Positions 1 to 64,000 of a stretch of 64,000 nucleotides of DNA are shown one piece after another (position 1 is the first letter of the stretch; each line of letters begins with the position of its first letter). Under the pieces are notes generated by a model. It saw only the letters and a program-made list of their open reading frames with translations, had not been told where the DNA came from and ran no database searches. The translations under genes and the position numbers were made by a program. This stretch comes from Gigantopelta aegis. Lineage: Eukaryota > Mollusca > Gastropoda > Neomphalida > Peltospiridae. The stretch spans positions 103,244,973 to 103,308,972 of the forward strand of contig NC_054702.1 of NCBI RefSeq assembly GCF_016097555.1. The letters are read 5' to 3'.

Positions 1-1100
1 CACATCTAATCAGATCCATACATGATTTTGGTGCCTCTGGAAATGCTGTCTAGAAAGGAATCAACTGATCATTAGAGTCCTTGGTCCACTCCCAGTCACA
101 TGAGTTTGATAGCTGTTGTATAGCTGCCAGTGATTGGTTCCAAATATGTCTGACTTGGTATGCAGCCCTCGTAGTATGTTTGGTAAGGGCATCCTTTTAT
201 GCAAGTTGAACTATCTAGCTGCCTCACTTTGACAAAGAGCACCTTCTTTACCTGGTCCATCTCAGTGTTTTCATTTGTCCTGCCAAAAAGAAGTATGTCG
301 AGCCTTTGAAGCTGATACATGCTCTCATCTGTGATGCAAGAAGACATTTGGGACAGCAAACACATTTCAGGAAAAGCTAAGAGTCCAAGCTGACTTTTGA
401 ACAACAATGATATGTCACGCCCACTAACAAATTTGAAGTTCCTTTGCCTTTTGTTATCCTAGGCTGGTTGCAGTGGTATTATGCTATAGTTTTTCTTCAT
501 GCCATAGACAATCCGTAGTTTATCAAGAGCTAAAGTATGTATATTGGGAATTGTAAGGACCACAACATGAGTGTGAGCCGATTTGATCAATACTACTCTG
601 TGCACAATGGAGAGCATGTAACAGTCGTCTTGTCAGCTTCTTCATGATCACATAATGCTAGGTCAGGTCACATGGTACACTCATGTGAACACAACACTGA
701 AATCGTGTGTGCTGTACATCTTCCCTTCGGTGGAAAGCTTTGAAATGTAATTCGACTAGTACTGATGTTACGACTAGTACTAATACAGCTCAATCTTATA
801 TTCATCCACTTGGAGGAAACTGCCAGTTTTTATACTTGAAGTAGTCATGAAGTTCCCCGAGTTCTTTTCTGCCTCACTGAACTCTTTAGGCTCTTCTATA
901 TTGACTATACTTTTTGCATCTAATTCCTGCATGTCATAATCAGAAGTTGTAGCCAATTTATCAAAGCAACCAATGCAACCGACTTTTTGCATTGCCTTAG
1001 TTTTCCCATGTCTAAAAAGTGCAGACGGTGATTCTTGGTTTTTATGTCTGAAAATGTCTTTCATGTCACTATTTTTGGATTGACAAGAAATGTACATTGT
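1..1100 (-). pseudogene. Broken repeat-associated reading frame of unclassified family
   Basis: Two open stretches on the minus strand (about 96-407 and 780-1097), with weaker coding signal between them, recall a family of large uncharacterised, multi-copy proteins common in cnidarians and molluscs. Recognisable pieces are the segment around 'LDILLFGRTNENTEMDQVKK', where that family has a hydrophobic stretch, an RT/S-rich turn and a V(N)xA/VKKxLF block, and an upstream stretch with an 'LDKLRIVYGMKKNY' pattern. The copy is clearly broken in several places and is not expected to make protein. The family resemblance is from memory only; its mobile-element class is not known to me. It may continue beyond the left edge. 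Confidence 0.35.
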
Positions 1101-1202
1101 GCCGAATAATTTGGTTGCTTTTCATCGTTTTAAACTGACGTGAACTCTTTGCTTTTGATGTGATGTCTTATGAAAGCGTATCATGTTGTTCTTTTAGATG
1201 AA

Positions 1203-1415
1203 GGAAGGAAATGTTTTATTTAACGACGCACTCAACACATTTTATTTACGGTTATATGGCGTCAGACATATGGTTAAAGACCACACATATATTAAGAGAG
1301 GAAACACACTGTCGCCATTTCATGTGCTACTCTTTTCGATTAGCAGCAAGGGATCTTTTATACGTATCATCTCACAGACAGCACTCATTTGTATAACCGA
1401 GTTGAACCAAGCTTA
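1203..1415 (-). mobile_element. SINE-B fragment (tail and central domain)
   Basis: Starts at the reverse complement of the family tail (TTTAACGACGCACTCAACAC) and runs through the shared central block GCAAGGGATCTTTTATA. The tRNA-related head is missing. A head of the same family lies 120 bp away in opposite orientation (1539-1720). Confidence 0.75.
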
Positions 1416-1538
1416 CCTGGCCATTGTGTTGTGTAGATGTTTTGGGAGGGTGGGGTGGTGGGTGTTGGTGGGGGTGGAAGTGGAGGGTTCAAAGTGTGGT
1501 TTCAGACTAGTTAATGAGCTGAACAATGTTTACACCAG

Positions 1539-1720
1539 CACCGGCCTCGATGGTGTAGTGGTCATGCCATCGGACTTCAGGCTGGTAGGTACTGGGTTCG
1601 TATCCCACCTGAGGCAATAGGGGATTTTTCATGCCAGTTCCGGCTCCAACCCAGATTGAGTGCACCGCTAGGCTCAATGGGTAGGTGTAAGGTCACATAC
1701 ACCGTTTTTCACCTACTTCA
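1539..1720 (+). mobile_element. SINE-B fragment (tRNA-derived head)
   Basis: Reads ACCGGCCTCGATGGTGTAG at the start, with a box-A-like TGGTGTAGTGGTCA and a box-B-like GGTTCGTATCC about 40 bp later, the RNA polymerase III promoter pair of a tRNA-derived SINE. It matches the reverse complement of the heads at 6660-6730 and 53330-53400. Confidence 0.7.
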
Positions 1721-1779
1721 CGGGTGCCATTATGGGTGTATCTCCCGAGTCTATGACTCCACATGGGAAATGATTACCT

Positions 1780-1888
1780 GGGCCCTGTTCCACGAAGTGA
1801 TCTTAGCACTAAGATCACCTTAGTGCATAAGGTAACTATGGACTTAAGGTGATCTTAGGGCTAAGATCGCTTTGTGGAACGGGTCCTG
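1780..1888. mobile_element. Palindromic MITE, about 109 bp
   Basis: Nearly perfect inverted repeat: GGGCCCTGTTCCACGAAGTG at the left pairs with the reverse complement of a right end reading CTTTGTGGAACGGGTCCT, and each arm also contains the internal palindrome GATCTTAG...CTAAGATC. This fold-back type with GGGCCCGTTCCAC ends and GATCTTAGCGCTAAGATC cores is widespread in animal genomes. There is no coding capacity. Confidence 0.75.
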
Positions 1889-2097
1889 GCATGCACTGCA
1901 GGTTCCGTGTACCCCGGGTTCGGGTGATACCGAGATAGCCCAAATGACAGCAAGCGTGGAGCACGGCCCTGTCAAGTAGCCCCGAAATGAAAATACTGCG
2001 GCTTCGCCATTCATCTCATAATCATCCATATTTGTAATGTCCAACAAAAAAATGTCTTTGTCTCTGTGTTGAATGTTTGTGGCGGGTTTAAAAAAAC

Positions 2098-2119
2098 AAA
2101 ATAATAATAATAATAATTA

Positions 2120-2158
<39 letters not shown>

Positions 2159-2162
2159 TAAT
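2098..2162. repeat. (TAA)n / (TTA)n microsatellite
   Basis: About 65 bp of AAT/TAA units followed by ATT units, so the tract is self-complementary. The open frame through it (Asn/Ile/Tyr runs) is not a gene. Confidence 0.9.
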
Positions 2163-2860
2163 AAAAAATTTTTTTACACCAGCTGTAAGTGGAAGGGTTT
2201 TCTGTAATTCCAATCATCGCAAACCCTTGGGTGCATTCATTCACTTGCTTACTTGGTCCATGGCCATGTTGTTTACAGTACAGCAAACTGACCCTTTTCA
2301 AATTCCTCATGAACTATTAGAATCTGGTGTTGCAACTACATCATATCTTTAATATGCATACTTTGTATGGTTTATTGCAATCATCTACGACACTATCAGT
2401 CCAAGTCTGTGAACAGAGCTTCATGGATACAATGATCAAACTGCATGGCGAAAAGTAGGCCTTAACGTTTTTGCATATCTAACTCATAATTAGAACATTT
2501 AATACAATGGTCCCTGTTTTTAAAAACTTCTGCAATTAAAGACATTCATTACTCATAAAACTTAGCCTTGTTACACTATAACAAAGCTTCGAACTACGAC
2601 TCACTGTCTGATAGGTTATTGCATGTGTGGCAACCGAGTAGATGGTGAAGATCACTTTATTAAAGTGCCTGTATCCTAAATAGGTTCAGGCACGTAGGTG
2701 TTATAAAGTAGGGGGTCACTGCACCATATTGCATTGTCAATCATTATGAGTAATTAAAGTCCTTAGTAACATAGTTCCAATCAAGTTAGAAGGACGCTTG
2801 TCTGATACCACTACTAGTAACGTGACCTAATATACTAATATATAACATCTTGACATGCAT
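2163..2860. other. Gene-free stretch
   Basis: Unique-looking AT-rich sequence between two microsatellites. I see no exon-like open frame with splice sites and no recognisable repeat here. Confidence 0.5.
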
Positions 2861-2905
2861 CTCTCCCTCCCCTCTGACCCTCTCTCCCTCTCCCTCCCTC
2901 TCTCC

Positions 2906-2960
<55 letters not shown>
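2861..2960. repeat. (CT)n microsatellite with CCCT variants
   Basis: About 100 bp pyrimidine tract: imperfect CTCTCCCTCC units at the left grade into pure CT dinucleotides, then a short A run. Confidence 0.9.
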
Positions 2961-2962
<2 letters not shown>

Positions 2963-3152
2963 AAAAAAAAAGAAACCAATAGATAACAAAATTGTTAAAC
3001 CATAAATGCTTTTAATGATCATCAGACGTTTTATAAAAATGTTTTACTTTTTTGAGGGGGTAATAAACCGTCTGGTGATCAGTGAAGGTGCTTATGGTTT
3101 AATAATTTTTTCACTGTTTAATTTTTGAAATTTGAAATTAGGTTTTTATTAA

Positions 3153-3523
3153 AGGAACATCCCCGAGTTTGCTGCATTGTAAGATATTCCCGACTAATAA
3201 AATATTTCTACGATTAAACTTACATATTAAATATATTTTCTTGTTTAGAATATCAATGTCTGTATATTTAATGTGTTTCTGGTCGTCTTAATATTTGTAA
3301 GAAGCCCAAACAGGATTTCGTCTTCAAATAATTTCGTAATATTTTTTAGCAAATAAAATGAAAATTAACTTAGTATAAATATTAGAACGATAAGAAACAC
3401 GTTTAATATACAGCCACTAATATTCTAAACAAGAAAATATTTTTAATATGTAAGTTTAATCGTAGAAATATTTTATTAGTCGATAACATCTTAAAATATT
3501 GCAGCAAACTCAGGAATGTCCCT
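3153..3523. mobile_element. Long-TIR MITE with TTAA target site (copy 1)
   Basis: A 371-bp element flanked by TTAA on both sides (3149-3152 and 3524-3527). The ends AGGAACATCCCCGAGTTTGC and the reverse complement of ...GGAATGTCCCT are inverted, and similarity between the arms extends roughly 110 bp inward. The TTAA duplication points to the piggyBac or Kolobok superfamilies. No transposase is present. A second copy lies at 26531-26913. Confidence 0.8.
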
Positions 3524-4605
3524 TTAATAAATTTGTTATATGTTCTGGCATAAAATTTTGCTTACACGTTTACTAACTTTACTAAGCAGTCTTAAAGACT
3601 GACAGACAGACAGATGACTGGACAGACAAATTAACACAAAGAATACTTCAACAACCAACTCAGGTTTTGTTTTGCTGCCAGGACAAATTAGCATTTAAAA
3701 AGACATTGTTCTCATTCCTAGGTCAGATCTTTTGAACAGCCTCGTCAGCCAAGAATTTTCCATATATACATTTCTTTTCTGATAAAGGTCATGTTTAATT
3801 TTGACATAAAAAAATGAAGTTAGGGTATTTAAATCGGTTCTGTGCAATTTCTTGGGTGTGAAAACATGGGATTAGCAACTTAAATCAAGTATTTATATGT
3901 CCTGAGAGCCAAGTTAGTGGCAAAATATATGTTTTTTCGATGGCGGACATTTTGAAAACCAAGACGGCAGCCGTAATTGTGGTTGCATCGCGTGTGTCCT
4001 GCTTTTATATCAAAGAGTATTACCAACTTTACAACTATACAAAATGTCACGCTTTTTTCACATTTTGATTTTTTTTTTTTAAGATTACCAAATTTGATGG
4101 TCTGCTTCACTATTTTCAAAATTATTTCAAAATTGTTATCGTTCCTTTTATCAGTGCTTAAACTGTACGAGGACATATCTGACACGTACCTGTGCACTAT
4201 CCGATTCTTGATTTGGTACAAACGTACGTGTGTATTACATGCTTATACTGAAGTAAAATCGGTTTGTATCATTACAATTTATAGGAATTAGGGGTATTTC
4301 TACATCAAACACTGAGTAGTAAAATAATAATATAATATTATCACCATTATAGAGATATCTGAAATCAATTGGTGGAATTTCAGCAATGCAAGTGTTTAAT
4401 ATTAAATTTTCTTTAAGTTTTCTTTACATGTATACATAGGCCTACACCAACTGTTGTAATATACAGGGTTACTCGATATATATATACATGTATATACAGC
4501 TTTGTATCACTAGTATGGCCTATATGTTTATCTGATGTACATATAAAACTACAAGAACTGTTGAAATTTGAGAACAGGCTATAGACTATAGACGTACAGT
4601 CTGTT

Positions 4606-4766
4606 CAGGCATGTGTGCAGGAATTTATAGAAAAAGGGGGCTAGACTTTAAAGAGTAAAGTTTATAGGGGGTTGAGTCATGCTTCCCAAGAAACTATATT
4701 GAAAAACCCATTAGCTTGAGCAACGGGATCGGGGTGGACCCCCCCCCCCCACCCACACATACACCT
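4606..4766. mobile_element. Short dispersed repeat with internal poly-C tract (copy 1)
   Basis: Starts CAGGCATGTGTGCAGG, passes CTAGACT and a TCATGCT...C(C/T)(A/C)A block, reaches a GGTGGACCCCCCCC run and ends near ACATACACCTG, which is an inverted form of the start. The same landmarks in the same order, with the mononucleotide run in the same place, occur at 36789-36929. Confidence 0.5.
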
Positions 4767-4790
4767 GCTGGTTCTTTCTCCTGCCACCCC

Positions 4791-4817
4791 TCCCCCCCCC
4801 CCCCCCCCCCCCCCCCC
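4791..4817. repeat. Poly-C tract (poly-G on the minus strand)
   Basis: An almost unbroken run of about 26 C. On the minus strand it is a G run about 30 nt downstream of the MADF-gene splice donor, so it lies near the start of that intron. It can in principle form a G-quadruplex. Confidence 0.9.
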
Positions 4818-4846
4818 GCCTTCCTTAGAATTACTATAGTAATTAC

Positions 4847-4979
4847 CTTCCATGTTGAGCTCACTAGCACAGTCGATCCACAGTTGTCGGATAACGTCTC
4901 TGTTGGAATATTTAGGGTCGCTTCTGTCGTACAGGGTGGATCTTGCCTGGACCGCCCATATTATTTGTTCATCGCCCAT
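4847..4979 (-). CDS. MADF-domain protein, first coding exon (partial gene)
   Basis: Codons 1-44 plus one base. The ATG at 4979 sits in good context (CAACATGGG). The peptide begins MGDEQIIWAVQARSTLYDRS and continues with DPKYSNRDVIRQLW and CASELNMEG. This is the N-terminal half of a MADF (Myb/SANT-like, Adf-1 type) domain: an aromatic residue, then LYDR, DPxYxNR, a Trp, and (A)xELNxEG. Such domains bind DNA or chromatin partners in transcription factors and transposon-derived proteins. The exon ends at a GTAATTAC donor (phase 1). The second helix pair and the rest of the protein should lie at lower coordinates, but I could not find a continuation, so the remainder is probably beyond the left edge or in short exons. 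A domesticated transposon-related protein is possible, since MADF proteins often accompany Harbinger transposases. Confidence 0.7.
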
Positions 4980-5021
4980 GTTGCCCGCTTGACCACAGTG
5001 CACAACACCGCCACCGACCAA

Positions 5022-5700
5022 AGCAACTGTCCTCTGTGGGCTATATCAGCCTATTTCAGTCAATCAAACGAATGCAACAGTTAGCAAATCTTTCGTACAT
5101 ACGGACAAAATAAGAACATTTTCTTATCAGCGACGACTTAAAAATTGTGTTAACCGCAGCGGACAGTGAAGTGCGTGCTTCGAAGAAACAGACACACGCT
5201 ATAAATACATTGAATTATTTTTTCCTTCCGTTGAACGGACGTGTCTGTACGAGTCTGTGCGGATGCGGTGAAATCTCGCCCTAACGCGTTACGTAATTGT
5301 TGAACGGTTCTTAGAATGACCCTAGAACAAAACAACATAACAATGACTAAACATTTAACAATAAAATATTTATTTTCTTTATTATCGATATGATCGTCAA
5401 CATCGGGGTACTGACAAAATGTCATAAACGAACACTCCCCTTGATGAAACATCCATCCAATCACATTGCTTTTATTTCTTATTTCCGGTTTAGCGGGAGG
5501 AACGATGTTTTTTATATTTTGTTTATGCGCTTTTCTTTGAATTGAATGAAATGGATTACTTTGATCATTTGTTTTGTCAATGGGTTGATATACCTATATA
5601 GCAGGTGAGTAAAACATGAAGCGATTTTATATATCTTCTTTGCTTGTTTCAGAGCACTACAAATTAAGTTTATAAACTTCGCCTGTTCGCGGGACATTTA
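5022..5700. other. Gene-free stretch upstream of the MADF gene
   Basis: Would hold the promoter and 5' leader of the minus-strand MADF gene. I see no clear TATA box or other site I would defend, and the open frames here have no recognisable content. Confidence 0.35.
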
Positions 5701-6342
5701 CCATCGTGATTGACGTCCCAAACTGCGTTCACCTAACCCGGCTAACGACAAAAACACGAATACGATATTTGCGGAAATACTATTCTACATTTTTCAGCTA
5801 CAGTACGTGAAACAAAATAAATTGCAATCAAGTAACTTAAAAAATCAACAATGTGGACGTAAAACAAATTAATTCTAATACAGTGCTGTCCGGTGTATCG
5901 GCGCACCTAAGCTTTCAAGGACCATTTTCTATATGAACATTGTGAAATATTTAATAAAATGCGTGTCTCACCAATGAAGTAGTGCATAATCTGAAATACA
6001 CTACAAACTGTTTTATGTCTAGTAAATAAACATTTTAAAATGGTGCATAAATATAGGCACCCCCTTGTATCCAAAACGATTTGCATGTCCGGTGATTCGG
6101 CGCAGTAGATGTGGATCATTGACCCCGCTATTTATAAACCGCCCATGACCTCACTTTTAGCCCATAAACGCTACACTATTGTCCCAGAATTATTTAGTAC
6201 TTTTTTGTTTTGTCTTGTTAAAACTATTACTATGAAAATGAACGATCACACATCACCCATCTCATGATCAGTTTCAGAATCGTTTTCTTGAGTGGCACAG
6301 TACTGCAGATGCATACATGTTCATTGTCATGCATGGCTAAGA

Positions 6343-6729
6343 AAGAAAGAAAGAAATGTTTTATTTAACGATGCACTCAACACATTTTATTTACGGTTAT
6401 ATGGCGTCAGACATATGGTTAAGGACCACACAGATTTTGAGAGGAAACCCGCTGTCGCCACTACATGGGCTACTCTTCCGATTAGCAGCAAGGGATCTTT
6501 TATTTGCGCTTCCCACAGGCAGGATAGCACAAACCATGGCCTTTGTTGAACCAGTTATGGATCACTGGTCGGTGCAAGTGGTTTACACCTACCCATTGAG
6601 CCTTGCGGAGCACTCACTCAGGGTTTAGAGTCGGTATCTGGATTAAAAATCCCATGCCTCGACTGGGATCCGAACCCAGTACCTACCAGCCTGTAGACCA
6701 ATGGCCTGCCACGACGCCACCGAGGCCGG
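6343..6729 (-). mobile_element. SINE-B, full-length
   Basis: A complete member on the minus strand: tRNA-like head at the right end (box B GGTTCGGATCC read on minus near 6665-6680; terminal ACCGGCCTCGGTGGCG), central block with GCAAGGGATCTTTTAT, and tail TTTAACGATGCACTCAACAC followed by an AAGA-rich stretch. It is flanked by a 13-bp direct repeat TGCATGGCTAAGA at 6330-6342 and 6730-6742, the target-site duplication of LINE-driven insertion. Confidence 0.9.
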
Positions 6730-7140
6730 TGCATGGCTAAGATGCCTACATGGATTTTATTTTTCTCGGATAGATTGTGCACACACATGGATCTTATTTC
6801 GCTTTTATTTTTTATAACAATGTGACAATTGTGAACTGGAATGACTGTCAATTGCGGTGTCGTCTTGTTTGCATTTGTCTGTGTTTTCTTTTTCGGTTTA
6901 AATAAAAAACAACCGAACAAAAATAATTACATTTATACTGTTTACTATAATTTTTAAAATGCGGGAAAGTTGTGACTGGTTTTAACATTCTTAATATCAA
7001 TATTATTGATTGTCAATAAGGATGACCTACTTCGCGTTTATAAACACGAAAACAGGTGAATGATTTATTTTGAAATTATTATATAATTATTGATAATTCT
7101 AAAAAAAAATTATCTGCACCCTTAACTATATATATATATA

Positions 7141-8740
7141 CTACTCAAAAGAATTTAAGGGTCAGACGATATTTTCGACATTATTTTCTGAATGTCAATT
7201 ATATTAGCTAGACCATAATGTCACGCATGGTATTGTTCTATTTTGACGAAAGTGGGTCTAAGCAACCCATAAATTAATTAAAATCCACTGTCATTGACAC
7301 TGTCGACTAGTTCTAATGGCGAAAACATGCTTACATTTGCACGTAAATTAGGGCGAAAGCGAAAGGTCTGCTAAGTGCCCATAACTTGCTTTTTCACAAA
7401 GCGCTTCATTTGCACGCTTTGCACGTGTATTCCATGTTCCCAATGCTGAATTTCCGTATAATTGGAGCTTGCGTTCGTGTACGGTGCACACTCCAAATTC
7501 GACAATGGTACGACTTCAACTGACTATCGAAGATCGAGGAAGGGCTATTGCTTGGCTTCAGGATGGCAATATGCAAAGAAATGTTGCTGTGAGACTTGGT
7601 GTCAGTCAGAGTGTCGTTGGCCGACTGTGGCAACGGTACCAAGCAACGAATTCTGTTCGAAATCGTCCACGTTCGGGAAGACCCCGAAGCACTACAAATA
7701 GAGAGGACCGCTACATCACCAATATGGCTCTACGTCAACGCACAACCACTGCACGCCGATTACATGACAATCTGCGGACTGCGACTGGAACTCGAGTGTC
7801 TGATCAAACCATACGCAATCGTCTGAGAGCCAATAATCTACGCTGCCGTCGCCAGGCTGTTCGACCACCACTCCTACCACGTCACAGAATGGCCAGACGT
7901 CACTGGTGCACGCTTCATCTGCGGTGGCAACATGTTCAGTGGGGTCGAGTGATGTTCACTGATGAGTCCAGGTTTAGTCTCCAGTTCAACGACGGTCGGG
8001 TTCGTGTCTACAGACGTCCTGGGGAGCGCTTCGCTGACGTTAACGTTAGACAACGTCACCGGTTCGGTGGTGGCAGTGTCATGATGTGGGGCGGCATCTC
8101 TATCCACCACAGGACCCCCCTCTATGTGGTGGATGGCAATCTGAATGGAATCCGCTATCTGAATGAGATTATCCGGCCGTTGGTTCTCCCAGGCCTTCAG
8201 CAGATTGGCGGCGGGGCAGTTCTGCAGGATGACAATGCCAGACCCCACCACGCCAGGGTGGTAACAGACTTTCTCAGACAACAAGGTATCGCCAGGATGG
8301 ATTGGCCAGCATATTCGCCTGACTTGGCCCCAATAGAGAACGCCTGGGACAAATTAGGCAGGAGAGTTCGGATAACCATGCCCCTCCGGCCAACCTTCAT
8401 GATCTGGGTCAACTTCTTATGGCAGAGTGGCAGGCCATTCCCCAAGAGTTCTTCAGACGTCTGATCAACAGCATGAGGCAACGATGTGTCGAGTATATTC
8501 GCGCCAGGGGTGGATTCACACACTATTAAACGAATGTTCTAATGTGTAAAATCCATGTTTGACAACCTTCAACTTTGACAGCATGTCATGTGACTTTCTT
8601 GTATACAGTGACGTTTATTTGTGGTTTTTTGTAAATATGGAACAATAAAAAAAAAAATTGGTGTAGTTTACATCATCAATCTAATACACTCTGAAACTTA
8701 TTTGGTTATAAATTTTTGACCCTTAAATTCTTTTGAGTAG
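7141..8740 (+). mobile_element. Tc1-like DNA transposon, 1.6 kb
   Basis: Perfect 24-bp terminal inverted repeats beginning CTACTCAAAAGAATTTAAGG at 7141-7164 and inverted at 8717-8740, each flanked by TA (7139-7140, 8741-8742), the target dinucleotide of Tc1/mariner. It encloses one transposase gene in plus orientation. Perfect termini and a near-intact reading frame imply a fairly recent insertion. Confidence 0.95.
7505..8529 (+). pseudogene. Tc1-like transposase (DD34E), one frameshift
   Basis: Cuts and rejoins transposon DNA at its TIRs. I place the start at MVRLQLTIEDRGRAI (7505); an in-frame ATG exists upstream at 7469. The N-terminal paired-like DNA-binding region includes GVSQSVVGRLWQRY and the RPRSGRPR (GRPR-type) motif at roughly residues 55-62. 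The catalytic core has D in MFTDESRFS, D in DDNARPHHA and E in SPDLAPIENAWD, 34 residues apart, the Tc1 signature. After GRRVRIT the frame changes near 8381-8391, where one base looks lost in a C run. The expected C-terminus (NLHDLGQLLMAEWQ ... RARGGFTHY) follows in the next frame to a stop at 8527-8529. The unshifted frame instead ends at 8464. Probably inactive unless the shift is a sequencing error. Confidence 0.9.
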
Positions 8741-9604
8741 TATATGTTGATACTTATTGAAAAAGGAATTGAACTTAATTCGTTAAAAACTCCGACAACA
8801 TGACAACTTCCTAAGCATACTCAAGTAAAATACCAAGTGCGCCGAATCACTGGACGCGCCGATACACCGGACACGGTTGTAAATAAAAGTGAAACACCCT
8901 CCATTAAACAGGAAAGGGTGCGACTTTCTAACTGCGTCCAGGCATATGCGTTTTCAAAAAGTATGGTATTGCGTATGTGCAATTCGTCATTTTCCATTTT
9001 AAAGGCAACAACATGAAAAAATATGTTTCTTAATTATGCACAGTTGCCGAACACTTAATTTATTAATTTTTGTAAAGGAAAAATTCAATTTATCAAGCGT
9101 TCTGGTCCGGTCCGCGTTTTATCAACACACATCGCTCACACTTGATGTCAATACTGATAGGCATTACATTCATACCTGCGAATAGTTTATAAAATATAAT
9201 TTTTTTAATGAATTGATTCGAAATGAACACAATTTATATACTCAAAATTATTTACAACCGTTATGAATGGATTATGAATACTATTTACTACAAGAGAGGC
9301 ACAGAAATGTAGCATACCTTTTGCATATCGAATATAATAACTGAATTTTTTTTCTAACAACAGGGGTCTTAAAAATCGTAAAAATTAAATTCTTTGGCCT
9401 TGTTGATCTGGCACGTGTGAGGTCATGTGACACACACCGAATATTAATTCATCTTTCTCCATTTTAAGTCAATTTCTACGAGTCATGTGGACCCGATATC
9501 GGTAATTTTAAGGAATAAACAAAAAAACTTAGTAAAATTAATGGTTTTAGGGGTTTGTAAAGTTTTGTATTTAGATACTTACTTTTCTTAACTTTATTGT
9601 TTAT

Positions 9605-10127
9605 AAAAATGTTCCTGACCTGTGAAGAAAAACCTCATAAATGAACGACATGCCGATGACAACAAATCGGATGTTGATTGCGCGAACCGTGCACGAGAAA
9701 ACAAAGCGAATGGAATTTGAAGCATAACGCAGTTAGGGACGTTGACATTATGATGATGATGTAACTTATGATTGCATATTGCTCGAGAACACACGAGTCA
9801 TGAGTGGGAACAATTGCTTGCATCAAACCATAACTTAGGCTAAGCACTGTATGTTATTTGCCGGCAAGTCATTCTTATCCGCCGCCGCCCCCTGCCCCAC
9901 CACCACCACCAAAAAAAAATATATATATATATATATTTGTTACAATTACTCAATTAGTCAATTTTGAAGTTTAATGAATTATCAAAGTCCCTAACTGCGT
10001 TATGCTTGCAACTCCGTTCAATTTCTTTTTGCGTGCACGGTTTGTGTGATCAGTATCCGATTTGTTGTCATCTGCATGTCATTTATTTGTGAGGTTTTTC
10101 TTCACAATTCAGGAACATTTTCATCAT
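9605..10127. repeat. Inverted-repeat arms, about 137 bp each
   Basis: 9605-9740 and 9987-10127 are reverse complements of each other at roughly 80-85% by eye (GTCCCTAACTGCGTTATGC at the outer end, GAGGTTTTTCTTCACA inside, AGGAACATTTT at the inner end). They are the right arm of repeat copy A and the left arm of copy B, placed head to head around a 245-bp spacer that includes an A/TA tract (9909-9938). Confidence 0.75.
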
Positions 10128-10947
10128 CGATGTCCAAAACTGCATTCACCTAATGACAAAAACACAAATACGATATTTACGGAAATACTGTTCTACATTT
10201 TTCAGCTACGATATGTTCAACAAAAAAGATTGAAATGAGTTAACGTAAAAAATGTAAATGCAAAACAAATCCATTATAATAAACAAAAGTGAAGCACCTT
10301 CCAGTAAACCGGAAAGCTAGAGTACAATGTTCTAACTGCGTTCAGGCACTACAAATGTATCTTTAACTATGCACAGTTGACGAACACTTTGTTTAAATAA
10401 AAAAATTTTAAGGAAAATTTCAGTTTGTTGAGCGTTCTGGTCCAGGTGGGTCTGCATTCTACCAACATCCATCACTAACACTAATTGTGGCCAATACTGA
10501 TAGGCATTATGTTCATACCACATATTACCAGTGAATAGTTTGTAAATTTTATTTTTTTCAATGAATTGTTTCTTAATTAACACAATGTACACTAGTATAA
10601 TACATTCAAAATTATTTTCAATTGTTATTAATGGATTATGAATACTATTCACTACAGTAGAGGCACAAAAATGTACTACATGAATATAGCATGTAGCAGA
10701 TCAAATATAATAATTGAAAACAAATTCTAACAACAGGATCTTATCAAGTAGTACTGTTAAAAATCATAAAAAGTATATGATTTGGCCTTGTTGTTAATTC
10801 ATCTTCCTCCATTTTAAGTAAATTTCTACAAGTCATGTGGACCCGATATCAGTAATTTTAGGAGATAAACAAAAACGACATGGCAAACTTAATGGTTTTA
10901 TTGGTTTGTAAAGTTTTGTATTTAGATACTTACTTGTCTGAACTTTA
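9987..10947. mobile_element. Long-TIR dispersed repeat, copy B
   Basis: Begins with the left arm GTCCCTAACTGCGTTATGC and continues through the same landmarks as copy A to TTAGATACTTACTTGTCTGAAC at about 10925, where homology stops before the right arm. It has no coding capacity. It is probably a non-autonomous DNA transposon truncated at the right. Confidence 0.65.
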
Positions 10948-11675
10948 TTGCAGGGATTCTAGAATTTTATAAAAATCCATGGGATAAGTGATCACAATAA
11001 ATACTAAATACTATTACATTTTGGAACAAGTTAGAACATACACTTTTTCTATTGTTTTGTTAATAATAATAAGTGTGACTGACAAAACTCGCATGTGCAC
11101 AGGCAATGATAGCTGTTGTTGACATTGTTCGTAGTGACGATTGGGTGTTTGGTATAGTAGAATCGGTATATTCCGTAAGAAACGAAAACATTCAAACACA
11201 ATGTAACTTCGAAAAACCTCAGACTTTTAAGCAAAATCTTTCTGCGAAACATAGCGTAGCGGAATGTGACAAGTGGTTCCGATTGTAACTAAATGGAAAG
11301 TAAAGACAGACATGGCCGAGGTGTTCCGATTGAACCTACATTCGTACATTTACGTGGCTGAGGTTTTCCGAATACATAATCAAAACCGGCCGAGACATTC
11401 CAAATGGTTTTAGACTGTAATATAGACTGGGGAAGTGGTCGCTGTTATGTCCTATATGGGTTTGGTTGTGCAGATATTAATAGGAAACCAGTTGAAAACA
11501 AATAAAAAATAACTTTCCGGTCTCTTACAAACAGTAGTTATTTGCATTTTGATGATACATGTATGTATAAGACAATATGCGGACATTTTCGGTCACCGGC
11601 GGGCGACACGTGATACGGTTTCGACCTGCCCGACGCTATTTTTATCTGCCATGGGCGACCGTAAAGTGCACACCC

Positions 11676-11718
11676 TGCATCAAGCGAGCACTTGACCACT
11701 GGGTTATGTCCTGCCCCT
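11676..11718 (-). mobile_element. SINE-A head fragment
   Basis: GCATCAAGCGAGCACTTGAC followed by CACTGGGTTATGTCCTGCCC, the reverse complement of the tRNA-derived head found in full copies such as 37469-37782. It lies just upstream of CENP-K. Confidence 0.6.
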
Positions 11719-11780
11719 GTTAAAGGATCAAGCATATTTAAGAACTTTGCAGATATTAAATAGTTTTTGTTTTGTTGCAG

Positions 11781-12740
11781 ACTGATGACGAAGCCAGATG
11801 ACTAGTAAAAGACGTTCAGCCAAGGAATGCAGGGATGTGCATGACTTGCAGGCGGAGGGGGATGTCGCGTTGTCACCTGAAGTGTGTTCACCATCTCAGG
11901 GAATCACCACGCTGAAGGAACTGTGTGAGCAACGATGGAGAGAAATCAAGCTGTCGGCTCAAAAGCTGTCCAACACAAACGTCAGGGCAGTGGATGCTGA
12001 CAAGTCTCTGTTGCAGATACTTCAAGAAAAAGAAAAATGTGTGCAGGCTGAAATTAAGATTCTGAAAACCTCAAAAGCAGACAGATTGCCTCCGGATCCT
12101 AATGTTCAGTTCGAAGTCTTGAAGCAGGATCTTCTCTCAAGTATTGAACAGTTGGAGGAGACTCTGTCCTTAGCCGGGTCACAGGAGCAAGAGTTAAAAA
12201 ATTCAATAGAGAAAGAACAAGAGTATGAGCGACAGTTACTGACAGTTAACCATCATCTCGAGGAGAAAGTGGAAAGCTTCGATGATGGACCCATGTCAAA
12301 CACTCGTGATCCACTGTCCGCTGTATTTAAAGAACTGCAAGCAAAAATAAAGAAAGTGGAGCTTGTTGATAAACAGCTGTCAAAAGATTTTGATACATTT
12401 TTGACGCAGCATTTTCCACTACCCACCGAAAATGATCTGAAAGTGTATAAGAAAACTCTGCGGAGGACAAACAGTGGTAATGGTGCTCATAATTTACTGA
12501 CTTTGAAGACTATTCTTGAGGAATTGATGAACAAATGTATTGATGAGCCCCATGATCCATACATTACCCTGACAGACTGGTACTGGTCACCGTACATTGA
12601 GCTCCTTACGCGGTGTCAGATAGTTCTACATCACCCAGATCATGACAACAAAATTAAGCTAGTGCCTTTCCATTTGTGAAAAACCCCACCCCAGAAAACA
12701 GCTTCAAGGATTTTCTTTTGTTGCAAAATTCCTAAATAAA
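11781..12740 (+). other. CENP-K terminal exon (with 5' leader and poly(A) signal)
   Basis: A plausible 3' splice site (TTTTGTTTTGTTGCAG) ends at 11780, so the visible exon probably starts at 11781. A TGA in frame with the CDS at 11786-11788 shows translation must begin in this exon. An upstream ATG at 11785 opens a six-codon uORF (MTKPDD) that ends at 11805, overlapping the true start. AATAAA lies at 12735-12740, 56 nt after the stop. The upstream leader exon is not identified. Confidence 0.6.
11798..12679 (+). CDS. CENPK: Centromere protein K (CENP-K), single coding exon
   Basis: A 293-residue subunit of the constitutive centromere-associated network; in vertebrates it works with CENP-H/I/M on the inner kinetochore of CENP-A chromatin. 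The identification rests on the C-terminal third: FLTQHFPLP, LLTLKTILEELMNK, DEPHDPYITL, WYWSPYIELLTRC and a closing HPDHDNKIKLVPFHL align by memory with human CENP-K (FLEDHFPLP, LITLHEMLEILINR, DVPHDPYVKI, FWPPYVELLLR, RLEAFH). Residues about 75-165 are charged and heptad-like, the expected coiled coil. Length is close to the human 269 aa; the N-terminal ~35 residues are not obviously conserved. The frame is uninterrupted by introns, whereas the mammalian gene has many, so an ancient retrocopy or intron loss is possible. PTGR2 follows 3.3 kb downstream on the same strand. Confidence 0.93.
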   Translation: MTSKRRSAKECRDVHDLQAEGDVALSPEVCSPSQGITTLKELCEQRWREIKLSAQKLSNTNVRAVDADKSLLQILQEKEKCVQAEIKILKTSKADRLPPDPNVQFEVLKQDLLSSIEQLEETLSLAGSQEQELKNSIEKEQEYERQLLTVNHHLEEKVESFDDGPMSNTRDPLSAVFKELQAKIKKVELVDKQLSKDFDTFLTQHFPLPTENDLKVYKKTLRRTNSGNGAHNLLTLKTILEELMNKCIDEPHDPYITLTDWYWSPYIELLTRCQIVLHHPDHDNKIKLVPFHL

Positions 12741-14575
12741 ATTATTTATTCAACAACTTTTTTCCCCAAACATTCTAATTGTATATACATGTGTACATGT
12801 ATGTAAATGTATGTTGCATTGTTATGTATGTGAAGGTGGTTTGTAATGTTACTGTCGTGTAAAGTTACTATTGCCATAAAATTATTACTGGTTTTTGTCT
12901 CTGTTTTTTCTTTTTTTTCTTTTTATCAGATAGTGTTTTCATTTAAAGCAAACATGAAGATTTGTTAGTCAAATTTGTTAAGGTTCGAATCAAAACAGCT
13001 GCCCAACAAATGCTTCATATTTTAAATTATGTTTTGCTTTGAACAGTGTTTTACTTTCAACTGTGCACTCTGTGGATGTTTCATTTGTAGCATTATCATT
13101 GTTTTAAAAATCTAAATGTTTTAGATGTTTTTTTAAACCTTCTATCCATTACTTTGTATTGTCAGTAGCAGTTAAGAATAAGATCCCATGATTCAGTAAC
13201 CTATTTTGTAAACATTTAGTATAATTGAATATGATGACAAAAATTAATATTGTTCTTTCCTCCACATTATGCAGAATTAAGTTGTCCACCCCAGGCCTCT
13301 GAGAAATGAAAACTTGCGTAAACCATAAATGCATTATTCAAAAAAAAAATTGGTAACTCCTATTGTTTTAGGTAACCATGAACATGTAAATGATGTCATA
13401 AATTCAACGCACGAACGGAAAATGGGTTACGCAAATATATTTATGCAAGCAATGCGTCAAGGATTGCTCTCGCTGTTTTCAGAAGCCTACACTCATACTC
13501 GATGGTAAACAATAAACTGCTCTCCTGGAATTATGTAGAGGAGCTATTGCTCTCAGTGTTAAATACTTAGTAATTTTGAGCAAATAAAATGGTGAAATCA
13601 GCATGTAATAATATGAGCTGTTTGTTGGCCACATGAAAATCGTTTTACACGGGCACACGCCAGCAGTAGAAGTTGCTTGCGTCAAACTACAAGGACTGCT
13701 GTGTAAGACTAAAATCGGTTTTGCTTTTCTTTAACATTAAAAATAATACATAGGCCACTTGTAGGCCATGACCACAATTCTTGGACTTGGATATTATGTC
13801 AATAGAACCCATTCTAAATGTATATTGTTCACTTTATGGAAAAGCCCCCTAAAAGTGTTCTTCTCAAATACTATTAGGACTTTTAGCTGTGGTTTGATGT
13901 ACAATGGTCATAGGATCTATACTGCTCTGCAGACCCTGCAATTATTTCTCAATCCAACCAGTACTTCACAGCCGTCTCTTGTTACTAATGAGTATGCAAG
14001 TTTCTTTTCTCACTGTAGATAGGTGGTAACTATTATACTAGTATGTAATTGTTAGTCACTAACAGTTATTGGTTAATCTTGTCTTATGTTTTTTGTGTTT
14101 TTTTAAATACACATGATCATTTTATACAGAGTACATAGTCTTCCATTTGTGGGAAGGAAAAATCATTTTATTTTTAATATTGAACTTGGAGAGAGACAGA
14201 CAGACTAGTATATGTACATATACACAAGTACTATGACTATGCACTTTGTATAACAAATTTTATTGTTGGCAGGTGTAATCTGTTTTTAATTAGACACATT
14301 GTAACTTAGTTTATGAAGTGTATGTGTAGATATTATGTGTCTGATTTATAAGATGCTTGTGTCTATAAATATAATGCTTATATTGTTGTGTTTTTGTAAT
14401 ATTCTTTAAGAGGCATGTCATGATTTGTTAGATTACGTCATTCTTCCATCCCTCGTAAAGAATATTCCATACAAAAGCAAAATGGCAGTCAGGGAGGGGG
14501 CGGGGGAACTTATGTGCATTTTGGGTTATTTTTAAAGACAAACCCATTTATCTTTATCTCGAATAATGCAAGAGG

Positions 14576-14760
14576 TAGTTTAGTAGTAGAACACTCATCT
14601 TAGATGTGATTGATCTTTTAAGGTGAATCCTGTCCCCCACCCCACCCCCATGCCAACCAGTGATCCATGACTGGTGTATCAAAGGTCACTTGTGCTATCC
14701 TGTCTGTGGATAAGTGCATATAAAATATACTGTGGTGCAGACATTTACCTGTGGTAGCTT
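14576..14760 (+). mobile_element. Decayed SINE-A
   Basis: Retains head-like GTAGTAGAACACTCATCT, then ACTGGTGTATCAAAGG, TGTGCTATCCTGTCTGTGG and GTGCATATAAAATATACTG, in the order of the family. Heavily diverged, so an old copy. Confidence 0.55.
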
Positions 14761-15485
14761 TGGCATACCAAGAAACTAACTTGAAAATAGGATTCCCGTA
14801 TCCAAAAGGAAATGCCTGTGGTAGCAGATATTCACATATGTGCTATATTTTTGTAATACTACATGAGTATTACTTCACTGTCAATGTTTTAATTGACTTC
14901 AATGTAACATTTTCATATTGGTAACCTGCATTATATATGTTATATACCGGTATGTGTTCATGGATCGCACTGTCCAAAATAGCCTTTTGAAGACAGTTGG
15001 CTGCTTATTACAGATCAGAGTGTAGTATGTTTTGGAAGAATGCATTTTAAACCATGTGGCTGCTAGCTTAAACAGGCTTGATTATGTTGGGATTTTGTTG
15101 TTGTATTACTGAATTATTTAAAGTCTGGATGCTGCATGTATAAACATAATATTGTTATTATCTTTGCATATACATTTGCACAGTAAAATAAACAAAAATA
15201 TGACTAAGTTTAACCTCAGTTTGTCCTTTCTTTTATATGAAAACTAAATATATTTCTCTGTTCTCTCCTTTTGGTTGGAGACTCTAAGAATACAAAAGAA
15301 ATTCCCCCCTAAATTAGATTCCAGTTTGCTTCTCTTTTTTATGAAGCACAAACTTATAAGTGATGGTCTTGCTTCTTTCTTCTTATTTCTTTGTCTTTTC
15401 TGGGGGGTTTCTTTTTATTAATTTTTTTTTTTTTTTTTTTTTTAAAATGTTTGGTTAGTATTGGTAGTAAATGTAAAGATTTTGT

Positions 15486-15846
15486 ATATTGTATCAGGGC
15501 TTCTAGAATTTTTATAAAGTCCACAAGCCATGGGATCAGTGATTTAAAAAATTTACTAGCCACATTTAAAAATTCACTAGCTCTACTTTACTTTAAGTTG
15601 ATACAAGTTTACTAAATAATAGTAAAAATCGGCTATGTCACCTAAAGAGAGATATAGCTTAAAAACACTAAGACTGTGGGTTGGGGTGGGGAAGAGGATA
15701 TTACTATTTACAAAATAGACTTAACTGCAACATTTGACAATTTGTTTTCACTAGCCGTCGGGCATGGCAATAGTAGTTATTTACTAGCCCAACATTGAAT
15801 ATCACTAGCTATGGGAGTGGGGCTACCATAAACTAGAAGCACTGAT
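15486..15846. mobile_element. TIR-bounded non-autonomous repeat
   Basis: The left end AGGGCTTCTAGAATTTTTAT and the right end ACCATAAACTAGAAGCACTG are inverted relative to one another. The body repeats 'CACTAG' words (ACTAGCCACATT, CACTAGCTC, CACTAGCCG, CACTAGCTATG). Similar ends occur at 10950-10985 and 48060-48085, so this is a dispersed family. No coding capacity. Confidence 0.45.
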
Positions 15847-16010
15847 TGTATATTATAATGTTATATTCCCATCAAAATTGTAAAATACCTACAAAGCCTG
15901 AGTAATGTAGATTTTTGTTCAAAGTATAGAGTTCTTTCTCTTGCTTGAACTTTGCCTCTCACTGTTTGTAGTATTTTTCAAACTGCACATTACTTGAGAA
16001 TTGAGAGAAA

Positions 16011-25299
<9,289 letters not shown>

Positions 25300-25346
25300 A
25301 TTAACAACATCAAAAACAATATGTGCTTGTTTTAGCATATAAATGT

Positions 25347-25352
25347 AATAAA
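25347..25352 (+). terminator. Candidate PTGR2 poly(A) signal
   Basis: AATAAA 48 nt after the PTGR2 stop codon. Position is suitable, but other AT-rich candidates exist downstream and no cleavage site can be read. Confidence 0.4.
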
Positions 25353-25518
25353 AACTGAAAGCTGCAAGCAGTGATGGGATGGGATCAGATCTGCTGATAC
25401 ATATATCATATTATATGCAATTCATCTATACACATTTCCAAAGACTGAACTATTTTCTTTGTTAAACATGAGATCAGAAGTTATTTGCAAAAGACAGTGG
25501 GCCAAAATAATGAAGCCT

Positions 25519-25742
25519 GTTTAGATACAGGTGTTTAAGCATTGTCAATGTATGTAGTTACACGTGTGTAAGACACAAACAGGTGTTTAAGCATTGTCAA
25601 TGTATGTAGTTACGTGTGTGTAAGACACAAACAGGTGTTTAAGCATTGTCAATGTATGTAGTTAACACATGTGTAAGACACAAAAAGGTGTTTAAGCATT
25701 GTCAATGTATGTAGTTAACACGTGTGTAAGACACAAAAAGGT
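25519..25742. repeat. Tandem repeat, about 4 units of 53-55 bp
   Basis: Each unit contains GGTGTTTAAGCATTGTCAAT, GTATGTAGTTA, a variable ACACRTGTGTAAG and ACACAAA. It lies in the presumed 3' UTR or just downstream of PTGR2. Confidence 0.9.
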
Positions 25743-26077
25743 TTTGTAAATTCGTCTCAGTATTTTTGGAAGTGTATTTTACTGTACTTTTGAATGAGCA
25801 CATACCAGTCAAAATGTCTCCATGTACATGTCATGTAATATAAAATGTAAGTTTATTATATTTCATAACTAAACAAGTTAATGCTGTTTAACAAAATTTT
25901 AAATCTCATTTCATGATTAAGCCTATCTACATTTAGGACATGGAAATTAAAGAGATTTTTACTGTTATGCATTCAATGTAAAAATGTGTACCTTGTATGA
26001 AACTTGCACAATGCCAGTGTTAATTATTTTCTCCACAAAGAATTAACATTGTCAAAAACATTAATTTATAATATGGC

Positions 26078-26083
26078 TTTATT
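26078..26083 (-). terminator. Candidate ERLEC1 poly(A) signal
   Basis: TTTATT on plus (AATAAA on minus), about 1.0 kb past the ERLEC1 stop. If used, the ERLEC1 3' UTR would include the MITE at 26531-26913. A weak call. Confidence 0.25.
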
Positions 26084-26530
26084 ACAATTATTTACATTTT
26101 AATTATACATAATATACATTATAATTCAAAATATTTTCAGAACACATTAAAAAGCACAGATCAATTTTTGGCAGTTTTCATAAGCATTTCAAAATAAATA
26201 TGAAAAGAATTCTACAACCTTACTCCCCTCTAATTACAATCCATAATTTAATTTAAAATTTGGGTCTGTTGTATAAAGAATCAAATAAAATTTGTTGACT
26301 AAAAATACTGCAAAAGAATGTCATGCATCCTACGAGTTTGCTCTTTTACTAGTTTTAAATTGTTAGGCCTGCATTAGAGAAATCTTAATGTACAAATGAC
26401 GTAATGTAACATGCAATAGGAAAATACATGATATGCCAAATACAAATCACCTAATACAGTCCATGTTAGATTAACATTTGTGAAATACTGATTTCAGTGA
26501 TAAATGATTGTTACGAAATATGAGTGTTAA

Positions 26531-26913
26531 AGGGACATTCCTGTGTTTGCTGCATTGTAATTTGTAAGATGTTTCTGACTAATAAAATATTTCTACAATT
26601 AAACTTACATATTAAATATATTAACTCGTTTAGAATATCAGTGTCTGTATATTCAATGTGTTTCTGGTCGTCTTAATATTTGTAAGAAGCCCAAACTGGA
26701 GTGTCTTCAAATAATTTTGTACGTACGAAAAAAGATTTTTAGGAAATAAAATGAAATTTAACCTAGTACAAATGTTAGAACGATCAGAAACACGTTTAAT
26801 ATACAGCCACTAATATGTTATACAGAAAAATATATATGATATGCAATTACAATCGTTAAAAAGTCTGTTAGTCGATAACATCTTAAAAATTGCAGCAAAT
26901 TCAGAATGTCCCT
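26531..26913. mobile_element. Long-TIR MITE with TTAA target site (copy 2)
   Basis: Same family as 3153-3523: ends AGGGACATTCCTGTGTTTGC and, inverted, AGGGACATTCTGAATTTGC, with TTAA at 26527-26530 and 26914-26917. It lies between the convergent 3' ends of PTGR2 and ERLEC1. Confidence 0.85.
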
Positions 26914-27095
26914 TTAACACTAACATGAAAATAAATAATCCCTTTAGTGTGGACCCATGATCCATCACAGTAATGAAAATTTATAAAAGTAACTATCGTT
27001 TTACACATGTCATTACTGCATTGTATTGTGTCAAACATGGGATTTCTGAACTTGGCTGGAAGTGCATTATGAATAACCCTAATCTGTTCGTTGTT

Positions 27096-30000
27096 TCATA
27101 TTTCAACTTTCTGAAAAATTCCATCTTCGTTAGCCTTGTCCAATAGACCACAGAAAATTGGAGATTCAATCTGGATAAAAACAAAATACAAGAAAAACCC
27201 ATTATACATCATTAATCTAAGTCGGGAATAGAACTTAAAATTATCTACTACATAGAAAAGTGTGTTAAAGATTTGATGCATAGCCTGTCAAATTGTGGTA
27301 CGTGTGTGTTTATAAATACACATTTTTATTACATAGTACAATTCAGGTCCATAGAAATGATCATTTAAGTGGAAGGGGGCACAAGTTAATTAGATGAATG
27401 CTGGCACATACACCAAAATATTTTTGTCTTTGGATCAATTTCACAATACTGGAAAACAATTGTAGCTTCTCAAGGGGGAATGGGGTCGGTTTAAGGCACC
27501 CAAAACCCCACATCCAGTTCCTTTGAGTATTAAATTTGTTGTATAACTCTTACCACTAAAATGTATTCACATATTGTTGGTTCCATCAGAAACAGTGCCA
27601 CTGCATGTGGGTGTTCAGGGTTTTCAACACATCTGAAAATATAGTGTTATTAAACATGTATCTCATGATCAACCCTGGGATGATATAGGACATTTATTAT
27701 ATGCAAACAGCATGTTATTTCAACTTATTAACCACTTATCTCATGATTATCATGGGGATGAAATAGGACATTTATTATACGAAAATTAAACAATACTTCC
27801 AATCTACTACAAAATACCAATGTCCTAATGTTTATTGCCATAATGAAACTTTCCAGACAAAAGGTTTGGTGTTTTTCTTATAAAGATCAAGCAACATCAT
27901 AACTTAGCAACAGTACACAGGAACTAGAAACTGTCCTGTTCAACCATTTGTCAGCTTAGTGGTAAAACAATGCTCTTGTAGTATTCTTACAATTAACAAA
28001 ACTTCGTGTTTTCCCCCTTTTTATTTTCTGTCTTATATCTTTCTTTTTTGTACAAAGTCACAATAGAGTTGGTTTGATATATGAAATAGAAGGTAATAAA
28101 TACAAAATGTCACATACATAGTTTTGTTTCTTATTTACTGCACTCATCTTTGTGCACAACAATAAGAAGATATCACTTTACTCGTTGGTGGTCATGATAT
28201 ACTTAAAGACATTACACATAACTAGATATACAGGGCTTTAGACTGCCCTAAAGCTGAAGTGTAAACGGGTGTGCACAAATTAAGTCAGCCCAACTTAAGT
28301 ACAAACATGCTAACCTCAAAACTTCATCTTAAAATCAACAGAATGTTAAACTTAATTAACTTAAAATACATTACTGGTATGTCCAACTCTATACCAGCTA
28401 TTATTAACATTACTGCACAAATAAGGCCTTGGTGTGCTCAGAATAGATAAAAAGTCTGTTGTGCCCAAATTAGTGAGATCTAAATCCCTGAGATGCTTTG
28501 CTGATATATAGAATACCCTTTACAACTGAGAACATTGCAAACTTACTTCAACTTTACTTCAGTAACTCTAGCAGTACCAGTTTCATCACACACATCCCCA
28601 CCTCCATAATGAAGAGAAATATGTCTACAATACAAAAAGTAAAATATATTAATTTTTATTGTACCAAAGCTATTACTATGAATATGATCACATTCAAAAC
28701 AAGTTGTGTGTCAAATAAACATAATTTACTGTGAATTAACCATTGAAATAATATACCGATTTAAAAAAAAAACCTAAATATTTTACAGTTATTTCACATA
28801 AGTGTGGGAATTGACAAACTAAATAAAAGAAAGATTTTTTTTTTAAACGACTTTTATCTACAGTGAAATGGCATGGTTAAGGACCATATAGATAATGTGA
28901 GAGGAAACCTGCTGCCACACAATGGGAAACTTTTCAATTAACCGTAATCTTTTATATGTAGCATCCCATAGATAGGATAGTACATACCACAACCTTTGTT
29001 ACACTAGTTGTGGAGCACTGGCTGGGACGAGAAATAGCCCAACGGGGATCGATCTTAACAAAATAAATAAGCATTACTGAGCAATAATGAGTTGGTATTT
29101 CACAAATGAATAACATACTTTCTTTTCCCGATATCTTTTGGTCTTTTGTGGTAATTTGCTTGTAACCAGTGCTTGTGGTTGTCTTCATTCCAGTATCCAA
29201 GATAAAGTATAGTTCGTCCATCTTTATCCTGAGCAAAATATAACCAACATGTTGTTAATGTAGAATCTCTAATACTAATCCACAAATGAAAGTGTAAAAA
29301 ACCCTCATGTGGTTTATATTAAAAAGGAAAAAAAGATCTTAGGATTTTTACCAGTATTTTAAATAAAGATTGATTCTGCTAAAAATGTATTTGATGCCAC
29401 CATATCAGATATGGATCCAAGTGAGGGACCAGGAGACCAGACCCTCCTAATAATAGTCAAGTGCCAACTACTTTTCCTCTTTTAATATTTTTTCCTATTG
29501 GGATGCTCTTTTCTCCTTAGTCCCCCAGCATACATCTGAATCTCACAACGGCTTTAGAAGTATCGGTCATCTTTGGCAAAGACAAAAAACATACTTATAA
29601 AGAATGTCATAAAAAGACAGTTTCTGAAATAGCCAGCATACATTGCATGACTTTTCAGTGTGTGAGATGAGTGTAAAATTGTAATATCCTAAGCAAGTGC
29701 AATTTTGCATGAATATTGTAAAATGGTACTTTCATTTATTGAACAAAAGTATGATATGGTAGTTACTGTTACAATATACAAAAAAATAGTAATTTTCAAT
29801 TACAAGTATGTCTTTAAATACTAATAATACAATGACTCGCTTCCTCCAAGTAGCAATCTGTTTCCTATATCAGATATTACAAATGAAAATACTTACATCG
29901 TGATACTGCCTTGCATATTTTCCGTAACAAAATTCAAATTTCCACCACCCTCTTCCCTGAAAATAAAATCCATAAAGATTTCTAACTGCATTCCAAATGA

Positions 30001-30185
30001 GTGTTTAAGCAATGTGTTAAAATATCAAGATACAAACAGAACAAAAAAAACATTAATGTCTTAACTATCCACCATTTGAACAGATTTCTCATTACAGGGT
30101 CTCAGGCTTTGTTTTACAGTGTAATTTTGTGCTATTCATATGGTTGTACAGGAAAAATTAAGACAAAAGGATACGCTAGGTTCAT

Positions 30186-30225
<40 letters not shown>

Positions 30226-33200
30226 CCACACACACATCACACCAGTGATCCAGACCATTCTACACCCCTGAATTATCTAACATTTTGAAGATAATAATCG
30301 TCAATATTCAATGCATTTGATAATGAAATGGTAACCACACTCATTTGGCTGGTATAGTGTATTTGGTCATTCTAACTATTTCATTCAATGGTACAAAAAA
30401 GATTATCCCAAATGAAAATTTCCTCATAGCAAAAGGCACTACTTGACCACTAGTCCAATAAGTGTGCAACATTTCATGAAGTTATCTTGAACAGTTTTGG
30501 AGTTGCGCTCTGGAAACGGTGAATGAAATGGTGAATTTGGTCATTCTAGCCATGGTTTCCAAGGTCACAGAAAAACATAATATAAAAAAAAATAAAAACT
30601 CCTTTATATAGCAAATGACACTATTAGACCACTAGACTGATGTATACATTATTTTGAATGGTTTTGGAGTTGTGCTCTGAAAACCCTGTCAGATGTAATG
30701 ATGCCCATACGGATGAACAGAATGACGGAGCCTGTTGATTGCAGGAGATAAATGTCCCCTGCTTATAGCTAACTACATTACTGACTGCCTCCTACAAATT
30801 AATTAAATGGCAAATTTACTCATAGCCATCTTCTTCTAGGTTATTTTTCTTCCCTATTTGGAGAACTATACAATGGTGTAAAGACATTTGTTTTGACACA
30901 TATTTACATTTTACCCCACCAGGTTCTCCACAATGTTCTAATTAATATGTTCAAGACTAGAAAAATCTAAAGTTTAAGAAAATAACTACCAACCCCATTA
31001 AGGCAGTAGTCTCCAGTTAAAAACTCTCTAATGAGTTGTTTGTCAGTGGTCGTTCCTAGTGTCGGTACAGGATCGGGTTTTTTCGGAATTACAATGGTCT
31101 TCTTTACCCCATCTGGGAGAGTTGTCTCCACTTTAAACTCTATTCCCTATAAACGAAAAATCATGTTACATGATGAGGAATTTTAAAGTCAAATAAGGAT
31201 AACATAGTATTAATGATTCTGAGAAATAAAATTTAAAAAATATCTTTATCTAGGGCACAATATTAAATTTAATTTCACACAAACTGCCAGTCGGTTAAAA
31301 TATGCAAATATCATTCAGATAACCGAGTATTTGGTCACATAGGTGAAAAATTACATGAACCAAGTTCCAGTTATCCAGGATTTTGAAATATTGCCCCCAT
31401 CCTTATACTTTACATTATGTGGTTTTAAAGTCATTGACCATAGTCGTTCGAATGGTAGCAGGTGAAGATATTCGTTGAGTATTACTGCTGCCATCATCAT
31501 CATCACCTACGTTTCATGCTTACAGTTATATTTCTCTCATCCTCAGGTACATGGGACAGAGCTATACCATAAAAGAAAGCTATGAAACAAATTTTTATTC
31601 CACATATGGGATATCACATGCTTGCGTTTAAACAAGACATCGTTGGTAATAATATGAGGTCATATTAATGTGAGATGGTGACATGAGACAAAGTGCTTCT
31701 GAATGTAGTAGCTCAAAATGCATACATGTATGTTCAAAATTCAGCGGGTGTATTTAAGATAATAATTATCTTTCAGTGGTGGCAGCTGTTTGAGAAAAGT
31801 AAGTTCTGTATCTACAATACACATAAAAATTATAAGACTCCATCATATGCGGTCAAGTGGGATAAAAAAAGTACACCTGAGGTGGTTGAGATTTCGACCT
31901 GGGACAAGGCTTGCAGAGTCCCTTGGTCTAAATTGTCACCACCGAGGGTGTACTTTTTCTATCCCACATGACTGCATATGATGCGAGTATTTTTCTATCA
32001 TTCATTTGGTAAATAAACCATTGTTTTACACAAAGAGACAAAGATGGCAGAACAAGTAACTTTTTTATTTGTCCATTTTATCATAAATAAACTACACTAT
32101 CATATTTGCTGTGTTTGTTGCAAGTATTAAATAAAATTTAACACTACAAATTAACAAGATAGCTTTTATAATGAATGTTTTAATAACAAAATATTAATTT
32201 AAAACTCTGGATTTGCCAAAATTGATCATTTAAACAATGAGTTATAAGTAATGTGTACTTTAACGATACAAATACTGTAAAAAGGAAAAAATAACTAGGG
32301 TCAGTGTGTTTTGGAGCCAATTTCACAAAACATAAATTTACGAATGCAAATTAGCAGTTATACCTATCGTACATTGATGTATTTGACATCTATTTGACAC
32401 AGAAAATTACATCATTACAGAATATGGAGCACTGAAAGGACAAAACAAACTGACAACATTTCAAACTATACAAGTTGTACTATTAGTAGTAATGCTAACT
32501 GTGGTTTATTCGTAGGTTCACATTTACATGCACAATTAGGCTTACGATGTTTTGTAAAAATATTACTGGTCTGGTTGTGTACCTGTGTTTCTATTTGATC
32601 AGCCAGAGTTTCCTCTTGAATGAATGTGTGCAGCTGTCTCGGTTTAGGTGGTGATCCGTCCAGAGCGTGACACTGAATCTGACTCACCGGGGGATTCTTC
32701 GGTCTGGACAAAGAGAAGGAATGCCTTTCACAATACTATTATAGCTTATTGTCACACAAATTGGTCATAGGTCTAGAGTGTTTCAAAGTAAAATAGAATA
32801 AAATAAAAAAAATAAAAAATTATAAATCTTGTGATCTGAATATAAAAGAAAATTCTGCTATCAAAACATTTCAAAGTCTTTTACGTGTATTTCTACAGAG
32901 AAAGGATGTCTACCTATACACCACATGTGGGAAAAGAACAGAGACAGACAAAATAGCATAAAATGAAATCAAGATACTTTCATCTCTTTCTTTTTTTTAA
33001 ACCTCCACATGCTATTTCGATTGTTGAACCATAATGTTTAATTTTTTGTTGGTATCGTTGGTATACAGTAAAGTACTCTTATAACGAACAGCAAGGGACC
33101 AGACACATTGGTTTGTTATAGCAGTAGTTCGTTATACACATTTGCACAAGTTAGCCATTTTTAAACACAAGAATTAGTGGGGTTTTAAAAAAATATTTCA

Positions 33201-36200
33201 TTTATTATCACCAATATCAGTACAGTAATTTTGGATGCATTGTCGTTAATGCTACTGACTGATGAGATACAAATATGATAAACAAATTATGATCGGTTCA
33301 CTGTATACTGTTCACTACTTTACACTGAAATTCACAATTTTGACAAACAAATTGGTTCATTTTAACACTTAATTTGCTATACATAGTTTGTTCTATACAT
33401 TAAAGTTTATTAATACTATATAGGGGGAAAATGGGACTTTACAATCAGTTCGTTCTAACCATAGTTTGTTGTAAGCGTGTTTGTTCAAAAAGTACTTTAC
33501 CGTATTTACACAGATATTTACATGTTTAAGATTTCTTTTTTTAGTTATCCTTTCTTTGACACCCTTTAACACTACAATTGTGGTGTCATTAAACATTCTT
33601 TCATGGACTAAAATGTTTCTTTTGGGGGTTTTAATGAAATATTTATTCCGATCTACAAAACACATAACACATGCATATTAAAATGTTCATAATGAATGTA
33701 ATATTAATTAAGTGAGCTGGACCTGAAGTCTGGGTGAGCACAGAGTACGGCCGTGAGTATGATGACCTCATACTCGCACGTGGACATCTCCTTGAGCTGG
33801 TAGATCTCGCCGTGACCCTCAGGCTGACACACGTACAGGATGCGAGCCTTGCGTGGCTCTTTCGTCAAGTCACACGGCGTGCCGCTGGTCATGTTCACCT
33901 CATAGTACGGCAGTGAGATGCCATCAATTTTACGAACTTTTACCTGAAAATAAAAATAACAAAACTATGCTAATGTAGGTTAACTGAATACAAAATTATT
34001 ACAATGTTCAAAATAAAAAGGAATCTGAATGACATATTTGGGATGTTGATTTTTTTTTAGCTTTTTATTTGATTTCAGGCTTTTTTGCATAAAATATATT
34101 TAGATTGAATTGTCTGTAGCCCAGAGGCAAAGCGCTCACCTAATGCACTATTGGTCTAAGATTAATCCCCATTAGTGGGCCCATTAGGCTATTTCCCATT
34201 CTAGTCAGTGCACAATGACTGGTATGTCAAAGGCCATGGTATGTGCTATCCTGATGGAACATATAAAAGATCCCTTGTTAATAATGGGAAAATGTAGCAA
34301 GTTTCCTCTCCAAGACTATATGTCAAATTTTCCAAATGTTTGACATTCAACAGCCAATGATAATTAAATCAATGTGCTCTAGTGGTGTCATTAAAACAAA
34401 CTTTAAACTTTGATTTGAAATGCTGAAAATTGGTATAAAGTTTTCTACTTTTTAAAGATCATTTCAGCTTTTATTTTTAAATGGGCATCACATCCCTGAA
34501 CATGTACCTGTATAATAACACAGAGAATCCCAATGCAGCACAAAGGAATCGTAAATATTAAAACATAATGCTTAACAGCATGCAAAATCTGAAGTCTTGA
34601 CAACTGTATTAAGAATCAAAAGCAGCATTAAAAGATACCAACCTCACTCTCGTATTTATTTTTGCCATCACTTGACTCTTCAGCTAAAGCAAAACAAAAA
34701 AAAGCATTTACATCAATTCACAAACTGACAATGAAAAGGTCCAGTCTTTTAGATAAAGCACACTTTCAATAGCTACCCAGTTTCAGTCATCAGAGATCTT
34801 CATATTATTATGAATAATTGCTAGCATATAAATATTTGCCATAAAAATGAACACATTTTTCCAACTAGTTTCATCACTTAATTGCTTGTAACCTTTTCAA
34901 TATTTTTCTTATGATTCTAGTTTTACATAAAGAATATTTATACTTACTATAACACACATTTTAATGACTAAAATAACAAACAAAAACAAAAAACATCATT
35001 AAAATAAATATTTTATCTTAAATATGGAAATAAATTAATTCCATAAAATGTATAAATTACTGTAACATGTTACATTAAAGGGTATACAAAATAAAACAAA
35101 ACCTACCATTTGCTTTTTCTAATGATTCTAAACTAACAAGTCCTAGGAAATATTCTTGAAGCTTTGGTTTCTGCAAAATAAAAGTAAAATGGTATTTAAT
35201 GCTATTAAATATATTTCGACACCCAGTTGTCTTTTTGAAAGATGAAGTTAGTTGTATGAATGCCTCTCTTAATCAGGATTGTGGGCAATGGCTTTAACAT
35301 ACACTCCGAAATTCACCATGACCTTTTTAAATTTGCAAGGCTTTTTCTGCTATCATCAACATATATTCAGACCTGTCAACCCTCCTGGATTCCGCGGGAG
35401 ACTCCCGGTATTTGATCAAGTCTCCCGCGGGAAAAACATTTCTCCCGGTAAATCATTATTTTCTAAGCATAAATTAAAAATTCAAGCTACAGCGGCTGTG
35501 TATTGACATTCAGTGTTGCCATATATAAAACTATCCAATTTAGTCCTAATAACACCTCTGACTCGTAAAATGTCTTCCCACTGGATTACATAACGCAAAG
35601 TTCTATGGCTGGAAGTGCCAGAGTAGACAGCGAACGCATGCATCAATACACACGATGTCAAAATCACATGTCAAAGCAAGACAACAGAAAGACCAATTAG
35701 CTGTATAAACAATATTTGTATGAATTAGATTTGTAGGTTTGTGCAGTAAAATGTTAGTAACAAGAGTACACTTCAAGGGATTATTTTCCGGTATTATTTT
35801 AATAGGTTCCAGTATATTTCACACGATGTGAGTAATGAGCTTTTACTTATGATTAGTAGAAATTATTAGTGGAAATACAATGTTTATTGCATGGTTATAG
35901 TGATTTTAAATAAGTACAACGCCACTGTACCGTATTGTAGTCAAAACTGAATATTAATTTATAAGATTTAGGCCTACCGGGTATATAAATTTGTCTTGGG
36001 TCTACTTTTCATGAAACAAATAACGATGATGCAACCTGTAAGTGTAATACCATAAATGTACTAATTAATGTTTAAATTTGTTAGTGTTAAGATTTTTGGA
36101 TAAAAGAGTTATTTTTAAAAATATGTATTAAATTATAATATTATTTAAAAATAATTAAAACAAAATTTAATATATATATAATTTTTTTTTTTTTTTAATT

Positions 36201-39200
36201 TGAGGTTGACAAGTATACATGACATTATGTAGTGTTCATATAACTTATTGTAGTACTTTTTAAAAAGTTGTGTTAAATCGTGTGCAGTTAAAAAATCTCC
36301 TGTTTTTTAACAAAATCTCCTTTTTCAAAACACACCTCCTGCTTTCTCTTGACTAAAGGTTGACAGGTCTGCATATATTACAATGTTATGATACAAATAG
36401 CCTATCTGCTTGACAATGTATTATATAAATGGGGTAAAGAATTTCAGCGACTGGTAATTTTCCATGACTTTCCATAACCAGTATGAACCCTGCTAATCAG
36501 TATGCCTATTCATTAAAACAATGTAGCCAGTGTTTGTATTTTGTAATAGTATTAACTGAGATTTTACTGTATACCAGTAATAATTACTTGTAAAATGTTT
36601 CATAAATTTATTTATTTTTCTTAGTCTCACCTGACCTTGGTCTTTGGTTTCATGATACTGTCTTAAATGTTTCCCATGACACAGTTCATAGGTCCAATAA
36701 CTTTCCACCTGGAACAAACAAGAGAATCCATTTAAAAGTGAAGAATTAAATAGTATTCTATTGGTTTACGTTACAGTCATACATTTTCAGGCGCGTGTGC
36801 AGGGAATTGTGTAGAGGGATCTAGACTGTTGCAAGCAAGGTCATGCTCCCTCAGAAAACACATTAAAAAAAGAATATTGCCTTGTACAGGGAGGGAGGGG
36901 GGGGGGGGGGTGACCCCCATATACGCCTGATTTTGTCATCCAATGTTAACAGATGATCATCAACAGAATTAAGGATGATTTTAGACCACATTTTCAACAA
37001 TAAACTATTTCCCACAACATATTTTTTTTATGTCATTACTTTAGCATAAGCTTACATCTGCTATTTACTATAATTGTGGTTTATATATTTTTGGTAACGA
37101 AAGTTTGTCTCCGACTAACATGTTCACTAGCACATCATCTAGTCATGCAAAAGAAATAAAAACCATCAACTGCCTAAATGTTAAATGTCTTTCATTCACA
37201 ATCTGCTGTTGTGAATCAGTAAACCTATTCATACACCCGAGTTCAGTTACACCAGCTGTATCATGGACAATGCCAAGACAATGTTTTTGGTTTTCAATTT
37301 AAATCTTGCATAGTGCAAAACCTAAGTTGGTGAACTTTTAAGCAGAGCATCCATAATTTAAATCTTGCATAGTGCAAAACCTAAGTTGGTGAACTGTTAA
37401 GCAGGGCATCCATTCGTAAGTGGTTCGTGGTACGTGTCCGTGTCCACATCCATATCCGCATAAAAAGTAAAGTTTGTTTTGTTTAACAACATCACTAGAG
37501 CACATTGATTTATTAATCATCGACTGTTTGATTTCAAACATTTGGTAATTCTGACACATAGTCATCAGAGGAAACCCGCTACCGGTACATATTTCCAAGA
37601 GCAGCAAGGGATCTTTTATATGCACTTTCCCACAGACAGGAAAGCACATACCATGGTCTTTGATATACCAGTTGTGGTGCACTAGCTGGAACAAGAAATA
37701 GCCCAAAGGGCCCACCGATAGGGATCAATCCTAGACTGACCATGCATCAGGCAAACGCTTAACACTGGGCTACGCCCCTCCCTGTCCGTATCCGTATAAG
37801 TGCATGCATGAAACAAACATCCATATTTGAGTGAAATGGCCAAAATAGCTTCTGTGTCCATCCATGTCCATCCGAAACTGTAAACCGTGCAATTCCCCAT
37901 GGAAGCACATGCAGACACAGATGTGGGACTGATCAATGGATTCTTCTCTATCTTTTCTCCATACAGAATCCACTTTTTCACTGACACACACATGTACGAA
38001 GTACGGCTGGATGACCTGCATTTATGTGTCAACATGAAGAAACATTCTGAAAATGATCACAACAAGTGCTGTATTAGTACACTGAAATATTTTACCCTGT
38101 AAGAGCAGGTAGTCTGTGTAAACAGTGTTTTCATTAGCTCAAATGCTGTTGGTCCATGGTATCTTTTTCTGGCTTCCTATGAAAACAAAGAAAATAGTCA
38201 CATACACATACTTTCATTGCAGCCAATTGCTCATAAAAGTTTAAAAAATTAAATACTATCCAATCTATGGGAAAGGTGTATATACTCTCACCCTGTTGAG
38301 TCCGGGTCTCTATGAAGTTGCGATTACCCCATTTTTAAAAAGTAATATGCCACCTACTGTTTGTTTATGTTTCCAGTCTCACGGTTACATGGGCAGACAG
38401 TCTACCAGCCAAGAAATGTTAAGTATATTCTTTTTTTGGTGAGATTTACCTTCGAAATTCTTAATTGTTTTACATCTGAATCAAAATAGGGCAAATACAC
38501 ATGACCCGTATGTTCTTTAAAATACTTGTGGCTTTCGTAATATATGGTGATTAAGCACAAAATATATGGCAAACAGGGAAAGCGTCGTCTGCATGTGCAT
38601 GCTTATATTTACATATTAGTGAGTGACATCAGTAAAAGTGAGAGGTCACATGCCAATAGATTTTCTATGGAATCAAATAATTATGAGCTAAACATTTTGA
38701 AAACCTAAACTAGGATGTAGTTCAGTATTGAATTTTACATTAAAAATGTGATTATTACTACAATATGTATAGTCAGTATAACATTTGAATAAATATTAAA
38801 ATGAAATGTTCTTATATTTTGTGCTGCTATACTTGAAAATACTAAATAACATGAAACAATATGTTCAGTGAGTGGAGGGGTAGGCCTATTGTAAACACAT
38901 ACATATGGGCTTTTAATTGTATGAATTCCATAGATGTTTTTTAACCATATGTCTGACGCCATATAACCGTAAATAAAATGTGTTGAGTGCGTCGTTAAAT
39001 AAAACTTTTTTTTTTTTTTTTCCATAGATGTTTTTGCATTGTTAGTTCAAGTAACATTTAAGAGGTTTCTTATACTGATAATTATAATACAATTGCAAAG
39101 CAGTTTTAAAATGTGAAATTATTAAGTACCACGAATCAACAGGGACCCGTGATACATAAAAAATAATTTGCTGTCAATAGACAGGACTAATACTTTTAAA

Positions 39201-40634
39201 TTGTATGGCACACTCAGATTTATCTTTTTTATTTTTCTGGACCATACCCATCCCAGACCAATTTTCAAAGAAAACATTCCCATCTGAATCTCAAAATTTA
39301 CATCTTTTTATTTGCTAATGAAAACAGGTTTCTAATTTTAAGTAAATAATGCACAATTTTTTATTACTAGTTAATAGTCATATGGATGTTAAGTAAAACT
39401 ACATATTAGTAAAACCCCTCTAAACTGTAGACTCAGTAAAAAGTCTAGTTTTCAGAGGAATTCAATTTAATATTTAAAAATGGACAGAGAAAAATGTCTC
39501 ATTTTGAGTGAATTCCAGTTTACATGGTTTAGGGGATTTCACTGTACCGGTGTATACGCATAACTGTATTTATATTGCTAGTTATCAAATACTGACCTCT
39601 TTGGTTTCCATAGTTTCTGGCAAAATACACTTGTATTTTTCATTATTAGTTGTTGTCATTACCATCTGGTTTTCATCTACATCCTGAAACACAGTAACAC
39701 AAATATTATTTAAGTAAACAGAATATTACATGACTAAAGTGTATTTTAATAACCTGTATTTATGATTATGAATGGATCTGAACTTGCAGGGGACACTATT
39801 TTAAAATCTTCAGTAACAAGAAATCAGTTCACATGATTTTCACTTACGAAACTGATTGATCAGTAATGATAATTATATTTATGTAACTGGTGAGATACAA
39901 TTTGACTACTAATGTGCTATGCAGTTAGTGTCTACAAATCAGTCTTAAACAGTTCAATGTTCTGGTTAAATACATATATGTGTAGTGTATGTATTAGTGA
40001 TTAAAATGTGAATTTTTTTTTTATTAGTGTTCAACCTTGAACATCATCAATGTAAACACTCATGTATTTAATGTCAAACATAGGATTATTGTTGTACTAG
40101 AGCAAGAAATCCTTGCCTACTAGCTTATAGGCAAAAGTCCTGTTTTTGTTATATATAATGTTGTCTCCGATGGTAGAAAGCAATCATAACTGTTCAAATG
40201 TCCATCTAGCTCTCACATGGCAGAGTACTTAGGCTATATGCATGTTGGCTACAATCTCTCTGATTGTTTGTTGTTGTGTAAATTTACAAATTTCCCTTCC
40301 GAGTGGCAGGAGATCTGAATATTCATAATTTGGTTGTAAATTGTTAAATACACCCACACATTGCAGTGAAGAAATGACATTACAATTTCAATTTGCTGTC
40401 TCAGTATCTGTCATTACGTTAAGTTACAATTTCAATTTGCTGTCTATCACTGACATTACAATTTCAATTTGCTGTCTTATTATTATTATTATTATTCACC
40501 TTAATTATTTCGAGGGGGCCTGCCCAGTTTATCATAAACAACTGGCTGTCCATAAAAGGGTCAATATTTCCTCCATACACGTTTAACGCCACCGTTAGAC
40601 AAGTATAAATGCATATATTGAAAAAGAAAGACAT
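27096..40634 (-). CDS. ERLEC1: Endoplasmic reticulum lectin 1 (ERLEC1/XTP3-B), 14 coding exons, complete
   Basis: ER-lumenal lectin that recognises trimmed N-glycans and, in vertebrates, works with the HRD1-SEL1L complex in ER-associated degradation. Exons from 5' to 3' (high to low): 40634-40500, 39683-39597, 38176-38096, 36708-36631, 35170-35107, 34683-34643, 33943-33723, 32703-32583, 31146-30994, 29956-29897, 29228-29119, 28624-28547, 27632-27554, 27170-27096. Sum 1383 nt, 460 aa (human 483); all junctions GT-AG and in frame. Residues 1-21 ([21 protein letters not shown]) look like a signal peptide. First MRH domain, about residues 95-235: [20 protein letters not shown], then [33 protein letters not shown]. 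Second MRH domain, about 322-450: [50 protein letters not shown] and ESPIFCGLL. There is no ER-retention tail, as in the family. Introns hold SINEs, a hAT-like element and a pogo-like MITE. Confidence 0.96.
28853..29056 (-). mobile_element. SINE, decayed, mixed features
   Basis: CATGGTTAAGGACCATATAG and GAGAGGAAACC (SINE-B-like) run into CTTTTATATGTAGCATCCCA, GTGGAGCACTGGCTGGGACG and AGAAATAGCCCAACGGGGAT (SINE-A-like). In ERLEC1 intron 11, just downstream of exon 11. Confidence 0.7.
30189..30237. repeat. (CA)n microsatellite
   Basis: About 49 bp of CA units, one interruption (ATCC). In ERLEC1 intron 9. Confidence 0.95.
31826..31993. mobile_element. Fold-back MITE
   Basis: ACTCCATCATATGCGGTCAA then GTGGGATAAAAAAAGTACAC at the left pairs with GTGTACTTTTTCTATCCCAC then ATGACTGCATATGATGCGAG at the right; arms of roughly 60 bp, loop about 45 bp. 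A single related arm (TTTTTTATCCCACATGACTG) is at 24310-24350 in PTGR2 intron 6. In ERLEC1 intron 8. Confidence 0.7.
33066..33502. mobile_element. pogo/Tigger-like MITE, 437 bp
   Basis: The left end CAGTAAAGTACTCTTATAAC follows TA (33064-33065). The right end, inverted, reads CGGTAAAGTACTTTTTGAAC and precedes TA (33503-33504). CAGTA termini followed by 'ttataacgaac', repeated inside as TTCGTTATA and TTCGTTCTA, are typical of non-autonomous pogo-group elements. In ERLEC1 intron 7. Confidence 0.7.
34116..34406 (+). mobile_element. SINE-A, full-length
   Basis: GTAGCCCAGAGGCAAAGCGC head, TGGGCCCATTAGGCTATTTC, ACATATAAAAGATCCCTTG and tail TGTGCTCTAGTGGTGTCATT. Antisense in ERLEC1 intron 6. Confidence 0.85.
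35368..36371. mobile_element. hAT-like non-autonomous element, 1.0 kb
   Basis: Terminal inverted repeat CAGACCTGTCAACC at both ends (35368-35381; inverted at 36358-36371), flanked by the perfect 8-bp direct repeat CATATATT (35360-35367 and 36372-36379). CAG termini with an 8-bp target duplication are the hAT signature; P-type elements also make 8-bp duplications. Subterminal TCTCCCG/TCTCCTG words recur at both ends. No transposase. In ERLEC1 intron 4. Confidence 0.85.
36789..36929. mobile_element. Short dispersed repeat with internal poly-G tract (copy 2)
   Basis: CAGGCGCGTGTGCAGGGAAT, ATCTAGACTGTTGC, GGTCATGCTCCCTCAGAAAA, a run of about 14 G at 36897-36910, GTGACCCCCATATACGCCTG. The order matches 4606-4766 and the ends are mutually inverted. 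In ERLEC1 intron 3. Confidence 0.5.
37296..37413. repeat. Tandem duplication, 2 x 59 bp
   Basis: AATTTAAATCTTGCATAGTG ... GCAGAGCATCCAT is followed directly by a second, nearly identical unit. In ERLEC1 intron 3. Confidence 0.9.
37469..37782 (-). mobile_element. SINE-A, full-length
   Basis: Tail-first on plus (AGTTTGTTTTGTTTAACAAC, ATCACTAGAGCACATTG), then GGGATCTTTTATATGCAC, and the head complement ending ACACTGGGCTACGCCCCTCC. Flanked by similar ATCCGYATAA words, a possible target duplication. In ERLEC1 intron 3, same strand as the gene. Confidence 0.85.
38936..39020 (+). mobile_element. SINE-B, 5'-truncated, with A/T tail and target duplication
   Basis: Only the last ~70 bp of SINE-B (ACCATATGTCTGACGCCATA ... 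AGTGCGTCGTTAAATAAAAC) followed by a T run. Flanked by TCCATAGATGTTTTT on both sides (38928-38942 and 39021-39035), a clear LINE-type insertion duplication. In ERLEC1 intron 2. Confidence 0.8.
39982..40235. repeat. Dispersed repeat, copy 1 (partner 47510-47750)
   Basis: Shares with the partner GTATTAGTGATTAA, TCAAACATAGGATT, TTGCCTAC and GTCCATCTAGCTCTC...CAGAGTACT in order, about 240 bp. Class unknown. In ERLEC1 intron 1. Confidence 0.6.
40380..40475. repeat. Short tandem repeat, 3 units
   Basis: TTACAATTTCAATTTGCTGT is present three times with variable spacers, in ERLEC1 intron 1, 25 bp from the exon 1 donor; an ATT microsatellite follows. Confidence 0.85.
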
Positions 40635-40982
40635 TATGGTAATGCGCAGTGTTAATCCTGTACTTCAGTCAGTACAGATCTTCAGTTATTGGGAATTATT
40701 TAGCCATTGACGTGTATGACAATCCTTGGTTTTCATATGGCAACCATGATTGTAGTTCTGCAGTGAAAGAAAGGGTTGGGGGGGGGGGGATCTTACAAAA
40801 CTGTAACCTGTATGACTATCCGGACAACATTGCAAAATCGCGACCGGATTTGCTATTAAAGATTCAATCACTGAATCATTGTTCATTCAAACCGTTTGTT
40901 GTTTTTTTTATTTCATGTAATGAACTTCGTGTTATTTAGCACAAGCCCTATTCTGTGTTTACATATATAAAGGTAGAAAGTT

Positions 40983-41268
40983 AAGTTTGTTTTGTCTAAC
41001 GACACCGCTTGAGCACATTAATTATTTAATCATTGGCGATTTTGGAAACCCGCTACATTTGTCCAGTAGTAGCAGGGGGTATTTTATATGCACCATCCCA
41101 CAGACAGAATAGCACATACCACGGTATTTGATATACCAGTCGCGGGGCATTGGCTGGAACAAGAATTAGCCCAATGGTCCCACCAACGGGGATCGATTCC
41201 AGGCCGACCGCACATCAAGCGAGCATTTTAGGCCTACCACTGCCAGCATTGGGCCATATCCCGCACCT
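40983..41268 (-). mobile_element. SINE-A, full-length
   Basis: AAGTTTGTTTTGTCTAACGA at the left, TTTTATATGCACCATCCCAC in the middle, and the head complement ending GGGCCATATCCCGCACC. It lies upstream of ERLEC1, in the divergent intergenic region. Confidence 0.85.
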
Positions 41269-41572
41269 TGAACTTGTAGAGAGCACATGGTTTTAAAAAC
41301 TGTAAATTTTCGACAATCAAGATGTCCCATAGTAACACCAGTGGTGGACGAAATACATTTCTTAACAAAATCCCCCTCAAATGTAACCCTTAGAAATATA
41401 GTATACACAAAAATAGAAATACACTGTCCAGATTTTACCAGCTTAACTGACTTGGAAATTTTTTTTTTTCCTCCTAGACTGCTGTCACGGGGATTCTATA
41501 ATACCCGTAACTGAATAAAACACGATTGTCCAAATCTCTCTCCTAACTGTATACATATCTGTTAGATCTCTC

Positions 41573-42661
41573 TGTAACGGGCGGTATACCCTAATGTGGC
41601 TCGTCTAGGTATGATCAGAGATACGATCTTATATAAAGTATATATTATTATAGCACGTTTAGTTCACTAGAAAACACAACAAAAACACAATACACTCTGG
41701 AATCTGTATTAACCTACGCTGACAAATGTACTGCCGCAGTAGTTAATTAATAACAACAATAATAACAACCCAGAACTGATCACTTAATTAGTTAATCTCT
41801 AGGTGTCTAGTTTATACAATATGCTAATCACTTCACCGTGACACAACACCCACACGTGTGATAATTGAGAAACGCTTCCAGGGGAACTTAATTAATAAAG
41901 GAATTACAGCTCTATTCCTAACTGGTTAATTTTTAATTAACCCTAACTACTCATTCAGTAACCTTGTAACACAGAATTAATACTGGTACCTATCACAATA
42001 AAGACAATAACCTACAGTTTACCTAGGTCTTCTAGGATGATTGGCTAAGCTTTATATTACCAAATACTCGTATAATGTTAGAACAAAAAGTCTACGATTT
42101 ACTTCGTCAGATGACCGAAGACACTGTCTAAAGAATATTGGTATAATACAGTATTAAAATATTTAAAGTCACATCAATCACATCAAGGTTATACAACAGA
42201 GCAGAAATAATATATTTACCAAAGTCCGGACGGACAACGTTCCCCCGGGATACCTTCCTATGGTTCTCCTAGATATCTCTAAACCCTAGCTATTTATTCA
42301 AAACTCTCAGAGACAGCGAATATCGCCTGGGGGTACAACGCGGTACCTCACCTATCATCTGATATTCCACCTCTCCCAGAGTCGGTATATTTTTCTCTGA
42401 TCGTCAGACTGGCTGTCGCCATCGTCGCCAAATCACGGTTGTAAAAACCGCACTCGCGGAGGTATTACGTAACTACTCGCCACATGGCCTCCCCACCTGC
42501 GCTGGGTGTGTATTAGAAGTACAGCTCGATGACCGTCTTCGCAGAAGTATTACGTAACAAGTTGCCCACCTGACTAAGTGCAATTTGGAACTGCACACGG
42601 CCTTCTAAAACAATTAATATCGCCACAGGCGAAAACAAAATTAAGAGCATGTACCGTCACA
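41573..42661 (-). mobile_element. Probable solo LTR (Ty3/Gypsy-like kin), about 1.1 kb
   Basis: The block starts TGTAACGGGCGG and ends CCGTCACA, so on the minus strand it runs TGTGACGG...CCGTTACA, the TG...CA inverted termini of an LTR. On the minus strand an AATAAA (in TTTGAATAAATAGC, about 42290) lies in the interior, and the word TATTACGTAAC is repeated. No internal coding region and no second LTR are seen, so it is a fossil left by recombination. I find no clean flanking duplication, so the class is uncertain. Confidence 0.45.
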
Positions 42662-42984
42662 ACTGCCAAGCTTACATATTACCAATAGTTGAGCAGGCAT
42701 ATTACGAAATGATTTTACACAGACAAACAGAACTTTCCAGATCCTACCTCAGTATAAGCAGTATAGTTTTTATTAATTATTATGAAACCATCTAAATTAT
42801 ATACAACATTGTGTGCCATTATTCACTTAAAATCTATACATGTCTGTATATAAAGAAATAAAATATAAAGAAATAAAATTGAAATTGGATTAATTACTTA
42901 TTTCATTCATTCATTTATACTTATTTTTAAGGTTCAAGCACGCTATATTGGACACGCTTCAGGTATTAGGACTGTCTATCCAGG

Positions 42985-43140
42985 ACAGTGGTTAGTGAGA
43001 GAGAAGTCAGTGTCATGGCCTTACAGCTACCCATTGAGTCGTTAAACTAACCCTGGGTGGGAGCTGGTTCCGGGATGCGAACCCAGTACGTAACAACCTT
43101 AGGTCCGATGGCTTTACTACCACACCACCGAGACCGGTCG
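42985..43140 (-). mobile_element. SINE-B-related head fragment
   Basis: CTACCCATTGAGTCGTTAAA, GCGAACCCAGTACGTAACAA and CACACCACCGAGACCGGTCG resemble the reverse complement of the SINE-B head (box-B-like GGGTTCGCATCCC on minus), though diverged. Confidence 0.6.
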
Positions 43141-43742
43141 GTCCAATACACATTTGTAAGAATGAATCTGATCGGATCTGAACTAAAGTCTAAGATATTA
43201 AATATACTAGTAACAAATATGTTGTTACTACTATCAGCTGCGGCAACATGCACTGACGTAGGATGCGGGGGGCGGGCAAGGGGGTGGGGGTATTGTGCCA
43301 TCACCTCACTTTCTAGCATCAGCGATGGTTTCTATATATTTGTACGCGCGCGCGTGTGTGTGTGTGTCCCTTTGGTACCTTCCTATGCCCGTGATATGTC
43401 AACAACAATTTTTTTTTTTAAATAATAATAAAATTTGCGATAGTAAAACCCATGAAACCACAAATCTATAGTTTTACTATCCCAGTGTTTAAATATTTGG
43501 GCCTAATATATTAATTCCTCTTTGTAAAATAAAATTTAGTCCGAGTATGTGTTCTGGTTTAATACTTCTTTTTAAAAAATATTGTATTAGAATACAATTT
43601 TAACGCCCTATTCATGCAGACTGTCATAGGTTATATGTTGTTTTTTTTCTCTTATATAATAACAACAACTTTTATCTGGTAAACAATATTTACCCACGTC
43701 TTCATTTAGTGCTGAACTAGTGATTCATGTTGTCAAAGCAAG

Positions 43743-46700
43743 ATGGCGATATCCGTGTACAAGATATTTTTGATACTTTTGGTGAGCAATTACATTAGGT
43801 GTATGCCAGAGGAAGGAGTTTGGACTGTTAATTACAATTCTGTAAGTATTAGTTTTTGTTTGTAACCAAAGAAACATTCAAATCAAGTAAATGTTTAAAT
43901 CAAGGAGTTTATTGTCGTCAGAAGTAACCTGCGTTGTGTGTATCCTCGTTTAATCGAAAACCGTACGACTAAGGCGTAGTAAAAAAAATTTGTTTGGTTC
44001 CGGTTACCCGACCGTCCCTAAATTTTTGGTGCCGACCCTAAACTTTTTTTAACCTTTTCCCCACCCTTTCCCCACCCTTTTTTTTTTCCACCTGTTTTAT
44101 TTAATAATCCATTAATATCAATCCTAATTTTTGTCGACTCTAAAAACAACAACTGCAGAGAGATGCCACGAGATCTGTCAGTCCAAGATATCGTCACCAG
44201 AAGACCCGGAACACTTCGAGCAATTTTACTACCGAAGAGTTCCAAATGAAAAGCTTCCGAGAGCCATTCTGAACTCCTCGTACATTTCCACGAAATATAA
44301 GCGTAGCGGAATGTGACGAGGTGTTCCGATTCCTTGAATGTCGTTTCATTTGAAATTGATTTAAATACATGTGTAATATTATTTGATTTGAATGAGCACA
44401 TTTTTGACATTCTACTCTGTAAATGGAAGACGCCATTGACACCACATGCTCTCGGACGTGTTCTCGTACTCATTCGGAACTACTCGGAACTTGTGAATCC
44501 AATCTTCAAAATGTTACCCTAGTTTACTGTTAAAAAGCAGAATGATACACATTTCCAGTCTATTTTGGTAGGGGAATTCCCTAAAACGTAATCGAACTTC
44601 TAGAAATACCGAGTTACGATTCAATGTTAAACATAAAGAGTAAACATGAAAATAGCCGATTATGCTGAAAAGATTACTTAAATTAAATATTTAGACATCA
44701 ACTCTATCAATATTTTGCATTTGTTTAACAAATAACCCCTGTATTTATTATTAAATATGATGATATCCATGGCATTTGAAATGAACTGGTAGTACCCAAA
44801 ACCTTAAGAAATGACAACTCTTTTCACATTTAATAGCGTTTGCAGTGCTGTAGTTGTGACCATGTTGTGGATCAGACCTTTAAAAGCAAAATTATAAACC
44901 TGTTTTACCTCTTTGTCAACAGTGCAAAGATACTGTGCAGTGTCCTTATGGACGACCAAAAGGGAAACTGTTTTCCTGAAAATAGTTGTTTTCTTTTGAT
45001 ATCTCTGCTATGAGGATAGTTAGTATGGAGATCTTTTTGTTAACTTATTTTGTTAATTTTTATTGACATCTTCGTTGTGTTCATGATGTACATTTTGTTA
45101 CTGCAATACTGGCAATGAAATAGGCCGGGAAGATCAGTGTTGTTGCTGTAGTTGTGAGGGGGTGTAACCATGTTGTGGATCAGACCTTTGCAGAGCCCTC
45201 AAAAGTACTCGGTCTCCGGCGGCAAATCGCCGCCTGAAACAGCTTTTGCCGCCGCCTACTTTTCGTTGATGGTAAAAAAAAAAGTGCTTTCTCTTCTTTA
45301 ATAAAGTCTCCTACAAAAGGGATCCAAACAAGGTGCCAAAATAGTTCAAATGTTTCTTGGGGAGGGCCCCCAGACCCCCCGCTTTGCCCCCTGCTATCAT
45401 CACTGTTGTAGCCTGCTACTTCTTAAACTATTGAAGGCGCTGCCTTTGATATTAAAACTTTTTTCCAATGAACAAATTATAGTGTTATTTTAGTGTTATC
45501 GTAGTTTATAACCTTACCGTGTAGTATTAGACTTGGGTGGTGTTTACATTAATACCGATTGTGGTTTGACTAGGTTACGACATGGGTTTTTTTTTTATAG
45601 AAAATAATTAATGATTCTCATTAGAGTATGTATTGTCAGTTGCACTGTAACACAAAGAAAGAGCTTTTAATATATTAATCTGCTATACTATTCAGGAAAT
45701 ATTAGCTCGAAAATGGGGGGGGGGTGGGGGGGGGGGAGTTTTCCCTACCTACCTACCCTATTTGTTTTTGGCATGTAACAGGAACCAAACAATTTTTTTT
45801 ACTTGGCCTAAGAGGAAATGGCTGGTGCGCATGCTCAATCATGTCAGGCTATCAATTTAACAACATTAATGTTTTCCTTGTTCAATTTAGAAATAAAAAG
45901 GTAAGTATATAATCACATGTTATTTCTGTTCCATCAAGAATTGCACCAGGTGGTAAGAAAATGTCATTTTAAAATGATTATCGAAAACCGTACTATGACG
46001 TTATCAACGTAATGGCAACAACATAAAATCGGCTTCCCCCCCCCCCCCCCCCCCCCCCTGCAAAAAGTCATGTGACAATCACGTGACCTGAAAACGGCTA
46101 TCAGAGTAGCCCATGTAGTGGCAACAGCGGGTTTCCTCTAAAAATCTGTGTGGTCTTTAACCATATGTCTGACGCCATATAACCGTAAATAAAATGTGTT
46201 GAGTGCATCGTTAAATAAAAAAAATTATTTTTATTTTTAAAGCGGCTATCCGGAATTGACCAGTCATTACTCCATCGGCAGTGCTAGCAGACGTGTTTGA
46301 TTGTGTGGATTCTGTCGTGCACCTGTTACTGTTTAGGCTAGGCATGCATTTGCATTTCATTCCATAAGATTAAAGGTTACAAATTAACTGTAATAATACA
46401 TTTCATTGTGCATAAAACTTATTCTTACCGGGTTTTTTTCGCATTTTTAAGGAAATTTGTTTTAAGTGTACTTCCTTGACAAGACGTTGTTGTCGTGTCA
46501 ACGATCGAACATGCACAGATATTACAAAATACTCGGAAGTAAAATAATACGGTTTTCGATTTCGTACGGTTTTCGACAATTGGCGATACTACCGTGGTTA
46601 TTAGTCATTTCGTACCATAGTCACTTCATACCATAGTGTTTTGGTCATTTTCGTACCACAGTCATTTCGTACCATAGCCATTTCGTACTTGGTATCTTAT

Positions 46701-49700
46701 TTTTGTCATGGTATGCGACTTCTTATTTTTATTGTTGACGAATAAAAGTTGACGTGTAAATATACCTTGTAAAGTGAGCAAAGGTTTAAATGAACATACG
46801 TATGTTGCCACTGATGATCATTTCATATGATACGAGACGACCCCCCCCCCCCCCCCCCCCCCCCCCCCATCTTATATAGGCTTACGTCCTTAGCCCACTG
46901 TTGACAGATTCTCTGCCTATGCTTGCCTTATTGCTGTTGGATAAACAGTCGTTATAATCAACAGTCATGTCAGTATCGATGTAGAATATCACTGTGTGGT
47001 CTAGTCTATGATTAAGTATAGCAAATATACACGATCTTGAAATCATTATAACTTTATTTCACATTTCATAACAAAACACAGCACTATACTCAAACTACAG
47101 TTAAAATACTTTTAAAATCACTAGTGTTGCAGTGTCAGTCATCAACGACATGCACCAATCTGGAACAGATTTTCAACAGGCGGCCGACACTGATTTTCCC
47201 GTCACTATAAAGTGCCCAATTTTCGAAGAGCACCTTTTGTGTGACTCTGGCACCCTTCCTCTTCGTGGGTAATTAAGGTTTTTCTGAGATCAGCTTGTCT
47301 TAGAAGATCTTGATATGTTATTTGAACACAAAGTGCTAGTTGGTAATTAATTAGCCGTATGAGACGGCCCCTGTAACTGCTGCACAAGGCGGAATCGCCC
47401 AGTGGCGATCACGTGATCTACGTCTCGAAATAGATCGCCGAGCTTTGTAATTGTTGCGACGGAGTGTCACGAAGCGTAGCTGAATGTGGGTGCTGTCAGG
47501 TTTCTTTCTGTAGTATGTGTATTAGTGATTAATATGTGGATTTTTTTGTATCAGTTAACTCGAAAATGATCGATGTAAAGGTATTTGACGTCAAACATAG
47601 GATTGTTGTGGTATTAGAGCGGGAATCTTTGCCTACCGTTTGGTAGTCAGGAATTGCCAAAAATATACATAGGTTGGTCTCTGACTGTAATGAGAGCGTA
47701 TTTATGTCCAAGTGTCCGTCTAGCTCTCTTACAGTCAGAGTACTCGGGCTAGTAATTAATATAATGATGGACGGAAACGTTTGAAGATAAAAGTAATAAA
47801 AGTAAAGTTACATCAGTAGGTATATTGATGTCATGGATGGGTCAGAGATTACTGGCGGCCAACTATTTGTTAGTGAAATATTGCATGTGATAGCAAATCG
47901 AAAGAAGTGACTTGTAGATGTTTCTTTTGTTTTTGTATGATCGTAGGACGTAGCGTTGTAGATTGTTTTAAGATTTTTTTTTTTTTATCACTTGCCATCG
48001 GGATTGCACAAAGTAACTTTCACTGGCCCGAATAAAAAAAACACTGGCCTCGGGCATCGGGCCACCGTATTCTAGAAGGCCTGCACTATAAACCACTTCC
48101 CTTGTATAATTTATTTTGAACAAAGCCTGGCATACAATATGCAATTACTGCATTCCTTTGTGAGATTGGAAATATGGCAATGCCGCAAATGTTAAAAATT
48201 AATAAGCAAACATAACATAATATATCTTTCACTTGAGTAAATATCAGACAGTTTTAGCTCACAATGTTTTGGAAAAAAATCGGGAATTCCGTTTCAGATA
48301 GGTATTTCTGCGATTGCGGAAAATCAGTGCCTCTAATATTATTTGGAACGCGTGGGTAGGACTTTACTTTGGCACTGTCATGTATAAAGAACATTATAAA
48401 TACTTATCATAAATAGGGTTAGGGTTAGTGACAGTGCCCAAGGTAAGTCCTTCCCTCAAGGTAGCCAAAAAATATGGTGGCCCAAAACAAAATATCTGGC
48501 CCACTAAAATTTAATTTTCAGTAGCCCAAACTTGTCGGTATTGTTTCCGTCCACACACACACCCCAACAATATTTGTTAAAATTAGTGTATGCTTAGGGT
48601 TAGTTAAATATACAATACCTTTTAAAACATTTTGTTCTATAAACCAACAATATATTTCGTAATCCAGTATCGCTACATTTTGCCTTTGAAAAATTAGACA
48701 TTTTGACTATTCTGTGTAAAATGTCCTCCACAAGGGTGCTTTTGGAATAAATATAGCACAGAAGACAGAATGAGGCATTATGGGACTAAAGGTTTGTTTT
48801 ATTCTGTAGGCATTCGGTTCATTCTGTCAAAATGCACCATATGAGATTTATAAGTATTAAAATGCAGAACTTTTTATTTGTGTGGCCAAGTGGTTAGTGT
48901 ACTCAGCTATTGTTCAAATCCAGACCCTAGCACTACGTCGTTTGTAGTGTTTAATGCAATATCCACTTGATATCGCTAATCCAATATCCCAAGTAGGGGT
49001 GCAGTTGGAAATCTTTTCGCCCAAATAATATTATTTGGGCAATTAATGCCATTATTTTTTAATATTTAAGTCTCCCAAATGGGACTTTGGTCCCATTTGG
49101 TGACCTGGCCATACACCGTTTCGAGCCCAAAAACATAACACTGTTTGGCTAATAGGAAAAACACAAGTAGTTTTCCCTTAACTAACATACAGATTTATAC
49201 ACTCAAAATTATTTATAGTTCTGAATGGATACATCTCTACGAGGTACAAAAGCTTTGCAAATCAAATATAATAACTGACAAAACATTTTAACAATTGGTG
49301 ACATGAAAATCATAAAAATTAAATGATTTGGCCTTGTTGATCAGGCACGTGTACGGTTGTGTGATACACATCAAATGTTAATTTATCTACCTCCATTTTT
49401 AACTAAATTCCTATGAATCACGTGGACCCGATATCGGTAATTTTAAGGAATAAACAAAAACGACTTTCTGAAATTAATGGTTTTAGGGTAAAGTATTGTA
49501 TTTAAATACTTACTTGTTTGAACTTTATTGTCAATGGAAATGTTCCCAAACTGTGACAAAAAAACCTCACAAATGAACAGCAAGCAGACAACAACAAATC
49601 AGATGTTGATTGCGCAAATTGTGCACGAAAAAACAAACTGAACGAAGTTTAAAGCATAATGCAGTTAGGGACGTTGATGATATACCGACGACATTAGTAA

Positions 49701-52700
49701 CATCGTTATGCTTCAAACTCTGTTTGGTTTATTTTCTCTTGCATCTGATTTGTTGACGTTTGCTTGTTGGTCATTTAATTGTGAGGTTTTTCTTCACAAT
49801 TCAGGAACATTTTCATTAACAATAAAGTTCAGGTAAGTATCGTTTCCTTTCTAAAATGGTGTCAGAATTACCAAATGTTTGACATCCATTAATCCGATGA
49901 TTAATAAATCAATGTGCTCCAGTGGTGTTGTTAAACAAAATAAACTCTTTTTTTAATCTTGTACCGTTACAGATCAAGTTTGACTTTTGTGGAGATTTAT
50001 TATCAAGTTTTAATATTATCAGTAATGGGAACTGCTTAGATGAAACCTAACTGGTTATTTTTGCATTATATGCCTACAGTGTATTAGAATAAAAAAAAAT
50101 TGAATACTAATATCAACAAAATGATGGGATTAATGAACAAACACAAAATAAAAAGACTGAACATTACAGTAGGTCGAAGGTGTATTTAAGTTGATGCCGT
50201 CATAGACACAGATGACATGCATTATGGTTACTTGGGTCATGACCTCGGAACAGCCAATCACATGCTTCAGAACTGATCTCCAACATATTTTGGATAAGAA
50301 ATTGATCTACAACGGGTCATCTCTTACAAAGATGTATAAGAAATAAAAGATTCTTGGCTGCTAATGGAAAAATGTAGCAAGTTTCCTTCAAAGATTGCAG
50401 TGTATGGTTGTGATGACATTTTGAAAACAAAATAAATTATTGATTTCAAATAAACATTCAAGGTTTTTGCCAGAAAATAATTTGAAGGTACAAAACAGAT
50501 AATAACTAGCCCTGATAGGTAGTTATGGACTTGAAATCTTTTTAAATTCCATATCCTATGACATTTTAAAGAGCATTTCTCTTACTATAAGCTTTTTAAA
50601 ACTTAGAAACTTAGTTTCCAAGATTTTAGGGTAAGTACGTGTAATTTTACCCTTCATACCGTGGCAGAAACCCTAATAATCTACTAGTAGGTTATATCCA
50701 TGTTAAGAATGGGCTTGAACAGTTATTGTACCGGAAGTGAAGGAAATGTTTGTAAAACCCCGCCAATTAAAGGTTCTGGTTTACAGCATTAATTCACTCG
50801 GGACAGATAATCAGCAATTCCTCATAGCTCATTAGTTATTATCTAAATATGTAACAGTACTTCTAACATTTTACATTTGGTTTTTTTCTTTTTTCCAGGA
50901 GACAAAAGTTCATGCATTCCCCAAATGTATGAACAGTAACACAAAGATTTCTGTAACTAGTAAGTACATTTTTTATTACCCATATATGGGCAGAGAGAAG
51001 TGGGGAAAGAAAGACTATCTTTCTCTAGGTTAATAAATTTTGATATCATAATCTGTGCTTCACTATAGGCTTTGATGTCACAACTGTTAGCTGATCATTT
51101 TAGTGTGTGCAGTGGTTAATTAAGTGAAAGAATAGTTTCCATGGTAGCAGTCATCAGCGATACATACGTCACAGCTACATATATGACACAATGCTGTCTC
51201 TTGTTCTCAGCTTGCAAACTTATTTTCAATAACAGTATCTTTTCAAAATCTTCCACAAAATTATAAAGATTGATAAATAGAGAACAATACATGAGTGTCC
51301 GTTAGATACCATTTATCTCATAATGAGTTGTTTTAAAATGGATTTAACGAGAGAATGTGTTATTCTATTTCTTACATATATCCTCAAGAACCAGACTAAA
51401 AGTTAGTTACAGCCGTTGCACTTGTAGCTGACTTATGCATCACAGACACATGATTGTCAGGTTAACTATACATTACAATGTAATCGATTTCTATTGCGCT
51501 GGTTTTTTATTGAACGTATAGCATTGGTGACCTAGTCATCAGCTAGTAGCAGCCAGTCGAATGTCTTGGAATTGTTAACACACACATACATGTGTTAACA
51601 AGTATGTGTAATATCATAAATAACACATGGTGTTCTCACTAACAGGTGTGTAAGAATAAGTAATAAATAGAAGACCTAACTCGCTACTCGGCAATGCCGT
51701 TTATCATGCAAGATAAACAGTATTGCCTCATAGCTCCTTGAGTATTCTCTAAGTCTCGGCTTTATAAAGTAAAAAAGTGAGATACACGTATTATTTTTGT
51801 AACAGCGGCAACTTTTGCTTTGAAGTTTAGCATTTATTTAAGTTTTTCACAAATTATATGTCCTTGGTCAAATGAAACTTGGTTTATAGTTGCACCTATG
51901 GGTGTTTATCACAGTGCACCAAAACGTTCACTGTACATGTATACAAGACATTTAATTCCACTGAATTCTTGTTTTATTCTTGAAATAGGGGCAGTACATA
52001 TGGATTTTGGAATGTATTTGTCGAGACCCGGAAAATCTCATAGAAACAATATTTTAGTTTTGAACACGTGTACATGTATTTTGAAAATCTGTTGGGTTTT
52101 GTTTTGTTTTTGTTTGTTTTTTTGTGGGAGTTGGTGGGGACCGTGATCTTGGGATTTAAAAGAAAATAAACACAAAATATTTTCCTAAACTGAATTCAAC
52201 CGAGTTGGTTGAGTGCTTGCTTGAGGTGCTTGCATCGCAGGATCGAACCACTTCAGTGGATCCATTCAACTGGTGGGCCCATTGGGCTATTTCTTGCTCT
52301 AGCCAGTGCTCCACAAATTGTGTAACAAAGGCCGTGGTATGTACTACTCTGTCTGTGGGATGGTGCATATAAAAGATCCCTTGCTGTTAATCGAAAAGAG
52401 TAGCCAATGAAGTGGCGACAGCGGGTTTCCTCTCAATATCTATATGGTCCTTAACCATATGTCAAAATTACCAGATATTTTATTAATAATTCAATGTGCT
52501 CTAGTGGTGTCGTTAAACAAAACAAACTTTATCTCATACCCTGCTGCAGGCCGTCATATTTCACGGTAACTATCGTTACCAGTAGCGTTTCGGCAAAACC
52601 ACGGAACCGAAATTTCGTTTCCCATGATTATTATGTCGATTAAAAAAATCATGACATCTGCTCCAAAGAAGAAAAAGTCTGAATTCATTTCTTTGAAAAC

Positions 52701-54146
52701 TTTTTAAAAATGGCCATTTAGTGGTGATTTTGAAGTCGAAGTCGATAACGATCTGATATCTGTTAGATGTAGAGTTTGCAGTGACCATTACACGTGAGAT
52801 GCTTATGAAATTGCCCAAATAAATAGTTTTAAGGGGCCATTCATTTAGTATGATACAAAAAAAAAGTTGTGATTTTAGACATCCTTCTTACTATTGTACA
52901 TGTACAATCGAATAAGCTCCACTATTTCCTGTCTTTTCATTAAGGGCGGAAATGACGTAAACTGTTATATTTATGTAGCTGTCGGTCAAAACAGCATGCG
53001 TATGTAATGTGGGGGTGGGGGAAATGTTTTATTTAACGACGCACTCAACACGTTTTATTTACAGTTGTATGGCATCAGACATATGGTTAAGGACCACACA
53101 GATTTTGAGAGGAAACCCGATGTCGCCACTACATGGGCTACTCTTTCCGATTAGCAGCAAGGGATCTTTTATTTGCGCTTCCCACAGGCAGGGTAGCACA
53201 AACCATAGCCTTTGTTGAACCAGTTATGGATCACTGGTCGGTGCTAGTGGTTTACACCTACCCATTGAGCCTTGCGGAAGACTCACTCAGAGTTTGGAGT
53301 CAGTATCTGGATTAAAAATCCCATACCTCGACTGGGATCCGAACCCAGTACCTACCAGCCTGTAGACCGATGACCTAACCACGACGCCACCGAGGCCGGT
53401 ATGTAATGTGGAGTGGAGGCAGGGTTTCTGCCAAAGGGTAAAATGGGTATGACGCCATACCCAAAATATTTTCCAGATTTTTTTTTCAAAGCTAACCTTT
53501 TGACCAAATTAATTACTCTGATCATTGCTGTATTATTTCCTTAACTCTAACCCTAAACTTAACCCATTTTCTTTCTGAGGAAGGCCCCCCATAGCCCCTG
53601 TTGATTGTGGTTGCATTAAATTCCATAGCACCATACCCCAAAAAAAAATTCTGGGAGGGGAAGGGGCGCAACTGTGTCGAAAATATTGAGTTTGAAAACG
53701 TGTCTCTTTCCACGGGTTTGTGCGTTGGATAATCAGTAGGTTTGGCGGACTCAACTTTTTCAACCCAGAACTGGCTGTAATGCAAACAGATCGATGTATC
53801 GTGCGATGATCATGCGTTCAGCACTCGCCGTGACTCAGTGTATCTCAGTGATGGTGCAAACAGCCAGTTGGGGACTTGGTGATTTTCAGAACTACTGAGC
53901 ATCATTAAATTTATTAACATATATAATAATCGACAATGATGAATCTCCACATTTAGTTTATTCAAGGACAGACACAAAGCCTCAGAACGATGCTTACACA
54001 TACGTCACCGCAGCAGGTGGAATTAAAGGTGCATCATAATCATTATATAACATTACACTAAACTGACAGAAAAGTCAGTGAAAGAGATCGAACAGTTATA
54101 AATATAATGAAAAATAAAGATTACTGCTGGCTTAAAAAAAAAAATT

Positions 54147-54230
<84 letters not shown>

Positions 54231-57200
54231 GATTCGTCACGAGTATTTTTTAATATGGAAAATATCAACCGAGTCTATGTTAATTGGTATTTTTCTCGGC
54301 AGAACCTCGACAAATACCAATTAACTAGACATGGTTGATATTTTACATATTAAAAAACACGAGTAGCGAATTCTATTTATCCTATAACACTTCGAAAATA
54401 ACATTTTAATTAATTGTTTAGTAAATCACAGTACTAAAGTCGCCGCCATCGGTAATATGACGTCATCAAGATTAGCGCAGATTAGTTTAACGTCACACAT
54501 TTTAAACAAATCTTTGAAAACGTTACGCTCCGGTACACAGGTCTTGTTGGCTTGTAAGCAAATGAATCATCTACGGCAACACATAACCTAGAGACTTTGC
54601 AAATTTGCATACCATTATTAACCGGGTTAATAAAGTAAATTATCACATGGGTTTATGACATGGATATCATGGGTAAGTTATAGGATAAATATATATATAT
54701 ATATATATATATTATTTATTTGATGTAAAAAAAAACCCAGTCAGTTGGCTGGATTGGAACCTTCATTTGTTGTCATTTAAAATAATAAGTCAGTTGGCAA
54801 GATTCGAACATATTACCCAACCTGCATAGCATTTTGACAATCCATTGCATTATGGTATAAGAAATGGGTTCCCATAACTTGTTTTCATGGAACCTAAAAA
54901 CAGCTTCCGATGGGTTCCGATGATCTCAGGGCACAGAACCCAAAAAGTGTTTCCATGAAATTTGAAATCCTATGGCTTGTGCTGTTGTTTTAGCAGAGTT
55001 AATTTGAAACTGAAAAGTACTTTGTTATTTCCAGTGGACTGCGGATCGGACAATGATGACGTAGACTTGAAAATAAGGTATCTGTTGAGAGAATCGCCAT
55101 GTGCACAAGAGTTTGACGGCATAGAAAATAATGCTGTAAGTTAACAGAGAAAAGAAATATTTGTTTGATTACACCTCAGCACATTTTACTTACTGCTGTT
55201 TGAAGACAACAATATTTTAGCTTTTTATGTGCATTAAATATAACATATTCAGCATATTTTGTATGTGCATTAAATATAACATATTCAACATATTTTGTAT
55301 GTGCATTAAATATAACATATTCAACATATTTTTTATGTACTTTATTTGTTTCATCTTTAAATTTTATATTTTGTCTACAATTATAAAAAATATAAAAATA
55401 CCAATGTGTAAATGGTATGCTCAATATGAAAATTTGTGACTACTGTAGAATACTAGCGTGGAATTTATTTTCGCGTTTTTCGTGTGTGAATGAAATTCGT
55501 GAAAATATATTCCACGCAAAAATAAAGGCCGACAAAAAAGGGAAAAAATGTAGTCTCATTCAACTATACCACATTAGTTTCCGATGTACGAGGTTAGTAG
55601 TATCAAAGCGGTGCTCCCTCCTGTCACGGAACAAACCACAAAACACAAAAGCTGTTTAAAACTTTAAATCAAGAACACGATGATACATGATAATAAAACA
55701 CTAAAAAGCTTTATGCTGTTTTCCTTCGCATGTGCTAGCGATCAGTTCATCGGACAGAGTCTACACGTGTTAAACGACGGAAGTAAACATGCATTATCAC
55801 AGTATATTAAAAATGTGGAAGTGAAAATATCTGGTCTGGGCTATTTTCAGATGTTTCACAATAAAGTCTTGATTGGTTAAAGCAGGAAAACTATTGTTTT
55901 ATGTGTATAGCACTCATGTGTACATGTAGGATTAGTTCTACAGATTAGCGTAACAACCGGCAAAACTAAGTTCCGTTTTTAAAACAAAATTATTGACATC
56001 TGTACTTCGGTTTTTTTATTGATGGGGGTTGGGGGATTCGCGAAAATAAATGTTCGCAAATTGACCCATTTTCATTAAATCTCGAAAATTTTATTCCGCG
56101 AAAATAAAGTTTTCAATTTTGACAGGGATGAAGGCAAGAAGACCATTTTATTTTAATGTGGCAAAGCATAGTAATAATGTTTTTTAAATTTGAATGATGT
56201 TAGTCCATCTAATTATGTTTTAAGAAAATATAATTTAGAAAATTGCACTATTTTCAAAATATGGATATGAAGTGAAATTTCAGCAACATATGTCAATCCT
56301 ACAACTAACGGTTAGTTTAATGTTTGATATGCAGACCTCCCTAAAAAAATATATCACTAATATGTCACAATATGTTTATATTTTATTATTTACAGTAATA
56401 TTGTTTATATTTTATGATTTACAGTAATACAAATATGGTAACAGTTATTCTTGTTTCAAGTAGGCAGTTCACAATAGCCATTGATAAGAATAACACTTTA
56501 TTAAAAGTGTAGGTGTGTTTGTATTTTGCAAATATAATAAATGATGTTAGAATAATGTTTGTAACTTTAAGGCCTTGTTTATTTTTGTCTTTTCAGGAGA
56601 TAATGAACAGCTATTTGCAGCACCCCGAAACAGTGTTAAATACACATTTTGACTATTCAAAGTTTTCCTACATTTTGAATACTACTACTGAAAAATGTGC
56701 CCAACACAGTTCTCATATTAACTTAGTAAGTTTTTGTTGTTGTTTTGCTGAATGTATAATGACTTGCTCTTTGATGTTCAAAAAAGTCTTTGAGGTCATA
56801 TCAATCATATTTAGCAGATTGCCTGGTTTCTAATTAATACATGCTGAGTGGTAAATGTATGTCATTGGATGCATGATGTGGACCACAATGACGGTGATGT
56901 AAAACATGCTCTAATAAAATGAAATTGAAATTTTACCAACTTTTCACCAATATACTTAGTATATATATAGCAGTGTAAGAATAAGAATAATTTTTCACTA
57001 GTCCATCGGACAAATACCGGTACATCTAGAAATTACTTGTCCGCCAATATTTTCACTTGTCCAAATAAATGGATTGATTTATTCAAGTACCAGGATGATG
57101 TTTTTGATTGCTAAAAATAAAATTGTAGTGAAAATTTCTACTTGTCCACTGGACAACCACCAAGGAACATTTTGCTTATCCAAATAGATTTTCATTTGTC

Positions 57201-57532
57201 GGGACAGACAAGTGCTTATTTCGAACACTGTATAGAACTTTTCATAACATTTTGTTGTAGTGCTTTTCAGACGGTTCGTCCACTGTACAATTCGTCCACT
57301 CACCTCAGACAATTCATCCCACTTCATTACAACATTTAGACCAATAAATCTAAAATGTTATTTTTTAGCCATTGAAATGGTTAATTATTTTCATTTTGTG
57401 GTAAACTACTAATATATGAAACAAACTAAATTTTAGTGGCACTATCAACTTGTTATTGTCTGTCTGTGTCCATTATATTACTTTATTGATATGTTGTTAT
57501 TCTTTTCTTCGATCAGCTATACTCTCCACAAG

Positions 57533-57571
<39 letters not shown>

Positions 57572-60500
57572 CTAATTTAGTCCCATTCCCTATTATAATT
57601 ACAATATTATAACTATAATAGACAGTGTCTATCAAATTGTCCCAATCATACTTGGTAACCCCCCTTCTGCCGTGGATATTGGCATGGCAAAGCTGTTAGG
57701 TTAGGTTCCAATCTGCACTTCTCTGGCAATTCTCTGTGTCGATATTCTATTAAAATAAAAAGTGTCCATACATTTATAGTCCGTGGACGTAATATACGGT
57801 AAATAAACAATACAAAAACATTTATAGTGGACGAATTGTCCAAGAACAATTTTTGGTTGTAGACGAATCATCTCGAGTTCAACAGTAAACAAATTTTTAG
57901 TGGACAAATCGTCTGTGGACAAAACATCCAGAGGACGAATCATCTGCATCCCGTTGTACTGAGGACAACTGCAATATATCCATTATATTCTAAGTAGAAT
58001 TTGTGCACGCATCAGAATAAGTCGGAAACAGTCTATCAGGTTAATAGTGGGTTACTACATACCATTAAAAAAAAAAAAGTTTGTTTTGTTTAACAACACC
58101 ACTAAAGCACACTGATTTATTAATCATCAGCTATTGGATGTCAAACATTAGGTTGTTCTGACATATAGTCTTAGAGAGGAAACCTGCTACATTTTTTCGT
58201 TAGTAGCAAGAGATATTTTATATGCAATATCCCACAGACACTGACAGGATATCACATACCACAGCCTTTGATATACCAGTCATGGTGCACTGGCTGGAAC
58301 AAGAAATAACCCAATTGGCCCACCGACGGGGATCGATCCCACACTGACCGAGCATCAGGTGAGCGCTTTACCACTGTGCTACGATGTGCCATTAAAGTCC
58401 TGAATGGTACATATGGAGTTATTAATAATATTATATGATAATATGCAAGTGTAGAGCTTAAAGCCCATATGGGAACCCACCACTGTCATTGAAGTTTTTG
58501 AATTCATGTCTGGTGATGTAAGTTTCCTACAGTGAATGATTTAATTTCTTATTTTATTTTACTTGCAAATATTTTCAGGAATTTGGTCCTCAAAGTCCTC
58601 AGATGGTTATTGTGAAACAAGCGGTGAGTGTTTATTGGGGATGATTAACATTACTTGATTGGCACATAAAGGTGATCATGAAAATAATTTGGATATGCCC
58701 TGAATTTATTATTACCAGTATGAGTGTTCTTTAAGTGTTGTGTTTCAGACTAAAACACCATTTGCATGCATATTTCATTCAAGAACAAGGTCATGTGGTC
58801 ATGTTCATTTGTAAATTGAAGCTTTTCCAATCACTATAGTCTACACACTTAAATAACAACCATAGTGGCAATTTTTATAGTCTACACATTTAAATAGTAG
58901 CAACTATAATGGCAGTTTTTTCAGCCGTTACAGTCTACACATTTAAATAGTAGCAACCATAATGGCAGTTTTTATAGTCTACACATTTAAATAGTTGCAA
59001 CCATAATACCTTTTTTTCCAACGGCTATAGTCTACACATTTAAATAGCAAACATAATGACAGTTTTTCCAGACCCTAGTCTACACATTTATGTAGTGGCA
59101 GCCATAATAGCTGCATGCATGTCATTGTAAAAATATGAACATTTAAGCCCTCAAAACAAAATGTATTTCTCAGTAATTTAATAATGTTAACGAGTTTTAA
59201 TTCTTTTACATTGTACAGCAAGTTACAAAAAACTTAACAAGAATGAATAATTACTGTTGTAGAATTAATATGAAATTAACAAAGGTTAGTGTTTGTGTAA
59301 TGTTAAAATGTATGACATACATTCATTAAAAAGCCTCTGGCCCGAAATACAGTCAATTTACACAATTTAAGAGCATGCATTATATGATTTAGTCACATAA
59401 CGGTCTGCCATTTAATTTTATATTATAGTAACAGTAAGTCCGTGCATTTATAAATATTCAGTATAAAAAAAGATCACCATTCATTCTCAATCTAAATACA
59501 TAGTATAAGAATTTTGATAAATTTAGTAAAAAAAAAATGTTTTGAGATGACATCAGATTAATGAAGATAATTGTAAATGGTTGACCAGCATTTACTTTCA
59601 CAAAGGGCATGCATACAAATAATACATGGAGCTGATCTTCAATAAAAAAAAAAAACCTGGTTATTATCTTGACAAAAAGTGCATAATCTTCTCTCACATA
59701 CAATATTAAAAAATTTACCCGTATCTACACACAAACCAAAACTATTACATCTAAATTTTGATAATGCAATTTGGAATCTAAAGGGGATATTCATGTATAA
59801 ATAACATTCAACATTTAATAGAGATTTATACTGGTTATAATAATAGCAAGAATTTTAACTGCTCATAGAGGATGCCCATTCTTGTTGTAGAATATCATAT
59901 AGTCTTTGCTTAAATATATTAATACAATATTGCATCCTGGCTTGTCCATACAAATCCAAAACCAAGTTTGAAAAGAATTTGTTTAATGCCTGTCGCCCAA
60001 GTAGTATGACCTGCATCATCAAGAGATTTAAGCACGACATGACTCTGTCTTGGCAATCTGAAAAGAGGAAGCTCTATTAATTTGCACCAGTATTTGATAG
60101 CACGAGTCATGTAAATAAGTTGGAGAGGAGCTCTTCCACACTCACCTAATACCATATAATTTTTTTACTGACTTCCCCACCTTTAAAAGGTGTTTACAAA
60201 ATTTAATCTAACAAGTCTCATCAATGATGCTTTTTCTCAATGATTAAAGAACAATCTGTACAATAATTGAAAAAACCCACTTGTGTGGTTTGAGATTTAA
60301 CGTACAAATTTAAAACATGACTGGATTGTATGTTAATTTCATTTGAAGTAATATAAATCCATCTACATATTGATGATATTATTTTAGGCTCCAGAAAAAA
60401 CGGGAAATCAGTCGACAACAGTTGGACAGCCAGTTGCACGAGCAAAACGAGCAGCTACAGAGGGGACGTCGTCCATGCCCACTACAGTAACTGTATCTCA

Positions 60501-62866
60501 AAAGGTAATGTGCCATGCCAACTACAGTAACTGTATCTCAGAAAGTAGTGTGCCATGCCAACTACAGTAACTATCTCAGAAGGTAATGTGCCATGCCAAC
60601 TATAGTAACTGTCTCAGAAGGTAATGTGCCATGCCAACTACAGTAACTGTATCTCAGAAGGTAATGTGCCATGCCAACTACAGTAACTGTATCTCAGAAG
60701 GTAATGTGCCATGACAACTACAGTGACTGTATCTCAGAAGGTAATGTGCCATGCCAACTATAGTAACTGTCTCAGAAGGTAATGTGCCATGCCAACTACA
60801 GTAACTATCTCAGAAGGTAGTGTGCCATGCCAACTACAGTAACTGTATCTCAGAAGGTAATGTGCCATGCCAACTACAGTAACTATCTCAGAAGGTAATG
60901 TGCCATGCCAACTACATTACTGTATCTCACAAGATAGTGTGCCATGCCAACTACAGTAACTGTATTTCAGAAGGTAGTGTGCCATGCCAACTACAGTAAC
61001 TGTATCTCAGAAGGTAGTGTGCCATGCCAACTACAGTAACTGTATCTCACAAGGTAGCGTGCCATGCCAACTACAGTAACTGTATCTCACAAGGTAATCT
61101 CAGAAGGTAATGTGCCATGCCAACTACAGTAACTGTATCTCAGAAGGTAATGTGCCATGCCAACTACAGTAACTGTATCTCACAAGGTAGTGTGCCATGC
61201 CAACTACAGTAACTGTATCTCAGAAGGTAGTGTGCCGTGCCAACTACAGTAACTGTATCTCAGAAGGTAATGTGCCGTGCCAACTACAGTAACTGTATCT
61301 CAGAAGGTAATGTGCCGTGCCAACTACAGTAACTGTATCTCAGAAGGTAATGTGCCGTGCCAACTACAGTAACTGTATCTCAGAAGGTAATGTGCCGTGC
61401 TAACTACAATGACTGATCTCAGAAGGTAATGTGCCATGCCAACTACAGTAACTGTATCTCAGATGGTAATGTGCCATGCCCACTACAGTAACTATCTCAG
61501 AAGGTAATGTGCCATGCCAACTACAGTAACTGTATCTCAGAATGTAGTGTGCCATGCCAACTACAGTAACTGTATCTCAGAATGTAGTGTGCCATGCCAA
61601 CTACAGTAACTGTATCTCAGAAGGTAATGTGCCATGCCAACTATAGTACCTGTATCTCAGAAGGTAATGTGTCATGCCAACTACAGTAACTGTATCTCAG
61701 ATGGTAATGTGCCATGCCCACTACAGTAACTATCTCAGAAGGTAATGTTCCATGCCAAATACAGTAACTGTATCTCAGAAGGTAGTGTGCCATGCCAACT
61801 ACAGTAACTGTATCTCAGAAGGTAATGTGCCATGCCAACTACAGTAACTGTATCTCAGAAGGTAGTGTGCCATGCCAACTACAGTAACTGTATCTCAGAA
61901 GGTAATGTGCCATGCCAACTACAGTAACTGTATCTCAGAAGGTAATGTGTCATGCCAACTACAGTAACTGTATCTCAGATGGTAATGTGCCATGCCCACT
62001 ACAGTAACTCTATCTCAGAAGGTAATGTGCCATGCCCACTACAGTAACTGTATCTCAGAAGGTAATGTGCCATGCCAACTACAGTAACTGTATCTCAGAA
62101 GGTAGTGTGCCATGACAACTACAGTAACTCTATCTCAGAAAGTAATGTGTCATGCCAACTACAGTAACTGTATCTCAGAAGGTAGTGTGCCATGACAACT
62201 ACAGTAACTCTATCTCAGAAAGTAATGTGTCATGCCAACTACAGTAACTGTATCTCAGAAGGTAATGTGCCATGACAACTACAGTAACTGTATCTCAGAA
62301 GGTAGTGTGCCATGACAACTACAGTAACTCTATCTCAGAAAGTAATGTGTCATGCCAACTACAGTAACTGTATCTCAGAAGGTAGTGTGCCATGACAACT
62401 ACAGTAACTCTATCTCAGAAAGTAATGTGTCATGCCAACTACAGTAACTGTATCTCAGAAGGTAATGTGCCATGACAACTACAGTAACTCTATCTCAGAA
62501 GGTAATGTGTTCAGCAGCAGGAAGGAAAAACTTATGGGCCTGTCCTTGTGAACCTTTTGTGTTTTTCATTATTCTATTGAGCCTGAACCTAGTGTGTTTT
62601 TCATTGTTCTATTGTCAGCCTGAACCTAGTGTGTTTTTCATTGTTCTATTGTCAGCCTGAACCTAGTGTGTTTTTCATTGATCTTTTGTCAGCCTTGACC
62701 TAGTGTGTTTTTCATTGTTCTATTATTAGCCTGGACCTTTTGTGTTTTTCATTGATCTTTTGTGAGCCTGGACCTTTTGTGTTTTTTCATTGTTTATAAT
62801 ATATAATTTTCACGCTTCAATCTATTTTACTTACAGATGACGACAACGACTACAAAAAAACCTGAC
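43743..62866 (+). CDS. TMEM87-like GOLD-domain membrane protein, first seven coding exons (3' end outside window)
   Basis: Exons: 43743-43841, 50899-50959, 55035-55135, 56597-56725, 58579-58623, 60388-60504, 62837-62866; all junctions GT-AG and in frame, giving 194 residues so far. Residues 1-20 (MAISVYKIFLILLVSNYIRC) are a signal peptide. The lumenal part contains VWTVNYNSETKVHAFPKC, NTKISVTMDC, DVDLKIRYLLRESPCAQEF, EIMNSYLQHP and LNTTTEKC. Spacing of W, F-K, NTxI, the D-L-I-YL block and three cysteines matches, by memory, the lumenal GOLD-type domain of TMEM87A/B (Golgi seven-helix proteins). Exons 6-7 add a linker: an NQST sequon, a furin-like RAKR (about residues 163-166) and a Thr-rich tail (MTTTTTKKPD). 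No membrane helices are reached yet. Exon 6 ends in the first unit of a 2-kb minisatellite. Other GOLD/7TM relatives remain possible. Confidence 0.65.
45715..45740. repeat. Poly-G tract
   Basis: Two G runs broken by a T, followed by TTTTCCCTACCTACCTACCC. In intron 1 of the TMEM87-like gene. Confidence 0.85.
46036..46059. repeat. Poly-C tract
   Basis: About 23 C in a row. Two such tracts (also 46840-46868) lie within 0.9 kb in the same intron. Confidence 0.9.
46110..46226 (+). mobile_element. SINE-B, 5'-truncated
   Basis: GTGGCAACAGCGGGTTTCCT, ACCATATGTCTGACGCCATA and AGTGCATCGTTAAATAAAAA: the 3' third of SINE-B with an A-rich end. In intron 1 of the TMEM87-like gene. Confidence 0.8.
46595..46690. 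repeat. Degenerate short repeat, about 5 units of GTCATTTCGTACCATA
   Basis: TAGTCATTTCGTACCATAGT, CACTTCATACCATAGTG, GTCATTTTCGTACCACA, GTCATTTCGTACCATA, GCCATTTCGTACTTGG in direct succession. Confidence 0.8.
46840..46868. repeat. Poly-C tract
   Basis: About 28 C in a row after ACGAGACGA. Confidence 0.9.
47510..47750. repeat. Dispersed repeat, copy 2 (partner 39982-40235), with hairpin
   Basis: As copy 1, and its right half contains TCTGACTGTAATGAGAGC paired with GCTCTCTTACAGTCAGA about 40 bp later, forming a stem. Class unknown. Confidence 0.6.
48352..48456. mobile_element. Short fold-back element
   Basis: GGGTAGGACTTTACTTTGGC then ACTGTCA at the left pairs with TGACAGTGCCCAAGGTAAGT then CCTTCCC at the right; loop about 50 bp. 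Probably a MITE. Confidence 0.6.
49190..49835. mobile_element. Long-TIR dispersed repeat, copy C (fold-back form)
   Basis: ACTCAAAATTATTTATAGTT and GGACCCGATATCGGTAATTT match the right part of copies A and B. It then carries both arm orientations close together: 49505-49676 and 49705-49840 are mutual reverse complements, joined at CATAATGCAGTTAGGGACG...CATCGTTATGC. Confidence 0.6.
49859..49950 (+). mobile_element. SINE-A, 5'-truncated
   Basis: GTCAGAATTACCAAATGTTT, AATAAATCAATGTGCTCCAG and TGTTGTTAAACAAAATAAAC, the 3' end of SINE-A, directly after repeat copy C. Confidence 0.75.
52199..52534 (+). mobile_element. SINE-A-like, full-length with a SINE-B-like segment
   Basis: tRNA-like head (GAGTTGGTTGAGTGCTTGCT; GCAGGATCGAACC as box B), TGGGCCCATTGGGCTATTTC, GGTGCATATAAAAGATCCCT, then AGTGGCGACAGCGGGTTTCC as in SINE-B, and a SINE-A tail TGTGCTCTAGTGGTGTCGTT. 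Looks like a module hybrid. Confidence 0.8.
53013..53398 (-). mobile_element. SINE-B, full-length
   Basis: Tail at the left (TTTAACGACGCACTCAACAC), head complement at the right (CACGACGCCACCGAGGCCGG). Flanked by the 13-bp direct repeat GTATGTAATGTGG at 53000-53012 and 53399-53411. Very close to the copy at 6343-6729, so the family was active relatively recently. Confidence 0.92.
54162..54230. repeat. (TA)n(GA)n microsatellite
   Basis: A-rich run, then about 53 bp of TA units, then GA units. Confidence 0.95.
54233..54376. mobile_element. Fold-back MITE
   Basis: CACGAGTATTTTTTAATATG, AAAATATCAACC and TTAATTGGTATTT at the left pair with AAATACCAATTAA, GGTTGATATTTTACATATTA and AAAACACGAGTAG at the right; arms of about 65 bp, loop about 10 bp. 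In intron 2 of the TMEM87-like gene. Confidence 0.75.
55228..55340. repeat. Tandem repeat, nearly 3 units of 42 bp
   Basis: Unit TATGTGCATTAAATATAACA followed by TATTCARCATATTTTG. In intron 3 of the TMEM87-like gene, about 90 bp after exon 3. Confidence 0.9.
57271..57953. mobile_element. Fold-back region built from GGACGAATYRTC words
   Basis: The left part reads GGTTCGTCCACTGTACAATT and CGTCCACTCACCTCAGACAA. The right part carries the complement repeatedly: GTGGACGAATTGTCC, GTAGACGAATCATCT, GTGGACAAATCGTC, GGACGAATCATCTGC. Between them lie a TA tract (57534-57568) and ordinary AT-rich sequence. Class unknown. Confidence 0.45.
58074..58385 (-). mobile_element. SINE-A, full-length
   Basis: GTTTGTTTTGTTTAACAACA after an A run at the left; head complement ACCGAGCATCAGGTGAGCGC and ACCACTGTGCTACGATG at the right. 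CCATTAAA on both sides is a likely target duplication. In intron 4 of the TMEM87-like gene, about 190 bp before exon 5. Confidence 0.85.
58838..59100. repeat. Degenerate tandem repeat, about 5 units
   Basis: Units contain TATAGTCTACACATTTAAAT, AGTAGCAACCATAATGGCAG and TTTTT, with spacing of about 45-60 bp. In intron 5 of the TMEM87-like gene, 200 bp after exon 5. Confidence 0.85.
60455..62508 (+). repeat. Exon-derived minisatellite, about 50 units of 40 bp, each with a splice-donor motif
   Basis: The unit is 40 bp: ATGCCAACTACAGTAACTGT, ATCTCAGAAG, then GTAATGTGCC. The first unit is the 3' end of exon 6 (TCTCAAAAG followed by GTAATG at 60505). Later units repeat the exon end plus the first ten intron bases. 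Variants are GTAGTG for GTAATG, loss of TG (38-bp units), GTCATG, ACAACT and CCCACT. Runs of shared variants show local re-expansion, for example the CCGTGCC block at 61230-61400 and the alternating GACAACT/GTCATG block at 62100-62480. The array ends at GTAATGTGTTCAGC. Reading through more than two units in the exon 6 frame meets a TAA. Confidence 0.95.
62565..62800. repeat. Second tandem repeat, about 6 units of 37 bp
   Basis: Unit CCTGAACCTAGTGTGTTTTT followed by CATTGTTCTATTGTCAG, variants GACCTTTTGTG and GATCTTTTG. Each unit ends in a pyrimidine-rich stretch and TCAG, so it resembles a 3' splice-site region. It lies between the minisatellite and exon 7. Confidence 0.9.
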
Positions 62867-63484
62867 GTGAGTTTATTGTGATCAAAAGATTTTTTTTTTT
62901 TTACAAGATTTTGCCTTTACTGCTTAACATAAGGAAGTGACAGTTGTGTTGCGTATGTTTTTACCATGCTCATATACCACAGAGGTTTCGAGCATGTCAG
63001 CCCCGTAGTTCTATCTCTGGAAAGTCAGGGACCCAACCTGGGGCAGATGTGTGACAGTAAAATTACTATTGCGAAAATATTGAAATTGTTTTGCCAGAGT
63101 ATCAACTAGACTATTGATTGCATCAGATTATGCATGCCCAATATGAGAAGAGGGCAATTATTGATTTGTTATTTCTTTTATTAGTTATAAGATTAATATC
63201 ATTATAAACAAAGAGAAATAAAATTTTAATCTATTATAATCAAGGCATCCAGTTCTTTCTATTCTTGTTAACAAAAATCTGTGATTCTATATTAATATGC
63301 ATTCAGACATTTACATGTACCTTTGATATGAAGCCAAGTTTTTCTTCGAGTTGGTTGTAATTCATTCATTTGGTGTTTTTATTTATTTGTTCACTAATTT
63401 ATTCATGTCTTCATTCATCCTTTGTGTTTTGAAGTAATATTTTTTGTATGTATTAACCTTGCAATTGTTAAGTTGAGTACCGTA

Positions 63485-63890
63485 TATCTTTGCCTATAAG
63501 TCGATCTTGGCTTTAAGTCAGGTCCCTAATTTCAAGCCTTGAAAACTATTTTTTATTAACCCATTTATAAGTTGACCCATGAAAAACAACTTATAAATAT
63601 TGGAAGTATTTCTTATTTTCAGCAAATGATAACCATAAATGTACAGCATGGTTTTGTGTATAGACAACAACTTTATTTATTAACAGATCACTATGATAAC
63701 ACTCAAAGCTATGTGTTCATTTTCCCATAATCAAAACCAGTCTAATGCCGAAAATAAGTTATAAAAAATAATTTTGTAAAATTAACATATTTGAGTATAA
63801 ATACAGGATACTATTCAATAATAAAACTTGTAAAATCATCCAAAAAATAGTAATATTTTTTGGCGAAATTTTCTGACTCTCTTATAAGCT

Positions 63891-63950
<60 letters not shown>

Positions 63951-64000
63951 AGTTATAAAATAATTTTTTGGTGAAAACAATTTGACTTATAGGCGAAGAT
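63485..64000. mobile_element. TIR-bounded repeat, probably continuing to the right edge
   Basis: CGTATATCTTTGCCTATAAG at the left is inverted at the right edge (GACTTATAGGCGAAGAT). TATAAGTCGA/TATAAGTTGAC words recur inside. It resembles the widespread CCGTAT...CTATAAGTCG non-autonomous elements. It contains a CA microsatellite. Confidence 0.55.
63892..63950. repeat. (CA)n microsatellite
   Basis: About 58 bp of uninterrupted CA units. Confidence 0.97.

Follow-up and report, generated by a model that had tools for sequence, protein, structure and literature searches.

Tandem repeats that lie across exon-intron boundaries, with many units carrying AG/GT, have been described in lancelets as mirages (PMC3087553, PMC3902484). 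As outlined in these papers, they occur in Adh3, TnC and the globin genes BflGb6 and BflGb9, and PGBD5 is similar; regular splicing is apparently undisturbed, repeat length is unstable and units evolve in concert within clusters (PMC3087553, PMC3902484). The mirage unit measures 10-160 bp in one of the two accounts (PMC3087553). In the human 6-16/IFI6 (G1P3) gene a minisatellite lies at a splice donor and, as the case is summarized in a later paper, splicing also starts from two of the units further downstream, giving three mRNAs (PMC4526556, citing Turri et al. 1995). In human segmental duplications, minisatellite variation at exon boundaries can yield new splice patterns and introns; the repeats are outlined there as having a mean of 4 copies of 30 bp and lying in recent paralogs (PMC2812944). 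An intron of an abalone TSSK1-like gene harbors a polymorphic minisatellite of 27 bp, depicted with 62 repeats and varying in number between individuals; the relevant passages present it as a plain repeat, without mention of an exon end or of splice sites (PMC6905558). Hence molluscs are already known to have long intronic arrays of variable length. An intronic VNTR in ABCA7 has, at the level of the paper's title, a reported effect on splicing (PMC5954066). The earthworm metallothionein repeats (PMC12783039) and CeRep25B, a minisatellite that lies close to alternative exons in C. elegans (PMC4039745), were considered as well and set aside, as neither is a boundary-spanning donor array in the form outlined in these sources. 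Among the matches listed in the open-licence literature there was no mollusc case of such an array.

Here we analyze an array of this kind in the mollusc Gigantopelta aegis. The window, i.e. the whole stretch of DNA that was analyzed, comprises 64,000 nucleotides (C4:103244973-103308972) of a 1.149 Gb assembly with 5216 contigs. C-terminal domains of mollusc-type hemocyanin, a family known only from molluscs, occur at 5 sites of this assembly, confined to the two small contigs C2783 and C5121, and an open frame there matches hemocyanins, KLH1 among them, in the PDB; given their small size, these contigs might be contaminants. The anatomy is like that of the lancelet mirages in that the repeat spans an exon-intron boundary together with its splice signals: the array crosses the end of a predicted exon (60388-60504, placed by frame and by a gain in profile score), its 40-nt unit falls within the reported 10-160 bp, and the units carry splice signals (GT in 50/51, AAG/GTA[AG]TG in 39/51, the slash marking the exon end). 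It differs in lying in another gene, TMEM87, and in copy number, 51 units compared with 6 in one BflGb6 haplotype and 3 in the other as outlined in the lancelet work; the lancelet cases were studied by RT-PCR in those accounts, and the splicing of the TMEM87 array is predicted from genome sequence. It is also far from the mean of 4 copies outlined for the human boundary repeats, and it resembles the abalone repeat as a long intronic minisatellite in a mollusc gene. The ABCA7 VNTR may be likened to it, by its title-level description, as an intronic VNTR with a splicing effect. The class of boundary repeats with splice signals is already known from lancelet mirages and IFI6, and the TMEM87 array is probably a long new instance of it. 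The features are as follows (window coordinates unless C4 is given).

55035-55135, + strand: predicted TMEM87 exon, N-terminal part of GOLD; AG/GT borders, phase fitting the next exon, within the PF21901 match
56597-56725, + strand: predicted TMEM87 exon, GOLD; AG/GT borders, 129 nt, phase 0-0, within the PF21901 match
60388-60504, + strand: predicted linker exon (exon 6), Thr/Ser-rich; 117 nt, phase 0-0, AG/GT borders, frame open to the next exons
60473-62509, + strand: minisatellite, 51 units of ~40 nt, each built from 32 nt of exon end and 8 nt of intron start
60473-60512, + strand: unit 1, the sole coding unit, which holds the predicted donor
60505-60506, + strand: predicted donor GT in AAG/GTAATG, the only frame-keeper among 51 sites; 96.8th percentile
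60568-60570, + strand: in-frame stop TAA, which would be met by transcripts using donor-like sites 3 to 51
62549-62794, + strand: second minisatellite, in the 3' portion of the intron that also holds the array; 37 nt x 6.7 by TRF, some units carrying acceptor-like TTGTTCTATTGTCAG
62837-62866, + strand: predicted micro-exon 7, MTTTTTKKPD; 30 nt, phase 0-0, acceptor at the 96.3rd and donor at the 98.6th percentile, placed by borders and frame
C4:103311436-103311544 (66464-66572), + strand: predicted TMEM87 exon 3' of the window, fitting the frame
C4:103312270-103312331 (67298-67359), + strand: predicted TMEM87 exon 3' of the window, fitting the frame

On profile and frame evidence the array-bearing gene is TMEM87A/B: GOLD exons before the array and 7TM exons after it share one frame, and by the same evidence the array sits behind a linker exon in the part of the gene that encodes the GOLD domain. 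The GOST_TM profile (PF06814) has seven matches in the genome. Four are on the + strand of C4 at 103312450-103321318, the same strand as the array and ~5 to 14 kb 3' of it, with E-values from 3.7e-8 to 7e-5; two of these cross a stop, as expected at exon ends, and the remaining three matches, of which C10 holds two and C4 one (at 31.6 Mb), are weak. The joined translation of the C4 stretch matches solved TMEM87A chains in the PDB at 3e-43. The joined exon protein matches TMEM87A-B_GOLD (PF21901) in a single stretch (E 2e-8, 35.3 bits, cut-off 24.9). Searched against the PDB, it matches TMEM87A at 1.7e-19 in the portion beyond the linker; the linker itself did not align to TMEM87A there. When both linker exons are taken out, the PF21901 match drops to 29.6 bits and splits in two stretches. 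The linker exons are thus predicted from frame, position and this gain. A genome-wide PF21901 search had no match on C4 and three weak ones elsewhere, which is possible with split exons. The acceptor of exon 60388-60504 reaches only the 70th percentile of a matrix of human splice frequencies, and this exon may therefore be alternative.

A search of 62867-67290 for exons of the needed phase above score thresholds returned seven candidates, of which a motif filter left one, 66464-66572. This exon lengthened the TMEM87A match; the first model had no in-frame reach to TM1. An extra exon at ~55750 was dropped, a good donor being absent; models with it reached a PF21901 E-value of 0.08, and two variants gave 0.072 or no match. 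As the final model also gained two exons, 66464-66572 and 67298-67359, its better PF21901 score does not come from dropping the ~55750 exon alone. Dystroglycan, prompted by TTTTTKKP and RAKR motifs, was rejected: DAG1 (PF05454) has two matches above cut-off on C3 and three weaker ones on C6, C2 and C2803, with none at this locus. Elsewhere in the window, an uninterrupted frame at 11789-12676 matches CENP-K (PF11802) with E 2.2e-48, and a 359 aa frame at 7385-8461 resembles, by eye, a Tc1/mariner-type transposase. Some 28-48 kb 3' of the window on C4 (joined coordinates 92166-111529), pieces on both strands resemble NPC2/ML-domain exons by eye.

The array was called by TRF at 60473-62509 on the + strand, with a period of 40 and 51.0 copies (a 120-nt period scores better), and a script delimited 51 head-to-tail units: 41 of 40 nt, seven of 38, two of 39 and one of 53. 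The first-pass annotation had claimed some 50 copies, as we find, over 60455-62508; its array is real, with the borders now moved to 60473 and 62509. It had also described each unit as an exon end joined to its own donor, which holds true, in a split of 30 + 10 nt, which does not: the unit consists of the last 32 nt of predicted exon 60388-60504 and the first 8 nt of the intron. Divergence from the unit consensus is ~4.4% (89/2040 cells, leaving out a 13-nt insertion in unit 16). The motif TATCTCAG, said to precede AAG in each unit, lies immediately 5' of AAG in 32 places; CAGAAGGTA[AG]TG occurs in 37 places, as does CAG/AAG/GT. A coding array beyond unit 1 was ruled out, the longest frames wholly inside being 38 codons on the + and 58 on the - strand. 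An RNA fold of three units was no better than that of shuffles (z -0.16). The near-palindrome TACAGTAACTGTA is present in 34 copies within 60473-62509 and might aid slippage.

GT is retained at the donor position in 50 of the 51 units. The commonest donor 9-mers are AAGGTAATG (28 units), AAGGTAGTG (11), AAAGTAATG (4), ATGGTAATG (3) and AATGTAGTG (2), and AAAGTAGTG, AAGGTAGCG and the broken AAGATAGTG occur in single units. AAG/GTAATG, the form of the predicted true donor, is thus found in 28 units and AAG/GTAGTG in 11, so that the earlier claim of one or the other in every copy applies to 39/51 units. An extra donor-like AAGGTAATC inside unit 16 brings the total to 51 donor-like sites (50 units plus one). 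Splice matrices were built from human frequencies, and percentiles are rough; ranked among the 7587 GTs of 124 kb of sequence that excludes the array, AAGGTAATG is at the 96.8th and AAGGTAGTG at the 92.8th percentile. The unit therefore resembles a donor by this matrix, AAGGTAATG being present in 28/51 units; the IFI6 repeat unit is 12 nt long. A donor as good as that of the array arises in 7.3% of random 40-mers. The predicted donor at 60505 has no local edge, its exact 9-mer being shared with 27 other sites, and the idea of about 50 near-equal competitors downstream of it is borne out. In U1 duplex energy AAGGTAATG reaches -7.6 and AAGGTAGTG -8.5 kcal/mol, with a perfect site at -14.0; the 11 GTAGTG units hence pair better with U1 than the predicted donor, yet score lower in the matrix (92.8th vs 96.8th percentile). 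T at +5 in every consensus-type unit keeps these sites far from a full U1 match (-14.0).

When each of the 51 donor-like sites was joined to exon 7, only 60505 stayed open. Site 2 leads into another frame that is soon closed by a stop, and 49 of the 51 (sites 3 to 51) read into the TAA at 60568. The statement that a later donor breaks the frame, 40 not being a multiple of 3, proved correct for 50/50 later sites, each giving a frameshift or stop. Since only donor 60505 keeps the frame, units 2-51 are taken as intronic, and since sites 2-51 break it, no change of the linker through these units is possible without a frameshift or a premature stop. The first-pass annotation had proposed that array length may alter the Thr/Ser linker; this gained no support, as coding sequence is confined to unit 1 and the sole frame-keeping donor precedes units 2-51. 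Judging from the frames, array length should not change the linker.

The explanation that we favor, and consider likely, is a mirage-type minisatellite that is near-neutral, with the first donor used and later donors silent or used at a low level. Slippage or unequal exchange would have multiplied the junction of linker exon and intron in TMEM87A/B into a tandem of 51 copies. Splicing from the first donor, at the end of an exon of normal size, would remove the intron together with units 2-51, and any low-level use of later donors would give transcripts with a frameshift or premature stop. The use of donor 60505 in transcripts is predicted from frame and matrix score. We infer donor choice, near-neutrality, and duplication out of the exon rather than recruitment of an array by the exon. 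Points in favor are the single frame-keeping donor, the lack of further unit matches in the genome search, the turnover pattern of the units, donor columns that are not spared, an RNA fold no better than that of shuffles, the minisatellite background of this genome, and lancelet mirages of like anatomy, which are reported not to disturb splicing. Several points stand against it: the use of downstream donors in IFI6, the stronger U1 duplex of GTAGTG, present in 11 units, the rarity of changes in GT (1/102 cells) and the 70th-percentile acceptor of exon 6.

The same donors might instead form a bank of poison sites. U1 would bind at many of them, a share of transcripts would stop at 60568 and be degraded, and array length would tune the level of TMEM87. 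Transcripts with a frameshift or premature stop would be expected to be degraded by nonsense-mediated decay (NMD). Such a role is suggested by the 27 further sites with the predicted donor's exact 9-mer, by the stronger U1 duplexes of the 11 GTAGTG sites (-8.5 vs -7.6 kcal/mol), by the frameshift or stop from all 50 later sites and by the IFI6 case, in which downstream repeat donors are summarized as being used (PMC4526556). IFI6 differs in that its downstream donors are used, whereas in the TMEM87 array every later donor-like site breaks the frame and donor use is predicted only. Against a bank of poison sites, a broken frame would follow from almost any later donor and is therefore no evidence of design. 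The T at +5 leaves consensus-type units far from the full U1 match, there is no sign that donor columns are more conserved than the others, and lancelet mirages are reported in outline to leave splicing undisturbed (PMC3087553, PMC3902484). We consider this explanation unlikely. An extension of it, in which unit number acts as a heritable dial, each unit adding a U1 competitor that ends at the shared stop so that the amount of TMEM87 varies between individuals with arrays of different length and the protein stays the same, appears improbable to us.

Conservation was judged from the units themselves: six substitution types fall in the 9 donor columns and 16 in the other 31 columns, and there is no sign that donor columns are spared from mutation. 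GT, changed in 1/102 cells, varies less than the array as a whole (mean 4.4%), as might be seen if it were retained, although the copies are non-independent.

Another proposal was that units serve as 3-nt micro-exons or recursive splice points. CAG/AAG/GT in 37 places could provide 3-nt exons or ratchet points, and an AAG insertion would preserve the frame. A recursive array would have a strong acceptor abutting the donor; here AAG/G of the commonest unit type (24 copies) reaches only the 72.5th percentile of the human-derived matrix and CAG/A of the common unit the 80.8th, so that with AGs at the 72nd-82nd percentile the proposal gained little. The best AG listed among the 12 commonest unit types, ACTACAG/T in 5 units, is at the 92.3rd percentile, and the intron is merely 2.3 kb long. 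It is very unlikely that the array works in this way.

In the second minisatellite, two units carry the acceptor-like TTGTTCTATTGTCAG and a third TTGATCTTTTGTCAG, and the tract ending in CAG scores at the 96.6th percentile in three units by the human-derived matrix. Of six AG acceptors 5' of exon 7, this second array holds five, and each of the six gives an early stop from donor 60505. We discarded the idea that the second array is an 'acceptor array' to match the first, as 5.8% of random 37-mers carry an equally good acceptor. Its 29-mer has four matches genome-wide, all at this locus.

The order of the units bears on their history. Among the 51 there are 29 distinct sequences, arranged in an ordered pattern. 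Units up to 3 apart are more similar than in shuffled order (2.91 vs 3.20 differences; a value this low arose in 1 of 2000 shuffles). A four-unit block, 42-45, is repeated at 47-50. Judged from these comparisons, the pattern is one of ordinary tandem turnover. An inflated or collapsed copy number from misassembly would be conceivable with one assembly and one haplotype; the distinct units in ordered pattern, zero N in the stretch and no second copy on other contigs argue against an artefact, and we regard it as highly improbable. A search with the unit 26-mer at up to 2 mismatches placed 42/42 genome matches inside the array, with none in reverse or with a reversed control, and revealed no second haplotype; as far as this search sees, the unit is no dispersed repeat.

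As to which came first, the exon might have reached a pre-existing intronic minisatellite and acquired from the first unit both a donor and the 32 nt at its end. The boundary would lie at unit 1 under either order, exon 6, with phase 0-0 and hence symmetric, would be free to change, and its linker did not align to TMEM87A in the PDB search. Against this, both differences of unit 1 from the consensus are synonymous, as in older coding sequence; this point is weak, as 26/96 possible single changes are synonymous, with a chance of ~0.07. A degenerate unit was also not found upstream in the exon; the search for remnants there, in the preceding intron and just 3' of the array found none, with 24-42% of shuffles scoring equally. 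We give recruitment by the exon a small chance only, and retain duplication out of the exon.

We surveyed minisatellites (period 10-150, TRF score >=50) at the locus and in six other 10 kb stretches. They cover 5% of 124 kb at the locus, or 3.5% minus this array, and 10% of the six stretches, where coverage is uneven, most being in one stretch (L033) and none in another (L035). Given this coverage, an array meeting an exon end is unsurprising in this genome. Arrays over 2 kb in the 184 kb comprise this one and one in L033, at the edge of the stretch. This other tandem array lies at 1-2075 of L033, a stretch of C5. In a further locus, L038 (C6:42729340-42730680), nearly the whole of COX1 with 6 in-frame TGA lies within contig C6, either a mitochondrial insert or an assembly join.

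In conclusion, the array is large and probably tolerated rather than useful. Its presence in a mollusc suggests a distribution of mirage-like arrays beyond lancelets. As 28 identical 9-mers stand in series and the first alone keeps the frame, the array amounts to an extreme experiment of nature on how donors are chosen: should transcripts prove to be spliced cleanly from the first donor, position and exon length, not local sequence, would decide.
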